Origin: Myxococcota bacterium
GTDB lineage: Bacteria; Myxococcota_A; Bradymonadia; UBA7976; UBA1532
Reading direction: 5' to 3'
DNA length: 64,000 nucleotides
Assembly (NCBI GenBank): GCA_963169045.1
Contig: CAUJDF010000042.1
Span: 1-64,000, forward strand
The notes under the pieces are model-generated. The model searched no databases and was not told the origin of the DNA. It saw only the letters and a program-made list of their open reading frames with translations. This document shows positions 1 to 64,000 of the stretch, in pieces (within the stretch, counting starts at the first letter, position 1; every line of letters begins with the position of its first letter). The translations under genes and the position numbers were made by a program.

Positions 1-1
1 C

Positions 2-1117
2 GAGCGCGTCGGCCGCCCGCCCTCGGCGCTGCGCCGGGGCGCCGCCCCGGACGCCCCCACGCCCCGCCGCGCCGCCCCCGACGCCCCCACGCCCCGCCGC
101 GCCGCCCCCGACGCCCCCACGCCCCGCCGCGCCGCCCCGGACGCCCCCACGCCCCGCCGCGCCGCCCCGGACGCCCCCACGCCCCCCCGCGCCGCCCCGG
201 ACGCCCCCACGCCCCCCCGCGCCGCCCCGGACGCCCCCACGCCCCGCCGCGCCGCCCCCTCGCCGCGCCGCCGCCCCGGCGACGGCGACGACCTCTCGCT
301 CCGCCTCGACTACCGCCCGCCCTTCGACTGGACGGCGCTCCTCGCGTTCCTGCGCGCCCGCGCGCTCCCCGGCGTCGAGACCGTCGGCGACGACACCTAC
401 GCGCGCGTCGTGGCGCTCGGCGACCACGTCGGGACCGTCGAGGTGCGCCCCGATCCGCGCCGCCCGGCGTTGCGCGCCCGCGTCTCCCCTGCGCTCGCCG
501 GCGTGCTGACGCCGCTCGTCGCCCGCCTGCGCGCCCTCTTCGACCTCGACGCGCGCCCGGACCTCGTCGCGGCGACGCTCGGCGCCGACCCGCTGCTCGC
601 CGAGCGCGTCGCGCGCCGCCCGGGCCTGCGCGTCCCCGGCGCGATCGACCCGTTCGAGACCACGGTGCGCGCCGTGCTCGGCCAACAGATCTCGGTCCGC
701 GCGGCGACGACGCTCGCGGGCCGCTTCGTCGCGCGCTTCGGCGTCGCCACCGACGCTGGACTGCGCTTCCCGCGCGCTGCGGAGGTCGGCGACGCCGCGG
801 AGATCGCCGCGCTCGGCGTGACGCGGGCCCGCGCCGCGACCCTCGCCGCGGTCGCCCGCCTGTTCGCCGCCGGCGACGTCGACCCGGCGCGCCTGCGCGA
901 CGTGCCCGGCATCGGCGACTGGACGGCCGAGTACGTCGCCATGCGCGCCTTCGGCCGCCCCGACGCCTTCCCCGCCGGCGACCTCGTCGTCCGCCGCGCG
1001 CTCGGCGACGCGTCGAGCCCCGGCGCCGGCGCCTGCACCGCCGCGCAGGCCCGCGCCCGCGCCGAGGCGTGGCGGCCCTGGCGCGCCTACGCCACCCTCC
1101 ACCTCTGGACGCCGTGA
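2..1117 (+). CDS. alkA: AlkA-type DNA-3-methyladenine glycosylase, fusion form, 5' partial
   Basis: Base-excision repair glycosylase that removes alkylated bases. The reading frame is open from the window edge, so the start is missing. The first residues ([13 protein letters not shown]) look like the end of an AraC-type helix-turn-helix, as in actinobacterial and proteobacterial Ada-HTH-AlkA fusions. A repetitive decapeptide linker follows, then the AlkA N-terminal domain ([19 protein letters not shown]), then the HhH-GPD glycosylase domain. The helix-hairpin-helix reads [15 protein letters not shown] and the catalytic Asp lies in AGDLVV. The stop codon overlaps the ogt start (ATGA). By family knowledge the missing part should hold an Ada zinc-binding domain, but that is not visible here. 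Confidence 0.88.
50..259 (+). repeat. Seven tandem 30-bp repeats coding a decapeptide linker
   Basis: Seven consecutive 30-bp units in frame with alkA, each coding [10 protein letters not shown] or the variant [10 protein letters not shown]. They join the HTH end to the AlkA N-terminal domain. The units are nearly identical at DNA level, which suggests recent slippage expansion and probable copy-number variation between strains. Confidence 0.9.
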
Positions 1118-1584
1118 TGGAACACGTCATCGCCAGCCCCCTCGGCCCCATCCGCCTCGCCGTCGCCGGCGGCCTGCTCTGCCGCTGCGACTTCGACCGC
1201 GACGCCACGCCCGGCGGCGAGCCCGGCGATCCGGTGCTCGCCGAGGCCGCGCGCCAGCTCGCCGAGTACTTCGCCGGCACGCGCCGCGACTTCGACCTGC
1301 CGCTCCACGGCGGCGGCACGCCGTTCCAGGGCCGCGTCTGGCGCGCCCTGCGCGCGATCCCCTTCGGCGAGACCCGCACCTACGCCGACATCGCCCGCGT
1401 GCTCGGCCAGCCCGCCGCCACGCGCGCCGTCGGCGCCGCCAACGGCCGCAACCCGATCGGCATCATCGTGCCCTGCCACCGCGTCATCGGCAGCGACGGC
1501 ACGCTCACCGGCTACGCCGGCGGCCTGCCGATCAAGCGCTGGCTGCTCGCGCACGAGGCGCGCCTCTCCGGCGGCATCGCGTGA
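1117..1584 (+). CDS. ogt: Methylated-DNA--protein-cysteine methyltransferase
   Basis: Suicide repair enzyme that takes the alkyl group from O6-alkylguanine onto its own cysteine. It has 155 residues, the normal size for the stand-alone family. The active-site motif [13 protein letters not shown] is intact, and so are the DNA-binding recognition helix ([20 protein letters not shown]) and the N of AANGRNP. The ATG overlaps the alkA stop by one base pattern (ATGA), so the two are translationally coupled. I rejected an in-frame ATG at 1069 because it lies inside alkA and adds a tail unlike the family. With alkA this forms an adaptive-response-like repair operon. Confidence 0.93.
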
Positions 1585-1873
1585 CCCGCGCGCGTTCGCC
1601 GCTCCCGCGGCGACGGCCCCCTCCGCCCTCGCCGCGCCTCCACCGGGCTGCGCGCCCGCCCCGGCTCGCGACGAGACCCCGATTCGTGGCCCGGCCCACC
1701 CCGATTCCTGACCCGGCCACCCCGATTCCTGGCCCGGCCACCCCGACTCGAGGTCTGTGCGACCGGGCGCCTGGCTCACGCGGTCCGCCAGTTGCATCGC
1801 GCGAGCCGGGCGCGCTGCCGACAGGACCCGGAGCCTGCTCGACGCGGGACCGGGCGCCCGGCGCCGTCGCTCT
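1585..1873. other. Gap between ogt and a convergent gene, with a short tandem repeat
   Basis: No convincing gene is seen. Between about 1676 and 1750 a 21-bp unit (ACCCCGATTCCTGGCCCGGCC and variants) occurs three to four times in tandem. The stretch lies between the 3' ends of ogt and the minus-strand gene ending at 1874, so it may hold their terminators, but I find no clean hairpin with a T-run. Confidence 0.5.
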
Positions 1874-3307
1874 TCAGGCGCGGCGGAACACGCGGCGCAG
1901 CTGCCGGAACGTGAACAGGGACATCACGGCGACGAGGGCGAGGATCGCGAGTCGGGCGCGGTCGTTCAGGCGAGGGGGCACATTCGCGACGGCCGGCGCC
2001 CGGGCATCGACGGCCCGCGCCTCGTCCATCCACGCCGCCGCCAGCGGAGACCCGGACGGCTGAAGGCTGGCCAGGCGCGCCAGCGCCTCCGCGAGGCGAC
2101 GGCGATCGAGGTCGGACCGGTCCATGAAGACCGCGGCGCGATACCAGCCGGCGGCGGCCTCCAGGTCGCCCTCTCCGAAGGCGGCGTCCCCGCGCCGTCG
2201 CCAGACGCGCGCCACGCGGTCGCGGAACGCCGCCGTCGGGCCACACACCGGCGCCGCGAGGCGCAGCCACGCCTCGGCCGCCGTCAGCCGCTCCGCCTGC
2301 GTCGCCCGCTGCGCGCCCAGGTCGAGCGCGGCGCACACCGTCGCCGCCGCCTCCGCTCCCGATGCCGCGCGCCCACCGAGCGCCACCGGCACCGCCAGCG
2401 TCGCCGCCTCGTCGAAGCGCGCCGCCCCGAGCGCTGCGGCGATCCGCGCGACGTCCGCCGCCGCGCCACCGCCCGCCGTCGCGCCGCCGTCCGCCGCCGC
2501 GCCACCGTCCGCCGTGCCGCCGTCCGCCGTGCCGCCGTCCGCCGTCGCGCCACCCGCCGCCGCGCCACCGTCCGCCGCGCCGCCGTCCGCCGCCGCGCCG
2601 CCGTCCGCCGCGTCGTCCGCCGCCGCGCCGCCGTCCGCCGCACCACCGTCCGCCGCCGCACTGCCCGCCACCCCGAACGCGCCCGCCAGCCCGGGCACGT
2701 CGAAGCCGCGATCCGCCGCCCACGCCGGCGCCGCCCCCAGCAGCGGCACGGCCTCTGCGCCGCGACCCTCGATCGCCCGCCGCACCGCCTCCGCCGGCGA
2801 TGCCAGCCCGGGCCCGGCGGGCGCGCCGTCCCCGGGCGCCACCGCCACCAGCAGCCGCGCGAGCAGCGGACCCGCGGGCGCGTGCCGCGCGGCCTCCGCC
2901 AGCAGCGTCAGCCGGACCGCCGGACCGCGCACCGCCGCCGCCAGCGCCGTCTGGTCCGCGCGCGCCAGCGCCCGCCGGTGCCCGGCCGTCGCCGGCGCGC
3001 CCGCGATGCCCGGATCACCGGCGTCGGGCAGCGCGCCCGCCGTCCGCAGGTGCCACGGCGTCCACGCCGCGTCCGCCGGCTCACACGCGTCGAGCGCCCG
3101 CGGCCAGTCGGCGAGCGCGAACCGCCCCGCGACCGCCAGCGATGCCGTCGCGACGAGCCGCCGCTCGCCGGGCGCGAGCCGCCCGACGAGCACCGGGCCC
3201 ACCCGCACCGCCTCCACCGCCACCGGCGCCGGGTTCGACACCTCGGCGCCCTCCCCGGCGGGCAACGCGACGGGGACGAGGGCCAGCAGCAGCAGGTGGG
3301 CGATCAC
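1874..3307 (-). CDS. Secreted membrane-anchored protein with Ala-Asp-Gly repeats, unknown function
   Basis: Not recognised. The 477-residue product begins at GTG with a signal-peptide-like stretch (MIAHLLLLALVPVALPAG). Its centre (about residues 215-290, DNA about 2455-2670) is a low-complexity run of ADGGA/ADGGT units. The C-terminal third has TPR-like helices (GDAAFGEGDLEAAAGWYRAA) and ends in one hydrophobic helix followed by RQLRRVFRR, typical of a C-terminal anchor. The layout resembles BatD/BatE-type periplasmic proteins (N-terminal beta-rich part, C-terminal TM), but there are no diagnostic motifs. It sits 17 bp downstream of mrp in the same direction, so it may share that transcript. 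Confidence 0.65.
   Translation of the reverse strand: MIAHLLLLALVPVALPAGEGAEVSNPAPVAVEAVRVGPVLVGRLAPGERRLVATASLAVAGRFALADWPRALDACEPADAAWTPWHLRTAGALPDAGDPGIAGAPATAGHRRALARADQTALAAAVRGPAVRLTLLAEAARHAPAGPLLARLLVAVAPGDGAPAGPGLASPAEAVRRAIEGRGAEAVPLLGAAPAWAADRGFDVPGLAGAFGVAGSAAADGGAADGGAAADDAADGGAAADGGAADGGAAAGGATADGGTADGGTADGGAAADGGATAGGGAAADVARIAAALGAARFDEAATLAVPVALGGRAASGAEAAATVCAALDLGAQRATQAERLTAAEAWLRLAAPVCGPTAAFRDRVARVWRRRGDAAFGEGDLEAAAGWYRAAVFMDRSDLDRRRLAEALARLASLQPSGSPLAAAWMDEARAVDARAPAVANVPPRLNDRARLAILALVAVMSLFTFRQLRRVFRRA
2455..2670. repeat. Low-complexity 6-15 bp repeats inside the secreted-protein gene
   Basis: Short GC-rich units of the type CCGTCCGCCGCCGCGCCA are reiterated about fifteen times with variation. 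On the coding (minus) strand they give ADGGA, ADGGT and ADDA runs. The tract is probably a flexible linker and is prone to slippage. Confidence 0.8.
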
Positions 3308-3324
3308 CCGCCCACGCTACGCAA

Positions 3325-4515
3325 TCAGCGCTTGAACAGCGAAGACAGGAAGCCCTTCTTCTTCTCGCCGCCCTCGGGCCGGGGCTGGTCGAAGGGGCAG
3401 GTGGCGATCACCGCGTCGGCGAGCTCGAGGAAGGCCCGCGTGTGCGTCCCCTCGGGCCGCGTGACCACGACCGGCTGGCCCTGGTCGCCGCCGCGCTGGA
3501 TCTCGAGGTCGAGCGGGATGCGCGAGAGGATCTTCACGCCGTACTGCTCGGCGACGCGCTCCGTGCCGCCCGAGTTGAACGGCTGGCTCTCGTGGCCGCA
3601 CGAAGGGCAGGCGTAGTGGCTCATGTTCTCGACGAGGCCGATCACCGGCGTCTCGACCTTGCGGAACATCTGCAGGCCCTTGACGGCGTCGACCAGCGCC
3701 AGCTCGCTCGGCGTGGTGACGATGATCGCGCCGGTGATCGGCGCCTGCTGCGTCAGCGTGAGCTGCGCGTCGCCGGTGCCCGGCGGCATGTCGACGACGA
3801 GGTAGTCGAGCTCGCCCCACTCCACGTCGTCGAGGAACTGCTTCACCACCGAGCCGACGATGGGACCGCGCCAGATGACCGGCGTGTCGTCCTCGACGAG
3901 GAAGCCGATCGACATGACCCGCAGGCCGAAGGCGTCGACGGGCAGGAAGCGCTTCTGGTCGGGCGACACGCCGGGCTTGGCGTCGGGGACGCCGAGCAGC
4001 GTCGGCGCCGACGGCCCGTAGACGTCGATGTCGACGAGGCCCGTGCGCGCGCCGCGCGCCTTCAGCGCGAGCGCCAGGTTGACCGCCACCGTCGACTTGC
4101 CGACGCCGCCCTTGCCGGAGGCCACGGCGATGACGTTGCGCACGCCCGCGAGCGCCGGCTTCTTCGCCGGCTTGCCCTGCGGCGACACCTTCGTCACGCC
4201 GGGCTCGCCGTGGGCGTGTCCGTGGTGGTGGTCGTGGCCGTGATGGTGGTCGTGGCCCTGCGACGCGGCGGCCTTCGGGTCCTCGACCTCGAGGATCACG
4301 TCCTCGGCGCCGTCGAGCTTCTCGAGCGCGTCCTGGATGCGGTCCTCGAGCGCGTGGCGCGTCTGCCGATCGAGGCCTTCGAGCCGCAGGTGCACGACCA
4401 CCTGGCCGCCGTCGACGTCGATGCCGGTGACGGCGCCGGCCGTCACGAGATCGGTGCTTCCGTCCGGCCCCGCGATGCCCGCGAGGACCGACCGTACCTT
4501 GACTTCGTCCAACAC
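3325..4515 (-). CDS. mrp: Mrp/NBP35-family iron-sulfur cluster carrier ATPase
   Basis: Scaffold/carrier ATPase of iron-sulfur assembly (Mrp/ApbC group of P-loop NTPases). It is 396 residues long, starting at GTG with a good GAGGAG ribosome site. The N-terminus (about 1-85) matches the MIP18/DUF59 domain fused to many bacterial Mrp proteins. A histidine-rich linker follows (HDHHHGHDHHHGHAHG), then the deviant Walker A (SGKGGVGKST), Walker B region (VVDMPPGTGD) and a C-terminal CPSC pair that binds the bridging cluster. The His-rich linker may hold metal ions; that is inference. It probably heads a short transcript with the downstream secreted protein. Confidence 0.93.
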   Translation of the reverse strand: MLDEVKVRSVLAGIAGPDGSTDLVTAGAVTGIDVDGGQVVVHLRLEGLDRQTRHALEDRIQDALEKLDGAEDVILEVEDPKAAASQGHDHHHGHDHHHGHAHGEPGVTKVSPQGKPAKKPALAGVRNVIAVASGKGGVGKSTVAVNLALALKARGARTGLVDIDVYGPSAPTLLGVPDAKPGVSPDQKRFLPVDAFGLRVMSIGFLVEDDTPVIWRGPIVGSVVKQFLDDVEWGELDYLVVDMPPGTGDAQLTLTQQAPITGAIIVTTPSELALVDAVKGLQMFRKVETPVIGLVENMSHYACPSCGHESQPFNSGGTERVAEQYGVKILSRIPLDLEIQRGGDQGQPVVVTRPEGTHTRAFLELADAVIATCPFDQPRPEGGEKKKGFLSSLFKR

Positions 4516-4732
4516 CCTCGACTCTCCTCGGCAGTGGCGGCCGGCGTTGTGGGCGCGCCCGGCTCCGCGGCGTCCCTTTGCGACGGAAGCGCCCCCACGT
4601 CAAGCCGGATCGGGGGCGGAGCGCGGAATTCCGGGGCCGGCCCTCAAAGATGCGCGGACCCGCCCCCCGGTCGCGGAGTTGCCCTCCGCGCGCTTCCGGC
4701 CGATGGTGTAGGGAACGAGTCCGGGGAAAGAC

Positions 4733-5680
4733 ATGCATCGCCGCCTGGGGGAGATCCTCGTCGACGCCGAGGTCGTCGACGCCCAGCAGCTCCGCGCCGC
4801 GCTCGCCGAGGCCGCGCGCCTCGGCCGCCGGGTCGGCGAGGTCCTCGTGGCGCGCGGCGTCTGTACCGAGCAGGCGATCGTCGACGCGCTTGCGAGCCAG
4901 CTCCAGGTGCCGGTCGCCCCCCTGGCCACTACGACCTTCATCCCGGAGCACGTGCTCGGCATGGTGGCGCCGCACTTCGCCCGCGAGCGCCAGGTGCTGC
5001 CGCTGTTCCTCGACCGCCGGGCGGGCGCGCTCGACGTCGCCGTCGCCGATCCGACCGACGACGAGCTGCTCGACGAGCTGCGCTTCCGCACCGGCCAGGC
5101 GATCCGGCCGCTCGTGGCCCTGGCCGGCGAGCTCGCCGACGCCATCGAGGAGTTCTACTTCCGGCGCGCCGAGGACGAGGACCTCGCCTTCGAGCACGAG
5201 ACGCCGCTCCCGCAGCTGCAGCGTGTCGCCGAGCCCGAGGTGTACGTCGAGCCGCCCGAAGAGACGCCGGAGCCGCTCGACGAGGCCGCCCTGTTCCAGC
5301 ACCCGGTCACCGCGGGGGGCGCGAAGCCCGCCGAGCCGCCGCCGCGCCCGCGCAGCGTCCAGGTCCGCGTCGAGCGGACGGCGCCGCGGCACGATCCCGT
5401 GACCGCGCCGCTCGCCGACCTCCCCAGCGGCGAGTGGGCCGACGAGCTCCCCTCCGGCGTCGAGGCGGCGGCCGTCCCCGAGACGACGGAGGCGCTCCGG
5501 CAGCGCGTCGCGCAGCTCGAGGGGCGCGTGACCGAGCTCTACGGGATCCTGCGCGAGGCCGCCGCGGCGCACCAGACGCTGCTCACGCTGCTCGCCGAGC
5601 GCGGCCTGGTCGAGCGCGAGTCGTTCCGCGCCGCGGTCAAGGCCCGCCTCGAGCGCAGGAGGCAGCGCACGACGCCCTGA
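4733..5680 (+). CDS. MshEN/GspE N-terminal domain protein
   Basis: This 315-residue protein carries an N-terminal MshEN/GspE-N domain (residues about 1-145: LGEILVDAEVVDAQQLRAAL ... LADPTDDELLDELRFRTG-like pattern). In secretion ATPases and some regulators this fold binds cyclic-di-GMP or partner proteins. No ATPase domain follows. The rest is acidic and Pro-rich (about 165-245) and then a coiled coil (about 250-300). ATG 4733 has a GGGGAAAG ribosome site. The next gene is an HD-GYP protein, so a cyclic-di-GMP link is plausible but inferred. The exact cellular role is unknown. Confidence 0.8.
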   Translation: MHRRLGEILVDAEVVDAQQLRAALAEAARLGRRVGEVLVARGVCTEQAIVDALASQLQVPVAPLATTTFIPEHVLGMVAPHFARERQVLPLFLDRRAGALDVAVADPTDDELLDELRFRTGQAIRPLVALAGELADAIEEFYFRRAEDEDLAFEHETPLPQLQRVAEPEVYVEPPEETPEPLDEAALFQHPVTAGGAKPAEPPPRPRSVQVRVERTAPRHDPVTAPLADLPSGEWADELPSGVEAAAVPETTEALRQRVAQLEGRVTELYGILREAAAAHQTLLTLLAERGLVERESFRAAVKARLERRRQRTTP

Positions 5681-5726
5681 CGTAGGCATTGCCCGCCGTC
5701 TCGGCGCGGGCATACCTTCGACGATC

Positions 5727-7544
5727 GTGACACACGATCTCGGCCCCATCCTCGCGCTCGCCGCCGCGCTCGACGGCGTGGACGCCGCGCTCTCACCCGA
5801 AGGCGACCACGTCGTGCTGCGGCGCGGCGGCGCTCGGGTCGTCGTCGGCGACGCCCGCTACGTCGCGCGATCGCCGGACGCCGCGCCGACCGCGCTCGTG
5901 GGCGCACCGCCGCCCGGCCTCGACGCCGACACGCTCGCGGCGCGCGGCGTCGAGGCCTGCTGGCCCGACGCCGCCGCCGTCTCCGCGCCGGCGCTCGAGC
6001 TGCTGCTCGCCCGCGCCGGGCGCGACGACCGCGCCCGCTTCGAGGCCCGTCACGTCCTCGACGTCGCCGCCAGCCTCAACGCCGAGCGCGACCCGGACCG
6101 CCTGCTGGGACGCATCCTCGAGTCGATGCGGCAGCTGACCGGCGCCGACGCCGGCACGCTCTACGTCCTCGAGGACCGGCGCCTGCGCTTCCGCGTCGCG
6201 CAGAACGACTCGCTGCCGGTCGCCGGCCTCCCGAACGGCGCGCTGCCGGTCGACCGCGAGAGCGTCGCCGGCTACGTCGTGCTCGAGCGCCGCGCCGTCA
6301 ACCTGCCCGACGTGCGGCACCTGGGTTCGGCGCCGTTCCGCTTCAACGAGGCGTTCGACGCGCGCGCCGGCTACCGCACCGTCTCGATGCTCGCCGTGCC
6401 GCTGCTGGCCGCCGACGGCGAGGTCCTCGGCGCCGTGCAGCTCATCAACCGCAAGGGCGACCCGGCGGCGCGGCTGACCGATCCCGCCCGCATCCCGGCG
6501 CAGGTCCGGCCGTTCTCGACGCGGGACGAGCAGCTGGCGCTCGGCCTGGCCGGCGCGGCTTCCATCGCGCTCGTCAACGCGCGGCTCGGCGCCGAGATCG
6601 AGCAGCTCTTCGACGGCTTCGTGCGCAGCGCGGTGATGGCCATCGAGGCGCGCGATCCGACGACCAGCGGCCACTCGGTCCGGGTCAGCCACCTCGCGCT
6701 CGGCCTCGCCGACGCCGCCGCCGCCGACGGCCGCTTCGACGCCGAGCTCCCCTTCGACCGCGACCGCCTGCGCCGTCTCGAGTACGCGGCGCTGTTGCAC
6801 GACTTCGGCAAGATCGGCGTCCGCGAGGACGTGCTGGTGAAGGCGCGCAAGCTCTACCCGGCCGAGCTCGAGTCGCTGCGGCACCGCTTCGAGATCGCCG
6901 GGCTGGCGCATGAAGTGGCCGCCCTGCGACGGCTGCTCGACGAGGGCGCCGATCGCGCCGCGATCGAGGCGGTCATCGCCGCGCGGCACGCCGAGCTGCG
7001 CGAGATGTTCGACTACGTGCTCGCCGCCAACGAGCCCGTGCCGCTGAAGGGCGACGTGCAGGCCATCGTGCGCTCGCTCGCGACGGCCGGCTGGCGCGAT
7101 CGCCAGGGGCACCTGCAGCCGTACCTCACGCCGCGCGAGCACGAGTGCCTGACCATCCACCACGGGAGCCTGACACCCGACGAGCGCCGCGCCATCCAGG
7201 ACCACGTCGTCCACACGATGCGCTTCCTCGAGCAGATCCCGTGGGGTCGCGCGCTCGCCGGGCTGCCGCGCGTCGCCGCCCTGCACCACGAGAAGCTGGA
7301 TGGCTCCGGCTATCCCCATGGCTACTCCGGTGACCAGATTCCGCTCGAGTCGCGCATCATCACCGTCGTCGACATCTACGACGCGCTGACCGCCGCCGAC
7401 CGTCCCTACAAGTCGGCGATGCCCTACGCGCAAGCCTGCGACATCCTTTGGGGCGAGGCCGATCGCGGCAAGCTCGACGCCCGTCTGGTGGGCGTCTTCG
7501 TGGAACGGAACGTGCATCGTGCGTCCGGACCAGCCGCCGGATAA
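5727..7544 (+). CDS. GAF / HD-GYP domain protein, likely cyclic-di-GMP phosphodiesterase
   Basis: The 605-residue cytoplasmic protein starts at GTG. An N-terminal unassigned segment is followed by a GAF sensor domain (about 108-275) and an HD-GYP domain (about 290-600). The first HD half is visible (SGHSVRVSHLALG, then LLHDFGKIGVRE), as is the GYP half (HHEKLDGSGYPHG) and the terminal DIYDALTAADRPYK, so the metal and substrate motifs look complete. About 160 residues separate the HD and GYP motifs, roughly 100 more than usual; the extra part looks helical. Family knowledge assigns cyclic-di-GMP hydrolysis. There is no ribosome site of note before the GTG. Confidence 0.9.
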   Translation: MTHDLGPILALAAALDGVDAALSPEGDHVVLRRGGARVVVGDARYVARSPDAAPTALVGAPPPGLDADTLAARGVEACWPDAAAVSAPALELLLARAGRDDRARFEARHVLDVAASLNAERDPDRLLGRILESMRQLTGADAGTLYVLEDRRLRFRVAQNDSLPVAGLPNGALPVDRESVAGYVVLERRAVNLPDVRHLGSAPFRFNEAFDARAGYRTVSMLAVPLLAADGEVLGAVQLINRKGDPAARLTDPARIPAQVRPFSTRDEQLALGLAGAASIALVNARLGAEIEQLFDGFVRSAVMAIEARDPTTSGHSVRVSHLALGLADAAAADGRFDAELPFDRDRLRRLEYAALLHDFGKIGVREDVLVKARKLYPAELESLRHRFEIAGLAHEVAALRRLLDEGADRAAIEAVIAARHAELREMFDYVLAANEPVPLKGDVQAIVRSLATAGWRDRQGHLQPYLTPREHECLTIHHGSLTPDERRAIQDHVVHTMRFLEQIPWGRALAGLPRVAALHHEKLDGSGYPHGYSGDQIPLESRIITVVDIYDALTAADRPYKSAMPYAQACDILWGEADRGKLDARLVGVFVERNVHRASGPAAG

Positions 7545-7564
7545 TCCGTAGGATTATCCGGCGG
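7534..7564 (+). terminator. Perfect 14-bp stem hairpin over the HD-GYP stop codon
   Basis: The arms at 7534-7547 and 7551-7564 are exact reverse complements (CCGCCGGATAATCC and its complement) with the 3-nt loop GTA. The TAA stop (7542-7544) lies inside the left arm. No T-run follows, so it may act as a Rho-assisted or mRNA-stabilising hairpin, or as a protein-binding palindrome, rather than a classic intrinsic terminator. Confidence 0.6.
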
Positions 7565-7783
7565 TGACGACCCGAGAGAGCCCGTGGCGCCTGGATTCAC
7601 GAGTTTTTCCGGGCGGTCGCGCAGGCAACGCAAAAGTTGGACACCGCAGCAGGTGTGGATTAGCTTTCGGTCATCGACTGAGACGTCCCGAGACAGGGAC
7701 GACTCATGCATCCTGGCCACTGCGGTATTCAGGGCAGCCGGCCCCCTGTGGGTTGGACCGGCGGGGTACAGACGAGGCCCGAC

Positions 7784-8146
7784 GTGACGAAGTTCGACTC
7801 CAAGTCGACCGCCGGACGCACGGCGGTTCACGAGACCACGGCCGCCGGGACGGGCTTGACCCAGGAGGAGGAGCGCGTGGTCCGCATGCGCTCCGGCGCC
7901 ACCGTCCCCGACGACGCCCCGCTCGGCAGCAAGCTCGACGGGGTCGCGCCCGAGTTCCGCGAAGATGTCGCGGCCCGGCTGCGCCTGATCGAGGCGGCCG
8001 CCCTCGAAGCCCTCGAAGCCCTCGCCGAAGGCGGCGATGCGCGGGCCGAAGACGAAGGCGAGGTCGTCATCGACGTCGTCCCCGTCAACGGCGAGCGCAA
8101 GGCCCGCATCGTGTCCGCGCTCAAGAAGATCTCGACCGACAACTGA
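7784..8146 (+). CDS. Small acidic protein of unknown function
   Basis: About 120 residues, starting at GTG 7784; an ATG at 7706 would add 26 residues of low coding quality, so I prefer the GTG. The product has no signal peptide or membrane helix. The most family-like stretch is LTQEEERVVRMRSGATVPDD, followed by a predicted helix (FREDVAARLRLIEAAALEAL) and an acidic C-terminus ending in KKISTDN. I do not recognise the family. Codon use matches real genes here (G/C third positions). The neighbours suggest a single-gene transcript. Confidence 0.6.
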   Translation: MTKFDSKSTAGRTAVHETTAAGTGLTQEEERVVRMRSGATVPDDAPLGSKLDGVAPEFREDVAARLRLIEAAALEALEALAEGGDARAEDEGEVVIDVVPVNGERKARIVSALKKISTDN

Positions 8147-8299
8147 TCCCGTCCACCCTCGCGTGGCGAGCGCTCGTCCCGCGTGCGCACCTCCCTGGCT
8201 GCTCCATTAGCCGTCCCGCCGGGGCGCGCGCGTCATATTTCCCCCGAACCCCCGCTCCAGGTCAGACTCGCCGTGCGGGTGCGCGCGCGGTCCAGACGG

Positions 8300-8314
8300 T
8301 GGCACACGTCTTGA
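8300..8314 (+). promoter_or_regulatory. Weak candidate sigma-54 promoter
   Basis: TGGCAC-N5-TTGAA lies 33 bp before the VWA/MYXO-CTERM gene. The -24 box is perfect and the spacing correct, but the -12 GC is GA, which usually weakens or abolishes sigma-54 use. Treat as tentative. Confidence 0.3.
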
Positions 8315-8346
8315 ACAGGCCGCCCGCTCCGCTTCGAGGAGGTCGC

Positions 8347-11004
8347 ATGTCCCGTCTGCTCCTGGCCCTGGCGTTCATCGTGGCGGCGTCCGCCGCGCAC
8401 GCTCAGATCGAGCCGCGCGTCCTGGTCATCGTCGACACGTCGGGCTCGATGCTCTGGGACTACGACGACACCTCCGACTGCCGCGGCGACGGATCCCAGG
8501 CGTTCCCGCATCGGACCTGCCAGCTCGGCAGCAAGATGTTCCACGCCAAGCAGTCGCTGACCTCGGTGATCAACGAGTCGGACGACGTCCAGTTCGGGCT
8601 GATGCGCTACGGACAGCTCGAGCCGGGCCAGGCCGGCTTCGGCAACCGGCGCAACCTGGTCGGCGCCCAGTACCGCGACGCCGCAGGCAACGTCGTGCCG
8701 ATCAATTACGACGGCGCGACGCCCGGGTGCTCGGCGGCCAACCTGCTCGTGCCCCCCGGCGACAACAGCGCGCCCGGCGTGCTGCAGTGGCTCGACGGCC
8801 GGGAGAACTACCCGAACGACAAGGAGCTGCGCGGCAACGGCTACACGCCGCTCACCCAGTCGCTCGCCAGCGCCGAGCAGCAGCTGGTCAACCTCATCGG
8901 CAACGACCCGCAGTCCGACTGCCGCCCCTGGTTCGTGCTGCTCCTGACCGACGGCTTCCAGCAGTGCCCCGAGGGCGACGCCAACGATCCCGCCTACCGC
9001 CTCCAGGTCCGCCAGGAGCTCGAGCGGCGCGCCACCGCGCTGCGCAACCTGAACGTGAACGGCGAACGGCACGACGTGCGCACCTTCGTCGTCGGCTTTG
9101 GCCCGGGCACCGAGTTCGCCACCGAGCTCGACGCGGTGGCGCGCGCCGGCGGCACCGCCGTCGACCGCAACAATCGCATCGACCTGCGCAACGGCACCGC
9201 CTACCAGGCCAACGATCCACGGGGGCTCGTCCAGGCGCTGCGCGACGCGATCCGGAACGCCCAGCCCCGCGAGCTCTGCAACGGCGTGGACGACAACTGC
9301 GACGGCCAGGCGGACGAGGGCTTTCCGCTCGTCGGCCAGCCGTGCGCCGTCGGCGTGGGCGCCTGCGGCCGCGACGGCGTGGTGGTCTGCTCCGCCGACG
9401 GCCAGGGCACCGTCTGCAACGCCCAGCCGGGCGACCAGGCCGCCGAGGTCTGCGACGGGGCCGACAACGACTGCGACGGCCAGATCGACGAGGGCACGCG
9501 CAACGCATGTGGGGAGTGCGGCGCCGACCGCGCCGAGGAGTGCAACGGCCGCGACGACGACTGCGACGGCGCGACGGACGAGGGCGCGCTCAACGCGTGC
9601 GGCGACTGCGGCCGGCTCCCTCAGGAGGTCTGCAACCAGCGCGACGACGATTGCGACGGCCGCGTCGACGAAGGCACGCAGAACGCGTGCGGCGGCTGCG
9701 GCGACGTGCCGGTCGAGGTCTGCAACTGCGAGGACGACGACTGCGACCGCCAGATCGACGACGGCCTGAACTGCCCGCGCTGCGACTGCGACCCGCAGGC
9801 CGAGCGCTGCAACGGTGTCGACGACGACTGCGACGGCGAGATCGACGACGGCGTGCTCAACGCGTGCGGCCAGTGCGGCGCCGAACCCGAGGAGATCTGC
9901 AACGGCCTCGACGACGACTGCGACCAGTCGATCGACGAGAGCTTCCCGGAGCAGGGTCGTCCCTGCGGCAGCGACGAGGGCGAGTGCCGCGCCGGCCGCA
10001 GCGTGTGCATCGACGGCAACGTCGAGTGCCAGGGTGGCGTCGAGCCGCAGCAGGAGCTCTGCAACCAGCTCGACGACGACTGCGACGGTGTGATCGACGA
10101 CGGCGCGGCGAACGCCTGCGGCTACTGCGGGCCGCCCCGCCGCGAGGTCTGCGACAACATCGACAACGACTGCGACGGCGCCGCCGACGTCGGGGATGGC
10201 ATCTGCCGCGAGTCCGACACGTGCGTGAACGGCGAGTGCGCGCCGCCCTGCCAGGCCGGTGAGTGCTTCGACAACCGCGTCTGCGTCCACGGCGCCTGCG
10301 TGACGCCCTGCCGCAACACCGACTGCCCCGACGGGTGGGTGTGTCAGAACGGTCAGTGCGACGATCCCTGCGACGGCATCGTCTGCCCGAACGGCACCTA
10401 CTGCACGCTCGGCCGGTGCGAGCAGTACGACTGTTACGGCCCCGAGGGCTGCCCCGAGGGACAGATGTGCCGCGGCGGTGAGTGCGTCGACGACCCCTGC
10501 GCCGCCGCCGGTTGCCGCCCCGACCAGGGCTGCATCGACGGCCAGTGCTTCGACTCGTGCCGCGACGTGGCCTGCCCGGCCGGCGAGCGCTGCATCAACG
10601 GCGCTTGCGGCGCCGATCCGTGCGCCCGCGCCAACTGCCCGTACCCGCTGACCTGCGAGGACGGACAGTGCGTCGAGGATCCCTGCTTCGAGGTCGACTG
10701 CCCGACCGGCCACATCTGCCTCGGCGGCCAGTGCGTCGAGGACCCGTGCAACGCCATGGTCTGCCCGACGGGCATCGCGTGTCACCGCGGCCGCTGCGTG
10801 GAGCCGGTGAGCGGCAACGACGGCGACGACGGCCCGCTCGAGGGCGCCGACGGGGGCGTCGGTGTCGATGACGGCGGCAAGAACGCCGCCAGCGACGGCT
10901 GCGCCTGCCGCGCCACCTCGACCGCTTCGCCGGTGGGGTCTTTCGGCTTGCTCCTTCTGGCCGCGGTCGGCATCATGCGCCGCCGAAGGAGCCACCGTGG
11001 CTGA
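8347..11004 (+). CDS. Secreted VWA / MopE-like Cys-rich protein with MYXO-CTERM tail
   Basis: Cell-surface protein of 885 residues. The ATG has a strong GAGGAGG site 6 bp upstream and begins a Sec signal (LLLALAFIVAASAAHA). Residues about 25-300 form a von Willebrand A domain with MIDAS residues (VDTSGSMLWD, then GYTPLTQ, then LLLTDGF). Nine MopE-like units follow of the type CNGVDDNCDGQADEG, rich in Asp and Cys and likely calcium-binding and disulfide-bonded. About eight EGF-like Cys repeats (CPxGxxCxxGxC) come next. The end, DGCACRA then a hydrophobic helix and RRRRSHRG, fits the MYXO-CTERM sorting signal, which is processed for surface anchoring. Adhesion or matrix binding is inferred. Its last 8 bp overlap yhbY. 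Confidence 0.85.
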   Translation: MSRLLLALAFIVAASAAHAQIEPRVLVIVDTSGSMLWDYDDTSDCRGDGSQAFPHRTCQLGSKMFHAKQSLTSVINESDDVQFGLMRYGQLEPGQAGFGNRRNLVGAQYRDAAGNVVPINYDGATPGCSAANLLVPPGDNSAPGVLQWLDGRENYPNDKELRGNGYTPLTQSLASAEQQLVNLIGNDPQSDCRPWFVLLLTDGFQQCPEGDANDPAYRLQVRQELERRATALRNLNVNGERHDVRTFVVGFGPGTEFATELDAVARAGGTAVDRNNRIDLRNGTAYQANDPRGLVQALRDAIRNAQPRELCNGVDDNCDGQADEGFPLVGQPCAVGVGACGRDGVVVCSADGQGTVCNAQPGDQAAEVCDGADNDCDGQIDEGTRNACGECGADRAEECNGRDDDCDGATDEGALNACGDCGRLPQEVCNQRDDDCDGRVDEGTQNACGGCGDVPVEVCNCEDDDCDRQIDDGLNCPRCDCDPQAERCNGVDDDCDGEIDDGVLNACGQCGAEPEEICNGLDDDCDQSIDESFPEQGRPCGSDEGECRAGRSVCIDGNVECQGGVEPQQELCNQLDDDCDGVIDDGAANACGYCGPPRREVCDNIDNDCDGAADVGDGICRESDTCVNGECAPPCQAGECFDNRVCVHGACVTPCRNTDCPDGWVCQNGQCDDPCDGIVCPNGTYCTLGRCEQYDCYGPEGCPEGQMCRGGECVDDPCAAAGCRPDQGCIDGQCFDSCRDVACPAGERCINGACGADPCARANCPYPLTCEDGQCVEDPCFEVDCPTGHICLGGQCVEDPCNAMVCPTGIACHRGRCVEPVSGNDGDDGPLEGADGGVGVDDGGKNAASDGCACRATSTASPVGSFGLLLLAAVGIMRRRRSHRG

Positions 11005-11398
11005 AGGTCCAGATCCCCGCGAGGGGACGACGCCCCCGCCCGCCCGCAATCCGGTCGCCCTGACCGGCATGCAGCGCCGCGCCCTGCGCGGCCTCGGTCA
11101 CCACCTCAAGCCGGTCGTCCAGATCGGCAAGGGCGGCGTGACCGAGGGGGTGGTCGGCGCCGCCCGTGACGCGCTCGAGCGCCACGAGCTGATCAAGGTG
11201 ACGGTCCTGCCGGAGTCGCCCGACGACCGCAAGACCGCGCCGCAGATGCTGGCCGACGCCACCGGTGCCCACGTGGCGCAGATCCTGGGTCGAACGAGCC
11301 TGCTGTACCGGCGGCGCCACGACGATCCGGCCATCGCGCTGCCCGGCCCGTTCGAAGAAGCCCCGCGGCCGGGTGCGCCGGAGATCCCCAAGCGTTGA
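10997..11398 (+). CDS. yhbY: YhbY/CRM-domain RNA-binding protein
   Basis: This 133-residue protein has the CRM fold (KH-like) of the ribosome-assembly factor YhbY. The signature is clear: [32 protein letters not shown], broken here as [18 protein letters not shown] and [14 protein letters not shown], then [11 protein letters not shown] 10997 has an AAGGAG site. It overlaps the preceding surface-protein gene by 8 bp and its stop overlaps the next start, so expression is probably coupled. The acidic, Pro-rich C-terminal extension (about 110-133) is not part of the core domain. Its likely role is pre-50S ribosome binding. Confidence 0.9.
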
Positions 11399-12006
11399 TC
11401 CTTCAGATGGACGGGCGATTCCCGTCGCCCCACCGCATCGAGCGCGTCGTGTCCTTCCTCGAGGACGACGGCGTGATCGCCATCCCGACCGACACCACCT
11501 ACGCGCTGGCGTGCCTGCCCGACCACAAGAGCGCGGTCGAGCGGCTCGTCGCGTTGCGGCGACTCGACGCGCGAAAGCCGCTGGCGCTGATGTTCCGCGA
11601 TCTCGCGCACATCGCCGAGTACACGATGGTCGACGACCGGGCGTACCGCATCCTGCGGCGGTATCTGCCCGGGCCGTACTGCTTCATCCTCGAGGCCGGC
11701 CGCAAGCTGCCGCGCACCATCGGCGACAAGCGCAAGCGCGTCGGCGTGCGCATCCCCGCCCACGGCGTGCCGCAGGCCATCCTGAGCGCCATCGACACGC
11801 CGCTCATCGTGACGAGCGCCATCGATCCCGACAACGGCGAGATGCTGACCGACCCTTGGGCCACCGAAGCGTGCTTCGGACATGGCCTGGCGGTGGTGCT
11901 CGACGGCGGCGACGTGCCCGGCGTGCCGTCGACGATCGTCGACCTCACCACCGAGACGCCGGAGCTTGTGCGCGCCGGCCTCGGCCCCGCCGCCGACTTC
12001 CAGTAG
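11395..12006 (+). CDS. YrdC/YciO-family threonylcarbamoyl-AMP synthase-like protein
   Basis: 203 residues with the Sua5/YrdC/YciO fold that makes threonylcarbamoyl-adenylate for t6A tRNA modification. Visible motifs are [15 protein letters not shown] (nucleotide site), [11 protein letters not shown], and [17 protein letters not shown]. It looks closest to the YciO branch, whose in vivo activity is less certain than that of TsaC. I start at TTG 11395, which overlaps the yhbY stop and has GGAG upstream, giving [13 protein letters not shown] 11407 is the alternative. A hairpin terminator follows at 12018-12049. Confidence 0.85.
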
Positions 12007-12015
12007 CGAGAAATG

Positions 12016-12049
12016 AAAAAGGCCGGACCCCGTCAGGGATCCGGCCTTT
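12016..12049 (-). terminator. Intrinsic terminator after tRNA-Pro, also facing the convergent gene
   Basis: The arms AAAGGCCGGA (12018-12027) and TCCGGCCTTT (12040-12049) form a GC-rich stem with a 12-nt loop. On the minus strand the stem is followed by five T's, a good end for the tRNA-containing transcript. On the plus strand the T-run is only three long, so it may serve the YrdC-family gene less efficiently. Confidence 0.8.
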
Positions 12050-12050
12050 C

Positions 12051-12800
<750 letters not shown>

Positions 12801-12804
<4 letters not shown>

Positions 12805-14120
12805 CGAGGCTCCCTCTCTTCCTGACGACGCAGGCGGGCGGCGAAGAACCCGTCCATCGCGTGTCGGTGCGGCCAGGTGCGCACGAAAGCGCCGTCGAGC
12901 ACAGGCGCCCAGTCCACGGCGCCGGGTGGCGGCGATTCCAGCGTGAACTCGGGGTGTTCGGTCAGGAACGAGCCGACGACCTCCGGTCCCTCGGCGGGCA
13001 TCACCGAGCAGACGCTGTAGACCAGCACACCGCCGGGGCGCACCGCCGTCGCCGCCGCGCGCAGGGCCCGCGCCTGCGCGGCGGCCATCTCGGCGACGGC
13101 CTCGGGCGTCCGGCGCCAGCGCATCTCGGGATGGCGGCGGAGGACGCCGAGGCCGCTGCAGGGCGCGTCGAGCAGCACGCGGTCGAAGGTGCGGCCCGGC
13201 GGCGTCGTCACGTCATGGCGGGCGACTTCACAGAGCGGACGGTCGGCCATCAGCTCGGCGAGGCGGCGGACCTTGCCTTCGTGGATGTCGGTGGCCCACA
13301 GGCGGCCCTCTCCGCGCATGGCGCGGGCGACGTAGCGGGTCTTGCCGCCCGGGGCGGCGCATGCGTCCCAGATGGCCTCTCCCGGGCGTGGATCGAGGAG
13401 GAGCACCACCAGTTGCGCCGCCTCGTCCTGCGCGACCCAGCGCCCGGCGCAAAACGACGCGCCCTCGAACGGCGCGGGGTGGTCGTCCAGGCGCAGCGCC
13501 TCGGGCGCGTACTTGCCGGGCCCCGCGCGGCCACCCTCCGCCGCGAGCTCCGCGGCCAGCGCCTCGCGCGTGAGCCCGGGCGCGTCGGGACGGACGGTCA
13601 GGGGCGCCGGCTCGTTGTTGGCGGCGCACAGCCGCTCGGCCTCCTCGGCGCCGAGGAAGCCGACGAAAGCCTGCACCAGCCAGTCCGGGTGGCTGAGGCG
13701 AACGCCGGGGTCTACCGGCTCGGGCCCCGGGCCCTCGCGCTGGACGGCGCGCAGCACGCCGTTCACGAGCCGCACCGCGCCCTCGCCACCGACCTCGCGG
13801 GCGAGATCGACGGTGGCGTGCACCGCGGCGCGCTCCGGGATGCGCTGCAAGAAGAAGAGCTGATAGACGCCAAGCCGCAGGATCTGCAGCAGGTCGCGAG
13901 GCGTAGCGTCGAGGCCCCGCCGCAAGCGCGGCGCCAGGACCGCGTCGAGACGGCGCCGCCAGCGCTGCACACCCATCACGAGCTCGAGCGCCAGCGCGCG
14001 GTCCCGGCCGTCGAGGCCGGCCCGCCGTGCCGCCGCCTCGAGGGCCGGCTGCAGGAACGCCTGTTGCTCGTCGATCGCCCGCAGCGCCTCGAGCGCCACC
14101 GAGCGGGCGCCGCGCTTCAT
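12801..14120 (-). CDS. rsmB: 16S rRNA (cytosine-967-C5)-methyltransferase
   Basis: Methylates C967 of 16S rRNA using SAM. It has 439 residues. The N-terminal NusB-like RNA-binding domain (about 1-135, with [20 protein letters not shown]) is followed by the methyltransferase core. SAM motif I reads [14 protein letters not shown]. The catalytic cysteines are in [18 protein letters not shown] (motif IV) and [12 protein letters not shown] (motif VI; many homologues have YSTCT). ATG overlaps the fmt stop by 4 bp and its stop overlaps the rpe start, so translation is coupled throughout. Confidence 0.95.
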
Positions 14121-15046
14121 AGTCGGAGGAGCCCGCGCTCGCCGCGCACGAACTCGGCGCCGCCGACGGGTCGGCGCCCGGCACGCTGGACGCGCAGCAA
14201 CGTGACCGCGCCCTCGCCGCACGCCACGCGGGGTCCGTCGGCGTCCCGGGCGAGGATCGTGCCCGGCTCGCCACCGCCCTCGGCCAGGCGCGTCGCCAGG
14301 ATCTTGAGTGGGCCGTCGGTGAAGTCGACGAAGGCGCCCGGCCAAGGCGTGGCGCCGCGCACGCGATCGTGGACGCGCTTCGCGGGCCAGCGCCAGTCGA
14401 GGCGGCCGTCCTCCTTCTCGAGACGCCGCGCGATGGTCACGCCCTCGGCCGGCTGCGGCTGAAAGCGCAGCGCCTCCTCGGCGCAGAGCATGCGGACGGC
14501 GTCGCTCAGCGCCTCGGCGCCGATGCGCATCAGGCGGTCGTGCAGCTCGCCGGCGGTCTCGTCGGGACCGATGGGCGTCCGGCGCATGAGGGCCACCGCG
14601 CCGGTGTCCATGCCCACGTCCATGCGCATGATCGAGACGCCGGTCTCGGTGTCGCCCTCCATGACGGCCCACTGGATGGGCGCCGCGCCTCGCCACCGCG
14701 GCAGCAGGCTCGCGTGCACGTTCAGGCAGCCGAAGCGCGGCAGGTCGAGGTAGCGCTTCGGCAGAATCTTGCCGTAGGCGGTCACCACGCAGAGGTCGGG
14801 CCGGATCGCCTGAAGCGCCGAGTAGCTGGCGTCGCTCAGGCGCTCCCACTGGAAGAGGGGCACGCCGTGACGCGCGCCGCACGCGGCGACCGGCGTCTGC
14901 TCGACCTGCTGGCCGCGACCGCGGGGACGGTCCGGCTGGCTGACGACCGCGCGCACGTCGCACCCGAGCGCGAAGAGCGCCTCGAGCGAGGGCACCGCGA
15001 AGTCGGGCGTGCCCATGAACACGACCCGGAGGTCCGCGAGCTTCAT
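14117..15046 (-). CDS. fmt: Methionyl-tRNA formyltransferase
   Basis: Formylates initiator Met-tRNA with 10-formyl-THF. It is 309 residues long, the standard size. Visible are MGTPDFAVPSLEAL at the N-terminus, SQPDRPRGRG, the catalytic Asn/His/Asp region (LNVHASLLPRWRGAAPIQWA ... GDTETGVSIMRMD) and the C-terminal OB-fold. The start overlaps the def stop and the stop overlaps the rsmB start, each by 4 bp. Its partner def removes the formyl group later, and the two are paired in most bacteria. Confidence 0.96.
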   Translation of the reverse strand: MKLADLRVVFMGTPDFAVPSLEALFALGCDVRAVVSQPDRPRGRGQQVEQTPVAACGARHGVPLFQWERLSDASYSALQAIRPDLCVVTAYGKILPKRYLDLPRFGCLNVHASLLPRWRGAAPIQWAVMEGDTETGVSIMRMDVGMDTGAVALMRRTPIGPDETAGELHDRLMRIGAEALSDAVRMLCAEEALRFQPQPAEGVTIARRLEKEDGRLDWRWPAKRVHDRVRGATPWPGAFVDFTDGPLKILATRLAEGGGEPGTILARDADGPRVACGEGAVTLLRVQRAGRRPVGGAEFVRGERGLLRL

Positions 15047-15561
15047 CCGGCGGATCCGACGGAGCGCTCGGCGGCCTCGTATTCCGCGAGCACCGCTTTG
15101 CGCTCGAGCGGGCCGAGGCGATCGAAGTAGAGCAGGCCCTCGAGGTGGTCCATCTCATGCTGGACGCAGACGGACTCGAGGCCTTCGCACTCGCGCCGGA
15201 CGGCGTGGCCATCGCGGTCGAGGTACTCGACGACGATGCGCTCGGCGCGCGTGACCTCGGCGCGGACGCCGGGCACCGAGAGGCAGCCCTCACACCAGAC
15301 GATCTCGCCCTCGCTGGCGACGATCTCGGGGTTGATCATCGCGACGGGCCGACGCGGCTCGCCCTTCGGTGCGAGGTCCATGACGAGCACCCGGCGGCGG
15401 TCGCCCACCTGGATGGCGGCGAGGCCCACGCCGCCGTCGGCGTACATGGTCTCGACCATGTCGTCGAGGAAGCGGCGCAGGTCGTCGTCGACGCGTTCGA
15501 CCGGCACGGCGCGGTCGCGTAGCCGGGGGTTCGGCCAGGTGAGGACTTCGAGGACCGCCAT
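15043..15561 (-). CDS. def: Peptide deformylase
   Basis: Metal-dependent removal of N-formyl from nascent proteins. 172 residues with all three motifs: GVGLAAIQV (motif 1, GxGLAAxQ), EGCLS (motif 2) and QHEMDHLEG (motif 3). The Cys and two His are the metal ligands and the motif 3 Glu is catalytic. It begins 6 bp after the stop of the receiver/DUF4388 gene and overlaps fmt by 4 bp. Confidence 0.96.
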   Translation of the reverse strand: MAVLEVLTWPNPRLRDRAVPVERVDDDLRRFLDDMVETMYADGGVGLAAIQVGDRRRVLVMDLAPKGEPRRPVAMINPEIVASEGEIVWCEGCLSVPGVRAEVTRAERIVVEYLDRDGHAVRRECEGLESVCVQHEMDHLEGLLYFDRLGPLERKAVLAEYEAAERSVGSAG

Positions 15562-15567
15562 CGTCGC

Positions 15568-18204
15568 CTACTCCAGGTTGCGCTCGTAGAGGGACCGCCG
15601 GCGCGGATCGGAGAGCATCGCGTACGCGTCGTCCAGCACGTCGGCGATTTCCTGTACGGGATGCCACAACGGGCCGTCCCGCCGCACGCGGTGCGGATCG
15701 AACTGGCGGCGCAGGCGCTCCCACGCGGCGCGGATCTCGGCGCCGGTGGCGCTGCGGGGGACGGCGAGGACCTGGAAGTAGTCGGCGGTCCGGCAGATGA
15801 CGTGGCGCTCGGCGACGAGCTCGGCGAAGCCGGGCATCTGGTCGGCAGTGCGCGGCGCACCGGCGCGGGCGACCGCGTCCGGGCCGAGGGGCGGAAGCGG
15901 CCCGCGCCGGCGGCCGGCGGGCGCCTCGACGAGGCCGAGCACGGCGAAGCCGTACAGCACGGCGAGCGCGTCGACGTCGCCCACCTCGGCGGCGCGCGCG
16001 ACCTCGAGCACCGTGCGGCGCCCGTCGGCGGCACGATGCACCGCCTCTTCGTCGGGCCGGAGCACGAGGCCCGCCGGCAGAGGTCGGCCCGGGCGCGGGA
16101 CGGGCGCGAGGCTGACCGTCCCGAACGCGCGATAGAGGCGCAAGCGTCCGTATTTCCTGCGGATACCGTCGAGGATGAGCCGGCCGGGATGCATGCCGAG
16201 ATCGACGGGATCGAGCGGACGGGGGCCGCCGCGGACGACCAGCGCCTCCCCGGCCTCGAGCCCGAACAGCCCGACGACACGCTCGATCACGTAGCCACGC
16301 AGGGCGCGGTAGACGTCCTCGGGCTGAAGGTAACCCGCCTCGATCAGCACCTCTTCGGGACTCGCGCCGGCCGCCTCGGCCCGCGCGCGCGCCTCCGCGA
16401 GCATGGAGCGGGCGACCAGACCCTCGCCGGTCAGGAACGAGGCGAGGTCCTCGGCGGGCTCGCTGCTGTCGGCGTAGACGGGCTGGCCGCCCTCGAGGAA
16501 GAGGCGGCGCAGGACGCCCGCCGAGGCGACCTCGACGCGGCCGCGCAGGCCGAGAGACGCGGCGGCCGCGAGCACCTCGCCGACGCCGCGCTGCTCGAGC
16601 GGGACGGCGCGCCCGTACTCGAGGAGCGCCTCGGGGTCGTCGGGAGACGGGGCGGGCGGCGCGGCGGGGCGTCGCCAGCCGCCTCCGCCCGGGACCTCGC
16701 CGAGCGGCGGCGGGGCCGGCGGGCCGAGGGCCGCGCCGGGCACGTTGTCTTCGAGACGCGACCAGCCGCCGGCGAGCGCGGCCTCGGACCAACGGTCGCC
16801 GCCGGCGCTCGCGCCGAGCGCCGTCGAGAGATCGTTCCACCCGCCGTCGGGCGCCGTCCGCGGCGTCGCGCGCAACGAATCCTTTTTCGGATCGAGGGGT
16901 TGCGCGGTCGGCGGCGCCGAGTCGAGCGCCGGATCGGACGGCCGCGCGCCGGCGGGCGGCTCCGGACGCCACGGTCCACCGGTCGATGAGGCCGGCGCCT
17001 GCGGCCGGGCCCATGGGCCGCCCGTCGCCCGCGCCGCGTCGTCCGGGCGCCATGGGCCGCCCGTCGCCCGCGCCGCGTCACCAGCTCTTGGAGGCGGCCC
17101 TCCGCCCGACCGAGCGGCGTCGTCGGCGCCGGACGGCGGAACCGCACCCGACCGCGTCGGCCCGTCCGCGCCGGACCAGGGCCCGCCGGTGGCCCGCGAC
17201 GGCTCCTCGCGCGACCACGGCCCGCCGGTCGCCTGCCCGGGCCGCTGCGGCTGCCACGGCCCGCCAGTGGCCCGCGCAGGGGGCCGCGCCTCTTCGGGCG
17301 GCGTCCAGGCGGTCCCGCCCGGCCGCGTCACCTCCGCACGCGACCACGGCCCGCCCGTCGCCCGCCCCGCCTCGTCGCCGCGGGGCGCGGATGGCCGGCT
17401 CGCGTCGGCGGCCGAACCGCCCGCCCACCAGCCGTCCGGCGCCTCGTCGCTCCCCTCGCGATGCGGCGGCGGCGGAAAGCGCCTCGGACCCGGCGCCGGC
17501 GGCGCCTCGCCCCGCAACACGGCCGCCGCCCGCGCGGCGATGGCGCTCTCCTCGCTCTTCGGGGACGGCTCGCCCGCGCCGGGCTCGCTCTCCTCGGCCG
17601 GCTCCTCGTCCGGCGCGTGCAGCAGCGTGTCGAGCGCCTGCCAGTCCGGCTCAGCAGCCACACGCGGCGCCGGTCCGCCGGCGAACACCTCGCGGATGGC
17701 CGCGTAGAGCTGCGGGTGGGGCGACTCGGGTTCGCCCGACCCCTGCCCGGCCGCGAGGGCCGCCGCCAGGGCCGCGTCGTCGAGGCCGCGCTGCCCCGCC
17801 TCGCGCGCCACCCGCGCCGCCAGCCCGTCGTCGCCTGGACCGATGTACGCCGCCACCTTGGCGACCAGGTCCTCGAGCTCGTCGGGCTTGCGGAAGTAGT
17901 GGTCGGCGCCGGCGGTGATCGCCTCGCTGACGCTGCGCACGTCCTCCTGGCCGGTGCCCATGAAGAGGATGGGCACCAGGGCGCCGAGGGGCCGCGTGCG
18001 GATGCCGCGGCACACCGCGCGCCCGCCGTCGTCGGGCAGCGTGAGGCTGATGACGACGAGGTCGGGCCGCTGGCCGTCGAAGGCCTGCAGCCCCTGCGCC
18101 GCCACGCGCTCGCGCACCGCCTCGTAACCGCGCGCCAGCAGGCGGCGGGCGAGGGCCTCGGCGAGGGCCACCTCATGCTCGACGATCAGGACCTTCTTCT
18201 GCAC
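15568..18204 (-). CDS. Pseudo-receiver / TGGPW-repeat / DUF4388 / J-like regulatory protein
   Basis: The 878-residue mosaic protein has an N-terminal CheY-like receiver (1-125) with the conserved Lys region (FRKPDEL), but the phospho-acceptor Asp is replaced (DLVVISLTLPDD). It probably cannot be phosphorylated in the usual way. A Pro/Gly-rich linker follows (about 130-520) with seven (R)ATGGPW repeats at about 280-408. Next comes a DUF4388-type domain (about 530-775: GVGEVLAAAASLGLRG, LFLEGGQPVYADSS). A J-domain-like end (about 804-878: YFQVLAVPRSATGAEIRAAW) reads FDPHR where HPD is expected. Related mosaics are common in Myxococcota, where some act in motility or polarity; the role here is unknown. 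It sits between priA and def in the operon. Confidence 0.8.
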   Translation of the reverse strand: MQKKVLIVEHEVALAEALARRLLARGYEAVRERVAAQGLQAFDGQRPDLVVISLTLPDDGGRAVCRGIRTRPLGALVPILFMGTGQEDVRSVSEAITAGADHYFRKPDELEDLVAKVAAYIGPGDDGLAARVAREAGQRGLDDAALAAALAAGQGSGEPESPHPQLYAAIREVFAGGPAPRVAAEPDWQALDTLLHAPDEEPAEESEPGAGEPSPKSEESAIAARAAAVLRGEAPPAPGPRRFPPPPHREGSDEAPDGWWAGGSAADASRPSAPRGDEAGRATGGPWSRAEVTRPGGTAWTPPEEARPPARATGGPWQPQRPGQATGGPWSREEPSRATGGPWSGADGPTRSGAVPPSGADDAARSGGGPPPRAGDAARATGGPWRPDDAARATGGPWARPQAPASSTGGPWRPEPPAGARPSDPALDSAPPTAQPLDPKKDSLRATPRTAPDGGWNDLSTALGASAGGDRWSEAALAGGWSRLEDNVPGAALGPPAPPPLGEVPGGGGWRRPAAPPAPSPDDPEALLEYGRAVPLEQRGVGEVLAAAASLGLRGRVEVASAGVLRRLFLEGGQPVYADSSEPAEDLASFLTGEGLVARSMLAEARARAEAAGASPEEVLIEAGYLQPEDVYRALRGYVIERVVGLFGLEAGEALVVRGGPRPLDPVDLGMHPGRLILDGIRRKYGRLRLYRAFGTVSLAPVPRPGRPLPAGLVLRPDEEAVHRAADGRRTVLEVARAAEVGDVDALAVLYGFAVLGLVEAPAGRRRGPLPPLGPDAVARAGAPRTADQMPGFAELVAERHVICRTADYFQVLAVPRSATGAEIRAAWERLRRQFDPHRVRRDGPLWHPVQEIADVLDDAYAMLSDPRRRSLYERNLE

Positions 18205-18234
18205 GGCTGGCGGGATGGTAGGTGATCGACCGCC

Positions 18235-20646
<2,412 letters not shown>

Positions 20647-20673
20647 TTCGCTCCGAGATCGATGGGACCGGCC

Positions 20674-21351
20674 TCAGCGGCCCGCCTGGCTGCGCAGATC
20701 GTCGGCTTCCATCACCCGCACCCATCGCCCGCCGATCACGACGCGGACGCGCTGGGGAAACAGTCCGCGGGTGGGCGGGCCCTCCCAGCCGCTCAGGTCG
20801 AGCTCGACGGGCTGGCGGTCGACGTCGCGCCAACGCACGCGCAGCACGTGGTAGTCATCGCGGTCGATCCAGATCTGCGCGCCCTCGTCATCGGGCGTGG
20901 CGCTGCCGAGCACGATCGCCGGCCGGTCGCCGATGAGGCCGAGCCGCTGTCGCTGCGTGTCGACGCCGAGATCGCGGGCGAGCGCCTCGACGTCGCCGTC
21001 GGCGAAGAGACGTCCGAAGACGACGCGCTCCGGCATGGACGGCAGGAGCGCGCCGTCGCCGCTGGCGCTGCCACCGAGGGACCACGCCGCGGTCCGGCCG
21101 CCGGGCCCGTTCACGTCCACGCGGACACTCCGGGTCGATCGCTGAAAGATCCATCGCTCGGCGACCGCGACCGTCGCATCGGGCGCGTCGCCGCTCCGCG
21201 CGCGCCCCACGAGCGCCACCTGAAGGGAATGAATGCCGTTCAGTCGAGCGTTCGCCTTCCGAACCACATGTCGGACGGGAAGGACGTAGGCCGCGGCGGG
21301 CGTGACGGCCAGGGCCACCGTGAGCGTCAGGACGATCGATCGAATGTTCAC
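20674..21351 (-). CDS. Secreted LolA-like/outer-membrane-sorting-like protein
   Basis: 225 residues from GTG 21351, chosen because it starts a clean signal peptide (VNIRSIVLTLTVALAVTPAAAYVLPV). A longer ORF upstream (to 21534) has no such signal. The mature part is beta-rich (SVRVDVNGPGGRTAAW, QIWIDRDDYHVLRVRW, PTRGLFPQRVRVVIGG), which suggests the LolA/LolB or outer-membrane lipoprotein-sorting fold. No definitive motif is visible. As first gene of the priA-def-fmt-rsmB-rpe operon it would sit under the main promoter. Confidence 0.65.
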   Translation of the reverse strand: MNIRSIVLTLTVALAVTPAAAYVLPVRHVVRKANARLNGIHSLQVALVGRARSGDAPDATVAVAERWIFQRSTRSVRVDVNGPGGRTAAWSLGGSASGDGALLPSMPERVVFGRLFADGDVEALARDLGVDTQRQRLGLIGDRPAIVLGSATPDDEGAQIWIDRDDYHVLRVRWRDVDRQPVELDLSGWEGPPTRGLFPQRVRVVIGGRWVRVMEADDLRSQAGR

Positions 21352-21414
21352 GGCGCGATCCCTGCCTGACCCCTCCGGCGGCGTCAAGGTGCGACTCGAC
21401 CGATGAAATGTCCG

Positions 21415-21440
21415 TTGTTCCGTAAGCCGTCCTCTGTTAA
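21415..21440 (+). promoter_or_regulatory. Putative promoter of first winged-helix paralogue
   Basis: TTGTTC-N14-TGTTAA; the second box ends exactly 112 bp before the ATG at 21552. The same box pair, spacer length and distance occur before the second paralogue at 22629. The 14-bp spacer is short for sigma-70, so this may be an alternative sigma or a regulator box. Confidence 0.45.
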
Positions 21441-21551
21441 GGTCCGCCGCGATTCGTCCAAACGAAGCAGGTGAGGCGGAGGCTTTGAGGACGAGTTCGG
21501 GTCGGGACATCGGGCGCCATTGAACGTCGAACACGTGCGACAGGAGCCTAG

Positions 21552-22565
21552 ATGGGTATCAAACTGGAAATCCGGCTCGAAGCGCTTGCCGATCCGGCGG
21601 TTGCTCAAGCAGTCTCGCAGCTTCTTCTGGCCCTCGGTGAGTCATCGCCGACGCTCCTGAGGAACCTGGCGCGTGAGACAGAGCGCCCGGCGGCCCCGGC
21701 AGCCATCGCGGCGCCTCCGCCGGCGCCCGCCGCGCCTCCGCCCGCGGCCGCGAAGCCTGCCCCCGCCGCGAAGCCGGCCCCCGCCGCGAAGCCGGTGAAG
21801 GCCGCCCCGGCACCGAAGGCGCCCGCGCCACCGTCGAAGCCGGCCCGTGCCGCCGGCGGCTCGGACCTCGGCGAGCGATGGCGGTCCTTCGTCGAGCAGT
21901 TGCCCGAGCGTTCGCAGCGCTTCCTCGAGCTCGTCCGCGACCGCGGCGTCCTTCCGATCGACGAGGCGATGGCCGCGCTCGACATCCAGGTGCCCAAAGC
22001 GATGGGCGGCATCACCGGGTCGATCGGCCGCTGGGCGCCGGTCCGTCAGGTGCCGATCCCGTACGAGGCGACCGAGATGCCCGACGGCCGCCGTGCCTGG
22101 CGCTGGGTGGGCATCGGCGACACCGCTGCCGACGCCGGCGGCCGGCAGAAGCAGCCGCCCCGCAAGGCCCGCACGCCGGTGAAGGCCTCCGGCGACCTCG
22201 CGCCTGCCGCCGAGGAGCCTCCGCCCTCCGCGCCTCGCGCGCGCGCCGCGGAGCCGCCGGCCGAGGCGCCCAAGGCGCGCGCCGCCGCCGCGAAGGCCGG
22301 CGCCCCAAGTCGCAGCCCGGCCTATCGCGCCTTTCTCGAGGCATTGCCGCCCAACTCGTTGCGCTTCGTGCAGCTGCTCGAGTCGCGGGGACGCCTCGCG
22401 ATGCCTCAGGTGCTCGAGGAGTTCGGGCTGGCCCGCGCGAAGGCCGTCGGCGGCATCATCGAGCCGATCAAGCGCGTCGCCGAGAAGCACGGTCTGGGGA
22501 CCATCTTCGAGCCCGGTCAGAACGACGACGGCGAGCGCATCTGGATCTGGCATCCGCCCGCCTGA
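21552..22565 (+). CDS. Novel-looking protein with two winged-helix-like domains (paralogue 1)
   Basis: 337 residues, not recognised. The N-terminal segment (about 1-30, LEIRLEALADPAVAQA) is shared with the next gene, at the same residue positions. An Ala/Pro/Lys linker follows (about 45-102). Domain A (about 108-190) reads FLELVRDRGVLPIDEAM ... VPKAMGGITGSIGRWAP and ends in a strand-like RRAWRWVGIG. A second linker leads to domain B (about 253-337), a divergent copy: RFVQLLESRGRLAMPQVL ... ARAKAVGGIIEPIKR ... RIWIWHPPA. The helix-helix-Gly-Gly-Ile pattern with a terminal beta wing suggests a winged helix, so nucleic-acid binding is inferred. The ATG has AGGAG upstream. Confidence 0.7.
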   Translation: MGIKLEIRLEALADPAVAQAVSQLLLALGESSPTLLRNLARETERPAAPAAIAAPPPAPAAPPPAAAKPAPAAKPAPAAKPVKAAPAPKAPAPPSKPARAAGGSDLGERWRSFVEQLPERSQRFLELVRDRGVLPIDEAMAALDIQVPKAMGGITGSIGRWAPVRQVPIPYEATEMPDGRRAWRWVGIGDTAADAGGRQKQPPRKARTPVKASGDLAPAAEEPPPSAPRARAAEPPAEAPKARAAAAKAGAPSRSPAYRAFLEALPPNSLRFVQLLESRGRLAMPQVLEEFGLARAKAVGGIIEPIKRVAEKHGLGTIFEPGQNDDGERIWIWHPPA

Positions 22566-22628
22566 ACGCCGCGAGGCTGCCACCCGGCAGCCACGATCAC
22601 TGTGCCTGACTCCCCTCCCGAAATCGCG

Positions 22629-22654
22629 TTGCAACCCCATGGGATCTCTGTTAA
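22629..22654 (+). promoter_or_regulatory. Putative promoter of second winged-helix paralogue
   Basis: TTGCAA-N14-TGTTAA, ending 112 bp before the ATG at 22766. It matches the element at 21415-21440 in box sequence, spacer length and distance to start, although the leader sequences in between have diverged. Confidence 0.45.
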
Positions 22655-22765
22655 CTTTCCTTGCGAGATTCCGAGGTTCCGGGGCTCTTTCGTCCGCAGC
22701 CAGCAACAGGCATTTCAGCCTTTCGTCGGCGTGACCGACAGGGGCAGGAACAGGGTACAAGGTAG

Positions 22766-23728
22766 ATGACGGTCACACTCAGTCTCGACCTGGAGCACCT
22801 CCAGAACCCCGCAGTGGCGCAGGCCCTCCGGCGCCTGGTGATGCAGCTCGCCGAAGTTCATCGCCCGGCCGCGATCGAGGCGCCCGCACGAGCCATCGTG
22901 GCGGCGCCGGCGGCGAGGACGGAGGCACGCGCCACGCCTTCGACCAGCTATGCCGAGTTCGAGGCTGGTCTCAATGGGCGCACCCGTCGCTTCCTTCAGC
23001 TGCTCCGCGAGCGTGGCACCCTGACCCTGCGCGAGGTGATGTCGTCGCTCGACATCGACTCTCCCAAGGCGGTCGGGGGCATCACGGGCGCGATCGGCCG
23101 CTGGGCGCCGGTCCGCGGCCTCGCCCTCCCGTACGAGGTGATCGACATCGGCGGCGAGCGGGCCTGGCGCTGGACGGGCCCGGCCGAGGTCGTCACCGAC
23201 GAGCCGGTCGCGGCGAAGGCGTCGCGGACCACGCGCGCGCCCAGCGCCGCGACGGCGGCCCGCCGCGCTGTCGCCGTCCAGGCGCCCGCGGCGCCACCCG
23301 ACCCCGAGGCCCTGCGTGGCCAGCTCGTCGCCTCCCTGAGCGACCAGCCCCGTCGCTTCATGGAGCTGCTGCGCGACAAGCGCCGCGCGACGGTAGCCGA
23401 GGTGCTCGATCACCTCGGGCTCGCCCGCGCCCGCGGCCTGAGCCCCGTCGTCGAGGCGGTCAACGCTGCCGCGAAGAAGCTGGGCCTCGAGCTCGCCTAC
23501 GACACCTCCGTCAGCGCCACCGGCGACCGCGTGTTCCTGTGGCCGGGCACACCCGCCGTGGTCGAGGCCGAACGCCCCCGCCTCCGGGCCGAGTCGCCGT
23601 CGCCGCGCGTGCTTCCGTTCCGTGACACGCCCAGCAGCCAGGGACCGGCGCCGCTTCGGCCCGACGCACCGACCTCCGCCGGCGCTCCCGGTGTCTTCAA
23701 GCGTAACAAGGCCGGCAGCCGGCCGTAG
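22766..23728 (+). CDS. Novel-looking protein with two winged-helix-like domains (paralogue 2)
   Basis: 320 residues and a tandem paralogue of the previous gene. The N-terminal element is conserved (LSLDLEHLQNPAVAQA; PAVAQA at residues 15-20 in both). Domain A (about 62-140) reads RFLQLLRERGTLTLREVM ... SPKAVGGITGAIGRWAP, very close to paralogue 1. Domain B (about 186-262: RRFMELLRDKRRATVAEVL ... RVFLWPG) has lost the GGI core. A disordered basic C-terminal tail (265-320) is extra. Linkers and domain B diverge while domain A is constrained, so domain A is probably the functional core. The ATG has an AAGG site. A hairpin terminator follows. Confidence 0.7.
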   Translation: MTVTLSLDLEHLQNPAVAQALRRLVMQLAEVHRPAAIEAPARAIVAAPAARTEARATPSTSYAEFEAGLNGRTRRFLQLLRERGTLTLREVMSSLDIDSPKAVGGITGAIGRWAPVRGLALPYEVIDIGGERAWRWTGPAEVVTDEPVAAKASRTTRAPSAATAARRAVAVQAPAAPPDPEALRGQLVASLSDQPRRFMELLRDKRRATVAEVLDHLGLARARGLSPVVEAVNAAAKKLGLELAYDTSVSATGDRVFLWPGTPAVVEAERPRLRAESPSPRVLPFRDTPSSQGPAPLRPDAPTSAGAPGVFKRNKAGSRP

Positions 23729-23736
23729 CCGTCGGA

Positions 23737-23765
23737 AGCCTCCGCTGTCTGGCGACGCGGAGGCT
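23737..23765. terminator. Bidirectional hairpin between convergent genes
   Basis: AGCCTCCGC (23737-23745) pairs exactly with GCGGAGGCT (23757-23765) across an 11-nt loop. It lies between the stop codons of the second paralogue (plus) and parE (minus), so it can end both transcripts. No long T-run is seen on either side. Confidence 0.6.
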
Positions 23766-23773
23766 GCCCTGCG

Positions 23774-25692
23774 TCAGATGTCGAGCTCGTCGACCTCGTG
23801 GGCCCAGGTGGTCACGAACTCGAAGCGCGCCTGGCTGTCACGGCCCATCAGCTCCGTGATGACGTTCTCGGTCACGAGTCGATCCTCGTCGGCCACCTGC
23901 ACGCGGTACAGACGGCGGTGGTCGGGATCGAGCGTCGTCTTGAAGAGAGTCGCCGGCGGCATCTCGCCGAGACCCTTGAAGCGCTGGATCTCGACCTTGC
24001 CCTTCTTGCCGAGCTTCTTGACCAGCTTGTCCTTCTGACGGTCGTCGGCGGCCCAGTACGTCTCTTTGCCGACGTCGATGCGATAGAGCGGCGGCCGGGC
24101 GATGAAGACGTGGCCGCCATCGACGAGCGGGCGCAGGTAGCGATAGAAGAACGTCAGGAGCAGGGTGGCGATGTGGTGGCCATCGGAGTCGGCGTCCATC
24201 AGCAAGATGACCTTGCCATACCGCAGCCGGCTCTGATCGAAGTCCTTCCCGAGCCCGCAGCCGAGCGCGCTGACGATGTCGGTCAGCTCCTGGTTGGCAA
24301 AGACCTTACGGTCATTGGCCTGCTCGGCGTTGAGCACCTTGCCCCGGAGGGGCAGGATGGCCTGCGTCTCTCGGTTGCGGCCTTGCTTGGCCGATCCACC
24401 GGCGGAGTCACCCTCGACCAGGAAGAGCTCGCTCTCCGCCGGATCGGTGCTGGTGCAGTCGGCGAGCTTGCCGGGCAGGTTGAGGCGGTGGCTCACCGGT
24501 GACTTGCGCTTGACCGCCGCCACCGCGGCCCGGCTCGCCTGCCGTGCCCGCGCGCTCTGGATGATCCGCGCGACGATCGAGTGCGCGACCGTCTGATTCT
24601 GGTTGAGGAAGGTCTCGAGCGCCGGCTTGACGGCGGCGCTGATGAAGCCGCGGACCTCGGGGTTGTTGAGCTTCTCTTTCGTCTGGCCCTGGAACTGTGG
24701 TTCGTGCACGAACAGATTGAGCGCGCCGGTGAGGCCCTCGCGGATGTCTTCGGGCGTCACCGCCACGCCACGCGGCAGCACGTCGTGGGTGTCGATGTAC
24801 TCACGCACGGCGCGACCGATGGCATCGCGCAGACCGGCCTCGTGGGTGCCGCCGTCGGCGGTGGGGATGCCGTTGACGAACGTGTGGAGCGCGACGTCGG
24901 TGGCCTCCGTCCACGTCAGCGCCAGCTCGAAGCGGCCCTCTTTGTCGTCGTCGCGCTCGAGGCTGTAGATGCGGTCGATGACCGGCCGCCGGTCGCGCGG
25001 GATGAGCACCTGCTCGACGTACTCGACGATGCCGCCCTGGTGCTGGAACTCCTTTCGCGTACCGGCCGACTCGTCCTTGAAGACGATGCGCAGGCCGCGA
25101 TTGAGGTAGGTCTTCACCTCGAGCCGGGTGGCGATCAGCTCGGCGTCGAACTCGACCTTCTCGAAGATCTTCTCGTCGGGCTCGAAGTAGATCGTCGTGC
25201 CGCTGCCGCGCGCCGGCCCGACGGGCTTGACCGGCCCCAGGGGCTTGCCGCGCTTGTAGGTCTGCTCCCACGTCTGGCCCTCGCGCTTGATGCGCGCGAC
25301 GAGCTTGCTGCTGAGCGCGTTGACCACGCTCGAGCCGACGCCGTGCAGGCCGCCCGCCGTCTTGTAGGCGCCGTGGTCGAACTTGCCGCCCGCGTGGAGC
25401 GTCGTGAGGATCACCTCGAGCGTACTGCGGCCTTCTTTGTCCTTCGGATGGCGCTCGACGGGGATGCCGCGGCCGTTGTCCTCGACGCTGACCGCCTGCC
25501 CGCCCTCGTGCAGCGTCACCAGGATGCTGGTGGCGTGGCCGTTGATGGCCTCGTCGACCGCGTTGTCGACGAGCTCCCAGACGAGGTGGTGCAGGCCGGC
25601 CTTGCCCACCCCGCCGATGTACATGCCGGGGCGTTTGCGGACGGGCTCGAGCCCCTCGAGGATGGTGATGTCCTCGGCGGTGTAGCGCGTGT

Positions 25693-25696
<4 letters not shown>
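23774..25696 (-). CDS. parE: DNA topoisomerase IV subunit B
   Basis: ATPase subunit of a type IIA topoisomerase that decatenates chromosomes. It has 640 residues from GTG 25696. The GHKL ATPase site is complete ([41 protein letters not shown]), as is the TOPRIM domain ([26 protein letters not shown]). The DADSDG and the end [15 protein letters not shown] ... EVDELDI match the ParE branch better than GyrB, hence the call. Its GTG overlaps the parC stop in a 4-bp GTGA, and parC lies upstream. Confidence 0.88.
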
Positions 25697-28110
<2,414 letters not shown>

Positions 28111-28234
28111 ACCTGCGCCTCGGACGAGAGATGAGCGCGTGGGGGGTATCACACGCCGGATCACTATTCAAGCGTTCAGTACGAACAGAAGCATCCGGGC
28201 CGAAATTCCCCGTGGATTCCCGTATGCTGCGCCC

Positions 28235-29704
28235 ATGCGCCGCCGCCTCTGGGACCTGCTCGGCCTGGGTTCGCTGCTGGTCTTCGCCACCGTCCTCGCC
28301 CTGCTGCTCCGTTCGCGCCCCGAGGCGCCGCCCGAGGACGTACGCCTGCTCGATCCGTCGGCGGACATCCAGACCGGCGAAGAGTGGCTCGGCCTGTACT
28401 TCCAGGGGCGGAAGGTCGGCACGACCCACGTGGTGAAGGCGCCGCGCCCCGGCGGCGGGCACCGGTTCACGGCCGAGACCCGGCTGGCGATCGCCCCCGG
28501 CGCCGAGCCGATGGAGATCGAGGTGCGCGCCGACCTCGACGCCGCGCGCGCGCTCCGGTCGTTCGCCCTCTCGGCGGAGGCGGGGCCGTCGGTGACGGAG
28601 GTCCGCGGGACGGTCGACGGCCGCCACATCGACCTCGTCGTCGACAGCGGCGGCGCGGAGCGGCGCCGCACGCTGGAGCTCGAGGCCCCCCCGGTCCTCC
28701 GGCAGTTCGACGGCCCGTACCTCGCAGGCCTCGATCCGAAGCCCGGCGCGCGCTTCTCGTATCTGGCGTTCGATCCGGTCACCCAGAGCGCGCAGCCGGT
28801 CGAGGTCGAGGTCATCGGGCCCGACCGTCTCGTCGTGATGAGTCACGAGCTGACGGCCACCCGTGTGCGACAGCGCGTCTCGGGTGTGACGCTCGAGGCG
28901 TGGATCAACGCGCGCGGCGAGGTGCTCCGGCAGGAGATGGGGCTCGGTCTGATCGCGGTCCGCGAGTTCGAGGAGGAGGCTCGCCGGGGCGTGGGGCGGG
29001 AGACGGTGGATCTGGCGGCCGCCACGACGATTCCGGTCGAGGGTCTGCCCCCGCGCCTCGATCGTGCGGTGCGCCTGGACGTGGTGCTCGAGGGCCTCGA
29101 CGATGAAGCGGGCTTCACGCTGGACGACGGCCACCGCCAGCGGCGCGAGGGCGACCGACTGTGGGTTCGCCTCGAGGACGCGTCCGCCGGCGGTCCCCTG
29201 GCGCCCGGGGACGCCGCGCTGGCGCCGTTCCTCTCCGCGGCGCCGCTCGTCGAAGCGGACCATCCCGACATCCGCGCGGCCGCGGCCGATGCGGCGGCCG
29301 GCGCGACGGACACGCTCGACGCGAGCCGCCGCATCGTCGCCTGGATCCGCCGCCACGTGTCGCAAGAGACGGTCGGCGGCGTGCCCGGCGCCCTCGAGAC
29401 GCTCCGGACGCGCGCCGGCGACTGTAACGAGCACGGCGCTCTGTTCGCGGCGCTCGCCCGCGCCGCGGGCGTCCCCACCCGCATCGTCGCGGGCCTCGCG
29501 TACCGCGACGGGCGCTTCTCGTACCACGCCTGGAACGAGGTCTGGGCCGGCGGCGAGCGGTGGGTCGCGGTGGACGCCACGTGGGGACAGGTGCCCGCCG
29601 ACGTGGGACACTTGCGATTCGTGACGGGCGGTCTGGATCGGCAGGTCGACCTGTTGCGCCTCATGGGTCGCCTGAGGATTCGCGTGCTCGCGCTGGAAGG
29701 GTGA
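28235..29704 (+). CDS. Membrane-anchored transglutaminase-like domain protein
   Basis: 489 residues from ATG 28235. An N-terminal hydrophobic helix (LLGLGSLLVFATVLALLL) anchors a periplasmic protein. Residues about 40-340 form a beta-rich domain (SVTEVRGTVDG, VLRQEMGLGLIAVREF). The C-terminal transglutaminase-like domain has the expected triad in order: Cys in RTRAGDCNEHGALFAALAR, His in RFSYHAWNEVWAGG and Asp in WVAVDATWGQ. Related bacterial proteins act as proteases or cross-linkers in the periplasm; substrate unknown. It diverges from parC and lies 76 bp before the calcium-repeat protein. Confidence 0.82.
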   Translation: MRRRLWDLLGLGSLLVFATVLALLLRSRPEAPPEDVRLLDPSADIQTGEEWLGLYFQGRKVGTTHVVKAPRPGGGHRFTAETRLAIAPGAEPMEIEVRADLDAARALRSFALSAEAGPSVTEVRGTVDGRHIDLVVDSGGAERRRTLELEAPPVLRQFDGPYLAGLDPKPGARFSYLAFDPVTQSAQPVEVEVIGPDRLVVMSHELTATRVRQRVSGVTLEAWINARGEVLRQEMGLGLIAVREFEEEARRGVGRETVDLAAATTIPVEGLPPRLDRAVRLDVVLEGLDDEAGFTLDDGHRQRREGDRLWVRLEDASAGGPLAPGDAALAPFLSAAPLVEADHPDIRAAAADAAAGATDTLDASRRIVAWIRRHVSQETVGGVPGALETLRTRAGDCNEHGALFAALARAAGVPTRIVAGLAYRDGRFSYHAWNEVWAGGERWVAVDATWGQVPADVGHLRFVTGGLDRQVDLLRLMGRLRIRVLALEG

Positions 29705-29780
29705 CTTCCTTGTTTGCATCCGAGTGTGCGCCTGAAGAAGAATGGCGCGATTTCGGACGCTCCTTCAGGGGAGGGGTAGC

Positions 29781-32700
29781 GTGTCTCGACGAACCCATCT
29801 GATCGCGGCTGGCCTCGTGTGCCTGCCCGCGGTCGCCTTCGCGATGCCCGAGGGCACGCCGCAGCTCGGTGTGTCGCAGGGCCTCGAGGGCAACAGCATT
29901 TTGCTGGTCGACGTGGTCAACGAGGGAGAGCGCATCCGCGTCTGCTCCTCCGACGACGGCCGTCAGGAGCCGCGCGCCGGTGACTTCAATCTCGACCTCA
30001 ACCCGGGCGAAGCCAATCCGGTGCCGGAGGAGCGCCGCGGCGCGGAGATCCTGCTGTCGCGCCCGGTGCGCGAAGCGTGTCGCAACGACGGCGAGTGCGC
30101 GGGCGACTTCCGCTGCCGCAGCGTCGTCGACGGCAGCGCCTTCAACGGCCAGCGCGCCGACGGCCAGTGCGCCATCCCGCTGTCGGTCACCCAGCAGGAG
30201 GGCTACTGCAACGCGCAGTCCGGTCCCGGCAACTGGATCGAGGTGCCCGCCGACCGGACGGGCAAGTGGGTCCTGAACTTCGTCGGCGAGCCCGAGACGC
30301 TCACCGACTCGGGACGCTCCACGCGCTACTTCGCGGTCGACGTGGTGAACGCTCAGGGCCAGTCGGCCCCCGGCGGCCGTCTCAACACGAAGCAGTGGCG
30401 TCTCAACGCCCACACGTTCACCTACGGCACCGACGCCGACTTCTTCGTCCTCTCGCCGGTGAACCAGGGCGCGCGCGTGTTCGTCGTCGACTACCAGTCG
30501 ATGCGCGGCTTCCGCTACGGCGTCATCGCGAACCCGCAGGGCCTGCGCGACCACCCGAACGTGTCGTGGTGCCAGTTCGGCAACCCCGACGCGAACCGCG
30601 AGTGCCCGGAGTTCGGTGACGGCGCGGCGCAGGTGGTGAACCTCGGCTACGACATCTACCTGGGCTTCCCCGATCCCGCGCCGCAGGCCGCGCCGCAGCC
30701 CCGCCTCTCGAACGCCGAGTTCAACGACGCGGCCGGCACCGCCACCATCACGCCCAACGGCGACAACGTTCAGGACACGGGCACGTTCAGCTTCGACAGC
30801 AACGTCGACGGCGTCTTTAAGATCACCATCGACACGAACGGCGACGGCCAGTTCGACGCCTCCGTGGACCGCCAGATCTCCGGCAACGCCCGCTCCGGCC
30901 GCAACACGGCCGAATGGAACGGCCGCGACCGCAACAACAACGTCGTGGCGGGCGGCAGCTATCGGTTCCTGATCGAGCTCATCACGGCTGAGACCCACTT
31001 CCCGATGGTCGACATCGAGGACAACCGGGCCGGCTTCGTGATCTGGGAGCAAGCGGGCCCGGGCGCGATGCGCGAACCGCGCCGCATGTACTGGGACGAC
31101 AGCGCCATCCGCAACCCCGCCGACCTCGTCGGCGGCATCCTCGACGCCATCGAGGTGCTGCCCGAGGGCTCGCTCGTGCCGGGGGGGATCGCCCAGCCTC
31201 TGCACCAGCGCCGCGTCTGGAACCAGCCCATCCGCGACGGCGCCGACATTCCGCTGATCTTCGACACCTGGGTCGCCGGCGACGTGGCCAGCACCCGCTC
31301 GGTGGGCTGCCGCCTCTGCGGCGGCGACCAGGTCGACGTCATCGACGTCGGCGGCGACGACGAGGTCGTCGACAGCGACGGCGACGGCCTCAACGACAAC
31401 CAGGAGGACCGCAACGGCAACGGCGTGGTCGATCCGGGCGAGACCGATCCCGAGAACCCCGACACCGACGGCGACGGCCTCAACGACGGCGACGAGGACG
31501 AGAACGGGAACGGCGTGGTCGATCCGGGTGAGACGGATCCGACCGACGAGGACACCGACAACGACCGCATCGAGGACGGCGTCGAGGACGCCGATCGGAA
31601 CGGCGAGGTCGACGAGGGCGAGACCGATCCGACCAACCCCGACACCGACGGCGACGGCATCCAGGACGGCATCGAGGACGAAGACCGCGATGGCCAGCTC
31701 GATCCCGGCGAGACCGACCCCACCAACCCCGACACCGACGGCGACGGCCTCGACGACGGCGTCGAGGACGCGGACCGCGACGGCGTCCGCGACGCGGGCG
31801 AGACCGATCCGACCAATCCCGACACCGACGGCGACCAGATCCCGGACGGCGTCGAGGCCAACGGCGCCAACGGCAGCGACCCGACGCGGCCCGACACCGA
31901 CGGCGACGGCATCCAGGACGGCGTCGAGGACGCCGACCGCGACGGCACGCGCGACCCGGGCGAGCTCCACCCGAACGACAACGACAGCGACGATGACGGC
32001 CTGCGCGACGGCCTCGAGGACGCGAACCGCAACGGACGGTTCGACGAGGGCGAGACCGACGGCAACAACCCGGACACCGACGGCGACGGCATCCCCGATG
32101 GCGTCGAGGACCGCAACCAGAACGGCACGTTCGACGCGCGAGAGACGGATCCGACCAACCCCGATACCGACGGCGATCGGCTCCCGGACGGCGTCGAAGA
32201 CGCCAACCGCGATGGCGTGCTCGACGCCGGTGAGGCCGATCCGACCATCGCCGACACCGACCGCGACGGCCTCGACGACGGCGAGGAGGACGCGAACCAG
32301 AACGGGCGCGTCGACGACGGCGAGACCGATCCGCGCGACGCCGACACCGACGACGGCGGCGAGCCTGACGGCAGCGAGGTCGCCGGCGGCCGCAACCCGG
32401 TCGACAACCCGAACGACGATCTCGTCGCCTCGCCGGACACCGACCGCGACGGCCTCGACGACCGCACCGAGGGCATGATCGGGACCGATCCGAACGATCC
32501 GGACACCGACGACGACGGCATCAACGACGGCACCGAGGTCAACGGCAGCAACCCGACCGACCCGACCGACAACGACACCGACGGCGACGGCATCAACGAC
32601 GGCACCGAGGACGCCAACCACAACGGCGCCTTCGACCGCGGCGAGACCGACCCGAACGACGAGGACACCGACGACGACCGGCTGCCCGACGGCACCGAGG

Positions 32701-33680
32701 ACAACGACCACGACGGCACGGTCGACGACGGCGAGACCAACCCGCGCGAGCCGGACAGCGACGGCGACGGCATCAACGACGGCACCGAGGACGCCAACCA
32801 GAACGGGGCGGTCGACGGCGACGAGACCAACCCGCGCGACCCCGACAGCGACGACGACGGCCTCCAGGACGGCCAGGAGGACGCCAACGCCAACGGCATC
32901 GTCGACGCCGGCGAGACCGATCCGCGCGACCGGGACACCGACGACGGCGGCGAGTCCGACGGCAGCGAGGTGGCCGGCGGCCGCGACCCCGTCGACAACC
33001 CGAACGACGACCTGCTCATCGACACCGACGGCGACGGCCTCCCGGACGACCTCGAGGACCGCGACGGCGATGGCGTGGTCGACCCGAACGAGACGGATCC
33101 GCGTGACGCCGACACCGACAACGATGGCCTGAACGACGGCATCGAGGACCGCAACCGCAACGGCGAGCGGGACGCCGGCGAGACGGACCCGCTCGACGCC
33201 GACAGCGACGACGACGGCCTGAACGACGGCGCCGAGGACCGCGATCGCGACGGCGCCCTCGACGAGCCGGCTGCAAACTTCCGCGACAGCGAGACCGATC
33301 CGCTCGACCCGGACACCGACGACGACGACCTGCCCGACGGCATCGAGGTCAACGGCGACAACCCGACCGATCCGCGCAATCCGGACACGGACGGCGACAC
33401 CCTCACCGACGGCGACGAGGACGAGAACCACGACGGCAACATCGACGATGGCGAGACCGATCCGAACAACCCCGACACTGACGGGGACGAGATCGGCGAC
33501 GCCGATGACGACGAGCCGCTCGTGCCGCGCAACGACGACTCCCTGCTGCCGGACATCTCGGGCACGAACGCCATCGACGGCTGCAACTGCGACATGGGCG
33601 CGGCGCCGGGCACCGGCTCGCTCCTGTGGCCGCTGGCGATCGCCGCCGCGGGCCTCGTCCGCCGCCGCCGCCGCCGCTGA
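29781..33680 (+). CDS. Giant secreted calcium-repeat (thrombospondin-3-like) protein, MYXO-CTERM tail
   Basis: 1,299 residues. I choose GTG 29781 over ATG 29742 because GGGGAGGGG lies just before it and the signal peptide ([21 protein letters not shown]) then starts at residue 1. Residues about 20-510 are a non-repetitive Cys-containing domain, including a FlgD-like beta sandwich ([17 protein letters not shown] ... [13 protein letters not shown]). From about 525 to 1255, more than twenty Asp-rich units of the type [18 protein letters not shown] repeat, as in thrombospondin-3 and dockerin-like calcium sites. The end is DGCNCDMG, a hydrophobic helix and RRRRRR, a MYXO-CTERM-like signal. Calcium-dependent surface or matrix function is inferred. 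Confidence 0.85.
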
Positions 33681-33688
33681 GGCCCTCC

Positions 33689-33708
33689 GGCGCCCCCGCC
33701 GGGGCGCC
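33689..33708 (+). terminator. GC hairpin after the calcium-repeat gene
   Basis: GGCGCCCC-CGCC-GGGGCGCC is a perfect 8-bp stem starting 9 bp after the stop codon. There is no T-run, so termination strength is uncertain; the next gene begins only 13 bp later. Confidence 0.5.
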
Positions 33709-33720
33709 TGCCTGCCCCCC

Positions 33721-34584
33721 ATGAATCCCGTTCATCGCGTCGACGCCGACGGCTGGTCCCTGGCCGTCGAGGAGCACGCCCCCACCGGGCCCGAACGCGG
33801 CGTCGTGCTCGCCGGCCACGCCATGATGTGCGACCGGCGCACGCTCGATCGGCCGCGGGAGGCGGGCCTCGCCAGCACGCTCGCCGCGTCGGGCCTGCGC
33901 GTCTACACGTTCGACAGCCGCGGGCACGGTCAGAGCGGTCCCACGGCGGGCCAGGGCGGCCGCTGGACGTACGACGACGTCGTGGAGCGGGACTGGCCTG
34001 CCGTCGTCGCCTGGGCCCGCGCGAGGCACCCCGCGGGGCCGCTGGCGGCCATCGGCCACAGCCTGACCGGGCACGCGCTCGTCTTCTGGCTCGGGCTGAC
34101 GCCGGACGCGCCCGTCGACGCCGCGGTGACCATCGGCGCCAACGTGTGGATGCGGCGTCACGAGCCGTCCCGGCGGCTGTGGCTGCGCAAGCGCGCGACG
34201 ATCGAGGCCTGGCGCGCGATCACGCTCGCGCTCGGGCGCTTTCCGGCGAGGCGGCTGCGGATCGGCACCGACGACGAGGCCGCCGAGTACGTGCTCGACC
34301 TGTGCCGCTTCGTGCGCGAGGGCCGCTGTCGCCGGCGCGCGGGCGGCGACTACCTCGATGGGCTGCCGCGCGTACGGCCGCCGGTGCTGGCGCTCGTCGG
34401 CGGCGCCGACGACGTCATGTGCCACGTCGAGTCTGCGCGCCGCTTCCACGCCGCCATCCCACGCCACGAGCTGCGCGTGGTGCCCGGCGTCGATCACATG
34501 GGCCTGGTGCTCGCTCCGCAGATGGCCGACGTCTGGCGCGACGTCGCCGGCTTCATCCTCACTGCGCCCCGTGACGGACGGTGA
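33721..34584 (+). CDS. Alpha/beta-hydrolase fold protein
   Basis: 287 residues. The start ATG 33721 follows a hairpin; upstream codons in frame belong to the previous gene. The fold is clear: oxyanion region [13 protein letters not shown], nucleophile elbow GHSLTG, acid GGADD and catalytic His in GVDHMG. An HGxSGP-like strand precedes it ([16 protein letters not shown]). The substrate cannot be read. Neighbours give no pathway, and the 3' end overlaps queF (convergent) by 26 bp. Confidence 0.85.
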
Positions 34585-34915
34585 CCACCGTCCGGATGCC
34601 GCCCCGCACGTAGAAATCGCCCTCGACCTCGAGGAAGCGCGGCGACAGCAGCGCGACGAGGTCGTCGAGGATGCGGTTCGTCACCGCCTCGTGGAAGTGG
34701 CCCTCGTCGCGGAAGCTCCACAGGTACAGCTTGAGCGACTTCAGCTCGACGCACCGCTGATCGGGCACGTAGCGGATCCGGATCGTCGCGAAGTCGGGCT
34801 GCCCGGTCATCGGGCACAGGCAGGTGAACTCCGGGCAGTCGAAGCGGATCTCGTATGGGCGCTCCGGCTTCGGGTTCGGGAAGGACTGCAGGTCTCTCGA
34901 AGGCTGGCTGGGCAT
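34559..34915 (-). CDS. queF: NADPH-dependent 7-cyano-7-deazaguanine reductase
   Basis: Reduces preQ0 to preQ1 in queuosine biosynthesis. About 118 residues, the short (unimodular) type. The catalytic motif is [15 protein letters not shown], with the nucleophile Cys in LCP and the proton-donor Asp in QPD. The NADPH/QueF signature [19 protein letters not shown] follows. I use ATG 34915 ([10 protein letters not shown]); an ATG at 34966 adds a basic leader. No ribosome site is seen; TATATC lies 7 bp before the ATG, so the message may be leaderless. No other queuosine gene is nearby. It diverges from marR. Confidence 0.93.
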
Positions 34916-34922
34916 GCGCGCG

Positions 34923-34928
34923 GATATA
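34923..34928 (-). promoter_or_regulatory. Putative -10 box of queF
   Basis: TATATC on the minus strand, 7 bp before the queF ATG, would place transcription start at or next to the start codon, consistent with the missing ribosome site. The upstream TTGCGC (18-bp spacer) is a weak -35. Tentative. Confidence 0.35.
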
Positions 34929-34970
34929 GCGGGCGCAGGCCGTCGGGCGCAAGGCGGTGTCGCCATTTAG

Positions 34971-34982
34971 TTCATGTATGAA
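34971..34982. promoter_or_regulatory. Candidate MarR-type operator
   Basis: TTCAT-GT-ATGAA is a perfect inverted repeat inside an A/T-rich island between divergent queF and marR. MarR-family proteins usually autoregulate from palindromes placed this way, so it is a natural candidate for self-binding. One site only; no second copy is seen. Confidence 0.45.
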
Positions 34983-35029
34983 ATATCTACTTGACGACAA
35001 TCGCCATCGCGAGCAATTCTGACGGCGAC

Positions 35030-35509
35030 GTGACCGGATACACCCCAGAGAACGCCTCCCGGGCGCCGTTCCTTCCGCTGGTGCGCTCGATGGTGCGCGC
35101 GTACCAGGCGTTCGTGGAGACGAGCGGGCGCCACCTGCGCGACCTCGGCGTGACGCCGAGCCAGTTCGACGTGGTCGCCACGCTCGGCAACACGCCGGGC
35201 ATGACGCTCGGCGAGCTTTCGGGCCGCACGCTCATCACGAAGAGCGCGCTGACCGGCATCATCGACCGGCTCGAGCGCCAGGGCCTCGTCGCCCGCTGCG
35301 ACAAGGCGAGCGACCGCCGCTGCGTCGTTGCGCGGCTCACCCCCGCGGGCGAGGCGCTCTTTCGCGAGGTCTTCCCGGGCCACGTCGACTACATGAGCCG
35401 GTTCTTCAATCGAATGTCCGCCGAGGAGCAGGCCGAGTGCCGCCGCGCCTTCGAGAAGGTCGAGGCGCTCTTCGAGGCCGATCCCGGCCCCGTCCCTGGA
35501 GAAGAGTGA
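35030..35509 (+). CDS. MarR-family transcriptional regulator
   Basis: About 159 residues from GTG 35030; TTG 34991 is an in-frame alternative that adds 13 residues and would start only 8 bp after the palindrome. The winged helix is clear: LGVTPSQFDVVATLGNTPGMTLGELS, split as GVTPSQFDVVATLGNTPG and MTLGELSGRTLITKSALTG, with wing DKASDRRCVVARLTPAG. It probably binds the TTCAT-GT-ATGAA palindrome and controls itself and the yceI gene 2 bp downstream. Ligand unknown. Confidence 0.85.
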   Translation: MTGYTPENASRAPFLPLVRSMVRAYQAFVETSGRHLRDLGVTPSQFDVVATLGNTPGMTLGELSGRTLITKSALTGIIDRLERQGLVARCDKASDRRCVVARLTPAGEALFREVFPGHVDYMSRFFNRMSAEEQAECRRAFEKVEALFEADPGPVPGEE

Positions 35510-35511
35510 AG

Positions 35512-36087
35512 ATGAAGCGTTCCCTTCGCACCGCCGCCGGCGCCCTGCTGGCCACGCTGCTCGCGTTCCCCGCCTTCGCCGGCGAGACGCTCAAGATCGA
35601 CACCGGCCACACGTCGGTGCTGTTCGGCATCAAGCACTTCAACATCGCGCGCTTCTGGGGCGCCTTCCGCGACGTGAGCGGCACGATCGACTTCGATCCC
35701 GCCGATCCCACGAAGAGCAAGGTCAACATCGAGATCAAGGTCGACAGCGTCTCGACCGGCATCGAGAAGCGCGACAACCACATCAAGAGCCCGGACTTCT
35801 TCAACGCCAAGCAGTTCCCGACCGTGACCTTCGCCTCGAAGAGCGTGAAGAAGACCGGCGAGAACGAGTACGCGGTGACCGGCGACCTCACCATTCGCGG
35901 CAAGTCGAAGGAGGTCACCATCCCCATGAAGAACACGGGCAACGGCCAGGATCCGTTCGGCAAGTTCCGCCGCGGCTTCGAGGGCACCTTCACGATCAAC
36001 CGCACCGACTTCGGCATCGACTTCATGCAGGACGGCCTCAGCAAGGAGGTCGACCTGATGCTGTCGCTCGAGGCGGTCAAGCAGTGA
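35512..36087 (+). CDS. YceI-family periplasmic lipid-binding-like protein
   Basis: 191 residues from the ATG at 35512, with a good GGAGAAG site and a Sec signal (RTAAGALLATLLAFPAFA). The mature part is a lipocalin-like YceI barrel: IDTGHTSVLFGIKHFNIARFW, given in two parts IDTGHTSVLFGIKH and FNIARFWGAF, then FDPADP and HIKSPDFFNAKQFPTVTFAS. YceI proteins bind isoprenoid-type lipids in the periplasm. It follows marR by 2 bp, so they are co-transcribed, as MarR and YceI genes often are. Confidence 0.92.
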   Translation: MKRSLRTAAGALLATLLAFPAFAGETLKIDTGHTSVLFGIKHFNIARFWGAFRDVSGTIDFDPADPTKSKVNIEIKVDSVSTGIEKRDNHIKSPDFFNAKQFPTVTFASKSVKKTGENEYAVTGDLTIRGKSKEVTIPMKNTGNGQDPFGKFRRGFEGTFTINRTDFGIDFMQDGLSKEVDLMLSLEAVKQ

Positions 36088-36109
36088 CGCGTTCGCGGGG
36101 GAGGAGGCG

Positions 36110-37015
36110 ATGAGTCCGCAGACCTCGCTGGTCGTCCAGATCGTCGTCTTCACCCTCGGGCTGCCCGTCGGCGTCTTCGCCGGCGTGGCCATCGGCGGCC
36201 TCGCGGTGCGCCGCCACGGCCTCGATCGGCGGCCGGCCCTCCTCGGGCTGGCCGTCGCGGCGGGGCTGCTCACCGCCCTTCTCGGCACCGGCGGGCTGCC
36301 GCCCTTCCCGCCGGTCGACACGCTGCATTGGATCCCGTTCGCCACGCTCGCCGCGGCGCTGCTGCTCGTCGTCTTCGACCTGCGGCCGCTGCGGGGCGCC
36401 GACGCGCTGTCGGGCGCGGTGGCCCTCGCCGTCGCCGCGATGGGGGGCTGGCTCGTGCTCGCGCCGCTGATCGCCGCCGGCGAGGCGTCGGTCATGTGGA
36501 GCGAAGCCGGGACGCTGCTCGTGCTGGTGCCGGTCCTGGCGTTCGATCGCGCGAGCGGGCGCTCGCCGGGGCCGGCGGACCTCGCCGCGCTGACGTGCAC
36601 CGCCGTCGGGGCCAGCATCGCGATGGTGCTCGCCCACAGCGCCCTGCTGGGGCAGATGCTGGGCTCGGTGGCCGCCGTCCTCGGTGCCGCCACGCTGCTC
36701 GCCTGGCGCCGGCCGGCGCTCGCGCCGGGACACGCGGCGACCGGCGCCGCCTACCTCACCATCGCGCTGCTCGTGCAGTACGGCCTCGGCTACGCCGACC
36801 TGCCGCTGCCGAGCGCCCTCCTGGTGCTCGTCGCGCCGCGGCTCGCCGCGACGGCTGCTCGCGCGCTCGGCGGCTTCCGCGCGCTCGCGCTCGCCGGCGC
36901 GGTCGCCGCGCTCCCAGCGGCCGCCGCCGCGTACCTCGCATTCGCGAAGGCCGAGTTCCTCGACGGACCCGCCGACGAGTCCGCCACCGGCGCCGACTAC
37001 GAATCTCTGTACTGA
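36110..37015 (+). CDS. Multi-pass membrane protein, unknown function
   Basis: 301 residues, nearly all hydrophobic, with about nine predicted transmembrane helices (LVVQIVVFTLGLPVGVF; TLAAALLLVVFDL; AALTCTAVGASIAMVLAHSA; YLTIALLVQYGLGY). A strong GGGAGGAGG site precedes the ATG. No family motif recognised. It is the third gene of the marR-yceI transcript, 22 bp after yceI, so a role in envelope or lipid handling is possible but unproven. Confidence 0.75.
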   Translation: MSPQTSLVVQIVVFTLGLPVGVFAGVAIGGLAVRRHGLDRRPALLGLAVAAGLLTALLGTGGLPPFPPVDTLHWIPFATLAAALLLVVFDLRPLRGADALSGAVALAVAAMGGWLVLAPLIAAGEASVMWSEAGTLLVLVPVLAFDRASGRSPGPADLAALTCTAVGASIAMVLAHSALLGQMLGSVAAVLGAATLLAWRRPALAPGHAATGAAYLTIALLVQYGLGYADLPLPSALLVLVAPRLAATAARALGGFRALALAGAVAALPAAAAAYLAFAKAEFLDGPADESATGADYESLY

Positions 37016-37022
37016 CCGGCGC

Positions 37023-37100
37023 TCACCAGGGGTGGAAGGCCAGCAGCAGCGTCCCGCCGGCGAGCGCCAGGCCCACCAGGCCGGCGACCAGCTCGTTCAT
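37023..37100 (-). CDS. Candidate 25-residue single-helix membrane peptide
   Basis: An ATG-to-TGA frame of 25 codons, too short for usual gene calls. The product is one hydrophobic helix (NELVAGLVGLALAGGTLLLA) ending FHPW. A sigma-70-like promoter (TTGACG-N16-TGTACT) sits at the right distance upstream on the same strand. No clear ribosome site is visible. It lies downstream of the FHA-GAF activator gene. Coding status is uncertain. Confidence 0.4.
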   Translation of the reverse strand: MNELVAGLVGLALAGGTLLLAFHPW

Positions 37101-37134
37101 CGGGGTTTCACGTGGGAATCGCACGGGCGCGCTG

Positions 37135-37162
37135 AGTACACGAGGTCGGCGCAAGGCGTCAA
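37135..37162 (-). promoter_or_regulatory. Sigma-70-like promoter before the small membrane ORF
   Basis: TTGACG (37157-37162) and TGTACT (37135-37140) on the minus strand, 16-bp spacer. Five of six and four of six consensus bases match. Transcription would start about 28 nt before the small ORF. Confidence 0.4.
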
Positions 37163-37185
37163 GCGGGTCGCTCGGGCCCGGCGCG

Positions 37186-39075
37186 TCAGACGTCGCGGTC
37201 GCGCCACCGGGCCAACTTGGCCTGGAGCGCCTGCCGGCTGATCCCGAGCGCCTCGGCCGTACGCGTGCGGTTGTCGCCGTTGGCTTCGAGCGCGCGGCGG
37301 ATGACGCGCTCCTCGAGCTGCTCCATCACGATGCGCAGCTCGCCGACCGGCAGGTCCTCCATCGAGACTTCGGGCACCTGCTCGCCGGTCACCCGTGGAC
37401 TCAGCAGCTCGACGCCGATGGTCTCGCCGTCGTCGGCCAGGATGACGGCGCGCTCGATCTCGTGCTCGAGCTGGCGCACGTTGCCGGGCCACGTGGCGCG
37501 GCGCAGCGCCGTCAGCGCGTCCCGGGTGAAGCCGGGCACCCACTTGTCGTTGCGCGCGCACGCGGTCTCGCGGAAGCGCTCCGCGAGCAGCTCGACGTCG
37601 CCGTCGCGCTCGCGAAGCGGCGGCAGGCGCACCGGGAACACCGCGAGTCGGTAGTACAGGTCCTCGCGGAACCGACCCGACTCGACGTCGGCGCGCAGGT
37701 CGCGGTTCGTGGCGGCGACGATGCGCACGTCGACGGCCACCGGGCGCGTGGCGCCCACCGGCTGGACCTCGCGCTCCTGCAGGACGCGCAGCAGCCGCAC
37801 CTGCACCGAAGGCGCGATCTCGCCGATCTCGTCGAGGAACACGGTGCCGCCGTCGGCGGAGACGAAGAGGCCCTCGTGGTCGCGCACGGCGCCTGTGAAC
37901 GCGCCTTTGCGGTAACCGAAGAGCTCGCTTTCGAGCAGCGTCTCGGGCAGCGCCGCGCAGTTGATCGCCGCGAAGCGCTGCGCCGCCCGCGGGCTGTGGG
38001 CGTGGATGTAACGCGCGGCGAGCTCCTTGCCGGTGCCCGTCTCGCCAAGCACCAGCACCGTCGTCGTCGTGCGCGCCACGCGCTCCATCTGCTTGAGCAC
38101 GTCCCGCAGCGCCGCGCTGTTGCCGAGCATCGGCCGCGGCATCGAGGCGGCCCCGCGCAGCTGGGCGTTCTCGGCGCGCAGATCGGCCTCGGCCCGCGCC
38201 AGCGCCCGGAAACGGCGCGCGCAGACCAGGCTCGCCGCCACGTGCGTCCCCACGATGGTGAGCCAGGCGACGTCGCCGGGCCCGAACGGGTGCCGCTTGC
38301 TGTCGACGTGCAGGATGCCGATGACCTCGTCGGCCGCCAGCAGCGGGACGACCATCGTGCCCGCGAGCCCCGCGACGCTGGCCGTCAGGTCGGCGTCGCC
38401 GGGGACGTAGGCCATCGCCTCGCGGCGGTCGATGGCGCGCTGGACGAGCCGCTGCGAGGGGCGGAGCCCACCGGCGTCTCCCTCGCGAACCCGAGTGAAT
38501 TCGGGCACATACTGGCCCTTGTCGTCCCGCATCAGGATGGTCACCGCCCGCGCGTGGCCGTAGCGGTCGAGCACCGCGCCGGCGATGCGCGCCATCACGG
38601 CGCCGGGATCGACGCGGCCGCTGAGGTCGGTGAGCATGCGGAAGAGCGCGCGCAGCGCCGGCGCGTCGATGTCGCCCTCGAGGACGTGCTGCGCCTCGGC
38701 GACCGAGCGCCTCGCGATGACCGTGCCGCCGTCGTACTCGTCGTCGGCCACGGGCGGCGCGTCGTCGACGCGGATGCGCACCGGCGAAGCGAGATCGCCG
38801 AGCAGCAGCACGTCGCCGACGAGGACGGCCTGTGGCTCGTGCGGCCGCGCCACCGTACGGTCGCCGTCGCGCTCGACGAGCGATCCGTTGCGCGAGCCGA
38901 GGTCCTCGAAGAAGTAGCCCTCGCCGCGTCGCACGAGCCGGGCGTGGCGCCCGGAGATGCGCGGATCGGGCACGACGATGTCGTTGTCGTCGATGCGGCC
39001 GATGGTGATCGTGCCGCCGCCGAGCGAGACCGTGCGCTCCTGCTCGCCGTGCTGGATGGTCAGACCGAGCGACAA
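37186..39075 (-). CDS. FHA-GAF-AAA+-Fis sigma-54-dependent activator
   Basis: 629 residues from TTG 39075, with GGAG 7 bp upstream. Domains in order: FHA (about 1-100: [26 protein letters not shown]-type pattern), GAF (about 140-290: [13 protein letters not shown]), AAA+ (about 310-550: [24 protein letters not shown] sigma-54-contact loop; [27 protein letters not shown]), Fis HTH (about 595-629: [17 protein letters not shown]). The FHA should bind a phosphothreonine partner, and FHA activators in myxobacteria answer to Ser/Thr kinases. Its targets are unknown. Confidence 0.92.
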
Positions 39076-39103
39076 GCGCCACTCCGTGCGATGCAGACGT
39101 CGT

Positions 39104-39901
39104 TCAGGGAGCGTAGCGCAGTCCGGCGGTCAGCGGCACCAGCCAGGACACCGCGGCGCGACCTTCGTCGCCGACCACGAGCATGGAGGGCGCCACGCGG
39201 AAGCCCACGCCGAGGCCCTGCCAGACCGGGTACACGATGCTGAAGGGCACCTGCACGAGCGCGCCCCAGTAGGCGTCGTCGCCGCTCACGCCGTCGATCG
39301 CCACGCGCGAGGCGCCCGCGCCCAGGCCGGCGGAGAGGCGGACCGGGCCGAACGCGCCGCGGGCCGCCGCCTGGCCGGTGAAGGTGAGCAGCGTCATGCC
39401 TTCGAGCGAGAACGTGCGCGGCACGTGGTCGCTGTACCCGGCGGTGACCTCGAGCGCCAGCCAGCCGTCCTTCAGGACGCCGGCGGCGCCCTCGAAGCCG
39501 AGGCCCTCGGACCAGCGCTCGGCGTCCTGCCCGAACAGGCGGATGCTCGTCACGTCCGCGCGCGCCAGCGGTCTCCAGGCGGGCGGCGGCTCGGGGCGCT
39601 CCTGCTCGATCAGCCAGCGCAAGCGCTGCGGCGCGCCGGGCTCCGGCTGGTAGCGCGGGTTGGCGGCGAGGAGCGCCCGCACCGCCGTGCGCGCGCGCGC
39701 CTCGTCGCGGAACGCCAGCGCCACCTGCGCCTGGTAGTAGCGCGCCCGCTCGAGCGCCGCCCCCTCGAGGCCCTTGGCGAGCGCCTCGGCGATGCGCTCG
39801 TCGGCGCAGACGTAGTCGAGCCCCTCGTAGCAGGCGATGCCGGCCTCGAGCGCCGTCTCCGCCGGCGAGAGCGCGAGCGCGGCGAGCAACAGCGGGCTCA
39901 T
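39104..39901 (-). CDS. Secreted protein with TPR-like N-terminus and beta-rich C-terminus
   Basis: 265 residues with a short signal ([14 protein letters not shown]). Residues about 20-100 look like TPR helices ([40 protein letters not shown]). The remainder is beta-rich with aromatic ends ([26 protein letters not shown]), like an outer-membrane barrel or lipid-binding domain. Its ATG overlaps the stop of the lipoprotein gene by 4 bp (ATGA), so the two are a coupled pair. Function not recognised. Confidence 0.65.
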
Positions 39902-40305
39902 TCCTCGACGTACTCGGAGACGTAGAAGGTGCCGCGCGCGAAGAACGTCCCGTAATAGTTACGGATCTGCAGCACCATGTCGTGCTCGCCGACCTCGACG
40001 CCCGGGTACCGCTGCAGCACGAGCTTCGCCTGGAAGTTCGACTCGAACGTGTAGGACTGCAGCGAGACCCCCTCGCCGAAGTCGTAGGTGAGCACGCCGA
40101 ACGTCTGCTCGTCGCCCGTGCCGTTCGCGGGGTCGCCGTCCCCGAGGGTCATGGTGACCTCGAGCGTGTTCGTCCGGAGCGTCCACAGCGGGGGATCGAA
40201 CGTCACGTTGGCCCGGTTCGGGTCGTCGAGGCTGAGCGCCGTGCTGTCGCAGCCCGTGAGGAGCGCGGCGCCGAGGGCCAGGAGTCTGAGCACGGCGGGC
40301 AGCAT
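39898..40305 (-). CDS. Small lipoprotein of unknown function
   Basis: 135 residues from ATG 40305, chosen because it gives a lipoprotein signal (LLALGAALLTGC) with a proper lipobox; the ORF extends further upstream without coding character. The rest is beta-rich (TLEVTMTLGDG; YTFESNFQAKLVLQRY; GTFFARGTFYVSEY). It is coupled to the next gene and diverges from the sensor kinase at 40367. Its role is unknown. Confidence 0.7.
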   Translation of the reverse strand: MLPAVLRLLALGAALLTGCDSTALSLDDPNRANVTFDPPLWTLRTNTLEVTMTLGDGDPANGTGDEQTFGVLTYDFGEGVSLQSYTFESNFQAKLVLQRYPGVEVGEHDMVLQIRNYYGTFFARGTFYVSEYVEE

Positions 40306-40366
40306 ATCAGGCTTCGTCCGCACGGCACTGGATTCCGCGACGCGCCGCCGCCATGATTCGCGCCCC

Positions 40367-41317
40367 GTGCACCCCCGTCCCCCCCGCGCCATTCCGGTCA
40401 CGATCACGCTCGGCGCCGGCTCCGTGGCGCTCGGCATCGCGCTGCTCGTCGGGTGGACGCTGCTCATCGTCCAGAACTGGGAGGAGACGTCGGGCGCGCT
40501 CAGCGTCTGGCTCCTCGTGGCGGGCATCGTCTCGTTCGTGGTCATCGTGACGGTGCTCGTGACGTTCAGCGTGCTGCTGGTGCGCGAGATCCGCACGGGT
40601 CTGCGTCAGACGAGCTTCATCGACTCGGTGACCCACGAGCTGAAGAGCCCGCTGGCCTCGATCAAGCTCTGCCTGCAGACGATGGAGCGGCCGGACCTCG
40701 CGCCGGCGCAGCGCCGGTCGCTCGAGCAGGTCATGGGCGCCGACGTCGACCGCCTGTCGCTCTTCATCGACGACGTGCTCGAGACGAGCCGCCTCACCTA
40801 CGGCCGGGCGCCGATGCGCGTCGCCGACGTGCCGCTGGCCGTCGTCGCCCGCGACTGCGCGGCGCGCATCGCCGAGCGGTACCACGCCGCCGCGGACGCC
40901 ATCCGCGTCGACGTGCCCGAGGATCTGTTCGTCCGCACGGACCCGACGGCGCTCGAGATCATCGTCAAGAACCTGCTCGACAACGCCCTGAAGTACTCGG
41001 ACCGGCCCGAAGGCGTCGTGATCGACGCGACGCTCGCGGGGCGCGGCCGCGTGGCCATCGAGGTGCGCGACCAGGGCGTCGGCATCCCGCCCGAGGCGCT
41101 CAAGCGCGTGTTCGACCGCTTCTACCGCGTGTCCGACGAGGCGACGCGCTCGCGGCGCGGGACGGGCCTCGGCCTGTACGTGGTGCGGACGCTCGTGCGC
41201 AACCTCGGCGGTCGGGTGGAGGCGCGATCGGCGGGCCGCGGCGCTGGCGCCACGCTCCGCGTGGAGCTGCCCGGGGCGGCGACGAGTCTCCCCCGCGACG
41301 CATCGGAGCGTGGATGA
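40367..41317 (+). CDS. Sensor histidine kinase
   Basis: About 316 residues from GTG 40367 (an ATG at 40353 is in another frame). Two transmembrane helices near the N-terminus (about 13-35 and 45-70) flank a very short periplasmic loop. The HisKA box is SVTHELKSPLASIKL (phospho-His in THELK), and HATPase motifs are complete (NLLDNALKYS, DQGVGIP, GTGLGLYVVRTLVR). Its stop overlaps the start of the response regulator (ATGA). A tiny periplasmic part suggests it senses within or near the membrane. Confidence 0.93.
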   Translation: MHPRPPRAIPVTITLGAGSVALGIALLVGWTLLIVQNWEETSGALSVWLLVAGIVSFVVIVTVLVTFSVLLVREIRTGLRQTSFIDSVTHELKSPLASIKLCLQTMERPDLAPAQRRSLEQVMGADVDRLSLFIDDVLETSRLTYGRAPMRVADVPLAVVARDCAARIAERYHAAADAIRVDVPEDLFVRTDPTALEIIVKNLLDNALKYSDRPEGVVIDATLAGRGRVAIEVRDQGVGIPPEALKRVFDRFYRVSDEATRSRRGTGLGLYVVRTLVRNLGGRVEARSAGRGAGATLRVELPGAATSLPRDASERG

Positions 41318-42030
41318 GCGAAGACGAAACGCCGCGGCTGCTCGTCGTGGAGGACGAGGCCCACCTCGCGGCCGGCCTCAAGATGAACTTCGAGCTCGAG
41401 GGCTACCGGGTCGACGTCGCGCGGACGGCCCGCGAGGCGGCGCATGCCCTGGTGCGCCCCGAGGCCTACAGCCTGATCCTGCTCGACGTGATGCTGCCGG
41501 ACCTCGACGGCTTCGAGCTGTGCCGCCGCCTGCGCCTCGCCGGCAACCGCGTGCCGGTGATCATGCTCACCGCGCGCAGCGATCCGCACGACCGCGTGCG
41601 CGGCCTCGAGGCCGGCGCCGACGACTACCTCGGCAAGCCCTTCGATCTGACCGAGCTGCTGGCGCGGGTGCGCTCGCACCTGCGGCGACAACAGTGGATG
41701 CGCGCCCCGAGCGCCGAGCCGTCCAACGTGCTGCGCTTCGGGGGCGCGCTGATCGACTTCGACACGTACAGCGCCTCGATGAGCGGCGAAGAGGTCAAGC
41801 TGACCCGCCTCGAGTTCGACCTCGTGCGCTACTTCGCCGACAACGCGGGTCGGGTCGTCGAGCGCGGCGAGCTGCTCGAGAACGTCTGGAAGCTGCGCAA
41901 TCACCCGAACACGCGCACCGTCGACAACTTCGTCGCGCGGCTGCGCAAGCACTTCGAGGACGACCCCGCCAACCCGCGTCACTTCGTGTCGGTGCGCGGC
42001 GCCGGGTACAAGTTCGTCCCCACGCCCTGA
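41314..42030 (+). CDS. OmpR-family response regulator
   Basis: 238 residues. Receiver with the acidic pair (VVEDEAH), phospho-Asp in LILLDVMLPDLDG, Thr/Ser in MLTARSD and Lys in GKPFD. The C-terminal winged helix is of the Trans_reg_C type (VKLTRLEFDLVRYFADN; TVDNFVARLRKHFEDD; RGAGYKFVPTP). It is the cognate partner of the coupled kinase. Targets unknown. Confidence 0.95.
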   Translation: MSEDETPRLLVVEDEAHLAAGLKMNFELEGYRVDVARTAREAAHALVRPEAYSLILLDVMLPDLDGFELCRRLRLAGNRVPVIMLTARSDPHDRVRGLEAGADDYLGKPFDLTELLARVRSHLRRQQWMRAPSAEPSNVLRFGGALIDFDTYSASMSGEEVKLTRLEFDLVRYFADNAGRVVERGELLENVWKLRNHPNTRTVDNFVARLRKHFEDDPANPRHFVSVRGAGYKFVPTP

Positions 42031-42033
42031 GGG

Positions 42034-42246
42034 TCAGCTGGCTCGACGGCGGTGCGTCGCGTGCGGCGGGTCGATCGCGTGGCGGAGGTCGTCGAAGAGC
42101 GGGGCGGTGGCCGTCGCCCGGTGCGCCGCCAGGTCGAGCATCGCGTGCTCGAGGCCGCGCGCGCACAGATCGGCATAGGGACGGAGCGTCTGCGGCTCGT
42201 GGCGATGGGATTCGCGACCGGACTGCGGCATGGACGTCTGCTCCAC
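42034..42246 (-). CDS. Small hypothetical protein
   Basis: 70 residues from GTG 42246, preceded by GGAG at a suitable distance; ATG 42231 is the alternative. The sequence is plausible for a soluble helical protein (PYADLCARGLEHAMLDLAAH) with a His/Arg-rich start and end. It lies between the OmpR-type regulator (convergent) and the sensor kinase on the same strand. No family recognised; coding status moderate. Confidence 0.45.
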   Translation of the reverse strand: MEQTSMPQSGRESHRHEPQTLRPYADLCARGLEHAMLDLAAHRATATAPLFDDLRHAIDPPHATHRRRAS

Positions 42247-42336
42247 CGTGGCTCCGCCCCTCTCGTGGCCGGAGGGACGCCCGATCTTACGGCGGCGGTG
42301 GTGCAGGACCCGGGGCCCGGGTCGCCTGGGACCCGC

Positions 42337-43629
42337 TCAGTGGGCCTGGGCGCCGAGCGTGAACGAGAAGAGCGCGCCGCGGTCGGGCGCGCCCTGCGCC
42401 CAGATGCGGCCGCCGTGGCGGCGCACGATGCGGTCGACGGTCGACAGGCCGATGCCGTTGCCCTCGTAGCGCTCGCGGGCATGCAGCCGGGTGAACGGGC
42501 GGAACAGCTCGCCGGCGCGCGCGCTCTCGAAGCCGACGCCGTCGTCGCGCACGAAGAAGACGCGCTCGCCGTCGACCATCCGGGCGCCGAGCTCGATGCG
42601 GGCCTGCGGCCGCTCCCGCGTGAACTTCCACGCGTTGTTCAGCAGGTTGTGCATCAGGTCCCACAGCAGCTCGGGATCGCCGATGACCCGCAGCCCGGGA
42701 TCGACGCGCGCGTCGACGCGGCGGTTCGGGTCGCGCTCGTGCAGCTCCATCAGCACCTCGCGGGCGATGGCGCCGAGGTCGACCGGCTCGGCGCGCAGCG
42801 CGCGTCCGTTGACGAGCGACAACCGGCGCAGCGCGCTGAGCAGCCCGAGCGCGCGCTCTCCCGCGCGGCGCAGGCGCTCGAGGTAGACGCGGTGCTCGTC
42901 GTCGAGGCGCTCGCCCAGGTCCTCCTGCAGGAACACCGAGAAGCTGGCCACGCTCACCAGCGAGTTGCGCAGGTCGTGGCACACCATGTCGTTGAACGTG
43001 CCGAGATCGCCGTTGGCGGCCTCCGTCTGGTCGAGGCGCCGCCGGAGCTCCTCGTTCTCGCGGCGCAGGCGCGCCATCTCCTCGCGGGCCGCGCGCAGCT
43101 CCGCCTCCTGCTCGCGGACGCGCTGCGTGGCCGCGTGGAAGCTCTCCGCCAGGTTCTCGAGATGGCGCGCCGAGCGCCCGCGCACGACGCCCGCGTCGGC
43201 GGGGGGCCGCGCCAGGTGACCGCGCAGGCAGCGGGCGATCGTCTGCAGCGGCGCGCGCGCCGAGAGCAGCGCGTCGACGCCGGCGTCCACGGCCCGCGCG
43301 GGGAGCGCCGGCGCGGGATCGCCGTCGGCGGCGGTGATCAGCAGCAGCGGCAGCAGCCGCGCCACGGGCTCGGTCCGCAGGCGGCGGCAAAGGGCGAAGT
43401 CGCCGCCGGCGGCCACGCGCAGGTGCACCACCAGCGCATCGAAGCCGGTGTCTCGGGCGAGGCGCTCGAGGGCCCCCGCCTCTCCGCGCACCGCCACCAC
43501 CTCGCACCCGCAGCCGAGCAACAGGTGCGCGAAGATCCGCTCCTGGTTCGGATCGTCGACGATGAGCAGAATCCGGGCGCGCACGAGGTCCGCGGTCGGT
43601 GCCCGGATGGGTTCCGTCGAGCCGTGCAT
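42337..43629 (-). CDS. Cytosolic sensor histidine kinase with degenerate receiver
   Basis: 430 residues from ATG 43629. The N-terminal receiver-like domain (about 15-145) keeps the acidic pair (LLIVDDPNQE) but lacks the phospho-acceptor (DALVVHLRVAAGGDF), so it is likely a pseudo-receiver for protein contact. A coiled coil (about 165-215) leads to HisKA (MVCHDLRNSLVSVASF) and HATPase (NLLNNAWKFT; DDGVGFE; GNGIGLSTVDRIV). No transmembrane helix. A strong sigma-70-like promoter and a GAGGGGAGG site lie upstream. Confidence 0.88.
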   Translation of the reverse strand: MHGSTEPIRAPTADLVRARILLIVDDPNQERIFAHLLLGCGCEVVAVRGEAGALERLARDTGFDALVVHLRVAAGGDFALCRRLRTEPVARLLPLLLITAADGDPAPALPARAVDAGVDALLSARAPLQTIARCLRGHLARPPADAGVVRGRSARHLENLAESFHAATQRVREQEAELRAAREEMARLRRENEELRRRLDQTEAANGDLGTFNDMVCHDLRNSLVSVASFSVFLQEDLGERLDDEHRVYLERLRRAGERALGLLSALRRLSLVNGRALRAEPVDLGAIAREVLMELHERDPNRRVDARVDPGLRVIGDPELLWDLMHNLLNNAWKFTRERPQARIELGARMVDGERVFFVRDDGVGFESARAGELFRPFTRLHARERYEGNGIGLSTVDRIVRRHGGRIWAQGAPDRGALFSFTLGAQAH

Positions 43630-43649
43630 CAGTCCCCCTCCCCTCGTGA

Positions 43650-43678
43650 GTTATCTTAGGTTCGTTTTTCGCTGTCAA
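43650..43678 (-). promoter_or_regulatory. Sigma-70 promoter of the pseudo-receiver kinase
   Basis: TTGACA (43673-43678) and GATAAC (43650-43655) on the minus strand with a 17-bp spacer. The -35 is perfect and the -10 matches four of six. The start point would be about 14 nt before the ATG, which has a GAGGGGAGGGGG ribosome site. One of the cleanest promoters in the window. Confidence 0.7.
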
Positions 43679-43697
43679 AGCGAGATGAAGGACGGAC

Positions 43698-43763
43698 GCG
43701 GGAGCCGGCCGTTTCAGCCGGGGGTCGGTGGTCGTTACGAGCGCCTGTCCGACCGGCTCCCGC
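43698..43763. repeat. 11-bp inverted repeat in an intergenic gap
   Basis: GCGGGAGCCGG (43698-43708) pairs with CCGGCTCCCGC (43753-43763) across 44 nt. It sits in the 43630-43874 gap between two minus-strand genes, so it may terminate the lipoprotein operon. A plus-strand ORF of 28 codons (43685-43771) spans it but has little else to support it. Confidence 0.45.
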
Positions 43764-43874
43764 GCCCATGAGGCGTCTCAGCCTGGGATAGGGCAACCGG
43801 CGTGCCAGCGTCGCGGAGGCCGGAATCCGTGGGGGCGGGCGCGGGGTCGTGGGGCGGGGCCCACGGAGGCGTGG

Positions 43875-44861
43875 TCAGTCCCCCGCGACGACGTCGAGGG
43901 CGACGGTCGTCTCGAGGCCGCCGTCGTCCCGCACCACGAGCTCGAGGACGCCGCCGAGCAGGGCGAGCGGCACCTGCAGGCCGCCGAAGCGGTGCTCTCC
44001 GGCATCGGCCTCGGTGAACGTGTGGGGCGCGGGCAGCAGGACGGCGAGGGCGCCGACGACGTCGAAGCGGACGGTCCCGCGGTAGCCGGTGGCGAGGCGG
44101 CCTTCGGCGTCGCGGGCGCGCACGACGACGTCGTTGGTGATGCCGAGCAGGCCCGTGAGCAGGCGACCGCCCGGCACCTCGACGTCGAGGCGGACCGCCG
44201 CGCCCGGGAGCGGGAGGGGGACGTCGGGGGCGACGAAGGGCTCGATCCATTCGTTGCGGACGCCGGGCAGCACCTCGATGGTCGTCGCCGCCGCCGGCAG
44301 GAGGTCGAGCGCGCCGAGGTCGAACTCGAGGTCGTAGGTGCCGGCGGGGACGACGGCGGTGAAGCCTCCGTCGCCGGCCGCGAGGTCGTAGGCCGCCGGC
44401 AGGCCCGCGGGCGGCGCGCGGGGGACGGCGCGGACGCGGACGAGGCCCAGGTCGAGCGCCAGCGGGCGTACGACCAGCAGGCCGACCGGGTCGATGACGA
44501 TCTCGGCATCGACGACCTCGCCTTCGACCACGTCGATGGGCGCGGACGTGCCCATGTAGGCCGGCAGGGTGTTGATCGAGGCCAGGAGCGAGACGCGTCG
44601 CTGCGGACCGGGCGCGAGCTCGATGACGACCTCGGCCTCGAAGGGCGCGGCGAGGTCGAGGCGGGACAGCTCACCGTCAGCGTCGTCGACGGTGAGGACC
44701 ACGGCGTCGATGCCGGCCGGGAGCGCCTCGGCGAGCGGGAGGCGCATCCGCGAGAGCGACGGGGCCCCGTCGAGGACGCGCGCCGTCGGGGGGACCGCAC
44801 CGTCGCGTCCGGCCGGGGCGGCGCAGGCGGAGAGCAGCAACACAAGGAAGAACGGGCGCAT
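43875..44861 (-). CDS. Lipoprotein with beta-sandwich domains
   Basis: 328 residues beginning with a lipoprotein signal (RPFFLVLLLSAC). The rest is a series of short beta strands with Gly/Val/Asp turns (AVVLTVDDADGELSRLDL; GTYDLEFDLGALDLLP; YRGTVRFDVVGA), like stacked Ig- or carboxypeptidase-regulatory-like domains that often bind surface polymers. Last gene of a five-gene minus-strand operon; its ATG lies 3 bp after the FecR-domain gene stop. Function unknown. Confidence 0.7.
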   Translation of the reverse strand: MRPFFLVLLLSACAAPAGRDGAVPPTARVLDGAPSLSRMRLPLAEALPAGIDAVVLTVDDADGELSRLDLAAPFEAEVVIELAPGPQRRVSLLASINTLPAYMGTSAPIDVVEGEVVDAEIVIDPVGLLVVRPLALDLGLVRVRAVPRAPPAGLPAAYDLAAGDGGFTAVVPAGTYDLEFDLGALDLLPAAATTIEVLPGVRNEWIEPFVAPDVPLPLPGAAVRLDVEVPGGRLLTGLLGITNDVVVRARDAEGRLATGYRGTVRFDVVGALAVLLPAPHTFTEADAGEHRFGGLQVPLALLGGVLELVVRDDGGLETTVALDVVAGD

Positions 44862-44864
44862 GCG

Positions 44865-45581
44865 TCACCTCACCCGCACGCGGACGCGGATGCCGGTCGG
44901 ACCGGGGTCGTCGGGATCGGGCGGAGGACTGCCGCCGCCCGCGCCACCGCCGCCGCCCGCGCCGCCGCCCGCGCCGCCACCGGCGCCGCCACCGGCGCCC
45001 GGATCGAGCGGGATCGACGTAGGCAGCGGCAGCAGGCGCAGCGGGTCGGCGACGCCGGGCACCGGCGTGGGGCCGAGCTCGCCGGGCGGCGGCAGATCGG
45101 GCGGCGGCGGCGGCGGCGCGCCGAAGTCCGCCGTCGTACCGTCGCCGGGCGGCAGGCGCTCGAGGCCGGGCAGCCGCACGCGGAAGGCCTCGCCCGGCCC
45201 GAACGCGCGGGTGGTGGCGCCGTCCGCGTCCTCGACGACGAGGCGGGCGCCGCCGACGCGCACGTCGGCCTCACCCTCGAGCAGGGCCACCCGGATCTCC
45301 GGCGGCGCCTGCGCCGGGTCGAACAGCGCGAGCGAGATGCGCAGCCGCGTCTTCTCGCCGAGCGCCAGCAGCGTGCCGTCGACGAAGCGCAGCTCGGCCA
45401 GGCTGCGGTCGCCGGTGCGCAGCTCGTCGCGCAGCCGCACGCCTTCGTCGAGGCCGATCGCGCCCCACGGATCGTCGGTGGACGAGCGGCGCTCGACGGT
45501 GCCGCGCAGGTCGGAGACGTAGGCGACATCCGGCGAGGGCGCCGGCGTCAGCAGCAGGACGAGCGCGAGGAGTCGGTTCAT
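44865..45581 (-). CDS. Secreted FecR-domain protein with Gly/Pro-rich tail
   Basis: 238 residues with signal peptide (RLLALVLLLTPAPS). The FecR domain is visible at about 22-140 (YVSDLRGTVERRSS; GVRLRDELRTGDRSLAELRF; GTLLALGEKTRLRI; LLEGEADVRVGGARLVVED; GPGEAFRVRL). FecR-domain proteins sense periplasmic or outer-membrane signals. The tail from about 155 is Pro-rich, then a GAGGG-type glycine run, ending IRVRVRVR. It overlaps the barrel gene by 4 bp. Confidence 0.8.
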   Translation of the reverse strand: MNRLLALVLLLTPAPSPDVAYVSDLRGTVERRSSTDDPWGAIGLDEGVRLRDELRTGDRSLAELRFVDGTLLALGEKTRLRISLALFDPAQAPPEIRVALLEGEADVRVGGARLVVEDADGATTRAFGPGEAFRVRLPGLERLPPGDGTTADFGAPPPPPPDLPPPGELGPTPVPGVADPLRLLPLPTSIPLDPGAGGGAGGGAGGGAGGGGGAGGGSPPPDPDDPGPTGIRVRVRVR

Positions 45582-46711
45582 CGGCGCATGTCCAGGTGGA
45601 CGCCCGTGATGAGGCGGTCGCGGAGGGCGTCGTCTCCGTCGGCGCGCGCGGCCTGCCAGAGCGCCTCGGCGACGAGCGAGAAGCCGCCGCCGAGGGCCAG
45701 CGCGGCGCCACCGCCGGCGCGGGGGCGCAGCTCGCTGGCGAAGGCTTCGTCCTCGTGGTCGCGCCACCCGGCGCCGACCCGGGCGAAGAGCCGCGCCGGC
45801 GCCAGGTCGACGCCGGCGTGGAGGTCGGCCCCATACTCGCGGAACGTGTCCGGCACCCAGAGGGCGGCGAGGCGCGGGCCGCCCTCGAACCGCCCGGCAC
45901 CGAAGCGGACCCCCGCCGCCGCCTCGGCCTGCAGCTCGCCGGCGTCGATCGGAAAATCGAAGTCGTTCCGCGCGCTTTCGGGATAGCGGAAGTACAGGGC
46001 GCGCACCTGCGCCCACGGGGCGAAGGCCGGGTCGAGGCCGCGGATCCAGACCGAGCCGCCGCCGCCGGCGCGGTCTCGGTCGTCGCCGGACAGGGCGCGC
46101 CCCTCGAGGCGGCCGCCGAGCCGGCCCGGACCGGCGTCGACCTCGGCGCGGGCGTCCATCCAGGCGGAGATCACCGCCGCATCCGCCTCGGTCTCGCGGG
46201 CGACGTCGGCGCCGGCGCGCACGGCCCAGCGCGGGCGCTCGTAGGCGACGTCGGCGGCGACGAGGGCGCGCCACGCGTCGGCGTCCTCGCACTCGGCCGC
46301 GCAGGTCCGGGCGGCGGCGGAGTCGTAGTCGACGCCGACGCGGGCGCCGACGCCCCACGGGGACGGAACGGGCGCGTGGAGCAGGCGCAGGGCCTCGGCG
46401 GCGATGGGCGCGGGCGCCCGGGCGGCGACGTCGGCGAGCGCGTCGCGCGCCATGTCGTCCCGGCCGCGGGCGGCGTCGATGCGCGCGAGGAGGAGGCGGG
46501 CGCGGTGGGAGGCGATCCACGCGCTCAGGACGCGGTTCGCCTCGGCCTCGGCGGCGGCGAGGTCGCCGGCCTCGAAGAGCAGCTCGGCGAGGACGAGGCG
46601 CAGGCCCGGGCGGTCGGGCTCGGCGGCGACGGCGGTGCGGGCGCGTTCGAGCGGGCTCGCGGCTTGCGCGGCGGAGGCGGCGACCAGCCCCGCGACCACG
46701 AGCGCCCTCAT
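45578..46711 (-). CDS. Outer-membrane-barrel-like protein with TPR N-terminus
   Basis: 377 residues from ATG 46711. Signal peptide (RALVVAGLVAASAAQA) and a TPR-like segment (about 20-110: GLRLVLAELLFEAGDLAAA) come first. Then alternating short strands with aromatic girdles and Gly-Asp turns follow (WRALVAADVAYERPRWAVRA; GAGWRDHEDEAFASELRPRA; GVHLDMRR), suggesting a beta-barrel. By position it could be the outer-membrane part of the FecR-kinase-regulator system. Start and stop overlap neighbours by 4 bp. Confidence 0.7.
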   Translation of the reverse strand: MRALVVAGLVAASAAQAASPLERARTAVAAEPDRPGLRLVLAELLFEAGDLAAAEAEANRVLSAWIASHRARLLLARIDAARGRDDMARDALADVAARAPAPIAAEALRLLHAPVPSPWGVGARVGVDYDSAAARTCAAECEDADAWRALVAADVAYERPRWAVRAGADVARETEADAAVISAWMDARAEVDAGPGRLGGRLEGRALSGDDRDRAGGGGSVWIRGLDPAFAPWAQVRALYFRYPESARNDFDFPIDAGELQAEAAAGVRFGAGRFEGGPRLAALWVPDTFREYGADLHAGVDLAPARLFARVGAGWRDHEDEAFASELRPRAGGGAALALGGGFSLVAEALWQAARADGDDALRDRLITGVHLDMRR

Positions 46712-48174
46712 GCGGCCGCCCGGCCGAACGGGTCGCGCGGAAAGCGCAGCTCGAAGCGGGCGCCGCGCACCGCGACGCGGCCGCCGTGGGCCTCGGTGGC
46801 GAGGCGCACGAAGGCCAGGCCGAGGCCGGCGCCGCGGCGGCGTCCGTCCGGCGAGAACGAGGCGAAGGGCTCGAAGACTTGCGCCTCGCGGCCGGGCGGC
46901 ACCCCGGCGCCGGCGTCTTCGACGGCGAGCACCACCTCGTCCGCCTCGGACGAGGCCACGACCCGCACCGGCGGGCGGCCGTGGCGCACCGCGTTGAGCA
47001 TCAGGTTCTGGAGCACGCGCTCCATCAGCCGCCGGTCGCACAGCACCGCGACGTCGTCGCCCGGCGGCGCCTCGAGCGTGAAACCCTTCTCGGCGGCGAG
47101 GCGGCGGATGGCCTCGATCGACTCGCCGAAGAGACGGCTCGACGGCACCGGCTCGAGATGCAATGAGATCCGGCCGTGCTCCATGCGGGCGACGTCGAGC
47201 AGGTCCTCGACGCGCTGCAGCAGCGCGCGGCAGCGGTCCTTGCCCTCGGCGAGCAGGTCGCGGTCCTCGGCGTCGAGGTCGGCGCTCTCGAGCACGGTCA
47301 GCAGCGTCACCACGTTGCCGAGCGGCCCCTTGAGGTCGTGCACGAGCATGTGCGTCATCGCGTCGCGGGCCTGCTCGGTGCGGCGCAGCGCCTCGTTGGC
47401 CTCCGAGAGCGCCGCGTTGGCCGCGTTCAGCGCGTCGTTGGCGGTGCGCAGGTCGCCCTCGCGCCGCGCCACCGCCCCCACCGCCGCCCGGAACGCCTCG
47501 CCGAGCGCGCGCACCTCGCGCGGCCCCGCCACCGGCACGTCCGTCGCGGCGCCGTAGTCGCCGGCGGCCGCCTGCGCGCTCGCCCGCGCGAGCCGCCGCA
47601 AGGGCGCCGCCATCGCCAGCCCGAGGCCGACCGCCAGCAGCACGCCCGCCGCCGCGACGACGCCCGTCACGCGCAACGCGCGCGCCGTGTAGGCCGCGCG
47701 CCGGGCCTCGATCCAGCCGCGCGAGAGCGTCACACGCACCAGGCCGACCGACTCGCGGTAGCCCTCGGCGTCCGGCTCGCCGGTCACCGGGTACGCGGTG
47801 ACGAGGTCGAGCGGCGCCGCGTCGAACTGCCGCGTCGCCAGCGCGCGGCCGGTCGGTCCCGCCAGCTCCACGCGAGCGATGTCGCCCTCCTCCCAGAGCG
47901 TCTCGAGGATGGCCGCCAGCGCCCGTCGGTCCCCGTCGGCGAGCGCGTCGCCGGCGCGGGCGGCGACCCCGCGCGCGATGGCCAGACCGCGGTCGTCGAC
48001 CTCGCGGTTGAGATCCGCGACCGCCGCGCGCGTCAAGGAGAACCCGACCGCGCCTGCGGCGAGGACCACGAGCGACGAAGCCAGCAGCGCCAGCCGGACC
48101 GCCAGGCCCGACGCGCCGGTGCTCTTGCCCGGCAGGGCTTCCTGGACCTCGCTATTCTCGGAACTCGTCGGCAT
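46708..48174 (-). CDS. Transmembrane sensor histidine kinase with HAMP
   Basis: 488 residues from ATG 48174, which overlaps the regulator gene by 23 bp; upstream ATGs lie deep in that gene. TM1 (about 25-47: LALLASSLVVLAAGAVG), a 110-residue periplasmic sensor, TM2 (about 165-190), HAMP, a coiled coil, then HisKA (HMLVHDLKGPLGNVVTL) and HATPase (NLMLNAVRHG; DAGAGVPPG; GAGLGLAFVRL). Its cognate partner is the NtrC-type regulator just upstream. Confidence 0.9.
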   Translation of the reverse strand: MPTSSENSEVQEALPGKSTGASGLAVRLALLASSLVVLAAGAVGFSLTRAAVADLNREVDDRGLAIARGVAARAGDALADGDRRALAAILETLWEEGDIARVELAGPTGRALATRQFDAAPLDLVTAYPVTGEPDAEGYRESVGLVRVTLSRGWIEARRAAYTARALRVTGVVAAAGVLLAVGLGLAMAAPLRRLARASAQAAAGDYGAATDVPVAGPREVRALGEAFRAAVGAVARREGDLRTANDALNAANAALSEANEALRRTEQARDAMTHMLVHDLKGPLGNVVTLLTVLESADLDAEDRDLLAEGKDRCRALLQRVEDLLDVARMEHGRISLHLEPVPSSRLFGESIEAIRRLAAEKGFTLEAPPGDDVAVLCDRRLMERVLQNLMLNAVRHGRPPVRVVASSEADEVVLAVEDAGAGVPPGREAQVFEPFASFSPDGRRRGAGLGLAFVRLATEAHGGRVAVRGARFELRFPRDPFGRAAA

Positions 48175-49549
48175 CGACCCCGTACCGCTGCATGAGCTCC
48201 CAGAAGCTCTTGCGATCCTTCCCCGCCCGCCGCGCGGCCTGCGCCACGTTCCCGCCCGCCGAATCGAGCGCGGCAAGGACATAGGCTCGTTCGAAATCCT
48301 CGACGAGCCGCTCCTTCGCTTCGCGCAGCGGCGTGCCCAGGTCGACGGGCGGCGGTTTCAGATCCGGGACCCCCGTTGGGAGCGCGTCGAACTCGAGCGC
48401 GTCTTCAGCAATCTCCGGGCCACGCGCGAACACGACGGCGCGGTGGATGACGTTCTCGAGCTCGCGCACGTTGCCGGGCCAGTCGTGGCGCACGAGCGCG
48501 TCGAGCGCGCCCTTCGAGAAGCGCAGGTCGGGCCGCGTCGTCCGCCGCGCGATGCGCGCGAGGATGTGGCCCGCGAGCGCGGGGATGTCCCCACGCCGCT
48601 CGCGCAGCGGCGGCACCCACAGCGGGACGACGTTGAGCCGGTAGTACAGGTCCTCGCGGAAGACGCCCTCGCCCACCGCCGCCCCGAGGTCGCGGTGCGT
48701 CGCGGCGACGACGCGGACGTCGACCTTCACCGTCTTGTTGGCGCCGACGGGCCGGATCTCGCCCTCCTGCAGGAAGCGCAGGAGCTTCACCTGCAGCGCC
48801 AGCGCCATGTCCCCGATCTCGTCGAGGAAGAGCGTGCCGCCGTCGGCCTCGGCGATGAGGCCCGCCTTGTCGCGGCGCGCGTCGGTGAACGCGCCGCGCA
48901 CGTGCCCGAAGAGCTCGCTCTCGAGCAGCTCGCCGGGGAGCGCGCCGCAATTGACCGGAACGAAAGGCTTGTCGCTGCGCGCCGACAGGTCGTGCAGCGT
49001 GCGCGCGACGAGCTCCTTGCCGGTGCCCGTCTCGCCCCGGACGAGCACGGGGGCGTCGGCCCGCGCGGCCAGGGGCAGGCGATCCAGCATCCGTCTGAAG
49101 GCCGGCGCCTCGCCGACGAGCGCGCCCCGTCCGCCGCTCTGCGCGGCGAGCGTCCGGCGCAGATCGGCCACCTCACCCTCGAGGTCGGCCGTGCGCAGGA
49201 GCTTCTCGATGCGCGGCAACAACGTCGACGGCTCGAGCGGCTTGGTGATGAAGTCGGTCGCCCCCTTCTTCATCAGCTCGACGGCCACCTCGATGCTCCC
49301 GTGATTGGTCATCACGAGCACCGGCAGGTGCGGGTGGCGCGCGCGCGCCGCCTCGAGCAGGGCCGCGCCGTCCATGCCGTCCATGCGCAGGTCGGTCAGC
49401 AGCAGGCCCACGGGCGCCTGCTCGAGCGCCGCCAGCGCCGCCTCCGCCGAGCCCGCCGTCTCCACGGGCGCGCCGAGCGGGCGCAGCAGGCGCGCCGCCA
49501 GACGGAGCGCGAGCGGGTCGTCGTCCACCACCAGGATCCGCCTCGACAT
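48152..49549 (-). CDS. NtrC-family sigma-54 response regulator (GAFTDA variant)
   Basis: 465 residues. Receiver is intact (VVDDDP, LLTDLRMDGMDG, FITKPLE). The AAA+ domain has Walker [16 protein letters not shown] and Walker B-type LFLDEIGDM, but the sigma-54-contact loop reads GAFTDA instead of GAFTGA. The Fis-like C-terminus is NVAQAARRAGKDRKSFWELM. The variant loop occurs in some regulators that may still activate sigma-54 or have lost it, so function must be tested. It is first in a five-gene operon (regulator, kinase, barrel, FecR, lipoprotein). Confidence 0.92.
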   Translation of the reverse strand: MSRRILVVDDDPLALRLAARLLRPLGAPVETAGSAEAALAALEQAPVGLLLTDLRMDGMDGAALLEAARARHPHLPVLVMTNHGSIEVAVELMKKGATDFITKPLEPSTLLPRIEKLLRTADLEGEVADLRRTLAAQSGGRGALVGEAPAFRRMLDRLPLAARADAPVLVRGETGTGKELVARTLHDLSARSDKPFVPVNCGALPGELLESELFGHVRGAFTDARRDKAGLIAEADGGTLFLDEIGDMALALQVKLLRFLQEGEIRPVGANKTVKVDVRVVAATHRDLGAAVGEGVFREDLYYRLNVVPLWVPPLRERRGDIPALAGHILARIARRTTRPDLRFSKGALDALVRHDWPGNVRELENVIHRAVVFARGPEIAEDALEFDALPTGVPDLKPPPVDLGTPLREAKERLVEDFERAYVLAALDSAGGNVAQAARRAGKDRKSFWELMQRYGVDADEFRE

Positions 49550-49624
49550 GCCGGGGAGCATAACCCGGGCGGGGGGTTGTGCACTCGCGCGCCTCGGATC
49601 GATTGGGTAGGATGCGCCGCCCCC

Positions 49625-51790
49625 ATGCGAATGAAGCGTTCCCACACGGCCGCGCTGCTGCTCTCGATCCTCGCCGCCTGCACCGGCCCCGAGGAGGAGC
49701 CCACGGCGCCGCCACCCGCGCCCGAGTCCGCGGCGCCGGCGCCGCCCCCCGCGCCGGCCACCGAAGCAGCGGCCGAGGCGCCCGAGCCGAAGCGTCCCGA
49801 TCCGAACGACCCGCTGCGCCACCAGCCCGACCTGCCCGCCGCGCGCCGCGCCGTCACGGTGATCGACGGGGAGCGCCGGGTGGTCGACGCCGAGGCCGCC
49901 GTCGCCGCCGGCTACACGCTCGTCGACCTGAGCGACACGTGGACGCCGTTCATCTTCCACCTGCAGCACGACGCCGACGGCGCGCCGCTGAAGAACCGCT
50001 ACCGCTCGGTCTACCTCTGCCTGGCCAACGACCAGTGCGACGAGGACGGCGAGGCGCTGCCCGCGGGCGAGGTCAACTACCTCGAGCTCTTCGGCATCCC
50101 GCCGACGCTGGGGGTGCTGCGCAAGCGCGTCTTCGCCGACGAGGAGAAGGCCTGCTTCCAGGAGATCGATTACGACCTGATCGGGTCGATCGAGCGCATC
50201 CCCGTGCGCAACCAGCAGCTGCAGAAGAAGTACGACCGTCGCATCGACGGTCTCGAGGCGGCGCTCGACAAGCTGCTCGACGAGCACGGCGTCGACACGA
50301 TCGAAGAGCTGCTGCCGCTCGAGCCGAAGCGCACCGTCGACATCGAGGACGTCCTCACGCGGCGCAAGCACCGCGCGGTCTTCGCCGAGGTGGAGAAGCG
50401 GCTGCGCTGCGAGGGGTACCTCACCGACAAGCTCAAGCACAAGGACGGGGTCGTCGACGACGGCCTGCAGACGGCGCTGCGGCGGTTCCAGCGGCGGCAC
50501 AAGATCTACGCCGACCCGTGGATCACGCGGGACACGATCACCGCCGCGAAGAAGAAGCCGCTCGAGGGCAACCGCGACGCGCTCGTCCGCACGCTGCGCG
50601 AGCGCGTCGTCGCCGCGACGCACATCCTCGAGGACGGCTCGACGAACGCCGCCGACGGCGCGCCGCAGACCTACGTCGGCGCCGACGGGCAGACGTACCC
50701 GGTGCGCGACCTCGTCACCGAGTTCACCGACGCCGCCGTCGTCCAGCTCGGGCTTGAGACGCCCGAGACGACGAAGGAATTCTTCGAGCAGTTCACCGCA
50801 GAGGACTTCGCGGCGCCGCTGTGGGGCGCGGTGCGCTTCCCGCAGCTGCCCGAGTACTACGGCGAGCACATGGACCTCTTCCTCGAGATCGACCGCGGCG
50901 ACGTCTGGTACGACCCGCCCTGGCATCCGAAGACGGGCGAGCTGCGCTACCAGCTGCGCAAGAACCTGCCGAAGCTGACGCTGTACCTGACGTACCGCGA
51001 GCAGCGCTTCCCGCTCGTGCGCTGGCCGACGACGATCGGCGGCTGGCGCGCGGAGCAGGCGGCCAACGGCTACGAGTACTGGCGCTACAAGGAATCCGAC
51101 GTCGGCGAGCGCGTCATCCGGCGCGTGGTCGCCGGGCCGACGTGGATCCCGCCGGAGACGACGCCGCTGCGCGGCCTGGTGAAGGCGAAGACCGTCAACG
51201 GCGCGTGGACGTCGGTCGTCAACTACGACGAGATGGGACCCGGCTATCTGTCGGCCTACGGCCTCGTCGCCGGCTACTTCGTGGTCCCCGGCAAGAACGG
51301 ACCCGACTGGGACAATGGCATCCGCGCCCACGGGTCGTCCGACTACATGTCGATCGGCAGTCAGCGCGGATACTCGCACGGGTGTCATCGTCTGATGAAC
51401 CACCTGGCGGTGCGTCTGTACGGCTTCATCCTCAATCACCGTCACATGAAGGTGAACGGGGACCAGCCGCTCAACGCGGCGCGGCAGTTCCTCTACAAGG
51501 ACGCGGCGTACGAGATCCGCATCGTGACGCGCGGCTTCGAGTACGAGCTGACGCCGCCGCTGCCGGTGAACGTGCTGAAGGGCAACGTCCGCGGGCGGGC
51601 GCAGCGGCCGCTCGGCGGGTACTACCCGAAGCCCGAGGTCAAGTACCCGAGCGCGGCGCCCCCGAAGATCGGCAAGGAGACCGCCGAGTCGCGGGCGGGC
51701 GGCGGGGCGGGCGAGGCCGCGCCGGCGGGCCCGTCCGAGGCGACGCCCGCGGCGGCGCCCGCGCCGGTCGAGGGAGGAGGCACGGAGTGA
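49625..51790 (+). CDS. L,D-transpeptidase (YkuD/ErfK-type) lipoprotein
   Basis: 721 residues with a lipoprotein signal (AALLLSILAACTG). An acidic Ala/Pro-rich linker follows (about 20-70). A peptidoglycan-binding-like segment (about 250-310: DGLQTALRRFQRRHKIYADP) precedes the YkuD catalytic site: HGSSDYMSIG ... SQRGYSHGCHRLMN, i.e. the HX-n-S(T)HGC signature with the nucleophile Cys. L,D-transpeptidases form 3-3 cross-links or attach proteins to peptidoglycan. The tail is Ala/Gly/Pro-rich. The stop overlaps the GTG of the PEGA gene. It diverges from the NtrC-type regulator. Confidence 0.9.
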   Translation: MRMKRSHTAALLLSILAACTGPEEEPTAPPPAPESAAPAPPPAPATEAAAEAPEPKRPDPNDPLRHQPDLPAARRAVTVIDGERRVVDAEAAVAAGYTLVDLSDTWTPFIFHLQHDADGAPLKNRYRSVYLCLANDQCDEDGEALPAGEVNYLELFGIPPTLGVLRKRVFADEEKACFQEIDYDLIGSIERIPVRNQQLQKKYDRRIDGLEAALDKLLDEHGVDTIEELLPLEPKRTVDIEDVLTRRKHRAVFAEVEKRLRCEGYLTDKLKHKDGVVDDGLQTALRRFQRRHKIYADPWITRDTITAAKKKPLEGNRDALVRTLRERVVAATHILEDGSTNAADGAPQTYVGADGQTYPVRDLVTEFTDAAVVQLGLETPETTKEFFEQFTAEDFAAPLWGAVRFPQLPEYYGEHMDLFLEIDRGDVWYDPPWHPKTGELRYQLRKNLPKLTLYLTYREQRFPLVRWPTTIGGWRAEQAANGYEYWRYKESDVGERVIRRVVAGPTWIPPETTPLRGLVKAKTVNGAWTSVVNYDEMGPGYLSAYGLVAGYFVVPGKNGPDWDNGIRAHGSSDYMSIGSQRGYSHGCHRLMNHLAVRLYGFILNHRHMKVNGDQPLNAARQFLYKDAAYEIRIVTRGFEYELTPPLPVNVLKGNVRGRAQRPLGGYYPKPEVKYPSAAPPKIGKETAESRAGGGAGEAAPAGPSEATPAAAPAPVEGGGTE

Positions 51791-52212
51791 AGCGTCTCGT
51801 CCTGCTGCTGTGGGCCGGCGCGGCGTCCGCGCAGACCCCCGACGCCGGCAAGCCGGCGCTCGTCCGCACCGCCGAGGCCAACGCGGCCGCCGACGCCGGC
51901 GCCTCGGCCGAGGCGCCGCCGGAGCCGGCCACGGTGACCGTCCGCTTCACCTCGAACGTGCGCGGCGCCAAGGTCTTCTGGGGCAAGAAGGTGCTCTGCG
52001 AGACGCCGTGCGCGATCACGCGGCCGCGCGACAGCGGGCCGCTCGACGTGGTCGTCCGCGCCGGTGGCTACCTGCCGCTGCACACGCGCGCGTTCACGTT
52101 CGACGACTACACCTTGTCGGCGCGGCTGACGCCGACCGGCGCCCGCCATACGCTCTTCGGCCACAAGCACGACCCCGCCGCGACCGAGACCGCCGCACCC
52201 ACCAACCACTGA
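51787..52212 (+). CDS. Secreted PEGA-domain protein
   Basis: 141 residues from GTG 51787 (overlapping the previous TGA). Signal peptide (VKRLVLLLWAGAASA), a short acidic Ala-rich linker, then a PEGA-like domain (about 60-115: VTVRFTSNVRGAKVFWGKKV; CETPCAITRPRDSGPLDVVV; RAGGYLPLHTRAF). PEGA domains often contact cell-envelope partners. Coupled translation with the transpeptidase suggests a shared wall function; that is inference. Confidence 0.8.
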   Translation: MKRLVLLLWAGAASAQTPDAGKPALVRTAEANAAADAGASAEAPPEPATVTVRFTSNVRGAKVFWGKKVLCETPCAITRPRDSGPLDVVVRAGGYLPLHTRAFTFDDYTLSARLTPTGARHTLFGHKHDPAATETAAPTNH

Positions 52213-52573
52213 CAGGCCCGCGGACCGATGGCCGAGCGAGGCCGCGGCGCCGCAGACTCGGCGGCGGCGGGCTCGCCCGGACACCCCCTGCGGACCGCCG
52301 ACGGCCGGGCGCTCGTGAAGCGATCGTCCGCCGGCCGCTGCGCCGCGCCATGGCCGGGCGGTTCGACGCGTGGGGGTCGACGGCCCTGCGTCTCCGCACA
52401 ACGGCCGATGGCGAGCGTCCGCGGACACCCCGCCGGGTGTCCGGTCCGCCTCGCGGACACCCCCAACAGGACTGGAATCATTCAGCCTCAGCGGCGCGTC
52501 GCGCTGGCACGCTTTCTGCCCCCTGGCGCCGGACGGTGGCACCCGACGACGAAGGGGGAGGTCCTTGAGCGCG
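52213..52573 (+). promoter_or_regulatory. Regulatory gap with enhancer-like motif before the giant secreted protein
   Basis: No gene is seen in the 361 bp. CGGACACCC-CGCC-GGGTGTCCG (52422-52443) is a perfect 9-4-9 inverted repeat. The half-site CGGACACCCC also appears at 52278-52287 and 52454-52463. They lie about 60-240 bp before a sigma-54 promoter (52505-52520), the usual range for activator binding. The gap otherwise looks like ordinary GC-rich DNA. Confidence 0.6.
52505..52520 (+). promoter_or_regulatory. Sigma-54 (-24/-12) promoter
   Basis: TGGCACG-N4-CTGCC: the -24 GG and -12 GC are separated by exactly 10 bp, and ten of twelve specified consensus bases match. It lies about 55 bp before the ATG at 52574, allowing a 5' leader of roughly 43 nt with a GGGGGAGG ribosome site. 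This is the best sigma-54 match I found. Confidence 0.65.
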
Positions 52574-57901
<5,328 letters not shown>

Positions 57902-58060
57902 CGCCCCGCGCCCCCTCAGGGCGCAGGCCTCACCCACCGCCTCGCACGAGCGCGCGCCCCCTCGGGGCGCGGGCCGCAACGCCCCCACCGCCTCGCACGA
58001 GCGCGCGCCCCCTCAGGGCGCGGGGCGCAACGCCCCCACCGCCTCGCACGACAGCGCGCC
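57902..58060. repeat. Three 51-bp repeats continuing the 3' end of the LamG lipoprotein gene
   Basis: CCGCCTCGCACGA recurs at 57937, 57988 and 58039, spacing 51 bp. On the minus strand the units would read SCEAVGALRPAP. The copy nearest the gene holds its TGA stop; in the next copy this codon is CGA. The coding end has been copied into the intergenic space. Each unit also contains short GC palindromes such as CGCCCCCTCAGGGCG. Confidence 0.8.
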
Positions 58061-59935
58061 CCGGTAGAGTCGGACCTCGTCGATGCGCGCGTCCATGTAC
58101 CCCAGCGGGAGCTGGCGTTCCCCGTCGATCAGGTGGGGCCCGTTGACCTGCCAGGTCAGGCCGCGGATGCCGATCAGGACCTCGGCGTCCTCGCGCCAGT
58201 CAGCCATGGGGCCGCGCTCGAGGGATCCGACGCGCGCGCCGTCGTAGCACAGCGTGATGCGCACCCGGCCGTCGCCGACGTCCTCCCAGGAGGCGGCGAC
58301 CTGGTACGGCACCCCGACGCGGTCGTGCCTGCCGCGCAGCGCGGCGTTCGGCTGCTCGCGCCCGTCGCTCACCGGCACCCAGAACGTGCCCTCCGCGTAC
58401 TTCCAGTAGGAGAGGGCGTCGAACTTGACCTCGCGCGGGTGCCGGCTGTCGAGCGCGACGACCGCGCCGCCGTGGGGCTCGAGGTCGGTGTGCTCGAGCC
58501 AGGCCACGAAGGTCTTGTCGCGGATCATGTCGCCCTGCCAGCCCACCGCCCGCGCGAAGCCGTCGGCGCCGAACCCGCCGCTCAGCCAGCCGTCCTCGAA
58601 GACGAGCCGGTCGCCGTAGAGCTCGAGCGCGTCCCAGCGGCCCGTGTTGTCCGCGCGCTCCGCCCCGGGCGTGAAGGACCACTGCCCGATCAGCTCGGAC
58701 GCCGGGGGCGGCGCGGGATCGGGCGGGCTGTCGGGCTCGCGCGTGAGCGCCCCCGCCTGCGCGCAGGTCATGGCGCCGCGGTAGAGCTGCACCTCGTCGA
58801 TGCGCGCCTTCAGACCGCCCTCCACCTCGGAGCGCAGGCCGCCGATCGTCCAGCCGCCGCGGTTGCTGGTCGTCACGTCCGTCGTGCCGATGAGCAGCTC
58901 CATCGCGTCGTCGCCCCACGCCCGGAGCGGCGTGCCGGCGCGCGCGACCTCGACGCCGTCGAGGCACAGCACCACCTCCGCGGGGCCGCCGAGGTCGACC
59001 CAGCTCAGCACGACCTGCCGCGTCACCTCGTCGGTGTGGCGGGCGAGGAAGGGGCCGCCCGGCCGCAGCCCGCCGGTCGCGGCGGACCACCCGTGGCGGG
59101 CGAGGTGGCCCCACAGCAGCGCGTCGTGGGCGTCCGCGCCGCGGTCGACGAGCGACAGGGCGGCGCCGCCGAAGCCGTCGAGGCCGCGCATGGACACCCA
59201 CGCCACGTAGGTCTTCTCGCGGATCGCGCCGTGCCGCCAGCCGGACGTGTGCGCGAACCCGCGCGGGGCGGCGAGGTAGCCGTCGACCCACAGCGCGCCG
59301 TCGGCGACGCGCGCCGTGCCCTGCAGCGTCAGCGGATCCCAGTGGCCGGTACGGTCGACGCGCTCCGCCCCCGGGCTGAACGTCCAGTGCCCGATGCGCT
59401 CGGGACCGCCGTCGGGCGCCGCGTCGGGGGGGTCCGGCGTCGCGGCGTCGGCGGGCCCGCCCCCGTCCGGCGTCGCCGCATCTGCGGGCCCGCCCCCGTC
59501 CGGCGTCGCGGCATCCGCGGGTCGGCCCCCGTCCGGCGTCGCGGCATCCGCGGGCCCGCCCCCGTCCGGCGTCGCGGCATCCGCGGGCCCGCCCCCGTCC
59601 GGCGTCGCGGCATCCGCGGGTCGACCCCCGTCCGGCGTCGCGGCATCCGCGGGTCGGCCCCCGTCCGGCGTCGCGGCATCTGCGGACCGGCCCCCGTCCG
59701 GCGTCGCGGCATCTGCGGACCGGCCCCCGTCCGGCCCAGGGCCCGCGTCGCCGCCGCCGTCCACCACACGCGCGCCGCCGTCGGCGGCGTCCACCGCCGC
59801 GACGCACGCGCGCGACACGCAGACCGCGCCCGGTCCGCACTCCGTGTCCTCGAAGCACTCGGCCCGCGGAAAATCGGGCTGGCAGCCGGCCGCCGACAGC
59901 AGCGCGATCGCGGGGGCGAGGCGCCTGGTGTTCAA
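58013..59935 (-). CDS. Lipoprotein with two LamG/concanavalin-like domains
   Basis: 640 residues from TTG 59935, which overlaps the kinase stop (TTGA); it gives a lipoprotein signal (RRLAPAIALLSAAGC). A Cys-rich segment (CFEDTECGPGAVCVSRACV) is followed by nine 11-residue repeats (PDGGRPADAAT type). Then come two homologous laminin-G/concanavalin-like domains (about 220-415 and 430-640), each starting IGHWTFSPGAER / IGQWSFTPGAER and ending ARIDEVQLYRGAM / ARIDEVRLYRGAL. Carbohydrate or surface binding is inferred. Coupled to the kinase gene. Confidence 0.82.
   Translation of the reverse strand: MNTRRLAPAIALLSAAGCQPDFPRAECFEDTECGPGAVCVSRACVAAVDAADGGARVVDGGGDAGPGPDGGRSADAATPDGGRSADAATPDGGRPADAATPDGGRPADAATPDGGGPADAATPDGGGPADAATPDGGRPADAATPDGGGPADAATPDGGGPADAATPDPPDAAPDGGPERIGHWTFSPGAERVDRTGHWDPLTLQGTARVADGALWVDGYLAAPRGFAHTSGWRHGAIREKTYVAWVSMRGLDGFGGAALSLVDRGADAHDALLWGHLARHGWSAATGGLRPGGPFLARHTDEVTRQVVLSWVDLGGPAEVVLCLDGVEVARAGTPLRAWGDDAMELLIGTTDVTTSNRGGWTIGGLRSEVEGGLKARIDEVQLYRGAMTCAQAGALTREPDSPPDPAPPPASELIGQWSFTPGAERADNTGRWDALELYGDRLVFEDGWLSGGFGADGFARAVGWQGDMIRDKTFVAWLEHTDLEPHGGAVVALDSRHPREVKFDALSYWKYAEGTFWVPVSDGREQPNAALRGRHDRVGVPYQVAASWEDVGDGRVRITLCYDGARVGSLERGPMADWREDAEVLIGIRGLTWQVNGPHLIDGERQLPLGYMDARIDEVRLYRGALSCEAVGALRPAP
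59432..59728 (-). repeat. Nine 33-bp tandem repeats coding an 11-residue linker
   Basis: GTCCGGCGTCGCGG begins units at 59432, 59465, 59498 and so on to 59696, every 33 bp. Translation on the minus strand gives PDGGRSADAAT, PDGGRPADAAT or PDGGGPADAAT. The array forms the spacer between lipid anchor and LamG domains, so copy number would set how far the domains reach from the membrane. Confidence 0.9.
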
Positions 59936-61482
59936 AAGAGGCCCCGGGGCGGCGCGGGCTCGACGAGCGGCGGCGGCGCGGGCTCGGCGGCGGACGCCGG
60001 CGTCGGGGCAGCCGGCGGCGCGCCCTCGGCCGCGGCGGCCGGCGGCGCGACCGCCGACGCCTCCGCGTGGCTCGACACGGGGCTCGTCGCTGGGCCGGCA
60101 GCCGGCGGCGTGGCCGAGGTCGCTGCGTCGGCGGCCACCGTCGACGCCGTCGAGTGGCTCGACCGGGGATCGGACGCCGCCCGCTGCGACCGCGGCGGGC
60201 GCTCGCCGCGACGGGGCGTGGACGGGCGGGACCCGGCGTCCGCCGCGACCTCGGCGACGGCGACCGCGGGCGCCGTCCGGACCGGCGCCGCCGCCTCGAC
60301 CGCGGGCGCCGTCCGGACCGGCGCCGCCGCCTCGACCGCAAACGCCGTCCGGTCCGGCGCCGCCGCGGCGACCGCGGGCGCCGTCCGGACCGGCGCCGCC
60401 GCCTCGACCGCCACCGGCTCCGCGCCGGCCCCCGTCCGGTCCGGCGCCCCCGCGGACGCCGGCCCGTCGGTGCGACCCATCGCCAGCAGGGCGCCCGTCA
60501 CCGCGAGGCCGAGCGCCAGGCCGGCGACGAGCCACCGCGCGCCCCCCCTGGGCGCGGGCGCCGGCGCGACCGGCCCCACGTCGGTGCTTGCGACGTCGTC
60601 GAGCGCCTCGATGAGCGCCGTGGCGTCCGGCGGCCGGTCGCCGGGACGCTTCGCGAGGCACCATCCGACCAGCTCCGCGAGGCGCGGATCGCCCTCGAGC
60701 GGCGGCGCCGGGTCGTTGAGGTGCTGCAGCGTCACGGCCAGGCGCGTGGGCCCGTCGAAGGGCAGCCGCCCGGCCGCACACTGATACGCCACCACGCCGA
60801 GGCTGTAGAGGTCGCTGCGCGCGTCCACCCGCTCGCCCCGGATCTGTTCCGGCGACATGTACGCGGCGGTGCCCACCGCCCGGTCCTCGGCGGTCAGCCG
60901 GACGTCGTCCTCGCGCTGCGCGATCCCGAAGTCGATGACGTGGACCACGAGGCGCCCGGCGATCGTCTGCAGCATCAGGTTCGACGGCTTGAGGTCGCGG
61001 TGGACCACGCCCTGCTCGTGCGCGTCCTCGAGCGCCCGCGCCACCTGGCCCATGATGTCGAGCACCGTCGCCGCCGCCAGCGGACCGCGCTCGAGCCGGG
61101 CCGCCAGCGTCTCGCCCTCGAGCAACGGCGACACGAGGTAGGGGCGGCCGTCTTCGAGGTGGCCGAAGTCGATCAGGCTCACCGCGTGCGGGTGACGCAG
61201 CCGGCCGAGGATGAGCGCCTCGGCCTCGAAGCGCCGGGCCGCGACCGGATCGGTGGCGTCCGCCGCGAGCACCTTGATCGCGACAGGGCGCTCGATGCCG
61301 ACCTGGACGCCGCGGTAGACGGTGCCGTGCCCGCCCCCGGCCAGGCGGTCGACGACGCGGTGCCGCCCCCCGATCAGCGTCCCCACCAGCGGGTCGTCGC
61401 GGCCCTCGTCGAGGCGCACGCCGTCGCGCGGGCAGAAGCGAGCGCTCGCAGCGTATCGTTCGCCGCACGCAGGACAACGCAT
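59932..61482 (-). CDS. Transmembrane Ser/Thr protein kinase with N-terminal zinc ribbon
   Basis: About 516 residues from ATG 61482 (GTG 61500 is an alternative). The N-terminal zinc ribbon is CPACGERYAASARFCPRDG. The kinase domain (about 30-290) is complete: GGGHGTVYRG, VAIKVLA, HRDLKPSNLM, DFGIAQRED and GTAAYMSPEQIRGE, so it should be active. One helix (WLVAGLALGLAVTGALLA) follows, then a repetitive VEAAAPVRTAPA tail. By analogy its output could be the divergent FHA activator. It is the upstream partner of the LamG lipoprotein. Confidence 0.93.
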   Translation of the reverse strand: MRCPACGERYAASARFCPRDGVRLDEGRDDPLVGTLIGGRHRVVDRLAGGGHGTVYRGVQVGIERPVAIKVLAADATDPVAARRFEAEALILGRLRHPHAVSLIDFGHLEDGRPYLVSPLLEGETLAARLERGPLAAATVLDIMGQVARALEDAHEQGVVHRDLKPSNLMLQTIAGRLVVHVIDFGIAQREDDVRLTAEDRAVGTAAYMSPEQIRGERVDARSDLYSLGVVAYQCAAGRLPFDGPTRLAVTLQHLNDPAPPLEGDPRLAELVGWCLAKRPGDRPPDATALIEALDDVASTDVGPVAPAPAPRGGARWLVAGLALGLAVTGALLAMGRTDGPASAGAPDRTGAGAEPVAVEAAAPVRTAPAVAAAAPDRTAFAVEAAAPVRTAPAVEAAAPVRTAPAVAVAEVAADAGSRPSTPRRGERPPRSQRAASDPRSSHSTASTVAADAATSATPPAAGPATSPVSSHAEASAVAPPAAAAEGAPPAAPTPASAAEPAPPPLVEPAPPRGLF

Positions 61483-61508
61483 CCGGTCGGGGAGGGACAC
61501 CCGGCCAT

Positions 61509-61574
61509 AGTACACTGGATCGTTCAGGACGGAATTCGTACAACCAGGACGGACATCGTTCCTCGAGTACACTG
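61509..61574. promoter_or_regulatory. Direct repeats in the kinase/activator divergent region
   Basis: AGTACACTG occurs at 61509-61517 and 61566-61574 (57 bp apart), and ATCGTTC near both (61519 and 61555). Two such 9-mers in about 100 bp of divergent promoter suggest a binding site for a shared regulator. No clear -10/-35 pair could be settled for either gene. Confidence 0.4.
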
Positions 61575-61580
61575 AGGCCG

Positions 61581-62840
61581 GTGAAGGATCACACGACGGA
61601 GACGGCCCCGCGCCCGCGGGCCGCGGCCGGGGGGCCAGGAGCAAGACGCTCCCTCGTGCCGGTCCACCCGCAGCCGGCCCCGCCCCAGCCCATCGGCGAC
61701 GGGCTCCGCGTCGGCCGCCAGGCCGGCGCCGGCGGCCTGAGCTGCGACGATCCGCGGCTGAGCCGGGTGCACTTCGAGATCCGACCGGTCGGCGCCTCGC
61801 TCCGCCTCGACGACCAGGGCGCGAAGAACGGCACGCGCGTGGACGGCCGGCCGGTGCAGCGGGCCCACCTCGAGCACGGCTCGATCGTCCGCGCCGGCGA
61901 CTCGCTCTTCGTCGTCGAGGACGTCGCGCCCCCGGCGCCCGGCTGCGACGACCCGCCCGCCGGCCTGTCGGCGGTGCTGTCCTGGGCGCAGCAGGTCGTG
62001 GACCGGGTCGCGCCCACCGCGCTGACCGTCCTGGTCCACGGGCCGTCCGGCGCGGGCAAGGAGCGGCTGGCGCGGCGCCTCCACGAGACGAGCGGCCGCC
62101 GGGGCGCCTTCGTGCCGGTCAACTGCAGCGCGCTGCCCGCGACGCTCGCGGCCAGCGAGCTCTTCGGACACGTGCGCGGCGCGTTCTCGGGCGCCGAGGG
62201 GCGACCGGGCCTGCTGGCGGCCGCCGCCGGCGGGACGCTCTTCCTCGACGAGGTGGGCGACCTGCCGCTCGATCTGCAGCCCGTCCTGCTGCGGGCGATC
62301 CAGGAGCGCGCCATCCGCCCCGTCGGCGGCGACCGCGAGGTCCCGATCGACGTGCGGATCGTGGCCGCGACCCACCGGAGCCTGCCCGAGGCCGTCGCGG
62401 CGGGGCGCTTCCGGGCGGACCTGCTCGCGCGCCTGACCGAGTTCGAGGTCGAGCTGCCCGGCCTGGCCGAGCGCAAGGCCGACGTCCTGCCGCTCTTCGA
62501 GGCGCTCGTCGGCCAGCCCGTCAGCGTCGACGCCGCCGAGGCGTTGCTGCTGCACGACTGGCCCACGAACGTCCGCGGACTGCAGCAGATCGCCAATCGC
62601 ATCCGGCTGTTCGCGGACGGCCGGGGCCGCGTGGAGCTCTCGATGCTGCCGACGGCGATGCAGGACGCCGTCGGGACCGGCGCCCTCGAGCCAGCGCAGA
62701 TCTCGCCGGCGGAGCTCGCGCGGCTGCTCGAGCTGCACCAGGGCAACGTGTCGCGCGTGGCGCGCGCCGTAGGCTCGACGCGCCAGCGCGTCTACCGGCT
62801 GCTCGAGAGCCTCGACATCGACGTCCGGTCGTTCCGGTGA
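61581..62840 (+). CDS. FHA-domain sigma-54-dependent activator
   Basis: 419 residues from GTG 61581. N-terminal FHA domain (about 35-115: [27 protein letters not shown]), then AAA+ (about 130-345: [22 protein letters not shown] loop; [27 protein letters not shown]) and a Fis-type HTH ([20 protein letters not shown]). There is no receiver, so input should come through FHA binding of a phosphothreonine, most simply from the divergent kinase. Known myxobacterial FHA activators work this way. Its stop overlaps the next start (GTGA). Confidence 0.9.
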
Positions 62841-63673
62841 CCTCGCTCCCGGCGCTGCTCGCAGGCCTGCTCGTGGCATCCGGGACGCCGGACGACGCAC
62901 GGAAGGCCGCACTCTACCCGGTGCTGGCCGAGGCCTACCGCCTCTTCGAGGCCGCCCGCTTCGACGATGCCATCGAGGCCTTCGAGCAGGCATATGCCAT
63001 CAGCCCGGAGCCGCGCTTCGTCCTGAACATCGCGTTGAGCCATCGGGCGCTGGGGCAGTGCCAGCGTGCGCTGGCGACGTTCGAGCGCTTCTTCGCCCTC
63101 TGCCGCGACTGCCCGCAGGCGGAGGAGGCCGCGACGCTGCACCGGGACGTCCGCGCGCGGTGCGAGGCCCCGGTCCGCATCGTCACCGAGCCGTCGGGGG
63201 CGCAGGTCGCCGTCGACGGGGTCCCGCGGGGCAACGCGCCCGTCGAGGTGACGCTCCCGGCGGGGCCGCACGTGGTGCGGGCGAGCGCGGAGGGGCACGC
63301 GCCCGAGGAGCGCGCCGTCGTCGTCGAGGGCGGCCGGCCGGCGACGGTCTCGATCCCGCTGCGCGCCCGGCCCGACCTCGCGCCGTGGATGTGGGGCGCA
63401 TTCGGCGGCGCGGCGGTCGGCGCCGTGACCGCCGGCGTCTTCGGCGCGCTGCTGCTGGACGACCTGGACGACGAGGCGGCCGCCAGCACGCGCGCGGCCT
63501 CGGAGGCTGCCCGCGACGAGGCGCGCCGCGACGCGGCGCTCGCCCAGGCCGGCCTCGGCCTCGCCGCCCACGGGCTCGCCGCGGGCTTCACCCTGCTGTG
63601 GCTCGACAGCGACGAGCACGTCACCGTCGGCCCGACCGCGGAGCACGGCGTCGGCCTCGGCTTCCGCTTCTGA
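62837..63673 (+). CDS. TPR/PEGA membrane protein
   Basis: 278 residues from GTG 62837, coupled to the FHA activator. A signal-like N-terminus (LPALLAGLLVASG) is followed by TPR helices (about 30-100: RLFEAARFDDAIEAFEQAYA; NIALSHRALGQCQRALATFE). A PEGA domain follows (about 110-180: VRIVTEPSGAQVAVDGVPRG; PAGPHVVRASAEGHAPEER). A transmembrane helix (WGAFGGAAVGAVTAGVFGALLL), an acidic helix and a second hydrophobic stretch end it. Such proteins commonly accompany FHA activators and kinases in Myxococcota; the role here is unknown. Confidence 0.8.
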   Translation: MTSLPALLAGLLVASGTPDDARKAALYPVLAEAYRLFEAARFDDAIEAFEQAYAISPEPRFVLNIALSHRALGQCQRALATFERFFALCRDCPQAEEAATLHRDVRARCEAPVRIVTEPSGAQVAVDGVPRGNAPVEVTLPAGPHVVRASAEGHAPEERAVVVEGGRPATVSIPLRARPDLAPWMWGAFGGAAVGAVTAGVFGALLLDDLDDEAAASTRAASEAARDEARRDAALAQAGLGLAAHGLAAGFTLLWLDSDEHVTVGPTAEHGVGLGFRF

Positions 63674-64000
63674 CAGCGATTCCCACTGCGGTCTCCCGGC
63701 GCCGGTGTGGTGCCGCTTCCAGGGCACGGCGCCGCTTCCGGGGTCCGGTGCCGCTTCCGGGGCCCGCCGCCGCCGAAGGGGGCCGAACGGGCACGGGCGT
63801 CCTCCGTCCGCCCTGAGCGCCGCCACCGCGCAGGCCGTCCACGCCGCGCGCCCGCAGCCTGCCCTGGGCGCCGCCACCGCGCAGGCCGTCCACGCCAAGC
63901 GCCCGCAGCCTGGGGCCGCCCGGTCGCGCGCTCCGGGCGCCGCTTGGCACGGACGCGGCGCGCGGCCCCACCTCTCGAGCGCGCCGACCGACTTCACGAG
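63674..64000. repeat. Intergenic tail with 19-bp and 51-bp tandem repeats
   Basis: No supported gene. GCCGCTTCC recurs at 63712, 63731 and 63750 (19-bp unit). From 63817 a 51-bp unit containing GCGCCGCCACCGCGCAGGCC repeats at 63868 and fades after about 63918. Minus-strand ORFs across it look like repeat shadows. The window ends here. Confidence 0.6.

Follow-up and report, generated by a model that had tools for sequence, protein, structure and literature searches.

A candidate sigma-54 promoter with an upstream palindrome ahead of a giant TSP3-repeat gene in a Myxococcota genome

We examined the region ahead of the giant gene at 52574-57901 (+) in the window, that is, the whole stretch of 64,000 nucleotides that was analysed. 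We judge it reasonably likely that this region holds a sigma-54 promoter served by one activator site upstream of it, and that the promoter drives a gene for a secreted TSP3-repeat protein of 1775 amino acids. This is the best reading of the region because sigma-54 cores in this genome are located at promoters, because inverted repeats are enriched upstream of them, and because the palindrome upstream of the core, centred at about -98, lies where the sites of sigma-54 activators (EBPs) lie. The region is thus probably a genuine and ordinary sigma-54 promoter with a single upstream activator site, an arrangement of a known kind. An earlier, sequence-only reading had proposed a sigma-54 promoter with an enhancer-like palindrome; that interpretation still explains the region best, on weaker grounds than were claimed for it, given the poor rank of the letters around the core, a better core elsewhere in the window and a half-site that belongs to a mobile-element relic.

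The sigma-54 core and its class in the genome

The -24/-12 core TGGCACG-CTTT-CTGC (TGGCACGCTTTCTGC) lies at 52505-52519 (+), and the near-consensus letters and exact 10-base spacing from GG to GC reported earlier are both present. Compared with a core of the type TGGCACG-N4-TTGC(A/T), it departs at one position, where the -12 block has C in place of T. Its -12 GC is 55 nt 5' of the ATG at 52574, a position suitable for a promoter, and transcription would start near 52531. No sigma-70-like site was found when 51700-52700 was scanned.

The genome, of 9.0 Mb (the window is 74% G+C), contains one rpoN gene (PF04552, E 7.7e-66 in a profile search of the genome), 62 matches to PF00158 and more than 50 EBPs. 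We searched it for the strict sigma-54 pattern TGGCACG-N5-TGC, with the reversed pattern as a control. The strict pattern occurs 71 times and the reversed pattern 69; because these counts are nearly equal they are uninformative, and we used location instead. Intergenic sequence holds 58 of the 71 strict cores, compared with 4 of 30 for the reversed control (Fisher p about 1e-10), and 51 of the 71 lie just 5' of a start on the same strand. Genes were called with a simple codon-bias method that had been trained on the window genes, so the exact values of all such genome-wide counts are approximate. Columns outside the search pattern are conserved as well: a T follows TGC in 57% of the class, against a background of 13%, and A/T is found two to three bases beyond it, giving the 58 intergenic sites an extended signature TGC-T-C-A/T-A/T. 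Since columns that the search did not use are conserved, the class is real, and its cores are strongly associated with promoter positions in this genome. With strict cores at promoters and the extended signature (TGC-T-C-A/T) to guide the search, a map of the regulon becomes feasible in this G+C-rich genome.

Within this class the 52505 site is a good member by its core and a poor one by the surrounding letters. When the letters outside the core were scored by leave-one-out against the genome's own sigma-54 class, the site ranked 52 of 58 with a score of -1.78, a value reached by 32% of random intergenic stretches. The nine bases after its -12 GC are G+C-rich (CCCCTGGCG), and the T and A/T-rich letters that are typical of the class at this place, without strictly defining it, are absent. 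The missing downstream letters and low rank would be expected if the core were coincidental and the gene were driven by a non-sigma-54 promoter that a consensus scan cannot recognise in a G+C-rich genome. The same explanation is favoured by the near equality of the strict and reversed counts and by the CTGC-type cores, which are intergenic in 16 of 23 cases, somewhat below the class as a whole. However, given where the cores of the class lie and how they are oriented, most intergenic matches should be genuine, with roughly 2-9 chance matches among the 58 as estimated from the genic fraction and the reversed control. We therefore consider a coincidental core quite unlikely, and in our judgement, which was not computed, the 52505 core is likely a sigma-54 promoter that is used. 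As such it is one of about 50 such switches in the genome, credible and not unusual.

Contrary to what had been claimed, the 52505 site is not the best fit to sigma-54 in the window. On the minus strand at 43793-43807, TGGCACG-CCGG-TTGC matches the core consensus in full, is also intergenic, and has an outer-letter rank of 38, above that of the 52505 site. This second core lies upstream of a histidine kinase gene (42337-43629, -), about 165 nt before its start. Between the core and 43629 the leader contains a long inverted repeat, GCGCGGGAGCCGG ... CCGGCTCCCGCG, and may therefore give rise to a leader RNA or a small RNA; a comparison with Rfam gave no match.

The palindrome and the further copies of its arm

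At 52422-52443 we find a perfect 9-4-9 palindrome, CGGACACCC-CGCC-GGGTGTCCG, letter for letter the inverted repeat described in the sequence-only reading. It is a candidate site for an EBP dimer, and its centre at about -98 from the predicted start falls within the range of about 80-200 bp upstream in which a palindromic site of this kind would be sought. Two extra half-sites had also been described, and CGGACACCC does occur on the plus strand at both 52454-52462 and 52278-52286. The nearer copy, 32 bp (about three helical turns) 3' of the first arm, is a candidate weak second site. The distal copy lies outside the range given for the feature and within a relic at 52220-52312 (+), extending to about 52358 under relaxed scoring, which is an eroded copy of a MITE-like dispersed element of about 176 bp. 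That element has terminal inverted repeats AGAGGGTGTTCCCATGAAAAT and is present genome-wide in about 20-25 copies, full or partial; the relic aligns to it with a score of 64, compared with at most 39 in 500 shuffles, and no comparable match to its core appeared among the family matches listed. Because the 52278 half-site is inside this relic, it is probably no part of the promoter, and probably not a designed enhancer element.

A palindrome of this size is no evidence by itself, since the window contains 13 perfect 9-bp inverted repeats with loops of 3-8 bp where simulation predicts 16.7. A scan of the full genome for the palindrome near -24/-12 sites had been suggested as a check; no second copy exists genome-wide, whether at up to two mismatches or as exact GGACAC-N8-GTGTCC, and no exact copy was found in 12 family genomes. 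EBP sites are usually, if not necessarily, shared or conserved, and this palindrome is neither. A literature search on its sequence yielded nothing useful. We also considered that the arms might be the ends of a repeated element, and rejected this because CGGACACCC is not over-represented: it occurs 11 times in 677 kb, including the four copies here, where about 22 are expected from base composition.

The chance frequency of such repeats, the lack of any second or conserved copy and the half-site within the relic all fit a different account, in which the sigma-54 promoter is real, the palindrome is a chance repeat or the operator of another regulator, and the EBP uses a weaker site or acts from solution. 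Against this account stands the repetition of the arm. The same A/T-containing 9-mer occurs three times in the 200 bp upstream of the 52505 core, all three copies falling in the nearest 85 bp and at the usual EBP distance, and a three-fold word of nine or more letters appeared in only 5 of 4,000 simulated regions. Ranked by longest three-fold repeated word, the 52505 region comes first of 58 real sigma-54 upstream regions; larger repeated words as such do not set sigma-54 regions apart, those of 8 letters or more being found in 6 of 58 such regions and 4 of 62 others. Inverted repeats whose arms reach 6 bp or more are enriched upstream of the class, being present in 28 of the 58 sigma-54 regions and 11 of 62 other upstream regions (p = 3e-4). 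On balance we hold this account, a real promoter with an unrelated palindrome, to be unlikely. If the 52505 core is used, the palindrome is likely to be its activator site, again as a judgement that was not computed. Strong upstream palindromes are found in several class members, one of which carries CGGTGTCGCG-N4-CGCGACACCG and another GGCACGTGCCAG-N8.

The palindrome could instead act in RNA, as a hairpin, terminator or attenuator of the upstream PEGA gene. Its 9-bp stem can fold, and the third copy of the arm could supply an alternative stem. However, there is no T-run, no terminator was called in 51700-52700, folding is unexceptional (z = -1.4), and the palindrome lies 210 nt past the PEGA stop codon. 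With no terminator call and unexceptional folding, a terminator is rejected, and an RNA role of any of these kinds is very improbable.

The giant gene and its candidate activators

The gene at 52574-57901 encodes a putative signal peptide, TSP3 repeats, Cys-rich repeats and a Cys-rich C-terminus, and coding potential backs its start. The frame is open from 52370, and a start codon 5' of the promoter was rejected in view of the composition ahead of 52574, which is non-coding (-30.6 vs +9.2). A signal-peptide-like sequence, judged by eye, starts at 52574; the non-coding composition before this point and the signal-peptide-like start there therefore place the promoter outside the gene. The 1775-residue product is a predicted secreted TSP3-repeat protein, and its sequence is compatible with either a surface or a released location. 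For the 167 N-terminal residues that follow the signal peptide, 56 other genomes of the bacterial class offer no relative, and TSP3 hits match the repeats only. With the palindrome unique and unconserved and the N-terminus lacking relatives, there is nothing conserved to test the arrangement against. Sigma-54 control as a general trait of TSP3 giant genes was rejected, since none of eight such loci has a strong sigma-54 core, some of the gene starts possibly lying beyond the stretches compared.

Upstream on the same strand are the gene for the PEGA-domain protein (141 aa, 51787-52212, +) and a lipoprotein-like gene (49625-51790, +) with a peptidoglycan-binding match and a weak L,D-transpeptidase (YkuD) match. 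On the other side, a gene with a laminin-G/concanavalin-like domain occupies 58013-59950 (-), where 33-bp tandem repeats (about 59430-59740) encode a low-complexity linker. A 30-bp tandem repeat is found at 39-200, at the start of the window.

The window does contain three sigma-54 activator genes, as had been noted, with PF00158 domains at 37630, 48620 and 61977; because the genome has more than 50 EBPs, their presence is little evidence. One is an NtrC-type response regulator (REC-AAA+-Fis HTH; 48152-49549, -), adjoined by a histidine kinase whose open frame spans 46708-48282 (-) and whose true start is probably near 48150. Another is an FHA-GAF-AAA+-Fis EBP (37186-39075, -). The third, an FHA-AAA+ EBP (61581-62840, +), is divergent from a Ser/Thr protein kinase gene (59932-61644, -), and the two, spanning 59932-62840, are likely to form a kinase-to-EBP signalling module. 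Clear orthologs of the NtrC-type regulator, which lies 3 kb upstream of the giant gene, are present in four family genomes (64-66%), and all four loci keep the EBP and the kinase. Over the length that the contigs cover, the giant gene, the downstream genes and the palindrome are absent around these four orthologs, two of the contigs ending within a few kb. This nearest EBP is therefore disfavoured as the activator; with two of four contigs ending early, the comparison is not a full test.

If the preferred reading is correct, RNA polymerase carrying RpoN would bind the core at 52505-52519 and remain closed. A dimer of one of the genome's many EBPs would bind the palindrome, perhaps assisted by the 52454 half-site, then oligomerise, loop across about 70 bp and open the promoter near 52531 using ATP. 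The mRNA would begin about 43 nt before the ATG and encode the secreted TSP3-repeat protein. A large, lineage-specific secreted protein would then be switched on only when one signalling pathway activates its EBP. A stronger version, in which a species-specific giant TSP3 surface protein has a dedicated EBP and an operator sequence that serves no other target in the genome, strikes us as doubtful.

Comparison with known systems

MrpC of M. xanthus binds sites of the form GTGTC-N8-GACAC. These share their GTGTC and GACAC words and their spacing with the palindrome, but with the two halves swapped; the palindrome reads GACAC-N8-GTGTC and so is not of the MrpC type by that consensus.

The geometry of the palindrome fits that described for EBP sites (PMC4641369). 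NmpR, an NtrC-like response regulator of Myxococcus xanthus, recognises GCGCA-N5-TGCGC upstream of sigma-54 promoters, usually at two sites 14-15 bp apart (PMC11841059). The present region resembles these in having an intergenic palindrome 5' of a -24/-12 core, and differs in its unrelated sequence, in having one full palindrome plus a half-site, and in its target, a giant TSP3 protein. Nla28 uses tandem half-sites CT(C/G)CG(C/G)AG upstream of sigma-54 promoters (PMC9765219). Here too 8-9 bp half-sites are repeated near a TGGCACG-N4-TTGC core, but the half-site sequence is another one and the main site is inverted rather than tandem. By inspection, CGGACACCC matches neither published consensus.

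Sigma-54 has been described as a controller of the bacterial exterior in a survey that deals with exopolysaccharide, flagella, lipopolysaccharide, lipoproteins and peptidoglycan (PMC3162934). TSP3 proteins, the target here, go unmentioned in its abstract, while a sigma-54 promoter ahead of a gene for a secreted or surface protein belongs to the same theme. If the promoter works as we propose, the switch of the giant gene would accord with a role of sigma-54 in controlling the cell exterior.
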